Assembly: GCA_035550055.1 (NCBI GenBank)
Contig: DASZRO010000018.1
Span: 1 to 64,000, forward strand
Source of the DNA: Mycobacteriales bacterium
GTDB taxonomy: Bacteria; Actinomycetota; Actinomycetes; JAFAQI01
Length of the DNA: 64,000 nucleotides
Direction: 5' to 3'
The stretch's first letter is position 1. Each line of letters begins with the position of its first letter. The translations under genes were made by a program, and so were the position numbers. Shown here one piece after another: positions 1 through 64,000 of the stretch. The notes under the pieces were generated by a model. It worked only from the letters and a program-made list of their open reading frames with translations. It was not told the origin of the DNA and made no database searches.

Positions 1-348
1 GCGGTGACCCTGTCGTGCAAACGGGCCTATCTCGATCGGTACGCGCGCGAGGACAAAGGGTGGACCGATCGCGACGAAGCACGATGGACCGTGCCGTACT
101 GGCACGTCGACACCGGAATGGTCGCGTTGCTGATGCTGCTCGCCGCGGTCGACGAAGGCCTGGGCGCGCTGTTCATGGGCATGGCCCCCGAGGCGGTCCC
201 GCGCTTCCGCGCGGCGTTCGGCGTACCGGAGGATCACGACGTGGTGGGCGTCGTGTGTATCGGGCATGAAGCCGCCGACGCGCCGCGACGCGACTTGCGC
301 TCGCGGCGGCTAGCTGTCGACGACGTCGTCCACCGCGGGCGATGGTGA
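1..348 (+). CDS. Nitroreductase family protein, C-terminal part
   Basis: The frame is open from the window edge, so the N-terminus and start lie outside. The 115 visible residues fit the C-terminal half of an FMN-dependent nitroreductase: a helix rich in small residues (VALLMLLAAVDEGLGALFMG) typical of the dimer and FMN-contact region, then a VVGVVCIGH strand and the family-like ending [14 protein letters not shown]. Such enzymes reduce nitro-aromatics, quinones or flavins with NAD(P)H in the cytoplasm. The last 39 bp overlap the end of the convergent TetR gene, so the regulator may control this gene, although that is inference. The exact substrate is unknown. Confidence 0.72.
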   Translation, partial: AVTLSCKRAYLDRYAREDKGWTDRDEARWTVPYWHVDTGMVALLMLLAAVDEGLGALFMGMAPEAVPRFRAAFGVPEDHDVVGVVCIGHEAADAPRRDLRSRRLAVDDVVHRGRW

Positions 349-960
349 GCCGGCTGGGCTGACCTGCCCGATCCGGCCCAGCAGCTCGACGAACTCCGCG
401 GCGAGGCGCACCGCGCTCTCCTCGGTCTCCTGCATCGCCACTTCGCGACCGGCCTCAGCGACCACCGTCGTCAGCACCGTGACGAGGGTCTCGCCCAGCG
501 GCTCGTCGTCGGTGCGCAGCAGGATCCCGTTGACGCGCACCCATTCCCGGTAGCGACGGCGAGCGATCAGCTCGAAGCCGGGCGGACCGCCGCCGTCCAG
601 AAACACCCGAGCCAGATCGCGCTCCTCCCAGCACCCGCGCAGGTAGGACATCGCACCCGCCAGCCACAGTTGCATCGGATCGTCAACGCCTCGGGCGCGC
701 GACTGTCGGACCGCGTCAGCGGTGCGCTGCTCTTGCCTGGCCTGGTAGTCCTCGAACAACGCAAGGTAGAGATCGGCCTTGCCGCCGAAGTGGTGGTAGA
801 GGCTGCCGACGCTCGCTCCCGCGCGCGCGACCACGTCGGTGATGTTGGCGTCGGTGAATCCGCCGGCGGCAAACGCGTCCCGTGCGGCAGCGAGCAGAGC
901 CGCCCGCGTTGCGCTGGCGCGCCCCACGTTGCGGTCCGTCGTACTGCGAGCGCCCGTCAC
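310..960 (-). CDS. TetR/AcrR family transcriptional regulator
   Basis: A 216-residue protein with a canonical N-terminal TetR helix-turn-helix at about residues 15-62. The run [19 protein letters not shown] is followed by the recognition helix [19 protein letters not shown]. The C-terminal ligand-binding half is divergent, so the inducer cannot be guessed. The start is a GTG preceded by a GGAGG ribosome-binding site. The gene converges on the nitroreductase with a 39-bp overlap and diverges from glpX across a 130-bp gap that could carry its operator. It probably represses itself or a neighbour, which is inference from family behaviour. Confidence 0.88.
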
Positions 961-1090
961 CCGTCCTCCAGCCGGCCGGTACCGCGAAGTCGCCGCTGGC
1001 GAACGCCAGCATGGATCTCACTCTGCCAGGCGCGGCCGCGACTCGCGACTGCGGTGGTCGGCACGGCCGGGCAGATGGCAGGATTTGGTC

Positions 1091-2125
1091 ATGAGCAACG
1101 ACTCGGACGTCCCGGGGGCACTTCGAGTCGGAGGTGAGCGGCCCGACCGCAACCTCGCACTCGAGCTGGTCAGGGTGACCGAAGCCGCGGCGATGGCCGC
1201 GGGTCGCTGGGTCGGGCGCGGCGACAAGAACGGCGCCGACCAGGCAGCGGTCAACGCGATGCGTCAGCTCGTGTCGACCGTGTCGATGAACGGCGTCGTC
1301 GTCATCGGCGAAGGCGAGAAAGACGAAGCGCCGATGCTCTACAACGGCGAGGAGGTCGGCGACGGCAGCGGCCCGGAGTGCGACGTCGCGGTCGATCCGA
1401 TCGACGGCACCACTCTCACCGCGAAGGGGATGACCAACGCGATCGCGGTGATGGCGGTCGCCGACCGCGGTGCGATGTACGACCCATCGGCCGTCTTCTA
1501 CATGGAGAAGCTGGTCACCGGTCCGGCCGCCGCAGGCCTCGTCGACATCGAGGCCCCGGTCGAGCACAACATCAACGCCGTCGCGAAGGCCAAGGGCGGT
1601 TCCGCAGAAGACGTGACGGTGATCATCCTCGACCGGCCGCGCCACGAGAACCTGGTGCGCGAGGTTCGTGAGGCAGGCGCCCGGATCAAGTTCATTACCG
1701 ACGGCGACGTCGCCGGCGCGATCCTCGCGGTGCGCGAGGGTTCCGGCGCCGACCTGCTGCTGGGCATCGGGGGAACCCCGGAGGGCATCATCACCGCCTG
1801 CGCGGTGAAGTGCCTCGGCGGGGTGATCCTCGGCAAGCTCTGGCCACGCGACGACGATGAGCGCAAGAAGGCGCTCGACGCCGGCCTCGACCTCGACCGG
1901 GTGCTCGGCACCGATGACCTCGTGCAGGGCGACAACGTCTTCTTCGTCGCGACCGGCGTCACGGACGGCGAGCTGCTCGACGGTGTCCGCTACCGCGCCG
2001 GCGGTGCGACGACGCACTCGCTCGTCATGCGTTCCAAGAGCGGAACGATCCGTTCGATCAAGAGCGACCACCAGCTGACGAAGCTCCGGGCGTACGCCGC
2101 GATCGACTTCGAGCACCACGCCTGA
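1091..2125 (+). CDS. glpX: Fructose-1,6-bisphosphatase, class II
   Basis: Hydrolyses fructose 1,6-bisphosphate to fructose 6-phosphate, the committed step of gluconeogenesis. The 344-residue length is normal for GlpX. The metal and substrate motifs are present: [13 protein letters not shown] at residues 71-83 and [12 protein letters not shown] at 98-109, with the acidic ligands of the lithium-sensitive phosphatase fold. I chose the ATG giving MSNDSDVPG; further upstream the frame has no GlpX character. In actinobacteria this is usually the only FBPase. It pairs logically with pckG about 6 kb away and is followed by a strong hairpin terminator before fumC. Confidence 0.96.
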
Positions 2126-2135
2126 CCTCGAACGT

Positions 2136-2193
2136 CGAGCCCAACGTTCTTGGCCACTCAGACCCCTCTGAGTGGCCAACTTCGTTGGGCTCG
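2136..2193. terminator. Hairpin between glpX and fumC (repeat family A)
   Basis: Two 27-nt arms, 2136-2162 and 2167-2193, pair at 24 of 27 positions (one central 3-nt mismatch) around a CCCC loop. It begins 11 nt after the glpX stop codon, so it can terminate glpX transcription. There is no clear T tract. The outer arm shares the core CGAGCCCAACGTT with the hairpin at 47599-47655. Confidence 0.75.
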
Positions 2194-2217
2194 GCGGGGC
2201 ATTGGACAATGGGCACC

Positions 2218-3624
2218 ATGAATGACGACGACTTCCGTATCGAGCACGACTCCATGGGGGACGTGCGCGTACCCAAGGCCGCCCTGTGGCGTGCCCAGAC
2301 GCAGCGTGCGGTGGAGAACTTCCCGCTGTCGGGGGTCACGATCGACCCCGCCCTGATCGGCGCCCTCGGCGCGATCAAGGGCGCTGCGGCCCAGGTCAAC
2401 GCCGAGCTCGGCGTCCTCGACGCGGACCTTGCGAAGGCGATCACCGACGCGGCGTACGAGGTCGCCGCGGGCAAGCACGACGACGCGTTCCCGATCGACG
2501 TCTACCAGACCGGTTCCGGCACGTCGAGCAACATGAACACCAACGAGGTCATCGCCACGCTGGCCAGCCGAGCGCTCGGTCGCGACGTACACCCGAACGA
2601 CCACGTCAACGCGTCGCAGTCGTCCAACGACGTCTTCCCGTCGGCGATCCACATCGCCGCAGCCCGCTCGATCGTCAACGACCTGATCCCGGCGCTTCGC
2701 CACCTCGATGCGTCCCTGTCGCGCAAGGCCGAAGAGTGGGCTGACGTGGTCAAGAGCGGGCGCACCCACCTGATGGATGCCACGCCGGTGACCCTCGGTC
2801 AGGAGTTCGGCGGGTACGCCGCGGCGGTCAGGTTCGGGATCGAACGGCTCGAGGCGTCGTTGCCGCGGATCGGCGAGCTTCCGCTCGGCGGCACCGCCGT
2901 CGGGACCGGCATCAACACGCCCGCCGGCTTCTCCGCGAAGGTGATCGGCGTACTCGCCGAGACCCTCTCGCTTCCGCTGACCGAGGCCCGCAACCATTTC
3001 GAGGCGCAGGGTGCCCGTGACTCGCTGATCGAGGCGAGCGGACAGCTTCGCACCATCGCGGCCGGGCTCTACAAGCTCGCCAACGACTTGCGGTGGATGT
3101 CCTCAGGGCCGCGGGCCGGCCTCGGCGAGCTCCACCTGCCGGACCTTCAGCCGGGGTCGTCGATCATGCCCGGCAAGGTCAACCCGGTGATTCCCGAGGC
3201 GGTCTGCCAGATCGTCGCGCAGGTCTATGGCAACGATGCAGCCGTGGCGTTCGGCGGCGCTGCCGGCAACCTCGAGCTCAACGTCATGTTGCCGGTCATC
3301 GCGCGCAACCTGCTCGAGTCGATCCGGTTGATCGCGAACTGCTCCCGGCTGCTCGCCGACCGCTGCATCGACGGCACGACCGCCGATGTCGACCGCTGCC
3401 GCGAGTACGCCGAGTCCTCGCCGTCGATCGTCACCCCGCTCAACGGCTACATCGGATACGAGAACGCCGCCAAGATCGTCAAGAAGGCGGTCGCCGACGG
3501 GACGACGGTCCGCCAGGCGGTCTTCGACCTCGGCTTCGTCGGAGACGGCGATGGCAAGGTCAGCGAGGCCGACCTCGACAAGGCCCTCGACGTACTCGCC
3601 ATGGCCTACCCCCACGGCCGCTAG
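2218..3624 (+). CDS. fumC: Class II fumarate hydratase
   Basis: Interconverts fumarate and L-malate in the TCA cycle as a cytoplasmic homotetramer. The 468 residues match the family. [10 protein letters not shown] (98-107) and H184 in GRTHLMDA are active-site elements, and the superfamily signature [11 protein letters not shown] is at 313-323. I chose the ATG at 2218 because a GACAAT box lies exactly 7 nt upstream, as expected for a leaderless actinobacterial transcript, and because homologues begin near here; ATGs at 2185 and 2209 are in frame but less likely. The gene follows glpX in the same direction but is separated from it by a hairpin, so it probably has its own promoter. Confidence 0.96.
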
Positions 3625-3638
3625 CAACCCACAAATCT

Positions 3639-3661
3639 CGGTGATCTTGACGTTGTCGGCC
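3639..3661. repeat. Single arm of dispersed repeat family B
   Basis: A 23-nt stretch containing GGTGATCTTGACGTTG is identical to 11380-11402. At that second site it forms one arm of a long inverted repeat; here only one arm is present. It lies 15 nt after the fumC stop codon, in the gap between the convergent genes fumC and phoH. Confidence 0.7.
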
Positions 3662-3686
3662 CGAAGACGCCAGTGAAAGACAATCT

Positions 3687-3713
3687 ACGTAGGTCTCGAC
3701 GTAGGTCTCGACG
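3687..3713. repeat. 12-bp tandem repeat in the fumC/phoH gap
   Basis: The unit ACGTAGGTCTCG occurs twice in direct contact, followed by a partial third copy (ACG). It sits between two converging genes. No function is evident. Confidence 0.6.
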
Positions 3714-3758
3714 CGATCTTTGACGGCCTCGGAACCGGCGCCCCGACGGGGCACATGG

Positions 3759-5126
3759 CTAGACGCCCAGGTCTTCGAGCATCTCCGTCACCAGGGCGGC
3801 GATCGGGGATCGCTCGGAGCGCACCAACGTGACGTGGGCGAAGAGCGGGTGACCCTTGAGTGCCTCGATGACCGCAGCCACGCCGTCGTGACGACCGACT
3901 CGGAGGTTGTCGCGCTGCGCCACGTCGTGGGTGAGCACGACGCGCGAGTTCTGACCGATGCGTGACAGGACGGTGAGCAGGACACCGCGTTCGAGTGACT
4001 GGGCCTCGTCGACGATGACGAACGCGTCATGCAGACTGCGGCCGCGGATGTGGGTCAGCGGGAGCACCTCGAGCATCTCCCGGTGGATGACCTCGTCGAC
4101 GACGTGGTCGGGCACGAGCGCGCCGAGGGTGTCGAAGACCGCCTGACCCCATGGCGTCATCTTCTCGGCCTCGCTGCCCGGCAGGTAGCCGAGATCCTGG
4201 CCGCCGACCGCGTAGAGCGGCCGGAAGACCACGACCTTGCGGTGCAGCCGCTTCTCCAGGACCGCGTCAAGACCGGCGCACAACGCGAGCGCCGACTTGC
4301 CGGTGCCGGCGCGGCCACCGAGCGAGACGATGCCGATCTCGGGATCCATGAGGATGTCGAGCGCGATGCGCTGCTCCGCGCTGCGGCCGTGGATGCCGAA
4401 CGCGTCACGATCGGCACGCACCAGCCGCAGCGACTTGTCCGGCGTCACGCGCGCCAGCGCGGAGCCGCGTTCCGACAGCAGCACGACGCCGGTGTGGCAC
4501 GGCAGGTCACGCGCGGCGGCGAGCTCGAGGCTGTCCGCGGCATACAGCGCGTCGACCTCATCTCCGGAGACGTCGAGCTCGGTCATCCCGGTCCAACCGG
4601 ACTCGACCTGCTCGGCGAGGTACTCCTGCACCGCGATGCCGATGCTTGCCGCCTTGATCCGCAGCGGCATGTCCTTGCTGACGAGCACGACGTCGGTGCC
4701 TTCGGCCGCCAGGTTTCCGGCGACGGTCAGGATCCGTACGTCGTTGCCGCCCTGGCGGAAGCCGTGGGGCAGCACCGACGCGTCACTGTGGTTGAGCTCG
4801 ACCCGAAGGGTGCCGCCCTCCTCGTTGACCGGAAGCGGCTGATCGAGCCGACCGTGCTTCGCCCGCAGATCGTCCAGCAGCCGCAGCGACTGCCGCGCGA
4901 ACCAGCCGAGCTCGGGATGGTTGCGCTTCGCCTCGAGCTCGGTGATCACGACCACCGGCAGGACGACCTCGTGCTCGGCGAAGCGGCCGATCGCCGACGG
5001 ATCGGCGAGCAGGACGCTGGTGTCGAGGACGAAAGCACGCCGCGGTTCGGCAGTCGCGGACTTGCGGCGCTTCGTCGAGGAGTTCCGTGCAGGGGCTGAC
5101 GCGGCGGTTGTCGCGACTGGGGACAC
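3759..5126 (-). CDS. phoH: PhoH family protein, PIN-domain RNase fused to ATPase
   Basis: A 455-residue two-domain protein. The N-terminal PIN domain (about 31-160) opens with [12 protein letters not shown] and keeps further acidic residues for metal-dependent RNA cleavage. The C-terminal PhoH ATPase has Walker A GRAGTGKS at 271-278 and Walker [10 protein letters not shown] at 369-377. Homologues such as mycobacterial PhoH2 couple ATP-driven RNA unwinding to PIN-domain cleavage and can act as toxin-antitoxin-like modules. No convincing antitoxin ORF is visible in the 113-bp gap upstream. The GTG start has a GGAGG ribosome-binding site. A GCCCC/GGGGC mini-hairpin near 3740 may end the transcript. 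Confidence 0.93.
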
Positions 5127-5239
5127 GTGGCCTCCGGAACTTCGGCTGACCGGCGGACAGCCGCTATGGCCGAACGGTACGACTCGTACCGACTCACCGC
5201 GCCTGCGACACGCCCGGGAGCGGGTGAGTTCACCCAGCC

Positions 5240-6007
5240 TTATACGCCGTGCCGACGCTCACGCTGGGCGTAGGAGCGCAGCGCGCGCAGGAAGTCGATG
5301 CGGCGGAAGTCCGGCCAGAGTGCGTCGCAGAAGTAGAACTCGGAATGCGCCGTCTGCCACAGCAGGAAGCCCGACAACCGCTGCTCGCCCGACGTCCGGA
5401 TCACCAGATCGGGATCCGGCTGGCCGCGGGTGTAGAGGTGGTCGGCGATGTGGTCGACGTCGAGGATCTCCGCGACCTCTTCGAGCGAGGCGCCCTTCGA
5501 GGCGTGCTCGTGCAGCAGGCTGCGCACCGCGTCGGTGATCTCACGACGACCGCCGTACCCGATCGCCACGTTCACGAGCAGCCCGGTCTTGTCCTGCGTC
5601 GCTTCCGCGGCCTCCTTCAGCACCCGCACCGTCGAGTCGGGAAGCAGGTCGAGGGCCCCGACCGGATGCACGCGCCACGGCTGGGCGGGCGAGGCGAGAT
5701 CGCGCACCGTCTCCTCGATGATCGCGATCAGCTGAGCGATCTCACTCGCCGGCCTGGCCAGGTTGTCGTTGGACAGCAGCCACAGCGTGACGACCTCGAC
5801 TCCGGCGTCAGCGCACCAGCCGAGCAGGTCGGTGATGTGATCGGCGCCCGCCTGATGTCCTCGAGCCACGTCGGCGGCGCCGGCCGCCCTCGCCCAGCGC
5901 CGGTTGCCGTCGAGAATCACGCCGACATGGCGTGGCCGCGGTGCCCCGGAGAGGTTCGCGATCAGTCGGCGTTCGTAGACGCCGTACACGAGATCGCGCA
6001 CGTTCAC
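5240..6007 (-). CDS. Short-chain cis-prenyl diphosphate synthase (UppS family)
   Basis: Condenses isopentenyl diphosphate onto an allylic primer in cis configuration. The family motifs are [11 protein letters not shown] (30-40, catalytic D33) and RTSGEQR (204-210). The N-terminus ([14 protein letters not shown] followed by [10 protein letters not shown]) and the ending [16 protein letters not shown] resemble mycobacterial Rv1086, a Z,E-farnesyl diphosphate synthase that feeds decaprenyl phosphate synthesis. I therefore favour the short-chain type over undecaprenyl synthase, although chain length is inferred from similarity recalled from memory. The GTG start lies 7 nt after a TAACCT -10 box. 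Confidence 0.9.
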
Positions 6008-6014
6008 GCAGCGA

Positions 6015-6020
6015 AGGTTA
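6015..6020 (-). promoter_or_regulatory. -10 box of uppS-like gene, leaderless
   Basis: TAACCT on the minus strand with exactly 7 nt to the GTG start. This places the transcription start at or next to the first base of the start codon. No good -35 was seen. Confidence 0.5.
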
Positions 6021-6125
6021 CGCCGCTTCGCCGCGCGTTCGACTCATCCGGTTGGGTGTCAGATGAAACCGCGCGCCTGGTCGCGACGTCTGATCGGCAA
6101 CACTCCGTGACCAACAGGACCGACC

Positions 6126-6869
6126 ATGAACCGCACCACCTCACGCGTCAGCGTCGTCGCCATCGCACTGCTGTCCGTCGTCACGGCGGCGACGGCGGTC
6201 GCCGTCATCGCCGACTCCGGCGGTGGGCCCGCGGATGCGTCGACCTCGGCCGCCAAGACGATCTCGGTCAGCGGCCAGGGCACGGTGCAAGGGGTTCCCG
6301 ACACGCTGGTCGCGAACCTCACCGTGCACAGCCGGCAGGCATCGGTTCAGGACGCGCTCGACGCGGTCGCGACGGACATGCGCCAGGTCGAGTCGACGCT
6401 GGTCAACAAGGGACTCGCACGGTCCGACCTGCAGACCACCGACCTCGAGCTCGACCCGGCGTACGACGACCACAGCCGCGTCATCGGGTACGACGCGAGC
6501 GAGTCGCTATTGGCGAGCATCCACCCGCTCAGCCACGTCGGCGCGATCCTGTCAGCCGTCGCGACCTCGGCGGGCAACGCGGTGGACATCGACGGCCTGT
6601 CTTTCAACATCGCCGACGACTCGACGCTCATCGACGCCGCCCGGCAGAAGGCGTTCGACCAGGCGAAGGCTGCCGCGGCTCAGGACGCGAGCCTGGCCGG
6701 CGAACAGCTCGGTGACGTCGTCTCGATCAAGGAGAGCGAGCAGACGACGACGCCCCCGCAGCCGTTCTACAACGAGTCGTTCGCGGACGCGAAGAGCGCG
6801 AGCGTGCCGATCAGTGCCGGCAAGCAGCCGGTGTCGGTGACGCTCGATGTGGTGTGGTCGCTGTCCTAG
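6126..6869 (+). CDS. Exported SIMPL (DUF541) domain protein
   Basis: A 247-residue protein with an N-terminal signal peptide or anchor (basic start MNRTTSRV, hydrophobic core VVAIALLSVVTAATAVAVIA). The SIMPL domain follows from about residue 43: ISVSGQGTVQGVPDTLVANLTV at its start, a central region with DLQTTDLELDP, and a C-terminal LDVVWSLS strand. SIMPL proteins form oligomeric periplasmic or cell-surface assemblies and have no agreed activity. The gene stands alone between the divergent uppS-like gene and the convergent pckG. Its stop codon lies inside a 9-bp hairpin. Confidence 0.85.
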   Translation: MNRTTSRVSVVAIALLSVVTAATAVAVIADSGGGPADASTSAAKTISVSGQGTVQGVPDTLVANLTVHSRQASVQDALDAVATDMRQVESTLVNKGLARSDLQTTDLELDPAYDDHSRVIGYDASESLLASIHPLSHVGAILSAVATSAGNAVDIDGLSFNIADDSTLIDAARQKAFDQAKAAAAQDASLAGEQLGDVVSIKESEQTTTPPQPFYNESFADAKSASVPISAGKQPVSVTLDVVWSLS

Positions 6870-6876
6870 CGACCAC
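6854..6876. terminator. Bidirectional hairpin between SIMPL gene and pckG
   Basis: Perfect 9-bp stem GTGGTCGCT/AGCGACCAC with a 5-nt loop. It includes the SIMPL stop codon TAG and ends 6 bp before the pckG stop, so it could serve both converging genes. Confidence 0.6.
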
Positions 6877-6881
6877 GCTCG

Positions 6882-8702
6882 TCAGCCGAGGCGGCTTTCG
6901 AGAGCGGCTAGCTGGTCCCACAACGCCTGTGGGGTGTGGCTGCCGAAGCGCTCATAGTGCGGGTGGACCAAGGCAGCCTCTTCGCGCCAGGCGTCCACGT
7001 CGACGGTGAGCAGGACCTCGAGCTGGTCGTCGGTCAGGTCGAGACCTTCGAGGTCGAGCGCCTCGCGGCTGGGCACCCGGCCGATGGGAGTGTCGACCGC
7101 TTCGGCGTTGCCGTCGATGCGCTCGCTGATCCACTTGAGGACCCGGCTGTTCTCACCGAAGCCCGGCCAGACGTACTTGCCGTCGCTGTCCTTGCGGAAC
7201 CAGTTGACGAAGTAGATCCGCGGCAGCTTGGACGCGTCCGCCGCGGCGCCGGTCTTGAGCCAGTGCCCGAAGTAGTCGCCCATGTTGTAGCCGCAGAACG
7301 GCAGCATCGCGAACGGGTCGCGACGCAGCTCGCCGACCTTGTTCTCCGCGGCCGCGGTGCCTTCGGAGGCAACGTTCGACGCGAGGAACACGCCGTGCTC
7401 CCAGTCGAAGGCCTCGGTAACCAACGGCACGCTGCTCGCCCGGCGGCCACCGAACAGGATGGCGTCGATCGGGACACCTGCCGGGTCTTCCCACTCGTCC
7501 GCAGCGGTGGGGCACTGGGAGGCCGGGGCGGTGAAGCGCGCGTTGGGGTGCGCAGCCGGCTCGCTGGACTCCGGCGTCCAGTCGCGGCCCTTCCAGTCGA
7601 TGAGGTGCGCCGGCGGGGTGTCGGTCAAGCCCTCCCACCACACGTCGCCGTCATCGGTGAGGGCGACGTTGGTGAAGATGCAGTTGGCGAACAACGTGTC
7701 GATCGCGTTCTTGTTGGTCGAGTTGCCGGTGCCGGGCGCGACGCCGAAGAAACCTGCTTCCGGGTTGATCGCGCGCAGCCGGCCGTCCGGACCGAAGCGC
7801 ATCCAGCAGATGTCGTCCCCGACGGTCTCGGCCTTCCAGCCGGGCAGCGTCGGCTGGAGCATCGCCAGGTTGGTCTTCCCGCAGGCGCTCGGGAAAGCGG
7901 CGGCGATGTACTTCACGGATCCGGTCGGCGACGTCAGCTTGAGGATGAGCATGTGCTCGGCGAACCAGCCCTCGTCGCGCGCCATCACGCTCGCGATCCG
8001 CAGCGCATAGCACTTCTTCCCGAGCAGGGCGTTACCGCCGTACCCCGAGCCGTACGACCAGATCTCGCGGCTCTCCGGGAAGTGCACGATGTACTTCTGC
8101 TCGTTGCACGGCCACGCCACGTCTGCCTTACCGGCCTCCAGCGGGGCGCCCACCGAGTGGACGGCGGGTACGAAGAAGCCGTCCTCGCCGAGGGCGTCCA
8201 ACGCCGCCTTGCCCATGCGCGTCATGATCTTCATCGAGATCACGACGTACGGCGAGTCGGTGATCTCGACGCCGAGCGCGGAGATCGGCGAGCCGACCGG
8301 GCCCATGCAGAACGGGACGACGTACATAGTGCGTCCGCGCATGCAACCGGCGAACAGCCCGTCCAAGGTGGCGCGCATCTCGCTGGGGTCGACCCAGTTG
8401 TTGGTCGGTCCGGCGTCCTCTTCGCGTTCCGAGCAGATGAAGGTGCGGCTCTCGACCCGCGCGACGTCAGCGGGGTCCGACCTGGCGTAGAAGGAGTTCG
8501 GGCGAAGCTTCGGGTTGAGGCGGATCAGCGTGCCGGCTTCGACGAGCTGGCGGGTGAGCTGGTCCCATTCCTCCTCGGAGCCGTCGCACCACACGACCGC
8601 GTCCGGCTGCGTGAGCGCCGCGACCTCGTGTACCCATTCGATCAGCCCGCCGTGGCTCGTCGGGGCATCATCGAGGCCTGGGACCACTGGCGCGATCGTC
8701 AT
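6882..8702 (-). CDS. pckG: Phosphoenolpyruvate carboxykinase (GTP)
   Basis: Converts oxaloacetate and GTP to phosphoenolpyruvate, GDP and CO2, the entry step of gluconeogenesis. The 606 residues match the GTP-dependent family. The kinase loop FPSACGKTN is at 270-278, with the reactive cysteine C274 of the GTP-type enzymes; metal-site residues follow in VGDDICWM (294-301), and the PEP-site region [10 protein letters not shown] precedes them. The start MTIAPVVPG has a GGAGAG ribosome-binding site 6 nt upstream. Together with glpX and fumC it covers growth on lipids and organic acids. Confidence 0.97.
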
Positions 8703-8872
8703 GCGTGTCTCTCCTACGGGTTGCGCCACTCGCTGCTCCCGCCCGAAGCGTCCGCAATGGGGGTGCGCAACGTCACGGACACCGGCCGGTAACACGGTGG
8801 GGGGCTAAGCATAACGCTCGTCATGTATGCCCGCTACGACGGCCGGCACTCCTTTCGCCGGAGACAAAACCC

Positions 8873-9373
8873 TCAGCCGGTCGCCACTCCAGGGCCGGCT
8901 TCACGCAGCCGCTGCACCTCGCGCATCGCCTCCCGAAGCTCGCCGAGCCAGGCGTTCGAATGCTGCCCGACGAGGCGCACACACCACCCGAGCGCGTCGG
9001 AGCGCGAACGCGCGACGCCGGCGTCCACCAACGTGTCGAGGACGAGCCGTTCGGCCTGGCGCAGGCGCGTCATCACGGGCATCGACACCGATGTGAACGC
9101 TGCGTGTTCCTCGCCGCAGCGGGCGCCCCAGCTCACCTTCCGGCCGAACCGCTGCTCAGCCTCCTGGGCGATGCGGATCCGCTGGTCTCGGGTCTCCTCA
9201 CGGAAGCGGGCGATCCGCCCGGACGCTACGCTGCGGTCGTCCTGCGATGCGTCGGGAGCCGGAATCGACACCTCGACGAGGATCTCCTCCCGGTCGACGG
9301 TGACCGTGTGCCCGGCGGCGGACCACTCGGCGGGCAACCGGCCGGCGAACCACGCCGCGATCTCGTCGTACAT
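8873..9373 (-). CDS. Conserved actinobacterial protein with ribbon-helix-helix-like C-terminus
   Basis: A 166-residue protein of no assigned function. Residues 1-95 form an alpha/beta region (MYDEIAAWFAGRLPAEW, FREETRDQRIRIAQEAEQRFG). The C-terminal part looks like a ribbon-helix-helix DNA-binding fold: a short strand MTRLRQ, helix AERLVLDTLVDAGVA, then RSRSDALGWCVRLV, which fits the CopG-like 'xRSxAL' pattern. An imperfect 18-bp palindrome overlaps its own ribosome-binding site (AGGAGG), consistent with autoregulation. It could instead be a non-DNA-binding dimerisation fold. The gene lies 31 bp downstream of the DUF255 gene on the same strand. Confidence 0.7.
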   Translation of the reverse strand: MYDEIAAWFAGRLPAEWSAAGHTVTVDREEILVEVSIPAPDASQDDRSVASGRIARFREETRDQRIRIAQEAEQRFGRKVSWGARCGEEHAAFTSVSMPVMTRLRQAERLVLDTLVDAGVARSRSDALGWCVRLVGQHSNAWLGELREAMREVQRLREAGPGVATG

Positions 9374-9383
9374 CGCTGCCTCC

Positions 9384-9401
9384 TGTCATCAGATGATTAC
9401 A
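9384..9401. promoter_or_regulatory. Candidate operator upstream of the RHH-like gene
   Basis: TGTCATCAGATGATTACA matches its reverse complement at 14 of 18 positions, with a perfect core TCATC-A-GATGA. It begins 11 bp before the start codon of the RHH-like gene and covers its Shine-Dalgarno, so a bound protein would block expression. The site is AT-rich against a GC-rich background. Confidence 0.45.
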
Positions 9402-9404
9402 GGA

Positions 9405-11354
9405 TTACACCGTAACTACCCCGATCCGCAAGGCCAGTTGCGCCGGGTCGGACGTGGGCGCGTCACAGACGAACCCGCGACAGACGTACGCCGCGCCGGG
9501 CGGGCGGTCGGCGAGCAGCGGCGACTCCCCGCCGGTGACGACGACGGCGCCCGGCGAGGTGGTACGACGCGCGACGGCCGCGAGGTCCGGGGCCTCGACC
9601 ACGGCGATCTCCAGCGGGCCTGCCAGAAGCGCCTCGGCCACGGCGGCGGACGCCCCGGCAAATCGCGGAAACCGCTCGATGAGCTGCGACGCCGACCCGA
9701 CGATTCGCTCCGCGGCCTCACGATGCGCCGAGCTGCCGGTCAACGCCGCGCTGGCGAGCAGCGCGCCCGCGAGCGCGGACGCCCCCGACGGCGTCGCACC
9801 GTCAGTCGGGTCGCGAGGGCGGCGGACGAGCTGCTCGGCGTCGTCCGCGCTGTCGAAGAACCCGCCCGCTGCGTCGGCGAACCGGATCAGCGCGACATCG
9901 AGCAGGTCCGTCGCCAGTGACAACCAGCCCGCCTCGCCGGTGACCTGGTGCAGGGCGAGCAGACCCTCGGCAACGTCGCCGTAGTCCTCGAGCACACCCG
10001 CCGGCGCGCCGACCGTGCCGTCGCGCGACACCCGGCGCAACCGTCCGTCGACCACGTGAACCCGCCCCAGCAGCTCCGCGCAGCCGCGCGCCGCACCGAC
10101 GAAGTCGTCCCTGTCGAACAGCGTCCCGCACTCGGCCAGAGCGGCGATCGCCAGGCCGTTCCACGCCGCGACCACCTTGTCGTCTCGTCCGGGGCGAGTG
10201 CGCTCGGCGCGGATCGCGAGCAACCGCGCGCGCTCCTCGGCGTACGCCGCCGGATCCGGCGGGTCGGTGAGCAGCTGAAGCACCGAACGGCCGTGCTCGA
10301 AGGTCCCGGCGGCGCTCACCCCGAAGATCGCGGCCGCGCGCGGCCCGACCTCGTCCGGCGTCCACGCGTAGAACTTGCCCTCTTCGCCTTCGCTGTCGGC
10401 GTCCAGAGACGACGCGAAGCCGCCCTCCGCGGTCGCCAGCTCGGCGATCATCCAGTCGCAGGTCTCGACCGCGACCCGCCGCGCAAGGGGCGAGCCGGTC
10501 TGCCGCCACCAGTGCGCATAGACCCTGGCCAACAACGCGTTGTCGTACAGCATCTTCTCGAAATGCGGCACGACCCACGAGGCGTCGACTGAATAGCGAG
10601 CGAACCCACCGGCCAGCTGGTCGTACATGCCGCCGCGTGCCATCGCCTCGCAGGTCTTCTCGACGATCTCGCCACTGCGCGCGCTGCCGGTCCGGGCCGC
10701 GTGACGGAGCAAGAACTCGAGGGCCATCGACGGCGGGAACTTGGGCGCCCCGCCGAAGCCGCCTCGGACGTCGTCGTGGTCTTCCGAGAGCCGGGCGGCC
10801 GCCGCATCGAGTCCTTCCGCGGTGACGCCGACGCCGCGCTGCGGCGGCGCGCCGTCGCGACGGTTCAGCTCGGCGACGATCTGCGCGGCCGCCGTACGCA
10901 CCTCATCGCGACGCGACTCCCACGCGTCGACCACGGAACGAAGCAGCTGACCGAACGACGGCATGCCGTGGCGCGGTGTAGGCGGGAAATAGGTGCCGCA
11001 GTAGAACGGCTCACCGTCAGGAGTCAGGATCGCGGTCATCGGCCAGCCACCCTGGCCCGTCATCGCCTGGGTCGCCTCCATGTACACGGCGTCGACGTCA
11101 GGGCGCTCTTCGCGATCCACCTTGATCGAGACGAAGTGCTCGTTGAGATACGCCGCGGTCGCGGCATCCTCGAATGACTCGTGGGCCATGACGTGGCACC
11201 AATGGCATGCCGCATAGCCGACGCTCAGGAATACGGGTACGTCGCGACGTCTCGCCTCGTCGAACGCATCATCACACCACGGCCACCAGTCGACCGGATT
11301 GTCCTTGTGCTGCAACAAATACGGACTCGTCGCAGTCGCAAGGCGATTGGCCAT
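9405..11354 (-). CDS. DUF255 thioredoxin-domain protein (YyaL/spermatogenesis-associated 20 family)
   Basis: A 649-residue cytoplasmic protein. Residues 1-160 form a thioredoxin-like domain with the family hallmark C50-H-W-C53 (CHWCHVM), followed by an alpha/alpha-toroid region resembling N-acylglucosamine 2-epimerase or glycosidase folds (YDQLAGGFARYSVD, HFEKMLYDNALL). The substrate of the family is not established. I chose MANRLATATSPYLLQHKDNP because homologues begin this way and a TACAGT -10 box lies exactly 7 nt upstream. The M. tuberculosis counterpart Rv1084 sits beside mca, which is also close by here. Confidence 0.92.
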   Translation of the reverse strand: MANRLATATSPYLLQHKDNPVDWWPWCDDAFDEARRRDVPVFLSVGYAACHWCHVMAHESFEDAATAAYLNEHFVSIKVDREERPDVDAVYMEATQAMTGQGGWPMTAILTPDGEPFYCGTYFPPTPRHGMPSFGQLLRSVVDAWESRRDEVRTAAAQIVAELNRRDGAPPQRGVGVTAEGLDAAAARLSEDHDDVRGGFGGAPKFPPSMALEFLLRHAARTGSARSGEIVEKTCEAMARGGMYDQLAGGFARYSVDASWVVPHFEKMLYDNALLARVYAHWWRQTGSPLARRVAVETCDWMIAELATAEGGFASSLDADSEGEEGKFYAWTPDEVGPRAAAIFGVSAAGTFEHGRSVLQLLTDPPDPAAYAEERARLLAIRAERTRPGRDDKVVAAWNGLAIAALAECGTLFDRDDFVGAARGCAELLGRVHVVDGRLRRVSRDGTVGAPAGVLEDYGDVAEGLLALHQVTGEAGWLSLATDLLDVALIRFADAAGGFFDSADDAEQLVRRPRDPTDGATPSGASALAGALLASAALTGSSAHREAAERIVGSASQLIERFPRFAGASAAVAEALLAGPLEIAVVEAPDLAAVARRTTSPGAVVVTGGESPLLADRPPGAAYVCRGFVCDAPTSDPAQLALRIGVVTV

Positions 11355-11361
11355 ATGGCCG

Positions 11362-11367
11362 ACTGTA
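11362..11367 (-). promoter_or_regulatory. -10 box of DUF255 gene, leaderless
   Basis: TACAGT on the minus strand with 7 nt to the ATG. The spacing is the same as for the other leaderless starts in this window. Confidence 0.45.
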
Positions 11368-11375
11368 GGCCGCAA

Positions 11376-11446
11376 CCCCCGGTGATCTTGACGTTGTCGG
11401 CCTGATAGGTGGGCCATGGGGCCGAAAGCGTCAAGATCACCGAGGG
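11376..11446. repeat. Long inverted repeat, family B, between acylase and DUF255 genes
   Basis: Arms 11376-11402 and 11420-11446 pair with about 3 mismatches over 27 positions around a 17-nt spacer. The left arm carries the 23-mer also found at 3639-3661. The element starts just after the stop codon of the penicillin-acylase gene (minus strand), so it may act as its terminator. Confidence 0.7.
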
Positions 11447-11450
11447 AAGG

Positions 11451-14204
11451 TCATCGGAGCTCTACCGCCTGGTGGAAGGTGCCGCGGTTCTCGAAGGGTT
11501 GCGGCGGGGTGCTGATCGCACCGGCCGTGGTCGGGAGGTTCTCGTCGCACGTCGGCGAGCTCGTGCCACACAGCACGGGCTTGCGCCACGTCGCGGGGTT
11601 GCCGCCGTCCGTCTTGACCAGTGCCGCTACTGCACTCGCCAGCGCTCGCCGCAGCACCTGCCGGCAGCTCGTCAACGTGCCGGAGCCGCAGTAGGTGCCC
11701 GTGGGGTTGGACGGGTCGTTCACCCCGAGCACCTTGTGGAATACGCCGAGCAGCTGGCTCTGCCAGCCGTCGAAGAAGCCGGACGCCACGGCTGGTTGGC
11801 CGAGGACGAGGTCTTCCCGATCGGCGATCTCGTCGAGGGTTGTCGAGCCGAGGACCGGCCCATAGATGCGGTGGATCACCCGGGTCCACCAGCCGTCGAA
11901 GGTCAGGATCGCCGCACTGTGGTCGTCGTAGGACCGGCCCCCGGTCGCGCGCCGATGGGCACCGGTCCGGATCCACGCGCGCAGGTCGCGCACCAGCTGG
12001 CGTTCCCGCCGCCCCGTGACCGGACCGAGCACGTCGAGCATCGCGGGGAGCACTTTCAGCGCGCGAAGGTCTTCGGTGCTGGCACGTCCCGCGATGCCGA
12101 CCAGGTCGGCAAGCGTCATCTTGCGATGCGCGGCAATCGCACGCTCGACCGGGTCGGCGAGGAGCTCGACGCGCTGTACCTGCCCCCACGACCAAGTGCC
12201 CGGCGACGCGGCCATGCCTTTGGCGCCCTTGTTGTTCCACGACGCGAGGAAGCCCCGCGCCGGGTCGATCGAGTACGCGTTGAAGGAGTTCGGCTCGCGC
12301 TTGTAGGAGTAGGTCTTCGGGTTGAAGCCGACCCAGTCGTCCTTGCCGGTCCCCCACGCCGGCAGCTGCAGGCTGGTGTGCGCGGCGTGGCGCTGGAACC
12401 ACCCGCTGGCGAACCAGGCGATGTGTGACTTGGAGACGTAAAACCAGTTCTCGTTGCCGGTGTAGTGGCGCATCGCGCTGATGAACTGCTGCGGCGAATG
12501 GACCTTGTTCTCCGCCAGCAGCTCGAAGGCGACCAGGCTTCGCAGTCCGTGGTGATAGACGGCGCTCGCCCGAGTCAGCGCGACGGGTTGCTTCCCGACC
12601 CAGCCGTAGTCGACCACCGGTCCGTGCACGCTTCGTTCGGTGCGCAACGTCACGGTCTCGGGGATCGACGGCGAGGTCGGCGCAAGCGGCGTCTGCTCGA
12701 CGACGGTTCGCTGTTCGAACGCCCGGCACTTGCCGCGGTACACGTAGTGCGTCGACGCGAACGTCGGCTTCGTCCCGTCGGGGTTGCACAGCTTCTCGGC
12801 GAAAGTGTCGGCGTTGTCTCCCAACGCCGTGGTGCCGGTCCATGCGAAGGACTTGGTGTGCCCGATCAGCGGGTACGGGCTCACGCCCGGGAAGATGACG
12901 CCGGAAGCCTGGATGCCGGGCATGTGCAGCTCGTACTCGTCGAAGATCTCCGGCGAGTAGTAGCCGACCTGCGGACCCATCGCGGCGATCGGGTGACCGC
13001 TTCTGGTGTGGCTGCCCTCGACGAGAAGCGCGTTGGACTCTTCGTCGGGAAGCTGCAACCCGGTGCGCGCGAGCCGGTCAGCCCAGGCGGGCATGTCAGC
13101 GCCGGTCGCGGACTCGCTCGCCTCGCTCAGCGGCTTCGTGATGCTGACCACCGCGTTGCGCGGCTGCAGCGAACCCGGAGTGATGTGCGCACTCGCGGTG
13201 CGCGATGGCCTGCCGGTGGTGTCGCTGGGGAAGCTCGCCGTCGTCGTCGTGAAGGCGTCCGGGTCGTCCTGCAGACGCAGGTCGTCGAAGACCTCGCGAC
13301 CACGTCGGACGCCGAGCTTGTGCTCGAGCCGGTCGAGGATGTCGGATTGGAACTGCTCGCCGTCACCAGCAACCGTGAACTGCGCGATCAGCAGATAGCC
13401 CTCGGCGGCCGAGTCGGCGAGCGTCCACGGCCGAGGCGTGGCGCCGAGCGCGACGTACTCCGCCGGGAGCAGCGCCGGGTCGGTCTGCGTGGCCTTGATG
13501 TAGCCGTTGATGCCCGCGACGTACTCCTCGATGTCGTGCAGTGCGTCGCGACCTTCTTTGCCCTCCTGCTTCGCGACCTGCTTGATCTCGTGGGTCAGTT
13601 CGGCGGGCGAGAGGTCGAACTGACCGAGCGCAGAGCTGTCGCTGGCGATCGCGCTCGGGCCGAGCAGTCCGGCTTGCTCCCCCTCCGCCATCCGCCGCAG
13701 GACGTCCATCAAGAACAGCCGGTCCTCCGCGCTCACGTAGCCCGCGGCGTACATGCCCGCACTTCGGGTCGAGGCGTAGATGTGCGGGACGTCGTACTTC
13801 TTGTCGCGGATCACCGTCGCGCCGGCGATCGGATGCTCGACGGACTCGACGTCGGCGCCCGTCGGCACGGAGAAGTCGGAGTCCTTGTAGAAGTTGCTCA
13901 GGTCGGCGTCGCTGTTCGGCTCGCGATCGATCACCCGGTTGTAGAGCGCCGCCTGGTTGGTGAAGCTCGGCGGGACAGCGCCGCCCGCCTCGAACGTCGC
14001 AAGGTCGAGCACCGTCGTCCGACCGCCCTCGCCGTAGCCGAGAACGCTGTGAAACCCGCTCTCGCTTCGTTGGAAGTCGGGGACCTGGCCTGCCTTCACC
14101 GTGGCCGCATGCGGCGATGCAGCGGCGCCCGTCACAGCGGTCATCGGCGCGGCGACAGCCGCGGCGAGTGCGAGGAGGGCAAGACGGCGGCCCGGGACGT
14201 TCAT
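11451..14204 (-). CDS. Secreted penicillin acylase family hydrolase
   Basis: A 917-residue Ntn-hydrolase. A signal peptide (RRLALLALAAAVAAPMTAVTGAAAS) directs export. The family fold shows VIRDKKYDVPHIYASTRSAG (about 131-150) in the alpha chain and the beta-chain start ESNALLVEGSHTRSGHP, where S390 is the predicted autocatalytic nucleophile. Later come SPYPLIGHTKSFAWTGTTALGDNAD and the GNENWFYV region. Relatives cleave penicillins, cephalosporins, acyl-homoserine lactones or linear amides; the substrate here cannot be inferred. It stands alone, upstream of repeat B. At 917 residues it is longer than classical penicillin G acylase precursors (about 850). Confidence 0.9.
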   Translation of the reverse strand: MNVPGRRLALLALAAAVAAPMTAVTGAAASPHAATVKAGQVPDFQRSESGFHSVLGYGEGGRTTVLDLATFEAGGAVPPSFTNQAALYNRVIDREPNSDADLSNFYKDSDFSVPTGADVESVEHPIAGATVIRDKKYDVPHIYASTRSAGMYAAGYVSAEDRLFLMDVLRRMAEGEQAGLLGPSAIASDSSALGQFDLSPAELTHEIKQVAKQEGKEGRDALHDIEEYVAGINGYIKATQTDPALLPAEYVALGATPRPWTLADSAAEGYLLIAQFTVAGDGEQFQSDILDRLEHKLGVRRGREVFDDLRLQDDPDAFTTTTASFPSDTTGRPSRTASAHITPGSLQPRNAVVSITKPLSEASESATGADMPAWADRLARTGLQLPDEESNALLVEGSHTRSGHPIAAMGPQVGYYSPEIFDEYELHMPGIQASGVIFPGVSPYPLIGHTKSFAWTGTTALGDNADTFAEKLCNPDGTKPTFASTHYVYRGKCRAFEQRTVVEQTPLAPTSPSIPETVTLRTERSVHGPVVDYGWVGKQPVALTRASAVYHHGLRSLVAFELLAENKVHSPQQFISAMRHYTGNENWFYVSKSHIAWFASGWFQRHAAHTSLQLPAWGTGKDDWVGFNPKTYSYKREPNSFNAYSIDPARGFLASWNNKGAKGMAASPGTWSWGQVQRVELLADPVERAIAAHRKMTLADLVGIAGRASTEDLRALKVLPAMLDVLGPVTGRRERQLVRDLRAWIRTGAHRRATGGRSYDDHSAAILTFDGWWTRVIHRIYGPVLGSTTLDEIADREDLVLGQPAVASGFFDGWQSQLLGVFHKVLGVNDPSNPTGTYCGSGTLTSCRQVLRRALASAVAALVKTDGGNPATWRKPVLCGTSSPTCDENLPTTAGAISTPPQPFENRGTFHQAVELR

Positions 14205-14268
14205 TGCGCGGCTCCGATCGAGGGGCGACAGCGGCGTGAGCCCCGCGCACGATCTTGCCGCAGACCGG

Positions 14269-14715
14269 CTATCGCTCTTCGCGGAGCAGCGACTCGAGGA
14301 TGGGCAGCAAGTCGAGCAGCCGCTGTACGTCGGCCGGAGACATGTCCGACAGCCGCTGGACGAGCGCCGTTGCCTGGGCGCCGCGGACCGACTCCAGCTT
14401 CTCCCGCGCCGCGTCGGTCAGCGCGATGTAGGAGGTACGACGGTCCGACGGGTCGCTGGAGCGCGACAGCAGGCCGGCGTCCTCGAGGCTCGCGACCACC
14501 CGGGTGGCGGTCGGCGCCGTGACGCCTTCACGCTCCGCGAGGTCGCCGATGCGCAGCGGGCCGTGGGTCTCGACGGTCGCCAACGCCGACCACTGCGACG
14601 GGGTCAGGCCACCTGGACTGTGCTGACGCAGCTGGCGAGCCAACCGGGCCACCACGACGCGAAGCCGAGCCGCGGTCTCCGCGTGCGCAACCGCATCACG
14701 GGCGGGTGCGATCAC
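14269..14715 (-). CDS. MarR family transcriptional regulator
   Basis: A 148-residue winged-helix repressor with the MarR pattern: LTPSQWSALATVETHGPLRIGDLAEREGVTAPTATRVVASLEDAGLLSRSSDPSDRRTSYIALTD, which is helix-turn-helix plus the DxR wing. I chose the GTG at 14715: it lies 2 nt after the stop of the preceding small membrane-protein gene, and GAGGAG precedes it. It therefore ends the mca-membrane protein-MarR operon. MarR proteins often sense phenolics or oxidants, which would suit a mycothiol detoxification operon, but that link is inference. Confidence 0.9.
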   Translation of the reverse strand: MIAPARDAVAHAETAARLRVVVARLARQLRQHSPGGLTPSQWSALATVETHGPLRIGDLAEREGVTAPTATRVVASLEDAGLLSRSSDPSDRRTSYIALTDAAREKLESVRGAQATALVQRLSDMSPADVQRLLDLLPILESLLREER

Positions 14716-14717
14716 CC

Positions 14718-14912
14718 TTACTCCTCGTCGCGAGTCGGCTGCTCGAACTTCTCCGGCACCTTGCGCAGATGCCGGTTCATCGAGCGGAACAGGAAGAACG
14801 ATGCCACGCACAAAGCCAGTACGACGGCGAACGCGATAAACCCTGCTCCGAAGTCACTGTCACCTGCGGCGAGCACCCGGACCGCCGGAAGGGCCAGCAC
14901 GTGTGCGGTCAC
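14718..14912 (-). CDS. Small single-pass membrane protein downstream of mca
   Basis: A 64-residue protein starting at a GTG that overlaps the mca stop (GTGA). One transmembrane helix (about 20-42, [22 protein letters not shown]) is followed by a basic then acidic tail, [22 protein letters not shown], which is predicted to be cytoplasmic. A protein of this shape follows mca in other actinobacteria (Rv1083 in M. tuberculosis). Its function is unknown. Translational coupling to mca on one side and MarR on the other supports a shared transcript. Confidence 0.8.
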
Positions 14913-15793
14913 GTCGCCACCCGGTCTCTCACGCCCGCGAACAGGTCGTCCTCCGGCGTCGTCGTGTCGACGACGGACCGCGCGAGCTCGTAGTCCTCGG
15001 TGGGCCACACCCGCTGCTGGATGTCGAGCGGGCAGGCGAACCAGAACCCCTTCGGGTCGACCTGGGTCGCGTGCGCCAGCAGCGCCCTGTCGCGCACCGG
15101 GAAGTAGTCGGCGCACTCCACGCGCGTGGTGACCCGCGACGCGACGTCCGGGCGGTCCTTCCACTGCGCGAGGCGCTCGGCGTACGGCGACTCCATGCCG
15201 GCGGCGAGCATCGCGTCGTGCAGTGCCTGGAAGCGCTCGAGGTGCATGGACATGTGGTAGTAGAGCTTCAGGGTCTGCCAGGGCGCGCCGAGCTCCGGGT
15301 AGCGGTCCGGGTCAGCCGCTGCCTCGAACGCCGCCACGCTGACGTTGTGGCACATCACGTGGTCGGGGTGCGGGTACCCGCCGTTCTCGTCGTACGTCGT
15401 CATGACGTGCGGGCGGAACTGCCGCACGATCCGCACCAACGGCGCGGCCGCCGACTCGACGGGCTGCGCCGCGAAGCAGTCGTCGGGAAGCGGTGGCGGC
15501 GGGTCGCCTTCGGGGAACCCGGAGTCGGTGAAGCCGAGCCACTCGTGCCGGGCGCCGAGGATCTCGATCGCGGCGGCCATCTCGCGGCGACGGACCTCGG
15601 TCAGGTCGGCCACGACCTCGGGTCGTTCCATCGCGGGGTTGAGAATCGACCCGCGTTCGCCGCCGGTGCAGCTGACGATGAGGACCTCGGCGCCCTCGGC
15701 GACCAGCCTGGCCGTGGTGGCCGCGCCCTTGCTCGACTCGTCGTCGGGATGCGCGTGCACCGCGAGCAGCCGAAGCGGGCCGTCAGTCACCAC
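14909..15793 (-). CDS. mca: Mycothiol S-conjugate amidase
   Basis: Hydrolyses mycothiol S-conjugates to a mercapturic acid plus glucosaminyl-inositol, a zinc-dependent detoxification step limited to mycothiol-making actinobacteria. The LmbE/PIG-L signature HAHPDDE (residues 13-19: H15 and D18 as zinc ligands) is present, and [12 protein letters not shown] (134-145) gives the remaining ligand and catalytic residues. The 294 residues match Mca rather than the close paralogue MshB, which usually has other flanking motifs; the gene order with the small membrane protein also favours Mca. It diverges from greA across 49 bp. Confidence 0.93.
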
Positions 15794-15829
15794 TCCATGG
15801 TTTCACGAGTGTCGAACGATGGCGCTGGG

Positions 15830-15835
15830 TAGCCT
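15830..15835 (+). promoter_or_regulatory. -10 box of greA, leaderless
   Basis: TAGCCT with 7 nt to the ATG of greA. No ribosome-binding site precedes that ATG, which supports a leaderless mRNA. Confidence 0.5.
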
Positions 15836-15842
15836 GAATCGG

Positions 15843-16331
15843 ATGAGCGAGACGAACACCACGTGGTTGACGCAGGACGCCTATGACCGGCTCGAGGCAG
15901 AGCTCGAGCACCTGTCGGGACCGGGTCGGGTGGAGATCACCCACCGGATCGAGGCGGCGCGCGCCGAGGGTGATCTGAAGGAGAACGGCGGCTACCACGC
16001 CGCGAAGGAAGAGCAGGGCAAGATGGAAGCCCGGATCCGTCAGCTCTCCCAGCTGCTCCGCGACGCTCAGGTCGGTACGCCTCCCGCCGCGAACAGCGGC
16101 GTCGCCGGCCCCGGCATGGTCGTCACGATCCGTTACGCCGACGGCGACGAGGAGACGTTCCTTCTCGGCTCACGCGAAGAAGCTGCCGTCACCGACCTCA
16201 CCGTGTACTCCGCGCAGTCGCCGCTCGGTCAGGCCCTCGACGGCGCGACTCCCGGCGAGAAGCGGTCCTACGTCGCACCCAACGGCAAAGAGATCGCCCT
16301 CGAGCTCGTCGACGTCAAGCCGTACCTGTAG
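15843..16331 (+). CDS. greA: Transcription elongation factor GreA
   Basis: Rescues backtracked RNA polymerase by stimulating transcript cleavage through the secondary channel. The 162 residues have the N-terminal coiled coil with the acidic tip and the signature ITHRIEAARAEGDLKENGGYHAAKEEQG, then the C-terminal FKBP-like domain ending in ALELVDVKPYL. The start MSETNTTWLT lies 7 nt after a TAGCCT box. The last 17 bp overlap the end of the convergent FUSC gene. Confidence 0.96.
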   Translation: MSETNTTWLTQDAYDRLEAELEHLSGPGRVEITHRIEAARAEGDLKENGGYHAAKEEQGKMEARIRQLSQLLRDAQVGTPPAANSGVAGPGMVVTIRYADGDEETFLLGSREEAAVTDLTVYSAQSPLGQALDGATPGEKRSYVAPNGKEIALELVDVKPYL

Positions 16332-17802
16332 CCGGCCCGCGAGAGGCGGAGCTGAGCGCCTCAGCGATCCGCTGCGTCGTCTCGCCGAGCCGCAGCCGCT
16401 CTTCCTCGCCGGCCGTCGCGGCAAGCGCGCGGCGGGCAGCGGCCACGTCGGCGGCGAGCATCCGGCGCTCGTCCGGTTCCAGGCTGAGCCGACATCCGTC
16501 AGCGACCGGGAGCTCCGCCGCGCACGTCGCCAACGCTCTGCCCGCAACGAAGTAGCCGTAGCCCACCCGCAGTCGCCGCGGCAGGCGACGCAACCACCGA
16601 AGCGACGCACCCGCCAGGTCGGCCGCCACCGACGCGGCCCGAAAGCGTGCCAGCTCCGCAGCCGCGAACGCCGGTTGTGCGTCGGCTGACGCGAGCACCG
16701 CGGCAACGGTGCCGAACGCGATCGCGAGCTGGCGGCGTACTGCGTCGACGTTGCGGATCGGGAGCACCAGCCACGCGGCGAGGACACCGAGCGAAGCGCC
16801 GAGCAGGATGCCCTCGAGCCTGGTAGCGAGCAGGTCGGTGCCGGCCTCGCCGTAGAAGTCGTAGAGCAACGCCAGCGCCGACGTCATGCCGGCCGCCCAA
16901 TAGGCGTAGCTGAGCGGTCGCAGCCACATCGCCACGGCGAGCACCGCGAACAGCACGACGATCGACCAGTCGTCGTGGGGCGGGAACGAATGCGAGACCA
17001 GTTCCGCCACAACGGTTCCGCATGCGGCTCCCGCGATGCGAAGCAACGCCTTGTATGTCACGTCGGCACGGCCCCGGTTCCCGCTGCCGACGATGTACGC
17101 CGAGAGCACCACCCAGGTCCAGTGCACGCCGAAGGCCGCTCGCCCGCACGCGAAGGCCGCGCCCAGCGCGACTCCCATCTGCAGCGACATGCGGGTGCTG
17201 GGCAGGACCTGCCGGTGCCACGGCAGATCGTCGCGGCGAGTTCGCGCGACCGGTGCCGGGACCGCGGGATCGGGCTCGACTCTGGCCAGCACCCCGATGC
17301 GTTCTGCGAGGAACTGCACCAGTCGCAGCCAGCCCAGCGCGACCAATGCGATGACCGCCGCCCACCATCTGCTCGGCGGGTTGGACCCGAGCGCGACGGC
17401 CGGCGCCGGCGTGACGAGCATCGCGAGGAACGCCGACGAGACCAGCGACCCCACCCGTCGCAGGTGCGGGCCGAAGCGCCGCAGCCAGATGCCCGCGGCC
17501 ATCCCGACGGCGAACAGCGTGTCGCCGAAGTTGGGATGCGTGAACATCCACTTGCCAACCTCGGTGGAGGCGACGACGAGGAACGGCATCGCGATCGGGG
17601 CGAGCCAGCGGGCCAGCGCCGACTCGTGGCCGCGCCGGTCGGCCCGCCCGAGGGTCAGTGCCAGGACCACGGCCAGTACGACGCTGCTCGTCGTCAGATT
17701 GAACAGGTGGTCGAGCAGCAACGCTGTCGCGAAGCTCAGCAGTGCCGCCGACATGGCGACTCCGGCGACCCGAAGCCGCGCCAGCCCGGGATCTATCGAC
17801 AC
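16315..17802 (-). CDS. FUSC family membrane protein
   Basis: A 495-residue integral membrane protein with an N-terminal bundle of hydrophobic helices (AMSAALLSFATALLLDHLF, VVLAVVLALTLG, and others), a second cluster at about 200-330 with the FUSC-like core RMSLQMGVALGAAFACGRAAFGVHWTWVVLSAYIVGSGN, and a soluble C-terminal helical tail. FUSC proteins include aromatic-acid efflux components such as AaeB, but many are unassigned. I chose a GTG (VSIDPGLARL) 13 nt after the ROK stop; an upstream extension would overlap the ROK gene. Efflux is inferred from the family. Confidence 0.8.
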   Translation of the reverse strand: MSIDPGLARLRVAGVAMSAALLSFATALLLDHLFNLTTSSVVLAVVLALTLGRADRRGHESALARWLAPIAMPFLVVASTEVGKWMFTHPNFGDTLFAVGMAAGIWLRRFGPHLRRVGSLVSSAFLAMLVTPAPAVALGSNPPSRWWAAVIALVALGWLRLVQFLAERIGVLARVEPDPAVPAPVARTRRDDLPWHRQVLPSTRMSLQMGVALGAAFACGRAAFGVHWTWVVLSAYIVGSGNRGRADVTYKALLRIAGAACGTVVAELVSHSFPPHDDWSIVVLFAVLAVAMWLRPLSYAYWAAGMTSALALLYDFYGEAGTDLLATRLEGILLGASLGVLAAWLVLPIRNVDAVRRQLAIAFGTVAAVLASADAQPAFAAAELARFRAASVAADLAGASLRWLRRLPRRLRVGYGYFVAGRALATCAAELPVADGCRLSLEPDERRMLAADVAAARRALAATAGEEERLRLGETTQRIAEALSSASRGPATGTA

Positions 17803-17815
17803 GGCCGCTCGATCG

Positions 17816-18745
17816 TCACTGCAGGACGAGGGCGGCGGCTCCGACGAGTCCCGCATCGACAGCGAGTTCGGCGGGCACGATCTCGCAGCGGGACACGTAG
17901 GCCATCCCGGCATGGCGCGCGAAGGCTTCCCGCATCGGAGCGAAGATCAACTCTGCGGCGCCGGTCGCAAAACCGCCGCCGACCGCGATGCGGTCGAGCT
18001 CGAGCAGCGCGGCGGCACTCGCCAGCCCGACGCCGAGCGCTCGACCGGCCCGGTCGATCGCGGCGATCGCGACCTCGTCGCCGCCACGGGCGGCCGCCAC
18101 GAGCGATCGCCCGTCAGCTGACTGATCGCCGGATTGCCAACCGTTGGCCACAGCGTGCGCCACGACCGCCGGTCCGCGCGCAATCGCCTCGAGGCAGCCG
18201 ACCCCGCCGCAACCGCAGGGCGGCCCGTCGGGGTCGGCGACGACATGCCCGATGTGGCCGGCGTTGCCGGTCGTGCCGTCGAGGATGCGGCCGCAGAGGA
18301 CGACACCGCCACCGACGCCGGTCGAGACGACCACCCCGAGGAAGTGGCGGACGCCTCGTCCCGCGCCGAGCCAGGACTCACCCGCCGCCATCGCCACCGC
18401 ATCGTTGTGCAGCCGGACCTGAGCCGTCGGGAACAGCTCCCGCACCCGCTCGAGCAACGGGAAATCACGCCAGACCGCGATGTTGATCGGCGAGACCTCG
18501 CCGGTGTCGAGCCGCAGCGGGCCACCACACCCGACCCCGACCGCGGCCGGCGGCTCGCCGTCGAGCCGCGAGGTCAGAAGGTCACGTACCGCCGACCAGA
18601 GTGCTTCGGAGTCGGCGGCCACCGTGGGCACCTCAGCCCGCGCGTGGACAGAACCGTCCGCATCGACCCAGGCTGCCGCGATCTTCGTGCCCCCGATGTC
18701 CAGCGCGAGCGCGCGAGGGCCGATCACGCCGACAGTCTGCTCCAT
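17816..18745 (-). CDS. ROK family sugar kinase, probable glucokinase
   Basis: A 309-residue ASKHA-fold kinase. The ATP phosphate loop LALDIGGTKIA is at 14-24, the catalytic aspartate is D115 in RLHNDA, and the ROK zinc site is GNAGHIGHV (160-168) with CGCGGVGCLE (177-186). These are the signatures of polyphosphate- or ATP-dependent glucokinases and of N-acetylmannosamine or fructose kinases; no repressor helix-turn-helix is present, so it is an enzyme and not NagC/XylR-like. I chose MEQTVGVIGPRALALDIGG. It is followed 13 nt later by the FUSC gene. Confidence 0.88.
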   Translation of the reverse strand: MEQTVGVIGPRALALDIGGTKIAAAWVDADGSVHARAEVPTVAADSEALWSAVRDLLTSRLDGEPPAAVGVGCGGPLRLDTGEVSPINIAVWRDFPLLERVRELFPTAQVRLHNDAVAMAAGESWLGAGRGVRHFLGVVVSTGVGGGVVLCGRILDGTTGNAGHIGHVVADPDGPPCGCGGVGCLEAIARGPAVVAHAVANGWQSGDQSADGRSLVAAARGGDEVAIAAIDRAGRALGVGLASAAALLELDRIAVGGGFATGAAELIFAPMREAFARHAGMAYVSRCEIVPAELAVDAGLVGAAALVLQ

Positions 18746-18763
18746 CGGTTTGCCCCAGAGTCG

Positions 18764-18769
18764 TAACGT
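18764..18769 (+). promoter_or_regulatory. -10 box of the AAA-ATPase gene
   Basis: TAACGT with 6 nt to the ATG. The 30-bp gap to the divergent ROK gene must hold both promoters. A weak GAGG also precedes the ATG, so leaderless initiation is not certain. Confidence 0.35.
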
Positions 18770-18775
18770 GAGGAA

Positions 18776-20206
18776 ATGACGAGCATCCCGCCAGCGAGCG
18801 ACCTTCCCCGCACCCTCGGCGCACTTCGCGCGTCCGGTCACGTCGCCAAGACGGTCAAGGCCGAGCTACGCGACAACCTGCTCGCGCGAATGCGGGAGGG
18901 CGGCGACCGCTTCCCGGGAATCATCGGCTTCGACGAGACCGTCCTGCCGCAGGTGGAGCGGGCGATCCTTGCCGGTCACGACATCGTCCTGCTCGGCGAG
19001 CGCGGCCAAGGCAAGACGCGGCTGATCCGGACGCTGGTGCAGCTGCTCGACGAGTGGACGCCGATCGTCCAAGGCTGCGAGATCAACGATCACCCGTACT
19101 ACCCCGTGTGCGGCCGCTGCCGTCGGCTCAAAGAGGAGCAGGGCGAGGCGCTCCCAGTCGCCTGGAAGCCCCGCGACGAGCGGTACGCCGAGAAGCTGGC
19201 CACCCCCGACGTCTCCGTCGGCGACCTGATCGGTGACGTCGACCCGATCAAGGTCGCCGAAGGCCGCGCGTTGGGAGACCCGGAGACGGTGCACTACGGC
19301 TTGGTGCCGCGCACCAACCGCGGCATCGTCGCCATCAACGAGCTGCCCGACCTCGCCGAGCGGATCCAGGTGGCGCTGCTCAACGTCTTGGAGGAGCGCG
19401 ACATCCAGGTCCGCGGCTACGTGCTGCGGCTGCCGCTGGACCTCGTGCTCGTGGCGTCGGCGAACCCGGAGGACTACACGAACCGCGGCCGCATCATCAC
19501 CCCGCTCAAGGACCGTTTCGGTGCGGAGGTGCGCACCCACTACCCGCTCGACCTCGACGACGAGCTGCGCGTGGTCACCCAGGAGGCCCTGATCGTCTGG
19601 GGCGACGACGCGGTGTCCGCGGCGCTGCCCGATCACCTCATCGAGGTGATCGCCCGGTTCACCCGGCACGTGCGGGAGTCGCCCGCGGTCGACCAGCGCT
19701 CCGGCGTCTCGGCCCGGTTCGCCGTGTCGGCCGCCGAGACCGTGGCCGCCTCTGCGGTACGCCGCGCCGCGCTGGTCGGCGAGGAGGTTGCGGTTGCGCG
19801 GGTCTGCGACCTGCCGGCCATCGTGCCGGCGGTGCAGGGCAAGGTCGAGTTCGAGACGTCCGAGGAGGGCCGCGAGGCCGACATCCTCGAACATTTGCTG
19901 CGCCGCGCGACCGCGGACACCTTCCGCAGCCGACTCGGCGGCGTCGACCTCTCTGCGATCGTCGACCTGTTCACCGAGGGCACGACGGTGGAGACGGGTG
20001 AGCTGGTCCCGGCCACCGACCTACTCGCCGGCGTCGGGACGGTGCCCGGCCTCGGACGTCTGCTCTCCGCCCTCGGGATCGACGAGGGTGCCGAGACCCC
20101 GGGCCTCGCGGCAGCCGGACTGGAGTTCGCCCTCGAAGGCCTCTACCTGCTGCGCCGGCTGTCGAAGGACGAGCTGCCCGACCGCATCGTGTACGGAGCG
20201 CGATGA
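18776..20206 (+). CDS. Mg-chelatase ChlI/MoxR-like AAA+ ATPase
   Basis: A 476-residue AAA+ ATPase: Walker A GERGQGKT at 74-81, then NRGIVAINELPDLAERIQVALLNVLEERDIQVRGYVLRLPLDLVLVASANP, which carries the Walker B, sensor and insertion elements typical of magnesium chelatase subunit I. A cysteine cluster (C101, C112, C115, in the PVCGRCRRL region) sits between the Walker motifs and might bind metal. The gene overlaps the following VWA gene by ATGA. Such ATPase-VWA pairs insert metals or remodel partner complexes; no chlorophyll or cobalamin genes are nearby, so the client is unknown. It resembles Rv0958 from memory. Confidence 0.9.
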   Translation: MTSIPPASDLPRTLGALRASGHVAKTVKAELRDNLLARMREGGDRFPGIIGFDETVLPQVERAILAGHDIVLLGERGQGKTRLIRTLVQLLDEWTPIVQGCEINDHPYYPVCGRCRRLKEEQGEALPVAWKPRDERYAEKLATPDVSVGDLIGDVDPIKVAEGRALGDPETVHYGLVPRTNRGIVAINELPDLAERIQVALLNVLEERDIQVRGYVLRLPLDLVLVASANPEDYTNRGRIITPLKDRFGAEVRTHYPLDLDDELRVVTQEALIVWGDDAVSAALPDHLIEVIARFTRHVRESPAVDQRSGVSARFAVSAAETVAASAVRRAALVGEEVAVARVCDLPAIVPAVQGKVEFETSEEGREADILEHLLRRATADTFRSRLGGVDLSAIVDLFTEGTTVETGELVPATDLLAGVGTVPGLGRLLSALGIDEGAETPGLAAAGLEFALEGLYLLRRLSKDELPDRIVYGAR

Positions 20207-22161
20207 GGAGATCTCGCTACTCCGAGTGGCGTGGCGGGGACGACCCGCTCGCGCCGCCGTACGACCTGTCGGACGCCCTCGACCAGATCGGCGACTCGGT
20301 GCTCGACGGGCAGTCACCGGCGGAGGCGTTCCGGTCCATGACCCGTCGTGGGCTGTCCGGCCGGCAGGGCCTCGACGACCTGCTGCGGCAGGTCCGCGAG
20401 CGGCAGCGGCGGGCCCGCGAGGCGGGCCGCCTCGACGGCACCCTCGACCGCGTTCGCGAGCTGCTCGACCAAGCGCTCGAGGCGGAACGCAACGCCCTGT
20501 TCCCCGACCCGAGTGACGACGCCCGGCTCGCCGAGGCCGAGCTCGACGCCCTGCCGCAGCAGACCGCGCGCGCGGTCCGCGAGCTCAGCGACTACCAGTG
20601 GCGCAGCCCCGAGGCGCGCGCCGCGTACGACGAGATCCAGCAGCTGTTGCGAAGCGAGGTGCTCGACAGCCAGTTCCGCGGGATGAAACAGGCGCTGCAG
20701 AACGGCGACCCCGAAACGCAGCAGCGCATCAAGGACATGCTGGGCGCGCTCAACGACATGCTCGACGCCGATGCCCGCGGCGAGGACGTGTCGCAGCAGT
20801 TCGAGCAGTTCATGCAGAACTATGGCGAGTTCTTCCCCGACAACCCGCGCAACCTCGAAGAGCTCGTCGACTCGCTCGCCCGCCGCGCCGCGGCCGCCCA
20901 GCGACTGACGAACTCGCTGTCTGCCGAGCAGCAGGCCGAGCTCGCCGGGCTGATGCAGCAGGCGTTGCAGGACGCGGGACTCGCCGAGCAGATGGGGCGG
21001 CTCTCCGACCAGCTGCGGGCCCGGCGCCCCGAGCTCAACTGGACCGGGCGCCAGCGGATGAGTGGCGACACACCGCTCGGGCTGGGCGACGCCACTACCG
21101 CCCTGGAGGAGTCGGCCGACCTCGACGAGCTCGCCCAGATGCTCAGCCAGGACTACCCGGGCGCGTCCCTCGACGACGTCGACCCTGAACTGCTTGCCCG
21201 AGCCCTGGGACGCAACGCGGTCGATGACCTCGAGGCGCTACGCCGGATCGAGCGCGAGCTTCGGGATCAGGGCTACCTCCAGCGCAGCGACGGCGGGCTC
21301 GGGTTGACCCCCAAGGGGATGCGCCGGATCGGTCAGACCGCACTGCGACGCATCTTCAACCGGCTTCACGCCCGCGGTCGCGGCAACCACGACATGCACG
21401 ACGCCGGTGCGGCCGGTGACCCGACCGGCGCGACGCGCACGTGGGAGTTCGGGGACGAGCAGCCCTTCGACGTGGTCCGAACGGTGCGCAACGCGGTCCT
21501 TCGCTCGGGTCCGGGTTCGCCGGTGCGAATCGCGGTCGAGGACTTCGAGGTGGTCGAGACCGAACGGCGATCCGGCGCGGCGGTCGCGCTGCTGATCGAC
21601 CTGTCGTACTCGATGGCGTTGCGAGGCACCTGGCCCGAAGCGAAGTCGACCGCGCTTGCGCTGCACACACTGATCTCGACGCAGTACCCGCAGGACGCCA
21701 TCGAGGTCATCGGGTTCTCCCGCTACGCGCGGGTGCTCCGCCCGCAGGACCTTCCCGGGTTGTCGTGGGACATGGTGCAGGGGACCAACCTGCAGCACGC
21801 CCTCGTCCTCGCGTCACGTCACATCGCGCGTCACCCCAACGCCGAGCCGGTCGTCATGGTCATCACCGACGGTGAGCCGACCGCCCATCTGCTCGCCGAC
21901 GGCAGCGCCTGGTTCGACTGGCCGACCCATCCCGAGACGACCGCCGCGACGATGGCCGAGGTCGAGCGCATCACTCGTCGTGGCGCGACGATCAACGTCT
22001 TCATGCTCGACGACGAGCCCGGCCTGATCCGGTTCGTGAAGGCCATGGCCGCCCGCAACGGCGGCCGCGTGTTCACGCCGGACGCCAACCGGCTGGGCGA
22101 CTACGTCATCAGCGACTACCTCAGCGCCCGGCAGGGCCGCCGCGGTGGCCGCGTCGCCTGA
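20203..22161 (+). CDS. VWA-domain protein, partner of the AAA+ ATPase
   Basis: A 652-residue protein. The first 450 residues are charged and helical, rich in Arg, Glu and Gln (for example LLRQVRERQRRAREAGRLDGTLDRVRELLDQ). The C-terminal von Willebrand A domain has a complete metal-ion site: D466-L-S-Y-S470, T528 in GTNLQHA, and D556 in VITDGEP. This layout matches the ChlD/BchD- and CbbO-like partners of MoxR/ChlI ATPases. The 4-bp ATGA overlap with the ATPase gene indicates coupled translation and probably fixed stoichiometry. It is cytoplasmic, since no signal peptide is visible. Confidence 0.9.
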   Translation: MRRSRYSEWRGGDDPLAPPYDLSDALDQIGDSVLDGQSPAEAFRSMTRRGLSGRQGLDDLLRQVRERQRRAREAGRLDGTLDRVRELLDQALEAERNALFPDPSDDARLAEAELDALPQQTARAVRELSDYQWRSPEARAAYDEIQQLLRSEVLDSQFRGMKQALQNGDPETQQRIKDMLGALNDMLDADARGEDVSQQFEQFMQNYGEFFPDNPRNLEELVDSLARRAAAAQRLTNSLSAEQQAELAGLMQQALQDAGLAEQMGRLSDQLRARRPELNWTGRQRMSGDTPLGLGDATTALEESADLDELAQMLSQDYPGASLDDVDPELLARALGRNAVDDLEALRRIERELRDQGYLQRSDGGLGLTPKGMRRIGQTALRRIFNRLHARGRGNHDMHDAGAAGDPTGATRTWEFGDEQPFDVVRTVRNAVLRSGPGSPVRIAVEDFEVVETERRSGAAVALLIDLSYSMALRGTWPEAKSTALALHTLISTQYPQDAIEVIGFSRYARVLRPQDLPGLSWDMVQGTNLQHALVLASRHIARHPNAEPVVMVITDGEPTAHLLADGSAWFDWPTHPETTAATMAEVERITRRGATINVFMLDDEPGLIRFVKAMAARNGGRVFTPDANRLGDYVISDYLSARQGRRGGRVA

Positions 22162-22179
22162 CGGTCAGTTCGTTAGCTG

Positions 22180-23454
22180 ATGGCGAGGGGCGGCACCGGG
22201 CAGCAACCGCTGCCCCGCGAGATCCGGGTGCTCGTCGCGGTGGCGTTCTTCGTCGCGCTCGGTTTCGGCATCGTGGCGCCGGCCCTCCCGGTTTTCGCAC
22301 GCAACTTCGGGGTCGGCAAAGCGGCGGCCGGTGCGGTGATCAGTGTCTTCGCCGTGATGCGGATCGCGTTCTCGCTACCGGCCGGGAAGCTCGTCGACCG
22401 TTACGGCGAGCGCCTCGTCATGGCCACCGGCATCGGCATCGTCGCCGTCAGCAGCGTGCTGGCCGGCATCGCTCAGAACTACGGCGAGCTGATCGCGTTG
22501 CGCGGGATCGGCGGGGTCGGGTCGGCGATGTTCTCGATCTCCGCCCTCGGCCTGCTGGTCCGGATGACCGCACCGGCGCAGCGTGGCCGGGCGATGGGTT
22601 TCTGGCAGGGCGGCTTCCTGCTCGGCGGGATCACCGGGCCGGTCCTCGGCGGCTTCATCGACGGTGTCTCGATCCGGTTGCCGTTCTTCATCTACGCCGG
22701 CACGCTCAGCGCAGCCGGAGCGGTCGGGCTGATCCAGCTGCGGGCGACGCCGCTCGCCGACCGGGCGCACGCGGGCAAGGCGGCCGCCACCAAGCTGACC
22801 GACGCGCTGCGCAACCGCGCCTACCGGGCGGCGCTGGCGGCGAACTTCGCCGACTCGTGGGGCGCGATCGGCGTACGGTCCGCGCTGGTGCCACTGTTCG
22901 TCGGCGACGTGCTGCACCGCAAGCCCATCTGGACCGGCGTCGGCTTCCTCGTCGTGTCGGCGGTCAACGGCGCCACGCTGATCCCGGCCGGCCGGTTCGC
23001 CGACAACGTCGGGCGCAAGCCGCTGCTGGTCGGCGGGTGCATCGGCAGCGGCGTCGGCATCGCGATCCTCGCGGTTGCGCAAGATCTGCCCGGCTACCTG
23101 ATCGGGCTCGCCGTTCTGGGTTTGGGCTCGGGACTGCTCGACGTCGCCCCCGGGGCGATCGTCGGCGATCTCGTCGAGGGGCGGGCGGGGCCGGTCTTCG
23201 CGGCGTACACGATGTCGTCGGACATCGGGACGGTCGTCGGCCCGGTGGCGGCGGGGGCGATCGCCGACATCTCCTACGGGGCGGCGTTCCTCAGCACGTC
23301 AGGCATCCTCGGCGTGGCCGCCGTCGTCGCGCTGCTCGCTCCGGAGACGCGCGGCTGGTCAGCCCAGGGCCCGCTGCAGATCGGCGAGCAGATCGGTCAC
23401 GGCCTCGATCCCGACGCTCAGCCGAACGAGATCAGCGGGGACCTCCAGCGCTGA
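22180..23454 (+). CDS. MFS transporter
   Basis: A 424-residue protein with about 12 hydrophobic helices. The drug-efflux type loop motif between TM2 and TM3 reads SLPAGKLVDRYGERLVM, and TM5 has the antiporter-like GGITGPVLGGF. These features point to a proton-coupled exporter of the DHA1 type; the substrate is unknown. It follows the VWA gene by 18 bp on the same strand and may share its transcript. The final 96 bp overlap the end of the convergent metB gene, so the extension after RGWSAQGPL may be a poorly constrained tail. Confidence 0.88.
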   Translation: MARGGTGQQPLPREIRVLVAVAFFVALGFGIVAPALPVFARNFGVGKAAAGAVISVFAVMRIAFSLPAGKLVDRYGERLVMATGIGIVAVSSVLAGIAQNYGELIALRGIGGVGSAMFSISALGLLVRMTAPAQRGRAMGFWQGGFLLGGITGPVLGGFIDGVSIRLPFFIYAGTLSAAGAVGLIQLRATPLADRAHAGKAAATKLTDALRNRAYRAALAANFADSWGAIGVRSALVPLFVGDVLHRKPIWTGVGFLVVSAVNGATLIPAGRFADNVGRKPLLVGGCIGSGVGIAILAVAQDLPGYLIGLAVLGLGSGLLDVAPGAIVGDLVEGRAGPVFAAYTMSSDIGTVVGPVAAGAIADISYGAAFLSTSGILGVAAVVALLAPETRGWSAQGPLQIGEQIGHGLDPDAQPNEISGDLQR

Positions 23455-24489
23455 GCCGGCGACGCTTGCATGGGTCATCCGGGCCGGGTGCTCGATCAGC
23501 GACTCGACGCCGCCGAGGGACTCGGCGAGGGTGAACAGCTCAGCCCGGCGACAGACGTCGAGTGCCTGCTGCTCACCGCCCGCGACCCGGAAGGACACCA
23601 TCCCGCCGAACCGCCGCATCTGGCGACGCGCGACGTCGTCGTTGTCCGGATAGCGGACCTCGACCACGGCGGGATGGCCGCGCAGCATGGCCACGATCTG
23701 CTCAGCGTTGTCGCAGTGCCGGTCCATCCGGACCGCGAGCGTCTTGATGCCTCGCAGCACCAGCCACGAGTCGAGCGGGCCGGCGACCGCACCCATGGCG
23801 TTCTGGTGGAACGCCACCTGGTCGGCCAGCGAGTCGTCACGGACGATCAACGCGCCGCCGACGACGTCGCTGTGACCCCCGAGGTACTTCGTCGTCGAGT
23901 GGACCGCGACGTGGGCGCCGAGTGCGAGCGGCTGCTGCAGGTACGGCGAGGCGAAGGTGTTGTCGACGACGAGCAACGCACCCACGTCGTCGGCGATGGC
24001 GGCGAGACCGGCGATGTCGCTGACCCGCAGCATCGGGTTGGTGGGCGTCTCGCACCAGACCACGCGGGTGTTGTCACGGACGGCCGAGCGCACCTGGTCG
24101 AGGTCGTGCTGGGGCACCGCGGTGTAGGACAACCCCCAACGCTCGAGCACTTTGGCGAACAGCCGGAACGTGCCGCCGTACGCGTCGTCGGGGATCACCA
24201 CGTGGTCGCCCGGAGCGCAGACGGTACGCAGCAGGGTGTCCTCGGCGGCGAGTCCGCTGGCGAACGCGAACCCGCGAACCCCGCCCTCGAGCGCGGCCAG
24301 ACAAGTCTCGAGCGCGGTGCGGGTCGGGTTGGCGCTACGGCTGTACTCGTATCCGCCGCGGGTGCCGCCCACCCCGTCCTGCGCGAACGTCGACGTCAAG
24401 TAGACCGGCGGGACCACCGCACCGGTTGCCGGGTCCGGCTCCTGACCCGCGTGGATCGCACGCGTCTCGAACCCGCCCATTTCGGACAC
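23359..24489 (-). CDS. metB: Cystathionine gamma-synthase / gamma-lyase family enzyme
   Basis: A PLP enzyme of 376 residues. The PLP lysine is K201 in VHSTTKYLGGHSDVVGG, the cofactor phosphate site is YEYSRSANPTR (47-57), and VVDNTFASPYLQQPL carries the conserved Asp. Gamma-synthase (O-succinylhomoserine plus cysteine to cystathionine) and gamma-lyase cannot be separated by motif. Because cbs lies 27 bp upstream on the same strand, the pair probably moves sulfur between homocysteine and cysteine. The GTG at 24489 is used; an ATG 3 codons later is equally possible. Confidence 0.92.
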   Translation of the reverse strand: MSEMGGFETRAIHAGQEPDPATGAVVPPVYLTSTFAQDGVGGTRGGYEYSRSANPTRTALETCLAALEGGVRGFAFASGLAAEDTLLRTVCAPGDHVVIPDDAYGGTFRLFAKVLERWGLSYTAVPQHDLDQVRSAVRDNTRVVWCETPTNPMLRVSDIAGLAAIADDVGALLVVDNTFASPYLQQPLALGAHVAVHSTTKYLGGHSDVVGGALIVRDDSLADQVAFHQNAMGAVAGPLDSWLVLRGIKTLAVRMDRHCDNAEQIVAMLRGHPAVVEVRYPDNDDVARRQMRRFGGMVSFRVAGGEQQALDVCRRAELFTLAESLGGVESLIEHPARMTHASVAGSALEVPADLVRLSVGIEAVTDLLADLQRALG

Positions 24490-24516
24490 GCCACAACGGT
24501 AGAGCCAGGCGGGTCC

Positions 24517-25887
24517 CTAGTGGGAAGCGAGGAAGCCCAGCAGGTCCTGCCGGGTCACGATGCCGACCGGTCGGCCGTCGTCCAGCACGACCGCGGCGTC
24601 CGCTCCCTGAAGTGCGGCAACGGCCGCCTCGACGGGCTCGCCCGCTCCGATCAGCGGCAACGCGCTCGACATGTGACGTTCCAGCGGGTCGGCGAGCCGG
24701 GCACGGCCGTTGAACAGCGCGTCGAGCAGATCGCGCTCGACGACCGAGCCCATCACCTCGGCGATCATGACGGGCGGCTCCGCACGCACGACGGGCATCT
24801 GCGAGACGCCGTACTCGCGAAGGATGTTGATCGCCTCGCGCACCGTCTCGTAGGGGTGGACGTGGACGAACGCGGGGACCTCGCCGGTCTTGCGGGTCAG
24901 TACGTCGCGGACCGACTCGGCCTTGCCGCCGGCGGCGAGAAAGCCGTAGTCGGCCATCCAGTCGTCGTTGAAGATCTTCGACAGGTAGCCGCGGCCACCG
25001 TCGGGCAGCAACACGACGACGACGGCGTCAGGGTCGGCCTGGGCAGCGACTCGCACCGCAGCCGTGGCCGCCATCCCGCAGGACCCACCCACGAGCAGGC
25101 CCTCCTCGCGAGCGAGGCGGCGGGTCATCAGGAAGGAGTCGGCGTCGGACACCGCAATGATCTCGTCGCATACGTCGCGGTCGTAGTTCGCGGGCCAGAA
25201 GTCCTCGCCGACGCCTTCGACGAGGTACGGGCGACCGGTGCCACCTGAGTAGACCGAGCCCTGCGGATCGGCGCCGATCACCCGCACGGCGCCGCCCGAA
25301 ACCTCCTTCAGGTAGCGGCCGGTCCCGGAGATCGTGCCGCCGGTCCCGACTCCGGCGACGAAGTGGGTCACCTTTCCATCGGTCTGTTCCCAGATCTCCG
25401 GCCCGGTGGTCTCGTAGTGCGACTGCGGGTTGGCCGGGTTGGAGTACTGGTCGGGTTTCCAGCCGCCGGGCCGTTCCCGCGCCAGACGATCCGAGACGCT
25501 GTAGTAGGAGTCAGGGTGCTCCGGCGGTACGGCGGTCGGGCACACCACCACCTCCGCGCCGTACGCCCGCAGGACGTTGATCTTGTCGGCGGACACCTTG
25601 TCCGGGCAGACGAACACGCAGCTGTAGCCACGCTGCTGCGCGACGATCGCGAGCCCGATGCCCGTGTTGCCGCTGGTCGGCTCCACGATCGTGCCGCCGG
25701 GCGGCAGCGCCCCGGATGCCTCCGCAGCGTCGATCATGCGCGTCGCGATGCGGTCCTTCACCGAACCGCCCGGGTTGAGGTACTCGACCTTCGCGGCCAC
25801 CGTCGCCGCGGCGCCGTCGGTCACCCGGTTGAGGCGGACCAGCGGCGTCCGCCCGATGAGGTCCACCACCGAGCCGAAGACGTCCAC
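24517..25887 (-). CDS. cbs: Cystathionine beta-synthase with regulatory CBS domains
   Basis: Joins serine (or O-acetylserine) and homocysteine to cystathionine. The 456 residues divide into a fold-type II PLP domain (1-320; PLP lysine K44 in GGSVKDR, phosphate loop GVGTGGTISGTGRYL, substrate loop EPTSGNTG) and a C-terminal Bateman pair of CBS motifs (about 335-456, ending in AAVVLDDGRPVGIVTRQDLLGFL), which bind adenosyl ligands in relatives. There is no haem-binding N-terminus. The GTG start has a GGAGAGG ribosome-binding site. It forms an operon with metB and diverges from the thiolase gene. Confidence 0.94.
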   Translation of the reverse strand: MDVFGSVVDLIGRTPLVRLNRVTDGAAATVAAKVEYLNPGGSVKDRIATRMIDAAEASGALPPGGTIVEPTSGNTGIGLAIVAQQRGYSCVFVCPDKVSADKINVLRAYGAEVVVCPTAVPPEHPDSYYSVSDRLARERPGGWKPDQYSNPANPQSHYETTGPEIWEQTDGKVTHFVAGVGTGGTISGTGRYLKEVSGGAVRVIGADPQGSVYSGGTGRPYLVEGVGEDFWPANYDRDVCDEIIAVSDADSFLMTRRLAREEGLLVGGSCGMAATAAVRVAAQADPDAVVVVLLPDGGRGYLSKIFNDDWMADYGFLAAGGKAESVRDVLTRKTGEVPAFVHVHPYETVREAINILREYGVSQMPVVRAEPPVMIAEVMGSVVERDLLDALFNGRARLADPLERHMSSALPLIGAGEPVEAAVAALQGADAAVVLDDGRPVGIVTRQDLLGFLASH

Positions 25888-26001
25888 GGCCGCCTCTCCT
25901 CACCCGCCGATCAGCGATGCCGGCTTCGCCGACGCCCTTGCATGGAACGTACTCTTGGGAATCTCTGTTCGGCACCGAAGCCGATCCGCGAAGGAGCAGT
26001 C

Positions 26002-27225
26002 ATGCCCGAGGCCGTCATCGTCGCCACCGCACGCTCACCGATCGGTCGCGCGTTCAAAGGATCGCTGGTCGACTTCCGGCCCTACGACCTCGCCACGACG
26101 ATCGTGCAGGCAGCGCTGGACAAGGTGCCCGCGCTCGACCCGCACACCATCGACGACCTGATCGTCGGCTGCGGGCTGCCCGGCGGCGAGCAGGGCTTCA
26201 ACATCGGTCGCGTGATCGCGGTGAAGCTCGGCCTGGACGACGTGCCGGGTACGACGATCACCCGCTACTGCTCGTCGAGCCTGCAGTCCACGCGCATGGC
26301 CTTCCACGCGATCAAGGCGGGTGAGGGCGACGTGTTCGTCAGCGCCGGCGTCGAGATGGTGAGCCGATTCGGCAAGGGCAACAGCGACTCCCTGCCGGAC
26401 ACCCAGGACCCGTCCTTCGCCGACGCGCAGGCGCGATCGGCGAAGATGGGCGAGGGCAACTTCACCTGGTCGGACCCGCGCGAGGACGGCAAGCTCCCGG
26501 ACGTCTACATCGCGATGGGCCAGACGGCTGAGAACGTCGCGCAACTGAAAGGCATCAGCCGCCAGGAGCAGGATGAGTTCGGCGTACGGTCGCAGAACCT
26601 CGCCGAAAAGGCAATCGCGAACGGGTTCTTCGAGCGTGAGATCACCCCGGTGACGACCCCCGGTGGTGTCGAGGTGAGCAAGGACGACGGTCCCCGCGCC
26701 GGAGTGACGATCGAGGGCGTCTCCGCGCTCAACCCGGTGTTTCGTCCGGACGGCACCGTCACCGCCGCGAACTGCTGCCCGCTCAACGACGGCGCAGCGG
26801 CGGTCGTGATCATGAGCGACACCAAGGCGAAGGAACTCGGCCTGACGCCGCTTGCGCGCATCGTGGCGACCGGCGTGTCGGGCCTGAGCCCCGAGATCAT
26901 GGGCCTCGGCCCGATCGAGGCGACCAAGCGTGCCCTCGCTCACGCCGGCAAGTCGATCGACGACATCGACCTCGTCGAGATCAACGAGGCGTTCGCGGCA
27001 CAGGTCATCCCGTCGGCACGTGAGATCGGCATCGACCCGTTCGGTGACAAGCTCAACGTCAACGGCGGTGCGATCGCGGTCGGTCACCCCTTCGGCATGA
27101 CGGGCGCCCGCATCACGACGACGTTGCTCAACGGGCTGCAGACTCACGACAAGACGTTCGGTCTCGAAACGATGTGCGTTGGCGGGGGCCAGGGCATGGC
27201 GATGGTGATCGAGCGTCTGAGCTAG
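26002..27225 (+). CDS. fadA: Acetyl-CoA C-acyltransferase (thiolase)
   Basis: Degradative-type thiolase of 407 residues acting in fatty acid beta-oxidation or short-chain acyl-CoA turnover. C90 (TRYCSSSLQSTRMA) is the acyl-accepting cysteine, H362 in VGHPFGMTGAR activates it, and C392 in MCVGGGQG is the second catalytic cysteine; NEAFAAQ is also present. The ATG has an AAGGAG ribosome-binding site 6 nt upstream. No 3-hydroxyacyl-CoA dehydrogenase partner is adjacent, so the physiological substrate length is open. M. tuberculosis fadA3 occupies a comparable place near cbs. Confidence 0.95.
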   Translation: MPEAVIVATARSPIGRAFKGSLVDFRPYDLATTIVQAALDKVPALDPHTIDDLIVGCGLPGGEQGFNIGRVIAVKLGLDDVPGTTITRYCSSSLQSTRMAFHAIKAGEGDVFVSAGVEMVSRFGKGNSDSLPDTQDPSFADAQARSAKMGEGNFTWSDPREDGKLPDVYIAMGQTAENVAQLKGISRQEQDEFGVRSQNLAEKAIANGFFEREITPVTTPGGVEVSKDDGPRAGVTIEGVSALNPVFRPDGTVTAANCCPLNDGAAAVVIMSDTKAKELGLTPLARIVATGVSGLSPEIMGLGPIEATKRALAHAGKSIDDIDLVEINEAFAAQVIPSAREIGIDPFGDKLNVNGGAIAVGHPFGMTGARITTTLLNGLQTHDKTFGLETMCVGGGQGMAMVIERLS

Positions 27226-27247
27226 GCGCACACAAAGGGGGAAACAA

Positions 27248-28255
27248 GTGCCCGCGGATCGGCGGGAAGCACACGAAAGCGGGATCCTCGAGACCTTCGG
27301 TCTCACCAGCGACGCCGAATGGTTGTGGTTCGCCCTCCTCGCTGATCCACGCGTCGATGTCATGTCGGCGGCACGTGCACATGGATTGAGCGCCGGGGCA
27401 ACCCACGCTGCCGTCAACGAGCTGAGGGCGGCGAGCCTCGTCCGCGGCAGCTCGAACCATGAGCTCACCGCGTACGAGCCGAGCCTCGCGGTTGAGACCC
27501 TGATCGCTCGAACCGAACGGGAGCTTGCAGGCAGGCACGAGCAGCTGCGGTCGATTCGGTCCAAGCTGCCTGCGCTGTCGGAGTCGTATGCCCTCGCGCG
27601 GGCAGTGGACCACAACACCGCCGCCATTGAGGTAGTTGTGTCGCTCGAGGAGATCCGCGAACGAATCTCGCTGGCAAGCGAACAGACCAAGCAAGAACAT
27701 CGTCACCTGATGCGGGATGCCAAGGCAGCGAGCATTCGAGCGGCCGCCCCGGTCGACGCGGAGTCACTTGCCCGAGGCGTCCACCAGCGTTCGATCATCG
27801 GCACGAGCGATCTCGCAGAGCCTGACGTGTATGAGGCGCTGAGGGAACTCCACGAACTCGGCGAGGAGATCAGATCACTGCCTTACGTGCCAACTCAGAT
27901 GATGGTTATGGACCGGGACCTAGCCGTCGTACCCCGCGCGCCGGTCGATTCTTCGCTTGGCGCGATCTTCGTCAGAGAACGCACCATCGTCGATTTGCTC
28001 GTGTACATGTTTGATCATCTTTGGTCGATCGCGCTGCCCGTGTTCGGGAGCGTTGAGGGGCTCGGTGCTCCCAGCGGACGTGTCGCTCGGGTACTCGAGC
28101 TGATGGCCGCCGGCGTTAAGGACGAACGCATCGCACGGACGTTGGAAGTCGGCTCACGAACCGTACGGCGCGACATCGCCGAGCTCAAGGAGCGCCTCAG
28201 CGTGGCATCCCGGACCGAGGTGGTCGCGGCCGCGGTACGGCAGGGCTGGTTGTAG
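27248..28255 (+). CDS. LuxR-type HTH regulator with TrmB-like N-terminus
   Basis: A 335-residue regulator. The N-terminus (about 12-75) looks like a TrmB-type winged helix (SDAEWLWFALLADPRVDVMSAARAHGLSAGATHAAVNELRAASLV), followed by a helical sensor segment with a coiled coil at about 85-160. The C-terminal 60 residues form a LuxR helix-turn-helix (RVARVLELMAAGVKDERIARTLEVGSRTVRRDIAELKERLSV). This two-HTH layout is common in Streptomyces-type regulators. The GTG start follows AAAGGGGG. Codon use is more AT-tolerant than in its neighbours, hinting at later acquisition. The target is unknown. Confidence 0.85.
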   Translation: MPADRREAHESGILETFGLTSDAEWLWFALLADPRVDVMSAARAHGLSAGATHAAVNELRAASLVRGSSNHELTAYEPSLAVETLIARTERELAGRHEQLRSIRSKLPALSESYALARAVDHNTAAIEVVVSLEEIRERISLASEQTKQEHRHLMRDAKAASIRAAAPVDAESLARGVHQRSIIGTSDLAEPDVYEALRELHELGEEIRSLPYVPTQMMVMDRDLAVVPRAPVDSSLGAIFVRERTIVDLLVYMFDHLWSIALPVFGSVEGLGAPSGRVARVLELMAAGVKDERIARTLEVGSRTVRRDIAELKERLSVASRTEVVAAAVRQGWL

Positions 28256-28256
28256 C

Positions 28257-28589
28257 TCACCGGGTCGCGGCGAGCGCCCGATCGATCCCGGCCCGCAGCT
28301 GTGCCAGAAGATCGTCCTGGGGCGAGTGTGCGAGGCCATCGAGACATTCGCGTCCGATCACGGCGATGGCGTCGGCGAGGACGTGCGAGTCGACCTGTGG
28401 GACGGGAAGGCGTCGACCCTGCTGGGACTCACACACGCTCACCATCGTCTGCAGCAACGACTCAGCGGCGTCGCGGCGGGTTCGCCAGGCCAGCGGCGAG
28501 AGGCGGCTGAGCCGCGCAACGAGACGCTCGAGCTCGTCTCCGGTGGCCGCGAACGTGCTCTCGACGTCGTCGCTGGGCGCCACGGGCAC
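28257..28589 (-). CDS. Hypothetical helical protein
   Basis: A 110-residue predicted all-helical cytoplasmic protein (VESTFAATGDELERLVARLSRLSP, AAESLLQTMVSVCESQQGRR, LADAIAVIGRECLDGL) with no motif I recognise. The coding style is typical of the genome, and it ends 1 bp from the stop of the convergent LuxR-type gene. The start is uncertain: two GTGs lie two codons apart. It might be an artefact of a GC-rich frame, but the balanced composition argues for a real gene. Confidence 0.5.
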   Translation of the reverse strand: MPVAPSDDVESTFAATGDELERLVARLSRLSPLAWRTRRDAAESLLQTMVSVCESQQGRRLPVPQVDSHVLADAIAVIGRECLDGLAHSPQDDLLAQLRAGIDRALAATR

Positions 28590-28684
28590 GACCGTAACCC
28601 CTGGCCGCCAGATCCCCTCTTGTTCTCCGGCGATCGTTGGGGGACGCTAGGACAACGGTCGGTCGAATCCGTCAGGAGGCGCTC

Positions 28685-28915
28685 ATGTCGATGCCCCAGT
28701 CCGAGGACACTCACCAGTCGTTGCTGGCGAGGATTCCCGATTCGACGGGGCGCGACCTGAGCAGTTGGTTCGGTTGTCTGGACGCCGGACCCGCCCTGCT
28801 CAGATTCGATGAACGGGTGACCTGGCTGCGGGATGAGCACGACCTGCCGCACGGCTACGCCCGCGCGATCGTGCACGAGCACGACAAGCGCCGCGCGGCC
28901 ACCCGCTCCGAGTAG
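28685..28915 (+). CDS. DUF4287 family small protein
   Basis: A 76-residue protein (MSMPQSEDTHQSLLARIPDSTG...) with the short family pattern 'IPDxTGRxLxxW' and 'WLRDEHDLPHGYARAIVHEHDKRRA'. It has a good AGGAGG ribosome-binding site. Its function is unknown; relatives are small cytoplasmic proteins, sometimes fused to DUF5655. The stop codon overlaps the GTG of the next gene by one base (TAGTG), so the two are probably co-translated. Confidence 0.75.
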   Translation: MSMPQSEDTHQSLLARIPDSTGRDLSSWFGCLDAGPALLRFDERVTWLRDEHDLPHGYARAIVHEHDKRRAATRSE

Positions 28916-29325
28916 TGGACGTCGACGAGGCGCTCGCGTTCATCCGCAGCAACCATCACGCCGTCCTCGCGACGCTTCGCGGCGATGGCGCGCCACAGCT
29001 GACGCCGGTCACGGCAGGCGTGGACGACAGCGGGAACGTGCTGGTGTCCAGCCGAGAACCGGCCGCGAAGGTCCGCAACCTGCGGCGCGACCCACGCGCC
29101 TGGCTGACCGTCTTCACCGACCGCTTCTTCGGTGACTTCGTCCAGGTCGAAGGCGACGTCACCATCGTGTCGCTGCCGGAGGCGATGGAGGGCCTCGTCG
29201 ACTACTACCGGTCGATCTCCGGCGAGCATCCGGACTGGGACGACTACCGGGCCGCGATGGAGCGGGATCAGCGGGTCCTGATTCACATCCGGGTGACCCG
29301 AGCAGGTCCGAGCTACTCGGGCTAG
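28915..29325 (+). CDS. PPOX-class F420-dependent oxidoreductase
   Basis: A 136-residue split-barrel flavin/deazaflavin enzyme. VDEALAFIRSNHHAVLATLRGDGAPQLTPVTAGVDDSGNVLVSSREPAAKVRNLRRDPRAWLTVF is the classic pyridoxamine-5'-phosphate-oxidase-like core with the F420-family spacing, and the C-terminus has HPDWDDYRAAMERDQRVLIHIRVTRAG. Related mycobacterial proteins reduce biliverdin or other substrates with F420H2. The GTG start overlaps the DUF4287 stop. The last 4 bp overlap the convergent MaoC gene. Confidence 0.85.
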   Translation: MDVDEALAFIRSNHHAVLATLRGDGAPQLTPVTAGVDDSGNVLVSSREPAAKVRNLRRDPRAWLTVFTDRFFGDFVQVEGDVTIVSLPEAMEGLVDYYRSISGEHPDWDDYRAAMERDQRVLIHIRVTRAGPSYSG

Positions 29326-29798
29326 GCGTAGACCAGGCGAGTGATCCACTCGGCCACGAGCGCCGGCTTCGACTCGCCTTCGATCTCCACCGTCATCGTC
29401 CGGATGGTGTGAAGGGTGTTCGGGTCTTTCAGCTCGACACCCGACAGGACGCTCGTGCAGCGGATTCGCGAGTTGACCTTGACCGCCTGGATGAAGCGGA
29501 TCTTCTCGAACCCGTAGTTGACGCCCATGACGAGACCGTCGAAGCGTTCCATCGGCTGCTTGATCGTCTCGGTGAGCTTGACCAGCAACGACAGCGTCAA
29601 GAACCCGTGAGCGATCGTGACGCCCCACGGCGACATCGCCGCCGCCTTCTCCGGGTCGACGTGGATGAACTGATGGTCCTCCGTGACGTCGGCGAACTCG
29701 TTGATCCGCTCCTGGGTGATCTCGAGCCAGTCGCTGGTGCCCTCGGTCTCTCCCACCGCGGCGTTCAACTTCTCGTAGGCCGCCTCAGCCTTGGTCAT
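29322..29798 (-). CDS. MaoC family (R)-hydratase
   Basis: A 158-residue hot-dog-fold protein. The hydratase motif is FADVTEDHQFIHVDPEKAA, with D41 and H46 in the catalytic DxxxxH spacing, followed by TIAHGFLTLSLL. It resembles NodN/MaoC-type enoyl-CoA hydratases that act on (R)-3-hydroxyacyl-CoA or related thioesters. It could supply substrates to the thiolase 2 kb away, but no operon connects them. The ATG lies downstream of a GAGGG sequence. Confidence 0.88.
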   Translation of the reverse strand: MTKAEAAYEKLNAAVGETEGTSDWLEITQERINEFADVTEDHQFIHVDPEKAAAMSPWGVTIAHGFLTLSLLVKLTETIKQPMERFDGLVMGVNYGFEKIRFIQAVKVNSRIRCTSVLSGVELKDPNTLHTIRTMTVEIEGESKPALVAEWITRLVYA

Positions 29799-29839
29799 CC
29801 ATCCCTCGTCTCATGTGTGCCGCCGGAGCCGCTTCGTCG

Positions 29840-29914
29840 TGCCCCCGGTCGGACTCGAACCGACAACGACCAGATTTTAAGTCCGGCGCCTCTGACCTGT
29901 TGGGCTACGGGGGC
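29840..29914 (-). tRNA. tRNA with UAA anticodon (tRNA-Leu), class I shape
   Basis: A 75-nt cloverleaf: acceptor GCCCCCG/CGGGGGC with discriminator A, D arm GCC...GGC with a GG in the loop, anticodon stem CCGGA/TCTGG around CTTAAAA (anticodon TAA, decoding UUA), a variable loop of only 5 nt (TCGTT), and T arm GTCGG-TTCGAGT-CCGAC. CCA is not encoded. Leucine tRNAs normally have a long class II variable arm, so the short loop is unusual. It lies 10 bp downstream of ndh on the same strand. Confidence 0.88.
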
Positions 29915-29924
29915 ACCGCAGACG

Positions 29925-31244
29925 CTACTTGGCGGCGCCGCGGGCCGCTTCCCGCTGGAAGTCGCGACGGGGGTCCGCAAACGTGCCCAAGGAGACGATC
30001 TCGCGTCGGAAGAACAGCGCAAGGGTCCAGTCGAGCACCACTCGGAACTTGCGGTTCAAAGTCGGCACTCGCAGGAGGTGATAGGTCCGGTGCATCCACC
30101 ACGCCGGCAGGCCCCGCAGCTTGATGCCGTACACCTCCGCCACTCCGCGATGCAGACCCAGGCTTGCGACCGACCCCGCATATGCGTGGCGATACTGGCG
30201 CGGCTGCTTGCCCCGCAGGACAGCGACGATGTTGTCGCCGAGTTGCTTCGCCTGCCGTACGGCGTGCTGCGCGGTCGGGCCGCACAGCGCGTCAGGCGAG
30301 TCCTTGGTCACATCCGGCACTGCGGCGCAGTCGCCCGCAGCCCAGGCGTCGGGGGTGTCCACGACACGGAGGTCGGCGCGACAACGCACCCGCTTGGCGT
30401 CGTCCAGCGGCAGGTCGCTCGATTCGAGGAGCGGGTTCGGCCGGACACCGGCGGTCCAGACGATCGTGTCCGCGTCGAACTCCGACCCGTCGGAGAGCAC
30501 CACATGACCGTTCTCGAGCGATTCGACCTTGGTGTCCAGCCGGACTTTGATGCCCTGTTTCTCGAGCTGTCGGACGGTGTACTCGGCCATGTCCAGACTC
30601 ACTTCGGGCAGGATGCGCCCGGTTGCTTCGACCATCGTCCAGTGCATGTCGTCCGGCGACAGCGACGGGTAGGACCGGATCGCGTCTCGCGCCATGTCTT
30701 CGAGCTCGGCGATCGCCTCGACACCGGCGTAGCCCCCACCTACGAAGACGAAGTTCAACGCGCGCTTGCGGATCGCGGCGTCATCGGTCGCGGCGGCGAG
30801 ATCGAGTCGGGACAGCACCCGGTTGCGCAGGTAGATCGCCTCCGCCGCCGTGCGGAAGGCAATCCCGGTCTCGGCCAAACCAGGAATCGGCAACGTCCTC
30901 GCCACCGATCCGAGTGCGACGACCAGGACGTCGTAGCCGACCTCGCGTTCTTCTCCGGCATCGGGTCGGAAGCACACCCGCCGCGCCCCATGGTCGATCG
31001 AGGTGACGGTCCCGACCAGCACCTCGCACTTGTTCAACACTCGGCGCAACGGCACCACCATGTGTCGCGGCTCGAGGTTGCCTGCTGCCGCTTCCGGCAG
31101 AAAGGGCTGGTAGGTCATGTAGGAGTTCACGTCGATCACGGTGACCTTCGCTTCGTCCCGACCGAGCCGCCGCTGGAGTCGCAGCGCGGTGTACATGCCG
31201 ACGTAGCCGCCGCCGACGATCACGATCCGAGTCTGTGTGGACAC
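29925..31244 (-). CDS. ndh: Type II NADH:quinone oxidoreductase
   Basis: A 439-residue flavoprotein that passes electrons from NADH to menaquinone at the membrane face without pumping protons. There are two dinucleotide-binding folds: FAD site IVIVGGGYVGMYTALRLQ (7-24) and NADH site FVFVGGGYAGVEAIAELE (about 169-186), with AWAAGDCAAVPD closing the FAD site. The C-terminal amphipathic region (GLPAWWMHRTYHLLRVPTLNRKFRVVLDWTLALFFRR) is the membrane anchor of NDH-2 enzymes. The GTG start follows a TAGGTA-like -10 at 6 nt. It diverges from the MFS gene. Confidence 0.9.
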   Translation of the reverse strand: MSTQTRIVIVGGGYVGMYTALRLQRRLGRDEAKVTVIDVNSYMTYQPFLPEAAAGNLEPRHMVVPLRRVLNKCEVLVGTVTSIDHGARRVCFRPDAGEEREVGYDVLVVALGSVARTLPIPGLAETGIAFRTAAEAIYLRNRVLSRLDLAAATDDAAIRKRALNFVFVGGGYAGVEAIAELEDMARDAIRSYPSLSPDDMHWTMVEATGRILPEVSLDMAEYTVRQLEKQGIKVRLDTKVESLENGHVVLSDGSEFDADTIVWTAGVRPNPLLESSDLPLDDAKRVRCRADLRVVDTPDAWAAGDCAAVPDVTKDSPDALCGPTAQHAVRQAKQLGDNIVAVLRGKQPRQYRHAYAGSVASLGLHRGVAEVYGIKLRGLPAWWMHRTYHLLRVPTLNRKFRVVLDWTLALFFRREIVSLGTFADPRRDFQREAARGAAK

Positions 31245-31335
31245 CGTTGGTACCTACCCGTGCCTGTGGATGAGATGCGACGCGATCAGTGTGACTCTGC
31301 GCACGATGGCAGTCCGCAACCTCAGGGGGCCAACC

Positions 31336-32577
31336 ATGCGCCACACCGAGCCCGACCAACGAGTGACCTTCCGCGCGGTCCTGGCCAACCGCGAGTTCAG
31401 AGCGCTCTACCTCGCGCAAACGCTCAGCGTGACCGGCGACCAGCTGGCTCGGATCGCCGTCGGGGTGATGATCTTCGATCGAACGGGCTCTTCCGCCCTC
31501 ACCGGCGTGAGCTATGCAATCAGCTATCTGCCCTGGCTGATCGGAGGTCCGACCCTCTCGGTGCTCGCCGATCGCCACTCGCGTCGAAGCGTGATGATCG
31601 CCTGTGACGCGATCCGCACAGCGTTGGTTGTGAGCCTGACGCTGGGTGTCATGACCACACCCGTGGTCCTTTGCTCCGTGTGCCTAGTTGCACTCGCGGA
31701 ACCACCCTTCGCCTCGGCTCGAGCAGCGTTGATACCCGATGTCGTCGGTGAGGGTCGGAGTTTCGCGGCTGCCTCCACCCTCGGGAACGCAACCAGCCAA
31801 CTCGCCGTTGTGGTGGGCTTCGCCGGCGGCGGCGCAATCACCGAAGCGTTCGGGGTCGACTTCACCCTCGCGATTGATGCCGCGACCTTCGCGCTGTCCG
31901 GTGCCGTCTCGTCGATCGTTGTCACGCATCGTCCGCCAGCCCGCGGCTCGCACCGGTCGTGGCGCGAGGACATGAGGGAAGGCGCGGCCGTCGTATTCGG
32001 CACTCGGTCCCTTCGATGGCTCGTGACCACGTCCTGGTTGGTCGTCGGGGCGGCGATCATGACCGAGGCGGCGGCGGTCCCGTACGCCAAGGACCACGGG
32101 GGCGGGGCGTTAGCCGCTGGCTTCCTCACCGCAGCGTTGCCCTTCGGTATGACGCTCGGAGCTCTCGCTTTGGGTCGACTGACCAACGACGCCCTCGAGC
32201 CGATCTTGCCCGCGCTCGCGCTGCTGTCGCCCGCAGCTCTGTCACTCACAGCGCTCGGGCCATCACCTGTCGGTGCCGGGATCATCTGGCTGGTCGCAGG
32301 CATCTTGAGCGCGATGACAGTTGCGGCCAACCGCATCTTCGTCTCGACCGTTGGCTCAGAAGTACGAGGTCGAGCATTCGGCATCGCCAGCGCCGGCATC
32401 TCAACTGCGCAAGGCCTGGGCAGCCTCATGGTCGGCCTGCTTTGCCGGCCGCTTGGCCCAAGTGGGGCGATAGGCGCGCTCTCGCTGGCCACCTTCGCCG
32501 GCGTCGCCACGCTGACCGCGGGCGGGCGGTCAGCTGAGACGGTCTCTGCGTACGCCGCATCCGGTACATGCAACTAG
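31336..32577 (+). CDS. MFS transporter with the window's only UUA codon
   Basis: A 413-residue, 12-helix transporter resembling the MFS_3/enterobactin-exporter (EntS) type: NREFRALYLAQTLSVTGDQLARIAVGVMIFDRTGSSALTGVSYA at the start, the loop LADRHSRRSVMI, then RAALIPDVV. Its substrate is unknown. I chose the ATG preceded by CAGGGGG; an ATG 33 codons upstream would lack homology. Codon use is looser than in the core genes (more A/T third positions), and codon 259 is TTA (32110-32112). It is followed by a perfect hairpin that contains its stop codon. Confidence 0.85.
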   Translation: MRHTEPDQRVTFRAVLANREFRALYLAQTLSVTGDQLARIAVGVMIFDRTGSSALTGVSYAISYLPWLIGGPTLSVLADRHSRRSVMIACDAIRTALVVSLTLGVMTTPVVLCSVCLVALAEPPFASARAALIPDVVGEGRSFAAASTLGNATSQLAVVVGFAGGGAITEAFGVDFTLAIDAATFALSGAVSSIVVTHRPPARGSHRSWREDMREGAAVVFGTRSLRWLVTTSWLVVGAAIMTEAAAVPYAKDHGGGALAAGFLTAALPFGMTLGALALGRLTNDALEPILPALALLSPAALSLTALGPSPVGAGIIWLVAGILSAMTVAANRIFVSTVGSEVRGRAFGIASAGISTAQGLGSLMVGLLCRPLGPSGAIGALSLATFAGVATLTAGGRSAETVSAYAASGTCN

Positions 32578-32604
32578 GCGCAGAAGGGGACCTTCTGCGC
32601 CTAG
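32574..32604. terminator. Perfect 14-bp hairpin after the MFS gene
   Basis: Arms CTAGGCGCAGAAGG (32574-32587) and CCTTCTGCGCCTAG (32591-32604) pair perfectly around a 3-nt loop. It contains the MFS stop codon TAG. On the minus strand it lies 16 nt after the stop of the 8-codon ORF, so it may serve both directions. Confidence 0.8.
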
Positions 32605-32620
32605 CCGATCGCAACGCCAC

Positions 32621-32647
32621 TCAGCCCCAAGCCACAGTTGCCTGCAT
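32621..32647 (-). CDS. 8-codon ORF with perfect Shine-Dalgarno (candidate leader peptide)
   Basis: Encodes MQATVAWG and then TGA. Immediately upstream is GGAGGTGATCAC, complementary over 10 nt (GGAGGTGATC) to the usual 3' end of 16S rRNA, with 8 nt from GGAGG to the ATG. That is better than any other ribosome-binding site in this window. Small hairpins lie upstream (CGTCAC-ACA-GTGACG at about 32701-32715, and GTGGA/TCCAC near 32670-32684), and a 14-bp hairpin lies downstream. It sits 95 bp after the udg stop on the same strand. It could be a leader peptide, a small-RNA mRNA or chance. No homologue is known to me. Confidence 0.35.
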   Translation of the reverse strand: MQATVAWG

Positions 32648-32742
32648 CGTGATCACCTCCGTACCCCGGGTGGATTCGGTCCACGGCAGTCTCGGCGACC
32701 GTCACTGTGTGACGCGACCAGCAGTTCGCAACCTGTGGATAT

Positions 32743-33534
32743 CTAGGACGGCTCGGCGAGCTCGGCCTTCACGCGGGAGAACACGGCGTCGAGCATCGGC
32801 TCGGTGAGCCGGCCGGTGAACGTGTTCTGCTGACTCGGATGGAACGAGCCGACGACGAGCAGGCCGTCCTTGGCCCGCGCCTCGACCTGATGGCCGAACT
32901 TCGGTCGCGGACGTGGCATCTCGTGACCGACGGCGCCGAGCACCGGCCACAACGCCGCCCAGGCGAAGCCGCCGAGCGCGACCACTACCCGCAGCGTGTC
33001 CTTCAGCAGCGCCAACTCGCGTTCCATCCACGGCCGGCACGTGTCGCGCTCGCTCGGCGTCGGCGCGTTCGCCGGAGGGGCGCAGCGGACCGCCGCGATC
33101 ATGCGCGAGTCGATCAGCTCCTGCCCATCGGAAGCACTCACCGATATCGGCAGCCGAGCCAGACCCGCCCGATGCAGCGCCGCGAACAGCCAGTCACCGC
33201 TGCGGTCGCCGGTGAAGACGCGCCCGGTCCGGTTGCCACCGTGCGCCGCCGGGGCCAACCCGACGATGGCGACGCGCGCATCCGAGGGACCGAATCCGGT
33301 CACCGGTCGACCCCAGTATCGCTGGCCGGCGTACGACGCACGGCCGGTACGAGCGACCTCTTCGCGCCAGTCGACCAGCCGAGGGCATGCCCGGCAGACG
33401 CTGACCATCGCCGTGAGCTCATCGATGCCCGACGCCGTGGCGGCGAGGCACGTCACGTCATCGGCCGCGCCCGCGACGGGAGTGTGCGGCGTCGCCAGAT
33501 CGCCGGGCCAGCCGCTGCCGGGCGCGACGACCAT
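32743..33534 (-). CDS. Type V uracil-DNA glycosylase (UdgB)
   Basis: Removes uracil, hypoxanthine and other deaminated bases from DNA. The 263 residues carry the four [4Fe-4S] cysteines C47, C50 (SVCRACPRL), C151 and C166 (RCAPPANAPTPSERDTC), and the motif GLAPAAHGGNRTGRVFTGDRSG (92-113) in which the catalytic Asp of other UDGs is replaced, as in family 5. GSFHPSQQNTFTGRL is the C-terminal DNA-binding motif. The ATG overlaps the ppx stop (TGATG), so it is coupled to ppx. The N-terminal 40 residues are probably unstructured. Confidence 0.9.
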   Translation of the reverse strand: MVVAPGSGWPGDLATPHTPVAGAADDVTCLAATASGIDELTAMVSVCRACPRLVDWREEVARTGRASYAGQRYWGRPVTGFGPSDARVAIVGLAPAAHGGNRTGRVFTGDRSGDWLFAALHRAGLARLPISVSASDGQELIDSRMIAAVRCAPPANAPTPSERDTCRPWMERELALLKDTLRVVVALGGFAWAALWPVLGAVGHEMPRPRPKFGHQVEARAKDGLLVVGSFHPSQQNTFTGRLTEPMLDAVFSRVKAELAEPS

Positions 33535-34463
33535 CAGCCGCCGACCGCGCTGAACGCGATCCCGTCGAGGATGTCGTGCTCACTGGCGACGACCGACGTG
33601 AAGCCACACCGGTCGAGGATCGAGTCGAGGATCAGCGCTCCACCGCCGATGACGTCGACCCGGCCCGGATGCATGACCGGCAGCGCGGCGCGCGACGCGC
33701 GGGTCGCAACGAGCATGTCCTCGGTGACGCGGTGGACGTCGGCCGCCCCGACCCGAGCGTGATGGATGCGCTGCGGGTCGTAGATGGGCAGGTCGAGGGC
33801 GAGCGCGACCACGGTCGTCACTGAGCCGGCCAGCCCGATCAACGTGCGAGCGCACTGCGCGTCCACCGCGGCGGCCGCGTCGTCGACCGCCGCGGCAATG
33901 TCGCTTCGGGCGGCCTCGATCTGGGCCGCAGTCGGCGGATCGTCCGCGAGGTGACGCTCGGTCATCCTGACGCATCCGATGTCCACCGACTTGGCCGCCA
34001 ACGGCCCCGACTCGTCGCCGACCACAAACTCCGTCGAGCCACCGCCGATATCGACGACGAGGTACGGCGAAGGCCATGCGGTCGAGCCCGTCAGCTCACG
34101 CGTCGCGCCGGCGAAGGACAGCGCTGCCTCCTCGTCGCCGCTGATCACCTCAGGTTCGATACCGAGCCGGGCCACCACCCCGTCGACGAACAGCTGCCGG
34201 TTCGCGGCGTCGCGGGTCGCGCTCGTCGCGACCATCCGCAGCTGCGCGACGTCGAGGTCGGCGATGACCCTCGCGTACTCGTCGAGCACCGCAAACGTGC
34301 GAGCCAACGCGTCGTCGGCAAACCGTCCGGTCCGGTCGACTCCCGCGCCGAGCCGCACCACCTCCATGCGGCGTACGACGTCGCGGAGCCGATCACCGTC
34401 GACGTCAGCAACCAGCAGGCGCAACGAGTTGGTCCCGCAGTCCAGCGCGGCGACCCGGGTCAC
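33534..34463 (-). CDS. Ppx/GppA family exopolyphosphatase
   Basis: A 309-residue ASKHA phosphatase: phosphate loop VAALDCGTNSLRLLVADVDG at the N-terminus and YLVVDIGGGSTEFVVGDE in the middle. It corresponds to the short actinobacterial Ppx proteins (such as Rv1026, Ppx2), which lack the extra C-terminal domains of E. coli Ppx. It hydrolyses polyphosphate or pppGpp and so touches stringent control. The GTG start overlaps the DUF501 stop (GTGA), and its own stop overlaps the udg start, giving a tightly coupled ftsB-DUF501-ppx-udg string. Confidence 0.9.
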   Translation of the reverse strand: MTRVAALDCGTNSLRLLVADVDGDRLRDVVRRMEVVRLGAGVDRTGRFADDALARTFAVLDEYARVIADLDVAQLRMVATSATRDAANRQLFVDGVVARLGIEPEVISGDEEAALSFAGATRELTGSTAWPSPYLVVDIGGGSTEFVVGDESGPLAAKSVDIGCVRMTERHLADDPPTAAQIEAARSDIAAAVDDAAAAVDAQCARTLIGLAGSVTTVVALALDLPIYDPQRIHHARVGAADVHRVTEDMLVATRASRAALPVMHPGRVDVIGGGALILDSILDRCGFTSVVASEHDILDGIAFSAVGG

Positions 34464-34940
34464 GGCTGCTCGGTCGCCACGTCGACGCACGGCCCGTCTC
34501 CCGACCAGTCGTCGATCAGGGTGAGCGCCTCGTCACCGAACGGGTTCACGCCGGGCCCGGCGGCCAACGAGTGGGCGACGAGCACGTGGAGGCACTTGAC
34601 CCGCGTCGGCATCCCACCGGCGGTCACCGACGTGCCCAACGGCTCGATCTCGTCGCGGCGGGCGAGATAGGCGTCGTGGGCCGCCTGGTAACGCGCTGCG
34701 AGGTCAGGGTCGCCCGCAAGCCGGTCGGTCATCTCCTTCATCAGCCCCGACGCTTCGAGGCGCCCGACCGCCGAGCGGATCCGCGGGCAGGTCAGGTAGT
34801 ACAGCGTCGGGAACGGCGTACCGTCGTCGAGTCGCGGTGAGGTCTCCACCACGTCCGGCAGCCCGCAGCCGCATCGATGCGCCACGGCACGGGTCGCGCG
34901 AGGCGGCCGGTGGAGCTGCGCTGCTACCGCCGCCAGATCG

Positions 34941-34969
<29 letters not shown>
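34460..34969 (-). CDS. DUF501 family protein
   Basis: A 169-residue protein, always found between ftsB and ppx in actinobacteria (Rv1025 type). It contains a CGCG pair in VAHRCGCGLPDVVETSPRLDDGTPFPTLYYLTCPR and a conserved middle, TSVTAGGMPTRVKCLHVLVAHSLAAGPGVNPFGDE. The conserved Cys and His residues could bind metal, but no activity is known. The start is not settled: the GTG at 34969 overlaps ftsB by 29 bp, while a GTG at 34954 would overlap by 14 bp. Confidence 0.88.
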
Positions 34970-36652
<1,683 letters not shown>

Positions 36653-36728
36653 TCAGCATCTCCTTCAGGTGAACACCGGTCGGTCGAGCCTAACGCCGCG
36701 GTGGCGCCGAACCCGGTAGCGAGGAGGG

Positions 36729-37406
36729 TCAGGACTCGACGGTGAGCGCCGCGTCGCGAAAGGACCGTGCTCGCTGCCGCAGGCACGCTTCCGGATCCAG
36801 CTCGCTCGCGCGCATCGCCGACACCGCGCGCCACAACAGCTCCGCCGCGGACTCAGCCGTCGGGTCATCCGCGAAGCTCTGCGCCGCTTCGACCACCGCC
36901 GAGCCGGCGACGGGCTGGTCACCGACCTTGCGTTGCAGCTTCGCCGCGAGCGTCAGCGCCGGCAACGCGAGCGGGACGCTCGCCACCGGCGACGTCCCGC
37001 CGCGCTCGGTCGCCTTGATCTGCTCCCAGTTGCGATTGACCTCGTCGGCGCCGGCCACCTCGACGTCGCCGAACACATGCGGGTGGCGTCGGGTGAGCTT
37101 GGCCACCAAACCGGCCGCGACGTCGTCGATCGACCAGCGCTGCCCGACGGGCAGCTCCTCGGCGAGGCGGGCGTGGAAGAGCACCTGCAACAGAACGTCT
37201 CCGAGCTCGTCACGGAGATGGGCGAGGTCGCCGTCCTCGATCGCCTGCAGCGCCTCGTACGCCTCCTCGATCAGGTACGGCGCGAGACTGGCGTGCGTCT
37301 GCTCCGCATCCCAAGGACACCCGCCCGGCGAGCGCAGCCGGTCCATGACCGACACCGCCTCGAGCAGAGCACGACCGGCTGGCGGGTCAGTGTCGGACCG
37401 CCGCAC
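36729..37406 (-). CDS. mazG: Nucleoside triphosphate pyrophosphohydrolase MazG
   Basis: Hydrolyses (d)NTPs, including oxidised nucleotides, to monophosphates and pyrophosphate. The MazG domain lies at about residues 12-115: MDRLRSPGGCPWDAEQTHASLAPYLIEEAYEALQAIEDGDLAHLRDELGDVLLQVLFHARLAEE, with the metal-binding EExxE and ExxD pattern. A second, weaker MazG-like segment fills the C-terminus (225 residues in total, short for the family). A GTG start is used, 6 nt after the stop of the SurA-like lipoprotein gene. In mycobacteria mazG also lies between mfd and eno. Confidence 0.9.
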   Translation of the reverse strand: MRRSDTDPPAGRALLEAVSVMDRLRSPGGCPWDAEQTHASLAPYLIEEAYEALQAIEDGDLAHLRDELGDVLLQVLFHARLAEELPVGQRWSIDDVAAGLVAKLTRRHPHVFGDVEVAGADEVNRNWEQIKATERGGTSPVASVPLALPALTLAAKLQRKVGDQPVAGSAVVEAAQSFADDPTAESAAELLWRAVSAMRASELDPEACLRQRARSFRDAALTVES

Positions 37407-37412
37407 TGTGAC

Positions 37413-38426
37413 TCAGCCTGCGGAGCTGATCGCGCTCTTGCGGGCGACCACCGTCTGCGACGACGCGTCCCACTTGCCGTAGCGGGGACTCACGTTGACC
37501 CCGAGCTTGCGGCCCTCGGCGGCCAGCGCCTGCTGGAGCAGGGTGGTCGCCTGCGCGGAGTACAGCGACTCCTTCAGCTGCGCAGTGGCCTGCGACAGCG
37601 GGATCAGGTTGCGGCTGTTCACCCGTACGACGGAGTAGACGCCGTTCGCGTGAGCGATCCCGACGCTGCCCGGCACCGCGTGGGCAACACCGCCGAGCAG
37701 CGAGATGATCTCCGAACGCGGTACCTGACCGACCTCGCCGCCGTTGGAGGCGGTCGTGGTGTCGAGCGAGTACTTCTGCGCCAGGCTTTCGAAGCTGGCC
37801 GGGTCTCGACGCACCTTCGCCAGGATCCGCTGCGCAAGACGCTGCTTTGACACGGCGATCTGGGACACGTCGAGGGTGTCGAACTGGTCGATGTCCTTCT
37901 TGTACTCGGCCTCGAGCTGCTCGGGTGTGGCCGGCAGCGTCGCGACGAGTGCATCGCTGAGCTGCTGCTGGAGCACGGTCAACCGGATGAGCTCCGGGAG
38001 CTGCGCGGGCGCGACGCCGACGCTTTCGGCCGCCTGCTCCTGCAACGCCGACATGCTGCCGGCCTGCTGCACGAACTGCGCCGTCTGGTCGCTGATCTCC
38101 TTGTCGGTCACCGTCACGCCGTGCGCCGCCGCAGTCGCGCTGATCAGCTTGTCGCTGATCAGCCGGCTCAGCGTCAACCGGACGAAGCCCGCTTTGCTGC
38201 CCCCAAGTGCAGCGCTGAACTGCGAGCCCGGCGCCAGCGCGGAGGAGATCTGCGGATCCTTGAGGGCGGTGTCGACCTCGCCCTGCAGGGTCGCGATGGA
38301 GATCCGGCTGCCGCCGATGACGGCGGCCGCGTCCGGGCTGGTGTCGCAGCCGGCGAGCACCGGGACGGCGACAGTGGCGAGCGCCGCGACGGCGACCCGG
38401 CGTACGCCGCGCAGGCCTAGCTTCAT
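37413..38426 (-). CDS. SurA-like lipoprotein, putative peptidyl-prolyl isomerase/chaperone
   Basis: A 337-residue lipoprotein: signal AVAALATVAVPVLAGC with lipidated C27. A SurA_N-type helical chaperone region covers about 40-170 (AAVIGGSRISIATLQGEVDTALKD and VTDKEISDQTAQFVQQ). A degenerate parvulin-like region (about 190-285, ILAKVRRDPASFESLAQKYSLDTTTASNGGEVGQVPRSEI) keeps the 'SxxGGxxG' turn of parvulins but has uncertain activity. It is exported and anchored to the outer face of the membrane, where it would assist folding of secreted proteins. A TAGCCT box lies 8 nt upstream of the ATG. Confidence 0.85.
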   Translation of the reverse strand: MKLGLRGVRRVAVAALATVAVPVLAGCDTSPDAAAVIGGSRISIATLQGEVDTALKDPQISSALAPGSQFSAALGGSKAGFVRLTLSRLISDKLISATAAAHGVTVTDKEISDQTAQFVQQAGSMSALQEQAAESVGVAPAQLPELIRLTVLQQQLSDALVATLPATPEQLEAEYKKDIDQFDTLDVSQIAVSKQRLAQRILAKVRRDPASFESLAQKYSLDTTTASNGGEVGQVPRSEIISLLGGVAHAVPGSVGIAHANGVYSVVRVNSRNLIPLSQATAQLKESLYSAQATTLLQQALAAEGRKLGVNVSPRYGKWDASSQTVVARKSAISSAG

Positions 38427-38466
38427 GACACGCGAGGCTATCGGAGCCACCCCGGCGCCGACGCGG

Positions 38467-41400
38467 TCAGGTGGCCGGCACCGTCTGGAGATCGGCCACC
38501 ACGACCTGCAGGACCTCTCGGCACCAGTCCAGCAGCGCCCGGTCACGCAACGGCTGCCCCGCGATTCTGGCCGTGGTCGGAGCGGTGACCAGCACCGTCT
38601 TGGTGGCCGCTTTGACGACCGACCCGGGATGCAACCGGGCCAGCCGCAGGGCCTGGGACTCCCGCAGCTCGAGCGGGGTGAACCTGACGTACTTGCCCTG
38701 CGCGGCGACCTCGGCGACACCGAAAGACCGGGCGAACGCGCGGAAGGAGGCGACCGCGAGCAGGTTCTCCACCGGAGCGGGGGGCTCGCCGTACCGGTCG
38801 CGCAGCTCCTGGCGGACCTCCGCGATGTCGGCGTCGGTGTACGCCGAGGCGAGCCGGCGGTAGGCCTCCAGCCGCAGCCGCTCCCCGGGCACGTAGTCGT
38901 GCGGCAGGTGGGCGTCGATCGGCAGCTCCACCTTGACCTCGAGCTGCTCCTCCGCGGGGCCCCCCTTGAACTCCGCGACCGCCTCCCCGACGAGGCGCAC
39001 ATAGAGGTCGAAGCCGACCGCGGCGATGTGCCCTGACTGCTCGCCGCCGAGCAGATTGCCCGCACCTCGGATCTCGAGGTCCTTCATGGCGACGTGCATG
39101 CCGGCTCCGAGGTCGGAATGCTGCGCGATCGTCGCGAGCCGGTCGTGCGCCTCCTCGGTCAACGGCTTGTCCGGTGGATACAGGAAGTAGGCGTACGCCC
39201 GCTCGCGCGCCCGACCGACCCGGCCACGCAGCTGATGCAGCTGCGAGAGCCCGAGCAGATCGCCGCGCTCGACGATCAGGGTGTTGGCGTTGGACACGTC
39301 GAGGCCGTTCTCCACGATCGTCGTACAGACCAGCACGTCGTACTCGCGCGCCCAGAAACCCACCATGATCCGCTCGAGCTCGTGCTCGCTCATCTGCCCG
39401 TGGGCGGTGGCGATCCTGGCCTCCGGGACGAGCTGCCCGAGCCGGGCGGCAGCGCGGTCGATCGACTCGACGCGGTTGTGGATGTAGAACGCCTGGCCTT
39501 CGCGCAGCAGCTCCCGCCGGATCGCCGCCGCGATCTGCCGCTCGTCGTAGGCACCGACGAAGGTGAGCACCGGATGGCGCTCCTCGGGCGGTGTCTGGAT
39601 GACGCTCATCTCACGAATGCCGGTGATCGACATCTCCAGGGTCCGCGGGATCGGCGTCGCCGACATCGTGAGGACGTCGACCGAGGTACGCAGCTGCTTC
39701 AGGAACTCCTTGTGCTCGACGCCGAAGCGCTGCTCCTCGTCGACCACGACCAGGCCGAGATCTTTGATCTTCGTCGACGGCTGCAGAAGTCGATGGGTGC
39801 CGATCACGACGTCGATGGAGCCGTCGGCGAGGCCCGCGAGGACTTCGTCGCGCTCCTTTTCGGTCTGGAACCTCGACAGTGCGCGGACCGTCACCGGGAA
39901 CGCGGCGAACCGCTCGGAGAAGGTCGCGTAGTGCTGCTGCGCGAGCAGCGTGGTCGGGACGAGTACGGCGACCTGCTTGCCGTCCATCACCGCCTTGAAC
40001 GCAGCGCGGACCGCGATCTCGGTCTTGCCGTAACCGACGTCGCCGCAGATCACCCGGTCCATCGGGTGCGGCGCCTGCATGTCCGCTTTCACGTCGTCGA
40101 TTGCGCCGAGCTGATCCGGGGTCTCCACGTAGGCGAACGCGTCCTCGAGCTCACGCTGCCACGGCGTGTCCGGGCCGAAGGCGTGACCGGGCGTCGCCAT
40201 GCGGGCCGCGTAGAGCCGGATCAGCTCCGCAGCGATCTCGCGCACCGCTTTGCGGGCCCGCCCCTTGCGCTTGGCCCAGTCACCACCGCCGAGCTTGTCC
40301 AGGCTCGGCGACTCGCCGCCGACGTACCTCGTCACCTGGTCGAGCGCGTCGGTCGGGACGTAGAGCCGATCGCCCGGCTGACCCCGCTTGCTCGGCGCGT
40401 ACTCGATGACGAGGTACTCGCGGGTGGCGCCGGCGACGGTGCGTTGCACCAGGTCGATGTAGCGGCCGACGCCGTGCTGTTCGTGGACGACCGCGTCACC
40501 GGGCTTGAGGGTCAGCGGGTCGATCGTGCCGCGGCGTTTGCTCGGCATCCGCGCGCCGTCACGCGACGAACCGCGCACCCCGCTGAGGTCGCTCTCGGTG
40601 AGGACCGCGAGCCGCAGCGCGGGCGAGACGAACCCGGTCTCCAGGCACCCGGTGGTCACGTGCACCACCGCGGGAGCGAGGTCGGGATCGAGCGCGTCGT
40701 CGGTGCGGGCAGCGACACCCTCATCGCGCAACACCTCGACCAGCCGCTGCCCGGACCCGTGGCCTTCGGTGACGACGCTGACCCGCCAGCTGTCGCTCAC
40801 CCACGCGCGCAGGTCGTCGACGGCCCGCTTGATGTCGCCTCGGTAGAGCTCCGGAGGTTGCAGGCTCGACGTCACCGAGTCGTCATCGAGCTCCTCGTCG
40901 GTCACGAACGGGCTCACCGACAACCAGGGCAAGCCGAGCTCTGCGGCACGGGCGCGGATCTCGCCCACCGACCGGTACGCCGCCGCGCCCAGGTCGATCG
41001 GGGTACCGCCGCCGTCGGCAGCGACGGCCCACGACGCCTCCAGGAACTCCTGGCTGGTGCGGACGAGGTCACTTGCCCGCGACCTCACGCGCTCCGGGTC
41101 GCAGACCACGATCCGGCTCCGCGCGGGAAGCAGGTCGAGCAACAGGACGAGGTCGTCGACCAGGACCGGCGCGAGGGACTCCATGCCTTCGACCGCGATG
41201 CCGTCAGCGAGCTTGTCCAGGATGTCGGCGAGCTCGGGGCGTTGCGCGGCGAGCGCGCGAGCGCGGGCGCGCACCTCGTCGGTGAGCAGCAGCTCCCGAC
41301 ACGGCGGAGCCCACAACCCGTGGGCGGCGAGCTCGAGGGAGCGCTGGTCGGCCACCGCGAAGGTGCGGATCTCCTCGACCTCGTCACCGAAGAACTCGAC

Positions 41401-41988
41401 GCGGACCGGGTGGTCCTCCGTCGGCGGGAACACGTCGAGGATGCCCCCGCGTACGGCGAACTCCCCGCGGCGCTCGACCATGTCGACCCGGGTGTAGGCG
41501 ATCGCGACCAGGGACTCCACGAGCGCGTCGAAGTCGGCGACGTCCCCCGGCTGCAACGCGACGGGGACCAGATCGCCGAGCCCGGGCACCAGCGGCTGGA
41601 GCACGCTGCGGATCGGCGCCACGACGACGGACACCGGTCCGGTGGTGGCATCGTCGCCGGGGTGAGCGAGCCGGCGCAGCACCGCCAGCCGGCGCCCGAC
41701 GGTGTCCGCCCGCGGCGACAGGCGCTCGTGGGGCAGCGTCTCCCACGCCGGGAACTCGACGATCCCGTCCGGGGGCAGGATGGACCGCAGCGCCTCAGCG
41801 AGATCGCTGCACTCGCGCTCGGTCGCGGTGACGGCAAGGACCGGGCGATCCGGGGCGACGAGCGCCGCAACGGCGAACGGGCGTACTCCGGGCGGACCGC
41901 TGAGGTCCACAGCGGCGCCCGCCGGACCCGCCAGCTGCTCGAGCGCCGGATCGGCGCGAAGCGCCGAGAGCAGCGGGGAAAGTGACAT
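38467..41988 (-). CDS. mfd: Transcription-repair coupling factor Mfd
   Basis: Removes RNA polymerase stalled at DNA lesions and recruits UvrA. The full length of 1173 residues is present. The UvrB-like N-terminal module (1-350) includes RVDMVERRGEFAVRGGILDVFPP; the RNA polymerase-interacting CarD-like domain reads GDAVVHEQHGVGRYIDLVQ (about 495-513); the helicase motifs are VICGDVGYGKTEIAVRAAFKAV, VVVDEEQRFGVEHK, TMSATPIPRTLEMS and LRGRVGRARERAYAYF; and the C-terminal TRCF D7 domain follows. It begins 44 bp before the UPF0145-type gene on the same strand. Confidence 0.98.
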   Translation of the reverse strand: MSLSPLLSALRADPALEQLAGPAGAAVDLSGPPGVRPFAVAALVAPDRPVLAVTATERECSDLAEALRSILPPDGIVEFPAWETLPHERLSPRADTVGRRLAVLRRLAHPGDDATTGPVSVVVAPIRSVLQPLVPGLGDLVPVALQPGDVADFDALVESLVAIAYTRVDMVERRGEFAVRGGILDVFPPTEDHPVRVEFFGDEVEEIRTFAVADQRSLELAAHGLWAPPCRELLLTDEVRARARALAAQRPELADILDKLADGIAVEGMESLAPVLVDDLVLLLDLLPARSRIVVCDPERVRSRASDLVRTSQEFLEASWAVAADGGGTPIDLGAAAYRSVGEIRARAAELGLPWLSVSPFVTDEELDDDSVTSSLQPPELYRGDIKRAVDDLRAWVSDSWRVSVVTEGHGSGQRLVEVLRDEGVAARTDDALDPDLAPAVVHVTTGCLETGFVSPALRLAVLTESDLSGVRGSSRDGARMPSKRRGTIDPLTLKPGDAVVHEQHGVGRYIDLVQRTVAGATREYLVIEYAPSKRGQPGDRLYVPTDALDQVTRYVGGESPSLDKLGGGDWAKRKGRARKAVREIAAELIRLYAARMATPGHAFGPDTPWQRELEDAFAYVETPDQLGAIDDVKADMQAPHPMDRVICGDVGYGKTEIAVRAAFKAVMDGKQVAVLVPTTLLAQQHYATFSERFAAFPVTVRALSRFQTEKERDEVLAGLADGSIDVVIGTHRLLQPSTKIKDLGLVVVDEEQRFGVEHKEFLKQLRTSVDVLTMSATPIPRTLEMSITGIREMSVIQTPPEERHPVLTFVGAYDERQIAAAIRRELLREGQAFYIHNRVESIDRAAARLGQLVPEARIATAHGQMSEHELERIMVGFWAREYDVLVCTTIVENGLDVSNANTLIVERGDLLGLSQLHQLRGRVGRARERAYAYFLYPPDKPLTEEAHDRLATIAQHSDLGAGMHVAMKDLEIRGAGNLLGGEQSGHIAAVGFDLYVRLVGEAVAEFKGGPAEEQLEVKVELPIDAHLPHDYVPGERLRLEAYRRLASAYTDADIAEVRQELRDRYGEPPAPVENLLAVASFRAFARSFGVAEVAAQGKYVRFTPLELRESQALRLARLHPGSVVKAATKTVLVTAPTTARIAGQPLRDRALLDWCREVLQVVVADLQTVPAT

Positions 41989-42032
41989 GACCCGCCCAGG
42001 CTATGGGCGGGCGGTGACCGCCTGCCGGCTGC

Positions 42033-42353
42033 CTACAGCTTGGTGACCTTCACCGCAGTGCCGTACGCGCAGATCTCGGTCCACATGTCACCCATCTCGG
42101 AAGTGTCGAAGCGCATCGCGAGGACGGCGTTGCCGCCGCGCCGCTGGGCCTCCTCGACCATCCGGTTCATGACCTCGTTGCGGCTCTCGTACAGCGCCTT
42201 GGTCATGCCTTTCAACTCACCGCCGAACATCGACTTCAGCCCGGCCCCCATCTGGGAGAACGCGTTGCGCGAGCGGACCGTCAGGCCCCACACCTCGCCC
42301 AACACCTCGTCGATCCGGTAGCCGGGAAGGTCGTTCGTCGTCGCCACGATCAT
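42033..42353 (-). CDS. YbjQ/UPF0145 family protein
   Basis: A 106-residue cytoplasmic protein: MIVATTNDLPGYRIDEVLGEVWGLTVRSRNAFSQMGAGLKSMFGGELKGMTKALYESRNEVMNRMVEEAQRRGGNAVLAMRFDTSEM. This is the family that forms pentamers with a heavy-metal-binding-like fold; its function is unknown. I chose the internal ATG (MIVATTND) because homologues begin there. It lies between pth (20 bp away) and mfd. Confidence 0.88.
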   Translation of the reverse strand: MIVATTNDLPGYRIDEVLGEVWGLTVRSRNAFSQMGAGLKSMFGGELKGMTKALYESRNEVMNRMVEEAQRRGGNAVLAMRFDTSEMGDMWTEICAYGTAVKVTKL

Positions 42354-42372
42354 GGCGCGGACCATACCGCGA

Positions 42373-42945
42373 CTAGTTGAAGGTGTTCTGAGCGGCGACG
42401 AGGCCGTCGCTGAGCAGCAGCTCCACCGCGTCGGCGGCGCGCTCGAGCTGTACGCCGAGCTCCTCGCGGGCGGCAGCGGGGAAGTCGCGCAGGACGAAGT
42501 CCGCCGGGTCCTGTCGCCCCGGTGGGCGGCCCACGCCGAGCCGGACCCGGTAGAACTCGCCGGAGCCGAGTGATGCTCGAAGTGACCTCAGACCGTTGTG
42601 GCCGTTGTCTCCGCCACCGAGCTTCAGGCGGATCGTCCCGAACTCGAGATCGAGCTCGTCGTGGATCACCACGACCCGGCCGACCGGCACCTTGAAGAAC
42701 TTCGTGAGCCCGGCGGCCGGACCCCCGGACTCGTTCATGTAGACGCGCGCCTTCGCGAGCACGCACCGCTCACCGACGAGCCGGGTTTCGGCGACGTCGG
42801 CACGGGCCTTGTGGGCCTTGAACGACGCGCCCGCCCGGGTCGCCAGCAGGTCGACCGCCATGAAGCCGACGTTGTGACGGTTGCCGGCGTACTGCGCCCC
42901 GGGATTGCCCAAGCCGAGCACCAACCAGGGCGCTTCGTCCGGCAT
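42373..42945 (-). CDS. pth: Peptidyl-tRNA hydrolase
   Basis: Recycles peptidyl-tRNA released early from ribosomes. The 190 residues match the bacterial Pth family: [28 protein letters not shown] with catalytic H24, [19 protein letters not shown], and [36 protein letters not shown], with the conserved Asp and Asn residues of the active site. The gene follows rplY by 38 bp, a pairing conserved in actinobacteria. Confidence 0.96.
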
Positions 42946-42983
42946 GCGGTCGCCGCCGTGGAGGCGGTGGAGGAGCGCCAGCG

Positions 42984-43661
42984 CTACTCGGCGGCGGGCT
43001 CTTCCGAGCCGCCTTCGGCGGGAGCCTCGTCGGCCGCGGGTTCGCCTGCCGCCTCAGCGGTCTCGGTGGGCTCGGCCTCGCCCGCCTCACCGGCGCCCTC
43101 GGCCGCCAGCTGCTCGGCGGTCGGTGCGGCGACGACGTGCAGCACGAGCTGGTCGGGCTCGCCGACCAGCTCGGCACCCTCAGGAAGCTTGATGTCGCCG
43201 GCGTGGATCGCCGCACCGACCTCGAGGCCCTCGATCGAGACCTCGACGCCGGACGGGATGTGAGTCGCCTCGGCCGTGACCGACAGCGTGGTGAGGGACT
43301 GCTCGAGCAGCCCGCCGGAGACGATCGCGCCGTCGAGGGTGATCGGGATGTCCACGGTGATCCGCTCGCCGCGGCGGACCAGGATCAGGTCCAGATGCTC
43401 GATGTCACCGCGGACCGGGTCACGCTGGATCGACTTCGGGAGCGCCAGCTCGTTGCCGTCGGCGAGCTGCAGCTCGAGCAGGACGTTGGCACCGTCGGTG
43501 CGCAGCGCGTGCTCGAACTCGCGCGTCGGTACGGAGATGTGGCGCGGGTCGCTGCCGTGGCCGTACAGGACGGCCGGGATCTTCCCTGACCGCCGGGTAC
43601 GCCGTGCGCCGCCCTTGCCGAACTCGGTGCGCGGTTCGGCGGCGATACGGACCTCGGGCAC
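42984..43661 (-). CDS. rplY: 50S ribosomal protein L25, general stress protein Ctc type
   Basis: Binds 5S rRNA. The N-terminal L25 domain (1-93) shows [34 protein letters not shown] and [23 protein letters not shown], followed by a TL5/Ctc beta domain with [32 protein letters not shown]. An Ala/Glu/Pro-rich acidic tail (about 185-225) is typical of high-GC actinobacterial L25 and probably disordered. The GTG start has an AAGGAG ribosome-binding site. Confidence 0.95.
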
Positions 43662-43685
43662 AGCAATGACTCCTTGACTACGCGA

Positions 43686-43700
43686 CGCTGATGATCAGCG
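43686..43700. promoter_or_regulatory. 15-bp palindrome upstream of rplY
   Basis: CGCTGAT-G-ATCAGCG is a perfect palindrome with 7-bp arms, 24 bp before the rplY start. It could be an operator in the rplY promoter region or a minor hairpin in the prs-rplY spacer. Confidence 0.3.
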
Positions 43701-43762
43701 CTGGGAAGCGCGAACGAGTCTAGGTGAAGCCCTGAAAATGCGCGAAACCAGCCGGAACGGAG

Positions 43763-44740
43763 CTAGGCGTTGCCGTCGAAGAGGCTCGTGACGGAACCGT
43801 CCTGGAACACCTCTTGGATGGCGCGGGCGAGCAGCGGAGCGATGGAGAGCACCGTCAGGCCGTCGTAGTGCTGCTCGTCGGTCAACGGCAGCGTGTTCGT
43901 GACCACGACCTCGGAGATCCGGCTGTTCTTCAACCGGTCGATCGCAGGTTCGGAGAACTCGCCGTGGGTCGCGGCGACGATCACCTCGGTAGCGCCCGAG
44001 TCCAGCAGGATGTCTGCCGCCTTCGTGATGGTGCCGCCGGTGGCGATCATGTCGTCGATCAGCAGGCAGCGTTGCCCCTCGACGTCACCAACCACGCGGT
44101 GCGCGACGACCTGGTTGGCCACCTTGGGGTCGCGGGTCTTGTGCACGAAGGCGACCGGTGCGCCGCCGAGGCGGTCAGCCCAGCGCTCGGCCATTCGGAC
44201 CCGGCCCGTGTCCGGCGAGACGACCGTGAACTCGCCGCCGTACTTGTCCGCCACGTAGTCGGCGAGCAACGGCAGCGCGAACAGATGGTCGACGGGGCCG
44301 TCGAAGAAGCCCTGGATCTGCGCGGTGTGCAGGTCGACGGACATGAGCCGGTCGGCGCCCGCGGTCTTGAACATGTCGGCCAGCAACCGCGCCGAGATCG
44401 GTTCGCGCCCCAGGTGCTTCTTGTCCTGGCGCGCGTACGGATAGAACGGCATCACCACTGTGATCCGTTTGGCGGAGGCGCGCTTGAGCGCGTCGACCAG
44501 GATCAGCGCCTCCATGATCCATTTGTTGATCGGCGGCCCGTAGGACTGGATCACGAACGCGTCCGCACCGCGCACCGACTCTTCCGGGCGGGCGTAGATC
44601 TCGCCGTTGGCGAACTCCCGGATCTGGGTCGGGCTCACCGAGATCCCGACGTGGTCGGCCACCTCGTCGGCAAGCGCCGGGTGCGCACGCCCCGAGAAGA
44701 GCAACAGCGTCTTCTCGCCTTGCGTCTTGATGCCGGTCAC
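43763..44740 (-). CDS. prs: Ribose-phosphate pyrophosphokinase
   Basis: Makes PRPP from ribose 5-phosphate and ATP for nucleotide, histidine and tryptophan synthesis, and in actinobacteria also for decaprenylphosphoryl-arabinose. I chose the GTG giving VTGIKTQGEKTLLLFSGRAHPALADEVA, because actinobacterial Prs proteins begin this way (325 residues) and GGGAG precedes it; a longer frame starts 20 codons upstream. Motifs: FANGEIYARPEESVRGADAFVIQS, DLHTAQIQGFFDGPVDHL, and the PRPP loop LLIDDMIATGGTITKAA. It lies 63 bp downstream of glmU. Confidence 0.95.
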   Translation of the reverse strand: MTGIKTQGEKTLLLFSGRAHPALADEVADHVGISVSPTQIREFANGEIYARPEESVRGADAFVIQSYGPPINKWIMEALILVDALKRASAKRITVVMPFYPYARQDKKHLGREPISARLLADMFKTAGADRLMSVDLHTAQIQGFFDGPVDHLFALPLLADYVADKYGGEFTVVSPDTGRVRMAERWADRLGGAPVAFVHKTRDPKVANQVVAHRVVGDVEGQRCLLIDDMIATGGTITKAADILLDSGATEVIVAATHGEFSEPAIDRLKNSRISEVVVTNTLPLTDEQHYDGLTVLSIAPLLARAIQEVFQDGSVTSLFDGNA

Positions 44741-44803
44741 TTTGGGGGCTCTCCCTGCTCGGTTCTTGCGGTCGACCGGGGAAGTCGCCTCCATTGTCAC
44801 CCG

Positions 44804-46237
44804 TTATTCAACTTCGCCGCGGGCCCGGCGTGCCGCCTTGGCGGCGTTCGAGTCGGGGCGCCGCTTCTCGACCCACCCCTCGACGTTGCGCTGCTTCTCC
44901 CGGGCGATCCCCAGGGCGCCCGGCGGCACGTCCTCGGTGATCACGGAGCCGGCCGCGGTGTACGCGCCGTCGGCGATCGTCACGGGGGCGACGAGCATCG
45001 TGTCCGAGCCGACCCGGGCGTCGTCGCCCACCACGGTCTTGTGCTTGTCGACGCCGTCGTAGTTGACGAAGACGGTGGCAGCGCCGATGTTCGACCGCTC
45101 ACCGATCTGCGCGTCGCCGACGTACGACAGGTGCGGCACCTTCGTGTCGTCGCCGATCTCGGCCTGCTTCGTCTCGACGTACGCTCCGATCTTGCCTCTG
45201 GCGCCGAGCTTGGTCCCGGCGCGCAGGTAGGCGAACGGGCCGACGTCGGCGTCCTCACCGATCTCGGATCGCGTGCAGTGCGACTTCACGACCTTCGCGC
45301 CGCGGCCGACCCGGGTGCTGCGCAACGTGCTGTCGGGACCGACCTCGGCGAAGGCCGCGACATGCGTCGTGCCGTGCAGCTGAGTGTTCTGGTGGATCAC
45401 GCAGTCGGGCTCGAGCGTGACGCGAACGCCCATCCACGTCGTCTGCGGGTCGATGATCGTCACGCCCTCGCGCATCCAGTGCGCCACGATCCGGTCCCGC
45501 ATGGACCGGCGTACGGCGGCGAGCTGGATCCGGTCGTTGACGCCGAGTGTCTCGGTTTCCGGCACTGTGACGGCAGACACGATCTCGCCGTCACCGACGA
45601 GCAGTGCGATGACGTCGGTGAGGTACTCCTCGCCTTGGGCGTTGTCGGTCGTGACCCGCGCCAGCGCGGCGCGCAGCTTGGCGCCGTCGAAGGCGTAGAT
45701 GCTCGTGCCGACCTCACGGATCGCTCGCGCGGCGTCGTCCGCGTCGCGGTCCTCGACGATGGCGCAGACCTGGCCGTCGCTGCCCCGGATGACCCGGCCG
45801 TACCCCTGCGGGTCGCTCACCTCGCTGGTAAGCAGCGTGGCCGCAGCAGCAGAACGCGAGTGCTCGGCGAGCAACGCCTGCAGCGACGCGGTGGTGATGA
45901 GCGGCGCGTCGCCGGGGAGCACGAGCACGGTGCCCTCGCCAGGGACGCCGGCCGCCTTCAGCGCCATTCGGACGGCATGTCCGGTCCCGAGCTGCTCTTC
46001 CTGGACGACCGGGATCGCGGTGGACTCGATCTCCGTGAGGTGCTCGATGATCTGCTCGCGCTTGTGGCCGACCACCACCACCGTGTGCGCGGCGCCGAGC
46101 GGATCGGTGGCGGCGAGCACGTGCCCAAGCAGGCTGCGCCCGCAGATCGCATGGAGCACCTTGGCAAGCGCCGACTTCATCCGCTTGCCCTCGCCGGCTG
46201 CCAGCACCACCACAGCAGCAGGCGCGTGGTCGCTCAC
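44804..46237 (-). CDS. glmU: Bifunctional GlcNAc-1-P uridyltransferase / GlcN-1-P acetyltransferase
   Basis: Makes UDP-GlcNAc for peptidoglycan and mycothiol. The 477 residues have an N-terminal uridyltransferase domain ([41 protein letters not shown]) and a C-terminal left-handed beta-helix acetyltransferase with hexapeptide repeats ([55 protein letters not shown]). The GTG lies 6 nt after a TAGGCT -10 box, so the transcript is probably leaderless. It starts the long minus-strand block that runs through prs, rplY and pth. Confidence 0.97.
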
Positions 46238-46243
46238 GAGGTG

Positions 46244-46249
46244 AGCCTA
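46244..46249 (-). promoter_or_regulatory. -10 box of glmU, leaderless
   Basis: TAGGCT on the minus strand, 6 nt upstream of the GTG start. It lies between the inverted repeat at 46289-46373 and glmU. Confidence 0.45.
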
Positions 46250-46288
46250 CCGAGCGACACAACCCAGATCCGGCCCTCATCGGTGCCG

Positions 46289-46373
46289 AAGAAAACACAA
46301 ACGTTGCAGTTGTCCGCGTGTGTCCCACGCCGCCCGCCACACGGGGCCACCCACGTCACGTTTGTGTGTTCTT
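46289..46373. repeat. AT-rich inverted repeat between tRNA-Gln and glmU
   Basis: Arms AAGAAAACACAAACGT (46289-46304) and ACGTTTGTGTGTTCTT (46358-46373) pair at 15 of 16 positions around a 53-nt GC-rich spacer that can itself fold. The arms are far more AT-rich than the surroundings. The repeat lies 14 nt beyond the 3' end of tRNA-Gln, so it could be its processing or termination region, or an old mobile-element remnant. Confidence 0.6.
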
Positions 46374-46386
46374 ACGTACGGCGTTG

Positions 46387-46459
46387 CTCCCCGACGAGGA
46401 TTCGAACCTCGATAACGAGATCCAAATTCTCGCGTCCTGCCTGGTTGGACGATCGGGGA
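46387..46459 (-). tRNA. tRNA-Gln (anticodon TTG)
   Basis: A 73-nt cloverleaf: acceptor TCCCCGA/TCGGGGA with discriminator G, D arm GTCC-AACCAGGCA-GGAC, anticodon stem CGAGA/TCTCG around ATTTGGA (anticodon TTG, codon CAA), T arm CGAGG-TTCGAAT-CCTCG. CCA is not encoded. It is transcribed towards glmU. Confidence 0.93.
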
Positions 46460-46591
46460 TTGGATCGACACTGAGCCTAAGACCTCACTGCGGCTATCCG
46501 TGTCTCGGAGTTGCTGCCGGGTAGGACAATGCGGGCAGACTGTTCACAGCACCGCGTTGAACGATCGAGCTTTCCGACAGGACAGGGCGCC

Positions 46592-47563
46592 ATGACGCAG
46601 ACGATCACTCCCCCGATCGACGACACCGTCGAAGCGGGTCCGCGGGCTGCGCTTCCCGCCACCGGCCTGGTACGCAGCAAGGCGGCCGCCCGGGCCGAAC
46701 AGGTGATCCTCTTGGTCGTCATCGCGGTCCCGCTGGCTGCGGTGCTCGCGGCGGTCCCCGTTGCGTGGGGGTGGGGGCTGGGCTGGCACGACGTGGTCAT
46801 CGCGGTCGTGATGTACGCGATCTCCGGGCACGGCATCACCGTCGGCTTCCACCGGTACTTCACCCACGGCGCCTTCAAGGCGAAGAAGGCCCTGCGCGTC
46901 GCACTGGCGATCGCGGGCAGCTTGGCGATCGAGGGGCCGGTGATCCGCTGGGTCGCCGATCACCGCCGCCACCACGCCTACAGCGACCGGGAAGGCGACC
47001 CGCACTCGCCGTGGAAGTACGGCGAAAACCTCCGGTCGCTGGTGAAGGGCCTCTGGCATGCGCACATCGGCTGGATGTTCGACATCGAGCAGACCAACCA
47101 CGAGCGCTACGCGCCCGACCTGCTCGCCGACCGGGCCATCGTCAAGATCTCAAAAGCGTTCCCGTGGTGGGCCGCACTCAGCCTGCTCACCCCGCCACTG
47201 GTCGGCTACCTGTGGTCCGGCTTCACCTGGCAGGGCGCCGCGACCGCGTTCTTCTGGGCGAGCCTGGTCCGGGTCGCCCTGCTCCACCACGTGACCTGGT
47301 CGATCAACTCGATCTGCCACGCGGTGGGCAAGCACCCGTTCACCAGCCGGGACCGGGCCGGCAACGTGTGGTGGCTTGCGATCCCCTCGATGGGCGAGTC
47401 CTGGCACAACCTGCACCACGCCGACCCGACCGCGGCCCGCCACGGCGTCCTTCGCGGACAGCTCGACTCGACCGGCCGGATCATCTGGACGATGGAAAAG
47501 CTCGGCCTCGCCTACGACGTCCGCTGGCCGTCCCCGGAGCGGATCCACGCCAAGCTCGCGTAG
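46592..47563 (+). CDS. Acyl-CoA / fatty acid desaturase
   Basis: A 323-residue membrane-bound di-iron desaturase. The three histidine boxes are HRYFTH (87-92), HRRHH (124-128) and HNLHH (272-276), with four hydrophobic spans around residues 36-82 and 190-240. It resembles stearoyl-CoA delta-9 desaturases such as mycobacterial DesA3 and introduces a double bond into membrane acyl chains using O2 and an electron donor (no ferredoxin-reductase partner is adjacent). I chose MTQTITPPID; an upstream extension lacks conservation. It ends 36 bp before a perfect 21-bp hairpin. Confidence 0.93.
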   Translation: MTQTITPPIDDTVEAGPRAALPATGLVRSKAAARAEQVILLVVIAVPLAAVLAAVPVAWGWGLGWHDVVIAVVMYAISGHGITVGFHRYFTHGAFKAKKALRVALAIAGSLAIEGPVIRWVADHRRHHAYSDREGDPHSPWKYGENLRSLVKGLWHAHIGWMFDIEQTNHERYAPDLLADRAIVKISKAFPWWAALSLLTPPLVGYLWSGFTWQGAATAFFWASLVRVALLHHVTWSINSICHAVGKHPFTSRDRAGNVWWLAIPSMGESWHNLHHADPTAARHGVLRGQLDSTGRIIWTMEKLGLAYDVRWPSPERIHAKLA

Positions 47564-47598
47564 CGCGCACGCCCCGCCTCCGCCGAAAACCCCTCCGC

Positions 47599-47655
47599 CG
47601 AGCCCAACGTTGTTGGTCTTTCGGGGGCTCTGAGAGACCAACAACGTTGGGCTCG
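47599..47655. terminator. Perfect 21-bp hairpin between desaturase and ispE (repeat family A)
   Basis: Arms 47599-47619 and 47635-47655 are perfectly complementary around a 15-nt loop. The arm starts CGAGCCCAACGTTGTTGG, closely matching the hairpin after glpX (2136-2193). It sits between two converging genes, so it can terminate both. Confidence 0.8.
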
Positions 47656-47663
47656 ACGTCTTG

Positions 47664-48575
47664 TCAGGTGGTGATGCGGGCGCCGGGTGCCGGGCCGGAG
47701 GCGCGGCGGACGGTACGGCAGACGTCGTAGCCGGCGAGCGCTGCCGCGATCCGTACGGCGTCTCCCGGCGTTGCCGCGAGCAGCGCGACGGTCGGACCCG
47801 ACCCGGAGATGATGCCGCCGGTGGCGCCGAGCTCGCGGCCGGCCTCGAGCACCCGCGCCAGGTTCGGGCGCAGCTGTAGCGCCGGGGCCTGCAGGTCGTT
47901 GCGCAGCGCCCGGCCGAGGGCGACCGGATCCCCCGCCCGCAACGCCGCCAGCACCTCGTCCGGCGGCGAGGCCTCGACGTCGATCGCGTCCCCGCGCTGC
48001 CGGTCGAGCTCGGCGTAGACGGTCGGGGTCGACAACCCCGACTCGGCGACGGCCAGCACCCAGTGCCACTCGCCGCGGCTCAGTACAGGCGAGACCACCT
48101 CGCCGTGCCCCGTGCCGAGCGCCGTACCGCCGTGGAGCAGGAACGGTACGTCGCTGCCGAGCGCCGCCGCGAGCCGCTCGAGGTCACGCTGGGCGAGGTC
48201 AGCCCCCCACAGCGCGTCCGCCGCGACCAACGCGGCCGCAGCATCCGCGCTGCCGCCGGCAAGGCCGCCACCGACCGGGATGTCCTTGCGCAGCCGCAGG
48301 TGCGCGCCGGCGTCGACGCCGGCAACGGAAGCGACGGCGCGCACCGCCCGGACCGCGAGGTTGTCTTCGCCGAGCGGGACCTCTCCGGCGCCTTCGCCCT
48401 CTATCTCGACGGTGATCCCGCGCTGCTCCGACCGTTCGAGCACCACGGTGTCGAACAGGCTCACCGCGTGGTAGATCGTGTGCAGCTCGTGCTTGCCGTC
48501 CGGACGAAGCGGACCGACGCCGAGATGCAGGTTGACCTTCGCCGGCACCTTGACGGTGACACTGTGAACCGGCAC
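47664..48575 (-). CDS. ispE: 4-diphosphocytidyl-2-C-methyl-D-erythritol kinase
   Basis: Phosphorylates CDP-ME in the MEP route to isopentenyl diphosphate, the precursor used by the cis-prenyltransferase at the left of the window. The 303-residue GHMP kinase has the N-terminal VKVPAKVNLHLGVGPLRPDGKHELHT, the ATP loop DIPVGGGLAGGSADAAAAL, and GIISGSGPTVALLA near the C-terminus. The GTG lies 7 nt after a TACGAT box, so despite being only 23 bp from ksgA it may also be transcribed on its own. Confidence 0.95.
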   Translation of the reverse strand: MPVHSVTVKVPAKVNLHLGVGPLRPDGKHELHTIYHAVSLFDTVVLERSEQRGITVEIEGEGAGEVPLGEDNLAVRAVRAVASVAGVDAGAHLRLRKDIPVGGGLAGGSADAAAALVAADALWGADLAQRDLERLAAALGSDVPFLLHGGTALGTGHGEVVSPVLSRGEWHWVLAVAESGLSTPTVYAELDRQRGDAIDVEASPPDEVLAALRAGDPVALGRALRNDLQAPALQLRPNLARVLEAGRELGATGGIISGSGPTVALLAATPGDAVRIAAALAGYDVCRTVRRASGPAPGARITT

Positions 48576-48582
48576 CCGACCG

Positions 48583-48588
48583 ATCGTA
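48583..48588 (-). promoter_or_regulatory. -10 box of ispE, leaderless
   Basis: TACGAT on the minus strand with 7 nt to the GTG. It lies in the 23-bp gap after ksgA. Confidence 0.45.
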
Positions 48589-48598
48589 AGGCGGCGAC

Positions 48599-49444
48599 CT
48601 ACCGGCGCTGTTCGGCGATCCGTGCGAACGCCGCGACGTCGAGCGTCTCCCCGCGGGCTGCCGGGTCGACGCCGGCTGCAGCGAGCGCCGCCTCAGCCGC
48701 CGCGGGCGAGCCTGCCCACCCGGCCAGGGCAGCACGCAGCGTCTTTCTCCGCTGGGCGAACGCGGCGTCGATCACCGCGAACACCTCGGTCCGGGCGGCG
48801 GCCGTCGGCGGCGGCTCGCCGCAGCGGAACCGGACCAGGCCCGAGTCGACGTTCGGCACCGGCCAGAACACCTGCCGCGGCACCGAACCAGCCCGCTGCG
48901 CCGACGCCCACCAGGCGAGCTTCGCGCTGGGCGCGCCGTACACCCGCGATCCCGGAGGAGCGGTCAGCCGGTCCGCAACCTCCGCCTGCACCATGACCAG
49001 CCCGTGCCGCAGCGAAGGAAGCACCTCGAGCAGGTGCAGCAGCACCGGGACCGCGACGTTGTAGGGCAGGTTCGCCACGAGCGCCGTCGGAGCCTGCGCA
49101 AGCCCGGTCAGCCGAAGCGCGTCCTGCGCGATCACCTCGAGCCGGTCGGCGTACGACGGCGCGAACGACGCCACCGTCGACGGCAGCGCGCCGGCCAACG
49201 CGGGCTCGATCTCGACCGCGACCACCTTCGCGACCGACGGCAGCAACGCCAGTGTCAGCGAGCCGAGGCCCGGCCCCACCTCGACGACGAGGTCGTTCGC
49301 GGTGAGCTCGGCGGCAGCCGCGATCCGACGGACCGTGTTCGGGTCGATCACGAAGTTCTGGCCTCGCGACTTGCTCGGTCGCAGGCCGAGCGAGTCCGCC
49401 AGCGCGCGAACCTCTGCGGGCCCGAGCAGCCCGGCGCCGGTCAC
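48599..49444 (-). CDS. rsmA: 16S rRNA (adenine1518/1519-N6)-dimethyltransferase
   Basis: Dimethylates two adjacent adenines in helix 45 of 16S rRNA during small-subunit assembly (KsgA). The 281 residues have [23 protein letters not shown], the SAM-binding [17 protein letters not shown], acidic loop [13 protein letters not shown], and the target-base motif [18 protein letters not shown]. The GTG overlaps the tatD stop (GTGA). In mycobacteria rpfB separates tatD and ksgA; here they overlap directly. Confidence 0.96.
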
Positions 49445-50283
49445 TGCCAGCCGAAGACGCGAGCCGCGTTGGCCGTCACGGCGGCGGCGATCTCCGCCTC
49501 GTCCACGCCCTTGACGTCGGCGATCGCGCGGACGGTCAACGGCACAAGGTACGGCGCGTTCGGCGCGCCGCGGTACGGCATCGGGGTCAGGAACGGCGCG
49601 TCGGTCTCGACGAGCAGCTGGCCGAGGGGGGCGACCGCCGCCGCATCACGCAGGTCTTGTGCGTTCTTGAAGGTGACGTTGCCGGCGAAGGACATCACGT
49701 AACCGCGGTCGGCGCACTTGCGGGCGAACTCGGCGTCGCCGGAGAAACAGTGGAAGATCACCCGGTCGGGCGCTCCCTCGCTCTCCAGCACCCGCAGCAC
49801 GTCCTCGTGGGCGTCGCGGTCGTGGATCACCACCGCCTTGCCCGTCTGCTTGGCGATCGCAATGTGACGGCGGAAGGACTCCTCTTGCGGCCCCCAGCCG
49901 GCATCCTCGGTGCGGTAGTGATCCAGCCCGGTCTCACCGATCGCCACGACGCGATCGTGCGCGGCGAGGCGCGCGATCTCGTCCCACTCGGCCTCGCTCG
50001 CCGCGTGCGCCTCGTTGGGGTGCACCGCGACGGCCGCCCACACGTCGTCGCGCGAGCCGGCAAGATCGACGCTCCACCGCGACGACGGCACGTCGATCCC
50101 GATCTGCACGACGCGGGTGATGCCGACTGCGCGCGCCGCCGCCATGATCTGCTCGACGTCGCCGTCCATCAGGTCGAGATGACAGTGGCTGTCGATCGCC
50201 GCAGCGGCGAGTGCGGGCGGGGCCGGTGGCGGCTCCCCGGTTCGGCCGGACTTCCGCTCTCGGCCGGACGCCGAGACGCTCAC
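49441..50283 (-). CDS. tatD: TatD family metal-dependent DNase
   Basis: A 280-residue TIM-barrel metallohydrolase. Metal ligands: [14 protein letters not shown] at the start, [31 protein letters not shown] and [20 protein letters not shown]. TatD proteins have 3'-5' DNase activity and a possible role in DNA repair or quality control of RNA ends. The N-terminal 28 residues are disordered. The GTG start overlaps the metG stop by 4 bp (GTGA), so metG-tatD-ksgA are translationally coupled. Confidence 0.93.
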
Positions 50284-52067
50284 GCGCCCTCCAATCGGGC
50301 CAGCTCCTCGTCGACGACGCCGACGTCGAGCTTCGCGAACAGCGGTGTCGGCGGCTCGACCGGGTTGCCGACCTTCAACGGGTCGCGTTGCCATCGAACG
50401 TCGCTGCGGTAGTCGCCGGTCAGGATCGGGTACGCCGGACCGCCGTCGAGGTCGTCGACCTCCCGCAGCTCGGGCTGCGCAGCGAGCACGCCGTCCCGGC
50501 CGAGCAGCTGGTGCACCTGTTGCGACGTCTGCGGCAGGAACGGCGCCAGCAGCGTCGTGCAGTCGCTGACCGCCTGGAGCGCCACGTGCAGGATGGTCGC
50601 CATCCGGTCGGGCTGCGACTCGCGCAGCTTCCACGGCGCCTGCTCCGACAGGTACTTGTTGGCCTCGGCCACGACTCGCATCGTCTCGCTGAGCGCCGCC
50701 CTCATCCGCGACCGTTCGAGGTCGGCGCCGACCGCTGCGAACGCGCCGTCGGTGACGCCGAGCAGCGCACGGTCGACGTCGGTGAGCTCCCCGGCGGCCG
50801 GCAGCGAGCCGAGGTTCTTGGCCGTGAAGGACAGGGTGCGGTTGACCAGGTTGCCCCACGCCGCGACCAGCTCGTCGTTGTTGCGTCGTACGAACTCCGA
50901 CCAGGTGAAGTCGGTGTCGTTGGACTCCGGACCGGCGGCGGTCAGGTAGTAGCGCAGCGAGTCAGCGGAGTAGCGGTCCAGGAAGTCCCGGACGTAGATG
51001 ACGACGGCGCGACTGGAGGAGAACTTGCGGCCCTCCATCGTGAGGAACTCACTCGACACGACCTCGGTCGGCAGCTGGAGCTGCCCGTACTCGCCGGGCG
51101 TGCCGCCCTTGGCCCCGAGGCCGTCGTAGCCGAGCAGCTCAGCCGGCCAGATCTGGGAGTGGAAGGTGACGTTGTCCTTGCCCATGAAGTAGAAGGACTC
51201 CGCCGCCGGGTCGGTCCACCAGGCGCGCCACGCGTCCGCGTCGCCGCTGCGCCGAGCCCACTCGATCGACGCCGACAGGTAGCCGATGACGGCGTCGAAC
51301 CAGACGTAGAGCCGCTTCGTCGGGTTGTCCTCCCAGCCGGGCAACGGGATCGGGACACCCCAGTCGATGTCGCGACTCATCGCGCGCGGCTTGAGGTCGT
51401 CGATGAGGTTGAGCGAGAACTTCAAGACGTTGGGTCGCCAGTCCTTGCGGGTCTGCAACCACGAGCCGAGCGCGTCGGCGAGCGCCGGCAGGTCGAGGAA
51501 GAACTGCTCCGTCTCGACGAACTGCGGCACCTCGCCGTTGATCCGTGACCGCGGGTTGATCAAAGCGTCGGCGTCGAGCTGGTTGCCGCAGTTGTCGCAC
51601 TGGTCGCCACGGGCGCCGTCGTACCCGCAGATCGGGCAGGTGCCCTCGATGTAGCGGTCGGGCAACGTGCGCCCGGTCGACGGCGAGATCGCGCCCTTGG
51701 TGGTGCGCTCGATCATGTAGCCGTTGCGGTGCAGGGTGCGAAACATCTCCTGGACGACGGCGTAGTGGTTGCGGGTCGTCGTGCGGGTGAACAGGTCGTA
51801 GGACAGCCCGAGCCGCTGTAGGTCCTCGGCAATCACCCGGTTGTAACGGTCGGCGAGCTCGCGCGGCGTCACGCCTTCCTGGTCGGCCTGCACCAGGATC
51901 GGCGTGCCGTGCTCGTCGGTGCCGCTGACCATGAGGACGTTGTTGCCGGCGAGGCGGTGGTAGCGGCTGAAGACGTCGGACGGTACGCCGAAGCCCGCGA
52001 CGTGGCCGATGTGCCGCGGGCCGTTCGCGTAGGGCCACGCCACCGCGGCAAGGATCTGGCGCGACAT
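50280..52067 (-). CDS. metG: Methionyl-tRNA synthetase
   Basis: Charges tRNA-Met. The 595 residues form the class I catalytic domain (HIGH = H19-I-G-H22 in [15 protein letters not shown]) with a zinc knuckle C144, C147, C157, C160, and the second signature as [11 protein letters not shown], a KFSSS variant of KMSKS common in actinobacteria. The anticodon domain follows and there is no C-terminal tRNA-binding extension. The ATG lies 7 nt after a TAGGCT box, implying a leaderless mRNA independent of the RNA unit upstream. Confidence 0.97.
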
Positions 52068-52074
52068 GGATCAG

Positions 52075-52080
52075 AGCCTA
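52075..52080 (-). promoter_or_regulatory. -10 box of metG, leaderless
   Basis: TAGGCT on the minus strand, 7 nt upstream of the metG ATG. It follows the terminator at 52155-52191, so metG is a separate transcription unit from the upstream RNA. Confidence 0.5.
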
Positions 52081-52154
52081 TTCACGCTCGCACGCCGAAA
52101 TCGTCCGCGCGAGTGTCGCAGCCGGGCAGGGCGGGGAAAAGCAGCGAAAATAGC

Positions 52155-52191
52155 GCGAAGCCCCTCCGTGTATGAGACGGAGGGGCTTCGC
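52155..52191 (-). terminator. Strong intrinsic terminator of the ncRNA unit
   Basis: A perfect 15-bp stem (52155-52169 with 52177-52191, core GCGAAGCCCCTCCG/CGGAGGGGCTTCGC) and a 7-nt loop. Read on the minus strand it is followed by GCTATTTTCGCTGCTTTT, the most T-rich tail of any hairpin in the window. No protein gene directly precedes it. Confidence 0.85.
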
Positions 52192-52581
52192 TTCGAATCC
52201 TTGCTGCACCGGCGAAGCCGACCGATCAACCAGGGTCGATCACTCGACTGCCGTGCGTTGCAAGAACTCGGACTCCGGTCCTGAGGACCCGCGCGATGCC
52301 CCGCTGCCACCACGCTCCAGTTGCCCGGAACAGGTGGACCGCGACGCGGCCCGGTCGCCCGAACCGCTCGCTCCGCGCCTCGACTGGTAGCCCTAGTTGC
52401 CTAGGAGCCAGCCGCCTCGCGTCGCGTCGTACCTGGCGTTTCCGGATCCGATCTCCTGGTTGCCCAGGGGCTCGGCTCCGACTGCCCGAGTACGTCACAC
52501 CCTGTTGCCAAGGTGCTTTGCATCTTGCGTTGCTTCGGGTTCCCGAAGGCCCCCTCCGCGTGGTCTCCGTTTCCGGTGACA
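52155..52581 (-). ncRNA. Candidate structured non-coding RNA between rsmI and metG
   Basis: About 430 nt without a credible ORF, ending in a strong minus-strand terminator. Read on the minus strand, four hairpins carry a GCAA (GNRA) tetraloop: CACCTTG-GCAA-CAGGGTG (52498-52515), CCTGG-GCAA-CCAGG (52455-52468), CCTAG-GCAA-CTAGG (52392-52405) and TCCGG-GCAA-CTGGA (52316-52329). Three of these also have an outer 4-bp stem beyond a small internal loop. Other stems are GGTCC-TCA-GGACC (52277-52289) and CTTCGG-GAAC-CCGAAG (near 52533-52548). GNRA loops form only on this strand, matching the terminator. It does not resemble RNase P RNA, tmRNA or 4.5S RNA as I know them. The exact 5' end is inferred. 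Confidence 0.6.
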
Positions 52582-52587
52582 GACGGA

Positions 52588-52616
52588 TTTGTAGTGGGTA
52601 GCCGGGGGTAGCACAA
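52588..52616 (-). promoter_or_regulatory. Possible promoter of the ncRNA
   Basis: On the minus strand TTGTGC (52616-52611) and TACAAA (52593-52588) are separated by exactly 17 nt. Both boxes are imperfect. The predicted transcription start is near 52581. Confidence 0.35.
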
Positions 52617-52627
52617 GAGGTTTCCAG

Positions 52628-52741
52628 AAGTATTTTCAAGATCTTTTTTCGTGCACAGCCATGTCCACAACCGCAGCCGGGTTGTCCCCCGAAATGGCTG
52701 TCGACGCACCGGTAATCCACCGGTTCATCCCCAGCTGGGGA
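52628..52741. other. AT-rich tract with degenerate DnaA-box-like sites
   Basis: 52628-52650 is an AT-rich run (AGTATTTTCAAGATC followed by six T) in a GC-rich genome. Next to it are ATGTCCACA (52661-52669, one mismatch to the mycobacterial TTGTCCACA box), and weaker TTGTCCCCC (52682), TAATCCACC (52713) and TCATCCCCA (52725). A perfect 14-bp palindrome TCCCCAGCTGGGGA (52728-52741) adjoins the rsmI stop. This could be a protein-binding regulatory region for the ncRNA; it is not the chromosomal origin by context. Confidence 0.3.
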
Positions 52742-52750
52742 AACCCTTGC

Positions 52751-53584
52751 TCAGGCCAAAGAACGTGTGGCGGCGTCGTAGACGACTCGCCGTGACAGGC
52801 CGTGAGCGACGGCAACCGCGTCGACGGCATCGCGGCGGCTGGCACCCGCCGCGACCAGCTCGCCGACCTCGTCGCGCAAGGCGGCAGGGTCGACCGTCGC
52901 CGGCGTTCGCTGAGCACCGGCGATCACCAGGGTCACCTCGCCGAGCACCTCGGTCCCCGCGGCCCACGCCGCGAGCTCGCCGAGCCGGCCGCGGCGCACT
53001 TCCTCGTGGGTCTTGGTCAGCTCGCGGCAGACGGCCGCCAGCCGGTCGGCCCCGAAGCCGGCCGCGAGGTCGGCGAGCGTCGCGGCCACCCGCTTGGGGG
53101 ACTCGAAGACGACGAGGGCACGAGGGTCGGCGGCCAGCTCGGCGAGCCGCGCTCGACGCTCCCCCGCCTTGCGGGGCAGAAACCCTTCGAAGCACCACCG
53201 GTCGACGGGCACGCCCGCGACGGCGACCGCCGCGGTCACTGCGGACGGCCCCGGCAGGACCGTGACCGGCAGGTCACGTTCGATCGCGGCGGTCAGCATC
53301 TGGTAGCCGGGGTCAGACACGAGCGGTACGCCGGCGTCACTCACCAGCACGACCGTTCGCCCGGCAGCGACCGCATCGAGCAAAGCGCCGGCCCGGCCAC
53401 GCTCCACGGCGTCGTAGACGGCGACGACCTTGGCGGTGAGGGCGATACCGAGCGAGGACGCCAGCCGCCGCAGCCGTCGGGTGTCCTCGGCCGCGATGAC
53501 ATCTGCCTGGGTCAGCGCCTCGACCAGCCGCGCCGACGCGTCTCGCGCATCGCCGATCGGCGTCGCGGCGAGGACGAGCGGCAT
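52751..53584 (-). CDS. rsmI: 16S rRNA (cytidine1402-2'-O)-methyltransferase
   Basis: Methylates the ribose of C1402 in the 16S decoding centre. The 277 residues have the tetrapyrrole-methylase fold: MPLVLAATPIGDARDASARLVEALTQADVIAAEDTRRLRRL, VVLVSDAGVPLVSDPGYQ, VTVLPGPSAVTAAVAVAG and FEGFLPRKAGERR. I chose MPLVLAATPIG over an ATG 11 codons upstream. It diverges from the mannosyltransferase gene across 68 bp, the same arrangement as Rv1003/Rv1002c. Its stop borders the gene-free interval. Confidence 0.95.
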   Translation of the reverse strand: MPLVLAATPIGDARDASARLVEALTQADVIAAEDTRRLRRLASSLGIALTAKVVAVYDAVERGRAGALLDAVAAGRTVVLVSDAGVPLVSDPGYQMLTAAIERDLPVTVLPGPSAVTAAVAVAGVPVDRWCFEGFLPRKAGERRARLAELAADPRALVVFESPKRVAATLADLAAGFGADRLAAVCRELTKTHEEVRRGRLGELAAWAAGTEVLGEVTLVIAGAQRTPATVDPAALRDEVGELVAAGASRRDAVDAVAVAHGLSRRVVYDAATRSLA

Positions 53585-53639
53585 CGGACCATTCAACCGG
53601 TCGCCGCCCGCCGTCACGCCGCCACGAGGGGCGGCTTCA

Positions 53640-53645
53640 TACGAT
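53640..53645 (+). promoter_or_regulatory. -10 box of pmt, leaderless
   Basis: TACGAT with 7 nt to the ATG at 53653. The alternative ATG at 53644 lies inside this box, so the box decides the start. Confidence 0.5.
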
Positions 53646-53652
53646 GAGGCGC

Positions 53653-55413
53653 ATGCCGCCGGCTTCTGCGACGCTCGACGAGCCGGTTCCGGCGGACGAG
53701 CTCGTCGCGGATCCCGCGCTGGCGCGGATCAAGGCGCGCCTGGTCACTGCGATGCCCGACGACCGCCTGCGCAGCTGGCTGCTGACCATTGCGCTCACGG
53801 TCCTCGGTGGCATCGCCCGCTTCTGGCGCATCACGCGCCCGGGTGGTCACACGCTGCACAGCGCGACCAGCATCGTGTTCGACGAGACCTACTACGTCCA
53901 CGACAGCTGGTCCCTGCTCCACCACGGAGTCGAGACGAACGGGCCGATGACGTCATCGGGCTTCGTGGTCCATCCGCCGCTCGGCAAATGGCTGATGGCG
54001 ATCGGCGAGGCGATCTTCGACCACGGCAAGACCGTGACCTACCACCACACGGTCTACCCCGCGAGCCCGCTGTCGTTCCGGTTCATGGGCGCCGTCCTCG
54101 GGACGCTCGCGATCCTCATGGTCGCGCGCATCGCCCGGCGGCTGTTCCGCTCGACCGCGATGGGACTCATCGCCGGCTCGCTCCTCGCGCTCGACGGGCT
54201 GGAGTTCGTCCAGAGCCGCACCGCCATGCTCGACATCTACCTGATGTTCTGGGTCCTCGCGGCCTTCGGCTGCCTGGTGCTCGATCGCGACTACGGACGG
54301 CGCAAGCTCGCCAGCCGGCTGACCGCCCCCCTTGGGTACCGCGAGTGGGGACCGTCGATCGGGTTCCGGCCGTGGCGGCTGGCGACCGCGTTCTGTCTCG
54401 GCGCGGCGTGCGCCACGAAGTGGAACGGCGCTTACTACATCCCCGCCGCGATCCTGCTGGCGCTCGCGTGGGACATCGGTGCGCGCCACTCGGCCGGAGC
54501 CAGCGGACGCAACTGGCACGTCGACCGCACCGGCGGGATGCGCATCGACCAGGTGGACTGGTGGCTGGTCGGCAACGGCGCGGTGCGCGTGCTGCTGCCC
54601 CTCGTCGCGGTCATGGTGCTGATCCCCGCCGCGGTCTACGTCGCGTCCTGGGCGGGCTGGTTCGCTTCCAACAGCACCTACGCCTACGACCACGACCTCT
54701 ACGTCCACCACGGCCAGTCGTGGCTGGCGCACGACTGGGCGGTGCTGCACGGTTGGTGGGAGTACCAGCGGGCGATCTGGCACTACGACGTCACGCTGCA
54801 CGCGCCGCATCCGTACCTGTCGCGGCCGTGGGGGTGGCTGCTGCTCGAGCGACCGGTCGCGTACTACTACCAGTCGCCGAGCGGCTGCGGCGCGGCGTCG
54901 TGCTCGCAGGAGGTGCTCGGGATCGGCAACCCCGCACTGTGGTGGGCGAGCATCCCCGCGCTCGTCGTCGTCACCTGGATCTGGGTCGCGCGCCGCGACT
55001 GGCGGGCGGCGGCGGTGATCGTGACGTTCGCCTTCGGCTACCTGCCGTGGATCTTCCAGGAGCTTCAGGTCGTGAACACCGACCCGGCCTGTACGCCGGC
55101 CGGCGACTGCCACCGCACGATGTTCCTGTTCTACATGCTGCCCAACGTGCCGTTCATGGTCCTTGCGGTCACCATGACCCTCGGTCTCGTCATCGGCCGG
55201 CGTACGGCGAGCGACGCCCGCCGCGCACTCGGAGCCAGCGCCGCCACGAGCTATCTCGCTTGCGTCGTCGTGCTGTTCGCCTTCTTCTATCCGGTGCTCG
55301 CGGCGCGCAACATCTCCTCCACCGCCTGGCACAAACGGATCTGGTTCTCGAGCACGTGCAGCACCGACCCGCATCGCAACGAACATCACGAGGACGCGCC
55401 CTGCTGGATCTAG
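53653..55413 (+). CDS. pmt: Dolichyl-phosphate-mannose--protein mannosyltransferase
   Basis: Transfers mannose from polyprenyl-phosphate-mannose to Ser/Thr of proteins during Sec export (GT39). About 586 residues with around ten membrane helices. The first external loop has IVFDETYYVHDSWSLL with the catalytic D-E pair, and HPPLGKWLMAIGE follows. Later motifs include AACATKWNGAYYIPAAILLAL and FLFYMLPNVPFMVLAV. I prefer MPPASATLDE because a TACGAT box lies exactly 7 nt upstream. The gene mirrors Rv1002c beside rsmI. Likely targets are secreted lipoproteins and enzymes such as those encoded in this window. Confidence 0.93.
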   Translation: MPPASATLDEPVPADELVADPALARIKARLVTAMPDDRLRSWLLTIALTVLGGIARFWRITRPGGHTLHSATSIVFDETYYVHDSWSLLHHGVETNGPMTSSGFVVHPPLGKWLMAIGEAIFDHGKTVTYHHTVYPASPLSFRFMGAVLGTLAILMVARIARRLFRSTAMGLIAGSLLALDGLEFVQSRTAMLDIYLMFWVLAAFGCLVLDRDYGRRKLASRLTAPLGYREWGPSIGFRPWRLATAFCLGAACATKWNGAYYIPAAILLALAWDIGARHSAGASGRNWHVDRTGGMRIDQVDWWLVGNGAVRVLLPLVAVMVLIPAAVYVASWAGWFASNSTYAYDHDLYVHHGQSWLAHDWAVLHGWWEYQRAIWHYDVTLHAPHPYLSRPWGWLLLERPVAYYYQSPSGCGAASCSQEVLGIGNPALWWASIPALVVVTWIWVARRDWRAAAVIVTFAFGYLPWIFQELQVVNTDPACTPAGDCHRTMFLFYMLPNVPFMVLAVTMTLGLVIGRRTASDARRALGASAATSYLACVVVLFAFFYPVLAARNISSTAWHKRIWFSSTCSTDPHRNEHHEDAPCWI

Positions 55414-55420
55414 CAGGGCG
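55397..55420. terminator. Bidirectional hairpin between pmt and PAP2 genes
   Basis: Perfect 9-bp stem CGCCCTGCT/AGCAGGGCG with a 6-nt loop. It contains the pmt stop codon and lies 6 bp from the PAP2 stop, so it can end both converging transcripts. Confidence 0.65.
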
Positions 55421-55426
55421 ACGGCG

Positions 55427-56254
55427 CTAGACGCCGGCGAGCTCGAGTTCGGGCTCCACGTCGGCGCTCACCCGCCGCCGCACCCGCTCCAGCAAGCGGG
55501 CGATCCCCCATGCCGGCACTAGCAGCAGGCACGCCGCGATGCCGTCGAACCAGTAGTGGTTGGCCGTCGCGACCACCACGAAGATCGTGAGCAGGCCGTG
55601 CAGCAGCCCCAGCCATCGCCATCGGCTGGTGCTGCACGTCACGATCGCGACCGAGATGAGCACCGCCCAGCCGACATGGATCGACGGCATCGCGGCGTAC
55701 TCGTCGGCCAGGCCGGAGCCGATCGCCGCGTAGACCGACTGCCCGTAGACGGCAGCGGTGTCGACGAGCCCGGTGCCACCGATCAGCCGGGGAGGCGCGA
55801 CCGCCACCATCTGGATCAGCAGCGCCATCGCGGTGAACGCGGCGATCGTGTTGCGCACCAGCGGATAGCGGTCACGGTGGCGCAGCCACAGCCACACCAG
55901 GAACACCACCATCAAGGTCAGGTGCGCGGTGTCGTAGAAGTAGTTGGCACTTCTGACCAGCCACGGGTGGCCGATGATCAGGTCCTGGACCGCCTTCTCG
56001 CTCGGCAGCCCGATGACCCGTTCGGCGTGCCAGATCCAGTGACCGCGGCTGACCCCGCCGCTGCTGTGGCCACGGGTCAGCCGGTTGGCGACCTGCCACA
56101 GCGTGAACAACGCGCACACGACCGCGATCTCGAAGGACGCAGCGGCGACGAACCGGGCGCGCCGGCTCGTCCAGCGGTGCGCGAGGACACAGACGACGAG
56201 CATCGCCGCCGCGAGTGCCGATGCGCTGTCGATGTCCAGCCGCAACCACGACAC
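55427..56254 (-). CDS. PAP2 superfamily phosphatase/phosphotransferase
   Basis: A 275-residue membrane protein with about six helices. The lipid-phosphatase core is split as usual: YDTAHLTLMVVFLVWLWLRHRDRY, then DEYAAMPSIHVGWAVLISVAIV with the PSxH motif, and TANHYWFDGIAACLLL with the His-Asp pair. The Aur1/Ipt1-like spacing suggests an inositol-phosphate or phosphatidic-acid type reaction at the membrane surface, but the substrate is not known. The GTG lies 6 nt after a TAGTGT box. It converges with pmt. Confidence 0.85.
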   Translation of the reverse strand: MSWLRLDIDSASALAAAMLVVCVLAHRWTSRRARFVAAASFEIAVVCALFTLWQVANRLTRGHSSGGVSRGHWIWHAERVIGLPSEKAVQDLIIGHPWLVRSANYFYDTAHLTLMVVFLVWLWLRHRDRYPLVRNTIAAFTAMALLIQMVAVAPPRLIGGTGLVDTAAVYGQSVYAAIGSGLADEYAAMPSIHVGWAVLISVAIVTCSTSRWRWLGLLHGLLTIFVVVATANHYWFDGIAACLLLVPAWGIARLLERVRRRVSADVEPELELAGV

Positions 56255-56260
56255 GTCGGC

Positions 56261-56266
56261 ACACTA
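56261..56266 (-). promoter_or_regulatory. -10 box of the PAP2 gene
   Basis: TAGTGT on the minus strand, 6 nt upstream of the GTG start. Confidence 0.4.
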
Positions 56267-56291
56267 CGCAACGGCCGGGCGGGTGATGAGC

Positions 56292-57746
56292 TCAGGCGTC
56301 TCGTCGTGCGTCGACGAGCGGGATCTCGGTCTGCGGCGGTGTCAGGGGCGCGAGCGTGACGCTGACCACCGCGCCACCCGTCGGGCGGTTGTGAATCGAC
56401 ACCGTCCCGCCGTGGCCGTCGACGACCTGCTTGACGATGGACAGGCCCAGCCCCGACCCGGGCAGGCCGCGTGCCTCGTCGGCGCGATAGAAGCGGTCGA
56501 AGACGTGCTCGATGGCCTCCTGCGGCACACCGGGACCTTGGTCGGCCACCGTCAGGACGCCACCCGGTTCGAGGTCGACGTCGACGACGCCACCCGGCGG
56601 GCTGAACTTGCCCGCGTTGTCGAGCAGGTTGGCGACGGCGCGGTCGAGCCGTGCCGGTACGCCGCGAACCGTGACCGGGCTGAGGTCGGCCCGGAACTCC
56701 AAGGCCGGCCAGTGTCGGCGAGCCCGGTCCACGGCGTGGCTGACGAGCTCGTCGAGCGCGACTTCTTCCTGCGCCGACTCAGGAGCGTCGCCGCGGGCGA
56801 GCTCGACGACGTCGGCGACGAGGCCGGTCAGCTCGTCGAGCTGCGTCACGATCCCGTTGAGCAGCGAGCGCCGTTGCTCCACGGTGAGCCGGTCGACGTC
56901 ATGCAACACCTCGACGTTGGTGCGAAGGCTCGCCAACGGGGTCCGCAGCTCGTGACTCGAGTCGAGGATCAGCTGCCGTTGCTGGTCGAGCGAGCGCTCG
57001 AGCGCGTCGAGCATTCCGTTGAACGTCGAGGCGAGCCGTCCGAGCTCGTCGGCGCCGTAGTGCTCGATACGTGTCGTCAGGTCCCGCGTCTGCGCGATCT
57101 GCTCCGCCGTCGCGGTGAGCCGAGCAACCGGGCGCATCGTTCGCCGTACGACGAAAGAGGCGCCCGCTGTCGCCATGCCGAACCCGGCCAGGACCAGCAG
57201 CAGGAACGCGAACCGCAGCTTGTGCAGCTCGCTGTTCGCGGCGGTCAACGGCAGCGCGACCTGCAGCGCCAGGTCGACCTGCTGGCCGGTTGAGGAGGTG
57301 AACGTGCGTTGCGTGGTGAGCAGCCGCATCGGCACGCCGTCGACGTTCTCGGTCCGCAGCCACCTGCCGCCGTCGCGCGCGATCGCCAGGTCTCGCTGCG
57401 CAACCGGCAGGGCGAGCCCTCGCGCTTCCTTGATCGTGTGCCCGGCGACGTCGACGACCTGCACGTTGCCCGCGCTCTTGTCCGGATCCGGGGACACCAC
57501 CGGCTGGTAGGACTGCGGATCGACCGTGATCGAGTGCGAGTTGCTCGCCTCGTCCTGAAGCTGCCCGTCGATGTTGCTGTAGAGCTCGTGCTGAACCGCG
57601 ATGTAGGCGACGGCAACGACCGCGACGATCGCGAAAGTCGCCGCGAACGCCGCGGCTCCGGTGAGCCGGCTGCGGATCGGTGCGCTCTGCCAGCGGCGGT
57701 CGATCGCGGCGACGCCGTGTCGCAGCCGTTCCGCGCCGGCGATCAC
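56292..57746 (-). CDS. Sensor histidine kinase, MprB-like
   Basis: A 484-residue sensor: TM1 at about 28-50, an extracytoplasmic domain to about 175, TM2 ([22 protein letters not shown]), HAMP (about 200-255), the H-box [17 protein letters not shown] with phospho-acceptor H265, N-box NLLDNAGKF (373-381), G1 VADQGPGVP and G2 [13 protein letters not shown]. It is the third gene of an htrA-regulator-kinase operon, and its GTG overlaps the regulator's stop (GTGA). By analogy with MprAB-PepD of mycobacteria it probably senses envelope stress; that role is inferred from gene order. Confidence 0.92.
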
Positions 57747-58438
57747 CCGTCACCGCGCAGGACGTACCCGACCCCGCGCACGGTGTGGATCAACCGCGGC
57801 TCGCCCGCAGCTTCGGTCTTGCGGCGCAGGTAGCCGACGAACACCTCGAGGGAGTTGCTGGTGGGTTCGGACTCCCAGCCCCACACCCGATCCATGATCG
57901 TCTCGCGAGGCAGCGGGCGGCCGGCGTTGCGCAGCAACAGCTCGAGCAGGGCGAACTCGGTGCGCGTCAAGTCGATCGGCCGGTTCCCGCGCCGAGCGGT
58001 GTGCGCGGCTGGGTCGAGCTCGAGGTCTTCGTAGCTGAGCACCGCCGTGTCGTCGCCGTCACCCACCGACGTACGGCGCAGCAGCGCCCGCAGCCGGGCA
58101 CGCAGCTCCTCCAGCGCAAACGGCTTGGTGAGGTAGTCGTCGGCGCCGGCGTCGAGTCCGGCCACCCGGTCCCCGACCTCGTCGCGAGCGGTCAGTACGA
58201 GGATCGGCAGGCGGTCGTTCTTGCTGCGCAAGGTGCGGCAGACGTCGAGCCCGCCGACGTACGGCATCATCACGTCGAGCACCATGACGTCCGGGCGGCT
58301 GTGACCCACCGCCTCGAGCGCCTTGACCCCGTTACTGGCCGTGGACACCCGGTAGTCGTCGAGCTCGAGCGCTCTCGTCAACGCCTCGCGAAGCTGCGGG
58401 TCGTCGTCGACGACGAGTACCTGGGGGCCGGCTGCCAT
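57743..58438 (-). CDS. OmpR/PhoB-type response regulator, MprA-like
   Basis: A 231-residue regulator. The receiver domain has the acidic pocket DDD (11-13), phospho-acceptor D55 ([10 protein letters not shown]), T83 and K105 (DDYLTKPF). The C-terminal winged helix (about 135-231) shows [33 protein letters not shown] and [34 protein letters not shown] chose [13 protein letters not shown], whose ATG is 1 bp from the htrA stop. It is coupled to the kinase gene by a 4-bp overlap. Confidence 0.95.
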
Positions 58439-58439
58439 G

Positions 58440-59768
58440 TCAGCTCGTCGTCGAGTCCGACAACGTGACCGTCGCGGTCTTGGTGGATCCGCCTCGCAGG
58501 TAGGTGACGGCGATCCGGTCACCCGGCTGGAAGGAGCGGACGTAGGCGATCACGGCGTCAGCTCCCGCCGTCGGGTGCCCGTCGATCGCGGTGATCACGT
58601 CGCCCTCCTTGATGCCCGCCTTGTCGGCCGGCCCGCCGGCGGTGACCGCTCGCACCACCGCCTGGTCCGCGCCGTTGGCGGAGGTGGCGTCGGCCAGGGT
58701 CACTCCCAACAAAGGATGCGTCGCGTGACCGCTCTCGATCAACTCACTCGCGATCACCTTCGCCTGGTTGATCGGGATCGCGAAGCCGACCCCGATGTTG
58801 CCGCTCTGCCCGCTCAGATCGGTCGAGCCGAGCGAGGCGATCGCCGAGTTGATCCCGATGACCTGACCGGCCGAGTCGACGAGGGCGCCGCCGGAGTTGC
58901 CGGGGTTGATCGCGGCGTCGGTCTGGATCGCGTCGATCACGGTCGGCTCGGCCGGCGCCTGCGGGGCGCTGTTGCCGAAGCCGAAGCCGAACCCGAAGGG
59001 GTCCTCTTGCTGTTGGGGCTGACTGTCGTCCTCGGTTTCGACCGGGCGGTTGAGCGCGGACACGATGCCCTCCGTGACGGTGCCCTGCAGCCCGAGCGGG
59101 GAACCGACGGCGAGCACCGGGTCGCCGACCTGGATGGCCGAGCTGTCGCCGAGGGTCGCGGGAGTGAGCCCGGACTTGGACACCTTGATCACCGCGAGGT
59201 CGTCGAGCGGGTCGGTCCCGACGATCTTGGCGCCGGTCGTCGACCCGTCGTTGAACGTCACCGAGATCTGGCCACCACCGTCGCTGGCCGCCGAGACCAC
59301 GTGGTTGTTGGTGAGGATGTAGCCGTCCGGGCGCAGCACGATGCCGGACCCGGTGTCCGACTCGTCCTGGGACGTCACGTTGATGTTGACCACCGACGGC
59401 AACACCCGTGAGGCGATGGCCGCGTAGGACTTCGGGTCGTTGCTGAGCGCGACCGAGCTCGCCGTTCCGACCGTCAGCCCCGAGCCGGGCAGGGTCGAGT
59501 TCGAACCGTTGTTGAGCAGCTCCGCGCCGACGGCCACGCCGCCGCCGCCGAAGACGAACGCGGTCGCGGCGACCACCATCGCGGTCCAGCGACGCGACCG
59601 GGCCGCGGGGTCGCTCGACAGGGACCGGAAAGGCGCCGTGGGCTGCGGGTCGAACGCGCGGGTGTCGGCCGACGACGGGTCGATCGGCGCGGTCGGGTTC
59701 GCTTGCGGGTTGCCGGGATCCGGCTCCGGAGCAGCGAAGGGAGACCAGAACAGATCGTCGTCGCTCAT
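58440..59768 (-). CDS. Membrane-anchored HtrA-like serine protease (PepD-like)
   Basis: A 442-residue envelope protease: a disordered acidic/Pro-rich cytoplasmic N-terminus, TM at about 62-82 ([21 protein letters not shown]), and a trypsin-like domain with the complete triad H156 (TNNHVV), D190 (DDLAVIK), S292 (NPGNSGGAL). A flexible loop with a GFGFGFG run lies at about 257-268. One C-terminal PDZ domain follows (about 345-435, [17 protein letters not shown]). It degrades or chaperones misfolded exported proteins. The ATG has GGAGG 9 nt upstream. It is the first gene of the operon with the two-component pair. Confidence 0.94.
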
Positions 59769-59895
59769 GTGATGTCCTCCGTCGTCTCGAACACCAACGA
59801 CGTTGCCCGGGCGGTCTGAATGATTGCTGAGACAGACCTGGCCGGACGCTGGGTGCGACAAACCCGGCACACCGGACGCCCACGACAAGACGCGC

Positions 59896-59909
59896 TGTGA
59901 GTTCTCACA
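59896..59909. promoter_or_regulatory. Palindrome in the htrA/PAQR divergent promoter region
   Basis: TGTGAG-TT-CTCACA is a perfect 14-bp palindrome about 130 bp upstream of htrA and 54 bp upstream of the PAQR gene. A second one, GAACA-C-TGTTC (59950-59960), ends 2 bp before the PAQR start. Either could be an operator. Confidence 0.35.
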
Positions 59910-59962
59910 CTGTTCGGCGCCGCGGTTGACCGGGTCGTGCTCCGACAGGGAACACTGTTCAC

Positions 59963-60637
59963 ATGACGGTCCCCAGAGAGATCGCCACTGCCGCGGTCGC
60001 GCTTGCGAAGCCGAAGCTTCGTGGCTGGCTGCACGCCGTGACCTCGCCGCTGGCCCTCGCCGCCGGCATCGTGCTCGTCTGCCTCGCACCGACCACGGCG
60101 GCACGCCTCGCCGCTGCCGCCTTCGCGTTGACGTCGTTCGTCCTGTTCACGACCAGCGCGCTCTATCACCGGGGCCGCTGGTCACCGCGCACCGAGCGCC
60201 GCCTCAAGCGACTCGACCACGCGAACATCTTCTTGCTGATCGCCGGGTCGTACACGCCGTTCGCCGTGCTCGCCCTGAAGGGGGATGCACGGGTCGCGAT
60301 CATGTCCGCGGTGTGGTGCACCGCCGTACTCGGTGTGGTGTTCCGGGTGCTGTGGGTCGGTGCGCCCCGGTGGTCGTACGTCCCGCTCTACATCGGGCTG
60401 GGATGGGCGATGGCCTTCGTCTTCCCGCAGCTGCTCCACGGTGCCGGGGTGGCGGCGTTCGTGCTGGTCGCGGTCGGTGGCCTGCTCTACACCGCGGGCG
60501 GCCTGATCTACGGCATGAAGCGACCGAACCCGAGTCCGCGCTGGTTCGGCTTCCACGAGATCTTCCACACCTGCACGATCGCGGCGTTCGTCTGCCAGTA
60601 CGTCGCCGCTTCGTTCGTGGTCTACCGGGCCGCCTGA
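59963..60637 (+). CDS. PAQR family membrane protein (hemolysin III)
   Basis: A 224-residue seven-helix protein. The conserved PAQR metal-binding pattern is present: SALYHRGRW after TM2, RLDHANIFLLIAGSYTP in TM3 and FGFHEIFHTCTIAAF in the last helix, giving the His and Asp/Ser residues of the proposed zinc hydrolase centre. Bacterial members affect membrane lipid homeostasis; the 'hemolysin' name is historical. A similar gene (Rv1085c) lies beside the short-chain prenyltransferase in M. tuberculosis, but here the two are 54 kb apart. Confidence 0.9.
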   Translation: MTVPREIATAAVALAKPKLRGWLHAVTSPLALAAGIVLVCLAPTTAARLAAAAFALTSFVLFTTSALYHRGRWSPRTERRLKRLDHANIFLLIAGSYTPFAVLALKGDARVAIMSAVWCTAVLGVVFRVLWVGAPRWSYVPLYIGLGWAMAFVFPQLLHGAGVAAFVLVAVGGLLYTAGGLIYGMKRPNPSPRWFGFHEIFHTCTIAAFVCQYVAASFVVYRAA

Positions 60638-60639
60638 GG

Positions 60640-61398
60640 TCAGGGCGTCTGCCAGAGCGGCAGCGGCTCCGTCGCCGAAGCAGCGCCGTCACCGTCGCGC
60701 GCGACGGCGTACAGCCAGCTCGGGTTGCCCTGCCCGGCCGAGCTGTCGGCGGCGACGGTGACAACTCGCCCGCCGGCCGCGGTCACGTCGTGCACCACCT
60801 CGGACCGGGGCACCCCAAACATCCGCACCTTCTTCGCGTCGTCGTTACCGCTGCGCAGCAGGTGTGACAGCGCCCGGCTCGCCCGGCCGGGCAACCGGTC
60901 CGGGATCTGGAACAGCGCCAGTCCACCGGGGCGCAGCACGCGGACGAACTCCGCGACGTAGCCGCGAGCCAGGTTCGGCGGGATGTGCTGGAGGACGATG
61001 CGGGAGTAGATGAAGTCGAAGCTCGCGTCCGGCAGTACCGACAGGTCGTCGCGGTCGTTGCAGATGAACTCGCAGTTGCTGGTCGCGCCTTGTCGCTGCT
61101 GCGCGAGCGCGATCATCGGCGCCGAGATATCGACGCCGACCGCGCGCGAGAAGTGCTTGCCGAGGGCGTACGTCAGCCGTCCCGGACCACAGCCGAAGTC
61201 GAGCGCGTCCCCGTGGGCCAGTGTCGGGCGAACGGCCTCGGCGTAGCTGACGACGTAGTCGATCTCCGCCTCACCCGAGGCGTAGAACGCCTCGACATCC
61301 CACTTGCCGCCCCGCTTGGCCGGGTCGGACAGCACCGCCCAGTAGGCGTCGCTCTCGCCGAGGCGCTCCCAGTCCTCGCGCAGCCGCGTCAGACGCAT
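60640..61398 (-). CDS. Class I SAM-dependent methyltransferase
   Basis: A 252-residue Rossmann-fold methyltransferase of the Methyltransf_11/25 type. Motif I ALDFGCGPGRLTYALGKHF, the acidic loop AVGVDISAPMIALAQ, motif with CNDRDDLSVLPDASFDFIYSRIVLQHIPP, and VLRPGGLALFQIPDR. The N-terminus WERLGESDAYWAVLSDPAKRGGKWDVEAFYASGEAEI is shared with enzymes that act on sugars or small molecules, but the substrate is not predictable. It converges with the PAQR gene 2 bp away, with no obvious hairpin between them. Confidence 0.85.
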   Translation of the reverse strand: MRLTRLREDWERLGESDAYWAVLSDPAKRGGKWDVEAFYASGEAEIDYVVSYAEAVRPTLAHGDALDFGCGPGRLTYALGKHFSRAVGVDISAPMIALAQQRQGATSNCEFICNDRDDLSVLPDASFDFIYSRIVLQHIPPNLARGYVAEFVRVLRPGGLALFQIPDRLPGRASRALSHLLRSGNDDAKKVRMFGVPRSEVVHDVTAAGGRVVTVAADSSAGQGNPSWLYAVARDGDGAASATEPLPLWQTP

Positions 61399-61447
61399 GT
61401 GCGACAGCCTCCCATCGCTGGGTACGCCGTTTCGCGGCGTACGCCGG

Positions 61448-62497
61448 TCAGTCCTGCGACTCGAGGCTGCTGGCGTCGTGCCAGGCGCGGATGAACGCAG
61501 CCGCGACCGCGCCGACGTTGTCCGCCGAGATCTGCTGGTAGACGAAGAAGCTGAAGGGATAACCCGGCAGATGCAGCGGGTCGCCGCCGCCGTCCGAGAC
61601 CCCCCGGAAGCCGATGAACGGCAGGTGGGCGGCGTGGGCGGCCTTCGCTACCTCCGCGGTCTCGTTGTCAGAGCTGACGTAGTGGCCTGCGACGGAGGCG
61701 GAGGAGAAGTAGCCGGTGATGAAGCTGGGGCTGGCGATCGCGAGCAGCTGGTCGAGCAGCGTCACGACGTTGTTCGGCGTGACGTCTGCCGAGTCGCACG
61801 GCCGGCAGCCGAACACGTCCGTCGCGCCCGGGACGCACGGGAACGCCTTGCCCCCGAACGGGTCGGTGGTCAGGCCCGTACCACCGACTTTGAACGTCGG
61901 CGCGTGAGTCAACGTGATGGCCGGACCGAGATCGGCCGGCAGCATCGGGACACACGGCAGGTTCGGCAGGTGGGCGTTGCGGGCGAGGCGGTAGCGGTGG
62001 TCGCGCTCCACGTCACGCGCCACGCGGATCATCGCGCGACTGACCGGGATGTAGTGCTTGCCGTCCTCGGTCCACCGGGTCGCGGCGTTGACGTCGCCGA
62101 TGTAGTCGCCGCCCGCCACGCCGGCGAACACGACCCCGGTGATCACCGACCTGCCGTCGCAGCGGAAGTGCGACAAGGCCAGGCGAGTGGTGTTGCGGGC
62201 GTTGACCGGACCGATCCCGGTCAACGTGAGGGCGACCCGGTGCCCTTCGAGGTTGCCGAGGTAGAACGTGTGGTCGCCGACCGGTACGGCGCTGCCACCG
62301 ACCGGATCGGTGCGCCCCAGCAGTGGCCCCAGCTCGGTCGGAAAGGCGGACAGCACGAGCAGGCGCGGCAGGCAGCCGGCGGGGGCATCGTGCGCGGTCG
62401 GGCCCGGGACCGCTGCGGCGCCGGCGACGCCACAGCAGACGACGCCGGTGACGGCCACGAGCATGGCAAGCGCCGTACGCAGGAACCTCATGGACAT
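61448..62497 (-). CDS. Exported purine nucleoside phosphorylase-like protein
   Basis: A 349-residue protein with a Sec signal (MSMRFLRTALAMLVAVTGVVCCGVAGAAA). The mature part has the PNP_UDP_1 fold: RLLVLSAFPTELGPLL, VALTLTGIGPVNARNTTRLAL, VVFAGVAGGDYIGDV, and late ASVAGHYVSSDNETAEVAKAAHAAHLPFIGFRGVSDGGGDP, which holds the purine-binding Glu/Asp region. Several cysteines (PCVPGATDVFGCRPC) suggest disulfides outside the cell. It probably acts on external nucleosides or related N-ribosides; cytoplasmic phosphorylases lack such signals. The start is the ATG giving MSMRFLR. Confidence 0.82.
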   Translation of the reverse strand: MSMRFLRTALAMLVAVTGVVCCGVAGAAAVPGPTAHDAPAGCLPRLLVLSAFPTELGPLLGRTDPVGGSAVPVGDHTFYLGNLEGHRVALTLTGIGPVNARNTTRLALSHFRCDGRSVITGVVFAGVAGGDYIGDVNAATRWTEDGKHYIPVSRAMIRVARDVERDHRYRLARNAHLPNLPCVPMLPADLGPAITLTHAPTFKVGGTGLTTDPFGGKAFPCVPGATDVFGCRPCDSADVTPNNVVTLLDQLLAIASPSFITGYFSSASVAGHYVSSDNETAEVAKAAHAAHLPFIGFRGVSDGGGDPLHLPGYPFSFFVYQQISADNVGAVAAAFIRAWHDASSLESQD

Positions 62498-62549
62498 CGG
62501 TTCGCCATCGGTCGATCGCAACCTCCGTCGCGGCTCGACCGCGCCGCCG

Positions 62550-64000
62550 TTACTTCGGCGTGGTCTGGCGAGGCGCCGGCGGGCTCGGCTGGCCGTGCTC
62601 GTAGCCGGTGAGCAAGCCGGCCAGCGCGTTCGCCGGCTTGGCAAGCGACGGCGGCTCGTAGAACGCGGGCTTCGACGTGTCGAGGAAGGCGGCCAGCGTC
62701 GAGGCGTTCGCGTCGCGACGGGTCAGGGCGGGCAGGTTCCACTGCCGTTCGATCGTCGCGAGCACCGAGGTGTGGTCGTGGACGACGTTCGTCACCGCGC
62801 GCTTGCGTGCGTACGGGCTGACCACGACGGCAGGAACGCGCGGACCGTACATGTTGTAAGCCCCGGGCAGGCTGTCGCTTTGCAGGTTCGGTTTCCAGCC
62901 GTCCGGTTCGAGCGCTCGCGGCGGCGCGACGTGGTCGTAGTAGCCGCCGTGCTCGTCGTAGAACCAGATCAGCAGCGTGCGGTCCCAGTTCTTGCCGTTC
63001 ATCACCGCGTTGACGACCCGGGCGACGAACGCCTCACCGAGCTGGACGTCCTCCGGGTTCTCCTCGGACTCGCACGTCGTGTCGATCGCGGTGTCGGGCA
63101 GCCGGGTGAAGGTCGGAATCGGGGCGGGCAGCGACTCGATCACGCCGGGGATCTCGCTTTGGATCGCACCCATGTTGCAGTCGACGAGGCTCACGGCCGG
63201 CAGGTTGCCCACGGCGGCGTCGAGGTAGAACTGCTCGATGCGGCGCAGGTTGGCGGCGTGCCGCAGCTCGGTCCCGAGGATGATCGCCGAGGTCGGCGCG
63301 TCACTGAAGTAGTTGGCCCACGAGATGCCGTGCTTGCTCAGCTGGTCCCAGATCGTGCCGTTCTTCGGGTACGTCGTGAGCGTCTCCATGCCGGTGTGGA
63401 TGACGCCCGTGGCGGTGCCGGCCATCAGGAACCGCCGGTTGGGGTAGGTCTGCGCCGGCACCGAGCAGAACCAACGGTTGGCCAGCGTGAACGTCTTTGC
63501 CAGCGAGTAGTAGAACGGCAGCTCGTCTTCGGTGTAGTAGCCCATAGAGCCGGGGCCGGTCTGCGCGAAGCCGGTCATCGCGCCGTTCGCGATCTGGATG
63601 TGGGAGTCGTTCCACGACTGGCTCCCGGAGTCGCTGGCACCGATCGCGCCCGACTGCCGGTACACGTACATCCGGTCCTTCTCCAGCGGGTTCCAGTTGA
63701 CCGGCTCGTCCCGCTTGTTGAACGTGAACCCGTCGGCCTTCGGCTGGCCGCTGACCGGCAGCATGCCGAGGTAGTTGTCGAACGAGTGGTTCTCCTGCAT
63801 CACCAGGACGAGGTGGTCGAACGGGAACTCGCCGGTGTTCTTGCCGACCGCGCGGCCCGGGAACGGCAGCGAGCCTGCCTCGCGGATGCGGCGAGGCGTG
63901 GGCGAGGCGGCGAGGGCCGAGCCGGATGGGCGGATCGCACCGAACGTGCCGAGCGCCGCCGCGGCAGCGCCGTACTGCAGGAGGCGGCGACGGCTCAGCC
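62550..64000 (-). CDS. Tat-exported phosphoesterase (phospholipase C/AcpA family), partial
   Basis: The frame runs from the stop at 62550 to the window edge; the start codon lies outside. The visible N-terminal part carries a twin-arginine signal, LSRRRLLQYGAAAAALGTFG, so it is exported folded. The catalytic region follows: HLVLVMQENHSFDNYLG (the ENHSFDxYFG-like metal and nucleophile motif), later ILIWFYDEHGGYYDHVAPP and VPAVVVSPYARKRAV. This is the phosphoesterase family that includes bacterial phospholipases C and acid phosphatase AcpA. It may release phosphate from lipids or other esters outside the cell, next to the exported nucleosidase-like gene 52 bp downstream. Confidence 0.9.
   Translation of the reverse strand, partial: LSRRRLLQYGAAAAALGTFGAIRPSGSALAASPTPRRIREAGSLPFPGRAVGKNTGEFPFDHLVLVMQENHSFDNYLGMLPVSGQPKADGFTFNKRDEPVNWNPLEKDRMYVYRQSGAIGASDSGSQSWNDSHIQIANGAMTGFAQTGPGSMGYYTEDELPFYYSLAKTFTLANRWFCSVPAQTYPNRRFLMAGTATGVIHTGMETLTTYPKNGTIWDQLSKHGISWANYFSDAPTSAIILGTELRHAANLRRIEQFYLDAAVGNLPAVSLVDCNMGAIQSEIPGVIESLPAPIPTFTRLPDTAIDTTCESEENPEDVQLGEAFVARVVNAVMNGKNWDRTLLIWFYDEHGGYYDHVAPPRALEPDGWKPNLQSDSLPGAYNMYGPRVPAVVVSPYARKRAVTNVVHDHTSVLATIERQWNLPALTRRDANASTLAAFLDTSKPAFYEPPSLAKPANALAGLLTGYEHGQPSPPAPRQTTPK

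Follow-up and report, generated by a model that had tools for sequence, protein, structure and literature searches.

A candidate structured RNA family of Actinomycetota with GNRA-capped arms and an upstream DnaA-box-like array, represented between rsmI and metG

The rsmI-metG interval and its features

Analysis of the window (the whole 64-kb stretch of DNA under study) showed that rsmI (52751-53617, minus strand) and metG (50280-52067, minus strand) bound an interval at 52068-52750. On its minus strand, this interval contained a promoter (52616-52588) and a terminator (52191-52155) with an RNA body of about 400 nt between them. The neighbours of the RNA gene were rsmI and metG, and the tRNAs of the window were located at 29.8 and 46.4 kb. 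Judged from its sequence, the minus strand of the gap carries a non-coding RNA gene that stands on its own, between a promoter and a terminator that belong to it. The following features, all on the minus strand, were assigned:

52611-52616, minus: -35 element TTGTGC, from sequence and the pattern TTGYGN-17/18-TA[GC]A[AC]A common to 91 related loci
52588-52593, minus: -10 element TACAAA, with a 17-bp spacer to the -35 element, from sequence and related loci
52150-52580, minus: predicted transcript of about 430 nt, its start placed from the -10 position and its end from the terminator
52573-52580, minus: P1 5' strand GUCACCGG; the helix covaries in relatives and the window copy keeps 6/8 pairs, from sequence
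52562-52568, minus: P2 5' strand GGAGACC, from covariation in relatives and sequence
52498-52517, minus: GCAA hairpin 1, from predicted fold and sequence, with compensatory changes against the same-genus member G001
52455-52470, minus: GCAA hairpin 2, from predicted fold and sequence, with compensatory changes against G001
52391-52406, minus: GCAA hairpin 3, from predicted fold and sequence
52349-52364, minus: GCGA hairpin 4, from predicted fold and sequence
52315-52330, minus: GCAA hairpin 5, from predicted fold and sequence
52283-52289, minus: P2 3' strand GGUCCUC, from covariation in relatives and sequence
52271-52278, minus: P1 3' strand CCGGAGUC, from covariation in relatives and sequence
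52194-52270, minus: 3' domain with a long stem, a conserved internal loop CAAC/AG and a GCAC/GUGC stem, from covariation in 28 relatives
52247-52236, minus: GUGA hairpin of the 3' domain, from covariation in 28 relatives
52155-52191, minus: intrinsic-terminator-like hairpin with a 15-bp stem, then GCUAUUUUCG; loop CUCAUAC at 52176-52170
52075-52080, minus: -10 box TAGGCT of a leaderless metG mRNA, outside the RNA gene, from family comparison

The minus-strand terminator, the promoter and the GCAA hairpins were all found where the first-pass annotation had placed them. The minus-strand fold (-265.4 kcal/mol) had a z-score of -8.1 against dinucleotide shuffles, and the plus-strand fold had a z-score of -3.4; in the predicted fold of the window copy, a local 5' hairpin competes with P1. 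In the window RNA, GNRA hairpins with a stem of 4 bp or more numbered 6 in the sense direction and 0 in the antisense direction; its shuffles contained 0.31 on average with a maximum of 3 in 200. Across 81 distinct RNAs of the family, 185 sense and 2 antisense GNRA hairpins were counted against 12 on average in shuffles, the loops being mainly GCAA, GAAA, GCGA and GAGA. Both counts agree with the minus strand, which had been read from the terminator and from the direction of the GNRA loops. The annotation had also given three of the hairpins one architecture; the 5-bp stems with GCAA loops were confirmed, while the outer stems and internal loops differed in the fold. The GNRA caps, proposed there as sites of tertiary docking, may instead stabilise the RNA or bind a protein.

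Covariation, terminator loop and spread of the family

A BLAST search with the rsmI-metG interval recovered relatives in the window's own genus, in other genera and in other families. In a sequence-only alignment of 12 compact members, 32/57 pairs had changes on both sides, and the covariation score was 0.332 (at most 0.095 in slid controls, 0/500 shuffles). For the 3' domain with the terminator, 26/33 pairs had changes on both sides and the score was 0.380 (at most 0.059 in slid controls) in 28 sequences, whose alignment was fitted to a covariance model and is hence biased towards the model's structure; the structure used in both tests was derived from members of the tested set. Of the 28 pairs in the consensus that RNAalifold produced on its own from the 12 compact members, 16 had changed on both sides. 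The helices backed by these members were P1, P2, the arms P3 and P4, and the 3' domain, and P1 pairs the 5' end of the RNA with the segment preceding the 3' domain. The fold predicted from these data is P1-P2 closing a junction of GNRA-capped arms, followed by a GNRA-capped 3' domain. Covarying stems, expected by the first-pass annotation of a genuine structured RNA, were looked for in relatives and found. A protein-coding reading was rejected, since relatives have in-frame stops and their transcript lengths fall into every residue class modulo 3.

The terminator loop CUCAUAC was constant across relatives (28 sequences) and its closing pairs covaried; most members were gathered with this loop in the query, so the cleanest tests of the loop are the BLAST relatives and a promoter-only search. 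The promoter-only pattern, which is too strict for estimating prevalence and is useful as a terminator-independent test, had 4 matches in 395 genomes, and 4/4 lay at a family RNA with a CUCAUAC or CUCAUGC loop.

The RNA was located between rsmI and metG in genera g1 and g2; in other genera it was found elsewhere, for example adjoining a CoA-transferase-like or an aquaporin-like gene (names from sequence), and flanking genes varied among the loci inspected. A covariance model of the 3' domain matched in 12/12 family genomes and 82/395 class genomes, with rough E-values and with weak scores driven by the terminator. Eight stretches around model matches were inspected; seven had weak scores (30-49 bits) and the eighth was L068 again. 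The same kind of terminator was present in 8/8 and the strict promoter pattern in 5/8; by eye, L249 had a variant -35 element and L246 a -10 element only. The terminator pattern, searched over named genomes, matched at least 119 stretches, nearly all from Actinomycetota by record titles. Among the matches listed were Frankiales, Jatrophihabitans, Geodermatophilaceae, Kribbella, Nocardioidaceae, Propionibacteriaceae, Streptosporangiaceae MAGs and Nanopelagicales, as well as two records carrying names of other phyla, and in 106 of the 121 pattern matches the upstream sequence held the promoter or two or more GNRA hairpins. We infer common descent of the whole RNA body across lineages, beyond promoter, terminator and GNRA arms; the bodies from Kribbella/Propionibacteriales and Nanopelagicales aligned poorly with the Frankiales type.

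Where a promoter could be recognised (91 loci), distances between the -10 element and the terminator clustered at 153-170 nt, with longer forms of 179-237 nt and up to 764 nt. The commonest form of the RNA was about 195-210 nt, and the window's RNA of about 430 nt is an enlarged form of this RNA of about 200 nt, its extra GNRA hairpins being placed inside the P2 junction. Between G000 and G001, both partners had changed in 9 pairs and a single partner in 20, with 19 pairs broken and 22 gapped, so the enlarged region evolves fast. In one family member, L252 (G020:C166, 593-838), tandem units of about 54 bp each carried a GNRA-capped hairpin, and the array extended beyond the stretch inspected. 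These units suggest that the number of modules grows by tandem duplication. At least two copies of the RNA were seen in tandem in L132 and L141, and in separate places in G019, G288, G304 and G351 (model or pattern matches).

The DnaA-box-like array upstream of the promoter

The consensus of the DnaA box for actinobacteria is TTRTCCACA. Between the promoter and rsmI, five 9-mers resembling it were found at 52649-52733, which is the densest such cluster in the window; the name DnaA box denotes a match to the consensus:

52649-52657, read on plus: DnaA-box-like 9-mer TCGTGCACA
52661-52669, read on plus: DnaA-box-like 9-mer ATGTCCACA
52682-52690, read on plus: DnaA-box-like 9-mer TTGTCCCCC
52713-52721, read on plus: DnaA-box-like 9-mer TAATCCACC
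52725-52733, read on plus: DnaA-box-like 9-mer TCATCCCCA

The start-to-start spacing of these boxes was 12, 21, 31 and 12 bp, and 4/5 had two mismatches to the consensus. Similar degenerate boxes were present in the genome's own dnaA-dnaN intergenic region. In most lineages the array was located just upstream of the -35 box. With at most one mismatch, the upstream-160 regions (14.2 kb in total) held 165 boxes and the other 552 kb of these loci held 80 (11.6/kb against 0.145/kb, about 80-fold). In 80 loci, box orientation was biased (290 against 65) and the commonest spacings were 12, 21, 11, 22, 20 and 32 bp, corresponding to one, two or three helical turns; 58/80 loci had 4-7 boxes with at most two mismatches and 8/80 had none. 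Taken together with the consensus matches, transcription of the RNA under DnaA control appears rather likely. The freshwater Nanopelagicales kept the RNA type with the array mostly absent, so such control cannot be universal. A fixed distance of the RNA gene from dnaA was not a general rule in complete genomes, the distance being about 0.23-0.32 Mb in four of genus g43 (taken as Kribbella) and 1.2-1.3 Mb in two of family f27.

Other sequences of this kind were also observed. Two DnaA-box-like 9-mers, GTGTCCACA and TCATCCACA, lay 29 bp apart elsewhere in the window (31236-31273, minus). Kribbella loci (for example L084 and L137, and also L094) had the palindrome GTTATGCACAGGGGGTGTGCATAAC, i.e. 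two inverted TTATGCACA boxes, upstream of the promoter. In L087, L089, L112 and L126, a conserved AAAGAATCTTGAA was situated between the DnaA-like boxes and the -35 element; it might be an UP element or a site for some other protein.

Possible roles and comparison with known RNAs

Rfam 15 covariance models gave no match above the gathering cut-off for the window copy, permissive search included, the best being the rnk leader with 26 bits against a cut-off of 55. For 14 other member loci (E up to 0.5), one tRNA was the only match. A published description of the family was not found in the literature searched, in which subscription journals were thinly covered. The first-pass annotation, which could not match the RNA to RNase P, tmRNA, SRP or 6S-type RNAs, had called it a candidate new structured RNA, and conservation, covariation and the Rfam result support this; the array, the constant CUCAUAC loop and the wide spread had gone unnoticed there. 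On the comparative evidence, a previously unlisted structured RNA family of Actinomycetota very probably exists. Spread over many actinobacterial families and absent from Rfam and from the literature searched, it would constitute a new RNA class, a claim that concerns the family and not its mechanism. Searches for intergenic RNAs by GC content work poorly in high-G+C genomes, a possible reason for the earlier oversight.

The best explanation, which we hold with fair confidence, is a trans-acting structured RNA, presumably a protein-binding scaffold, transcribed under DnaA control. DnaA would bind the upstream array and turn transcription up or down according to growth rate or the stage of the replication cycle. 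Because its neighbours vary, the RNA would act in trans, if at all; its GNRA-capped arms would serve as a scaffold for a protein or titrate it. The number of arms varies by lineage, the window copy having extra ones, and the CUCAUAC terminator loop could be a second recognition element. Taken on its own, the scaffold role is suggested by analogy and is tentative. It is conceivable, at a more speculative level, that a widespread DnaA-controlled RNA of actinobacteria links the start of replication with gene expression or with a partner protein, by means of the GNRA-capped arms and a constant U-turn loop. Actinobacterial control of replication initiation is less understood than that of E. coli, and a DnaA-controlled RNA would be one of the rare cases in which the initiator protein has an RNA as its output.

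A role as an RNA-polymerase-binding RNA, working like Ms1, 6S or CoRP though unrelated by descent and storing or titrating RNA polymerase in slow growth, is unlikely. The compact forms of about 195-210 nt are close in size to 6S and Streptomyces Ms1, the promoter is strong and sigma-A-like, and the family extends across the actinobacteria. As Ms1 and CoRP illustrate, RNAs of this kind can have very different sequences (PMC9130861, PMC11077062), and in the window's genome the HAD gene (L193) beside an ssd-like gene is followed by too little space for Ms1. However, G072 (family f27) had an Ms1-type motif at the HAD locus plus the family RNA elsewhere, which argues against simple replacement, and the RNA has a covarying multi-arm junction in place of a long hairpin with a central bubble. 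Quite unlikely is a reading of CUCAUAC as a YUNR/U-turn antisense loop pairing with GUAUGAG near start codons, or as a methionine-anticodon-like mimic for a Met-tRNA-binding protein. The loop stays constant while its closing pairs covary, the promoter-only search recovered it either identical or carrying G for A at position 6, and CU-CAU-AC resembles the methionine anticodon loop; however, most of the RNA would be superfluous for such a role, and among relatives examined only g1 and g2 members adjoin metG. The dense phased array might also be a DNA site of the datA or DARS kind that titrates DnaA, with adjacent transcription and not the RNA being important. This is improbable, since compensatory changes, one-strand GNRA loops and the conserved terminator loop indicate selection on the RNA, and the Nanopelagicales keep the RNA type although most of them lack the array.

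A metG leader, attenuator or riboswitch, suggested by the position directly upstream of metG in g1 and g2, can be dismissed, as the first-pass annotation had done, because that position in the metG 5' UTR is not conserved: in other family genomes rsmI is followed immediately by metG and the RNA is encoded at another place, and metG keeps its own leaderless -10 box (TANNNT at -12/-13 in 10/11 family genomes, with the RNA upstream or not; in the 11th, the metG match starts past the probable start).

Ms1 (MTS2823, scr3559; about 230-300 nt) is likewise an actinobacterial, free-standing, structured RNA with its own promoter. It adjoins a HAD hydrolase gene (PMC9130861); a position beside HAD hydrolase or oxidoreductase genes was not found for the family RNA in the loci inspected. 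The HAD/oxidoreductase intergenic region of G029, called Ms1 from its position so that its identity is presumed, had no CUCAUAC terminator and no evident sequence shared with the family RNA. Identity with Ms1 was rejected by position, by sequence and by the co-occurrence in G072, which also leaves a complementary distribution of the two unsupported. A 6C RNA (RF01066) adjoined the HAD-IB hydrolase gene in L193 (1250-1325, minus), L202 (1273-1348, minus) and L203 (2271-2340), a neighbourhood that is the place of Ms1 in other actinobacteria.

6S RNA (RF00013) is close in length to the compact form, but it is one long hairpin with a central bubble, whereas the family RNA is a multi-arm junction (P1-P2-P3-P4) with a separate 3' hairpin; with this covarying junction and no RF00013 match, 6S RNA was rejected. 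CoRP (516 nt) is also a long actinobacterial RNA from an intergenic region, but reports of it come from Corynebacterium alone, where tRNA genes flank it (PMC11077062), while the window RNA lies between rsmI and metG. GOLLD, ROOL, OLE, HEARO and raiA share an elaborate fold with the family RNA, and several of these large ornate RNAs are without known function; the family RNA has no Rfam match to any of them and its core is far shorter. Sponge RNAs of the CsrB/RsmY type resemble it in that hairpins with the same type of loop are repeated a varying number of times, the loops being GGA in CsrB/RsmY and GNRA in the family RNA.
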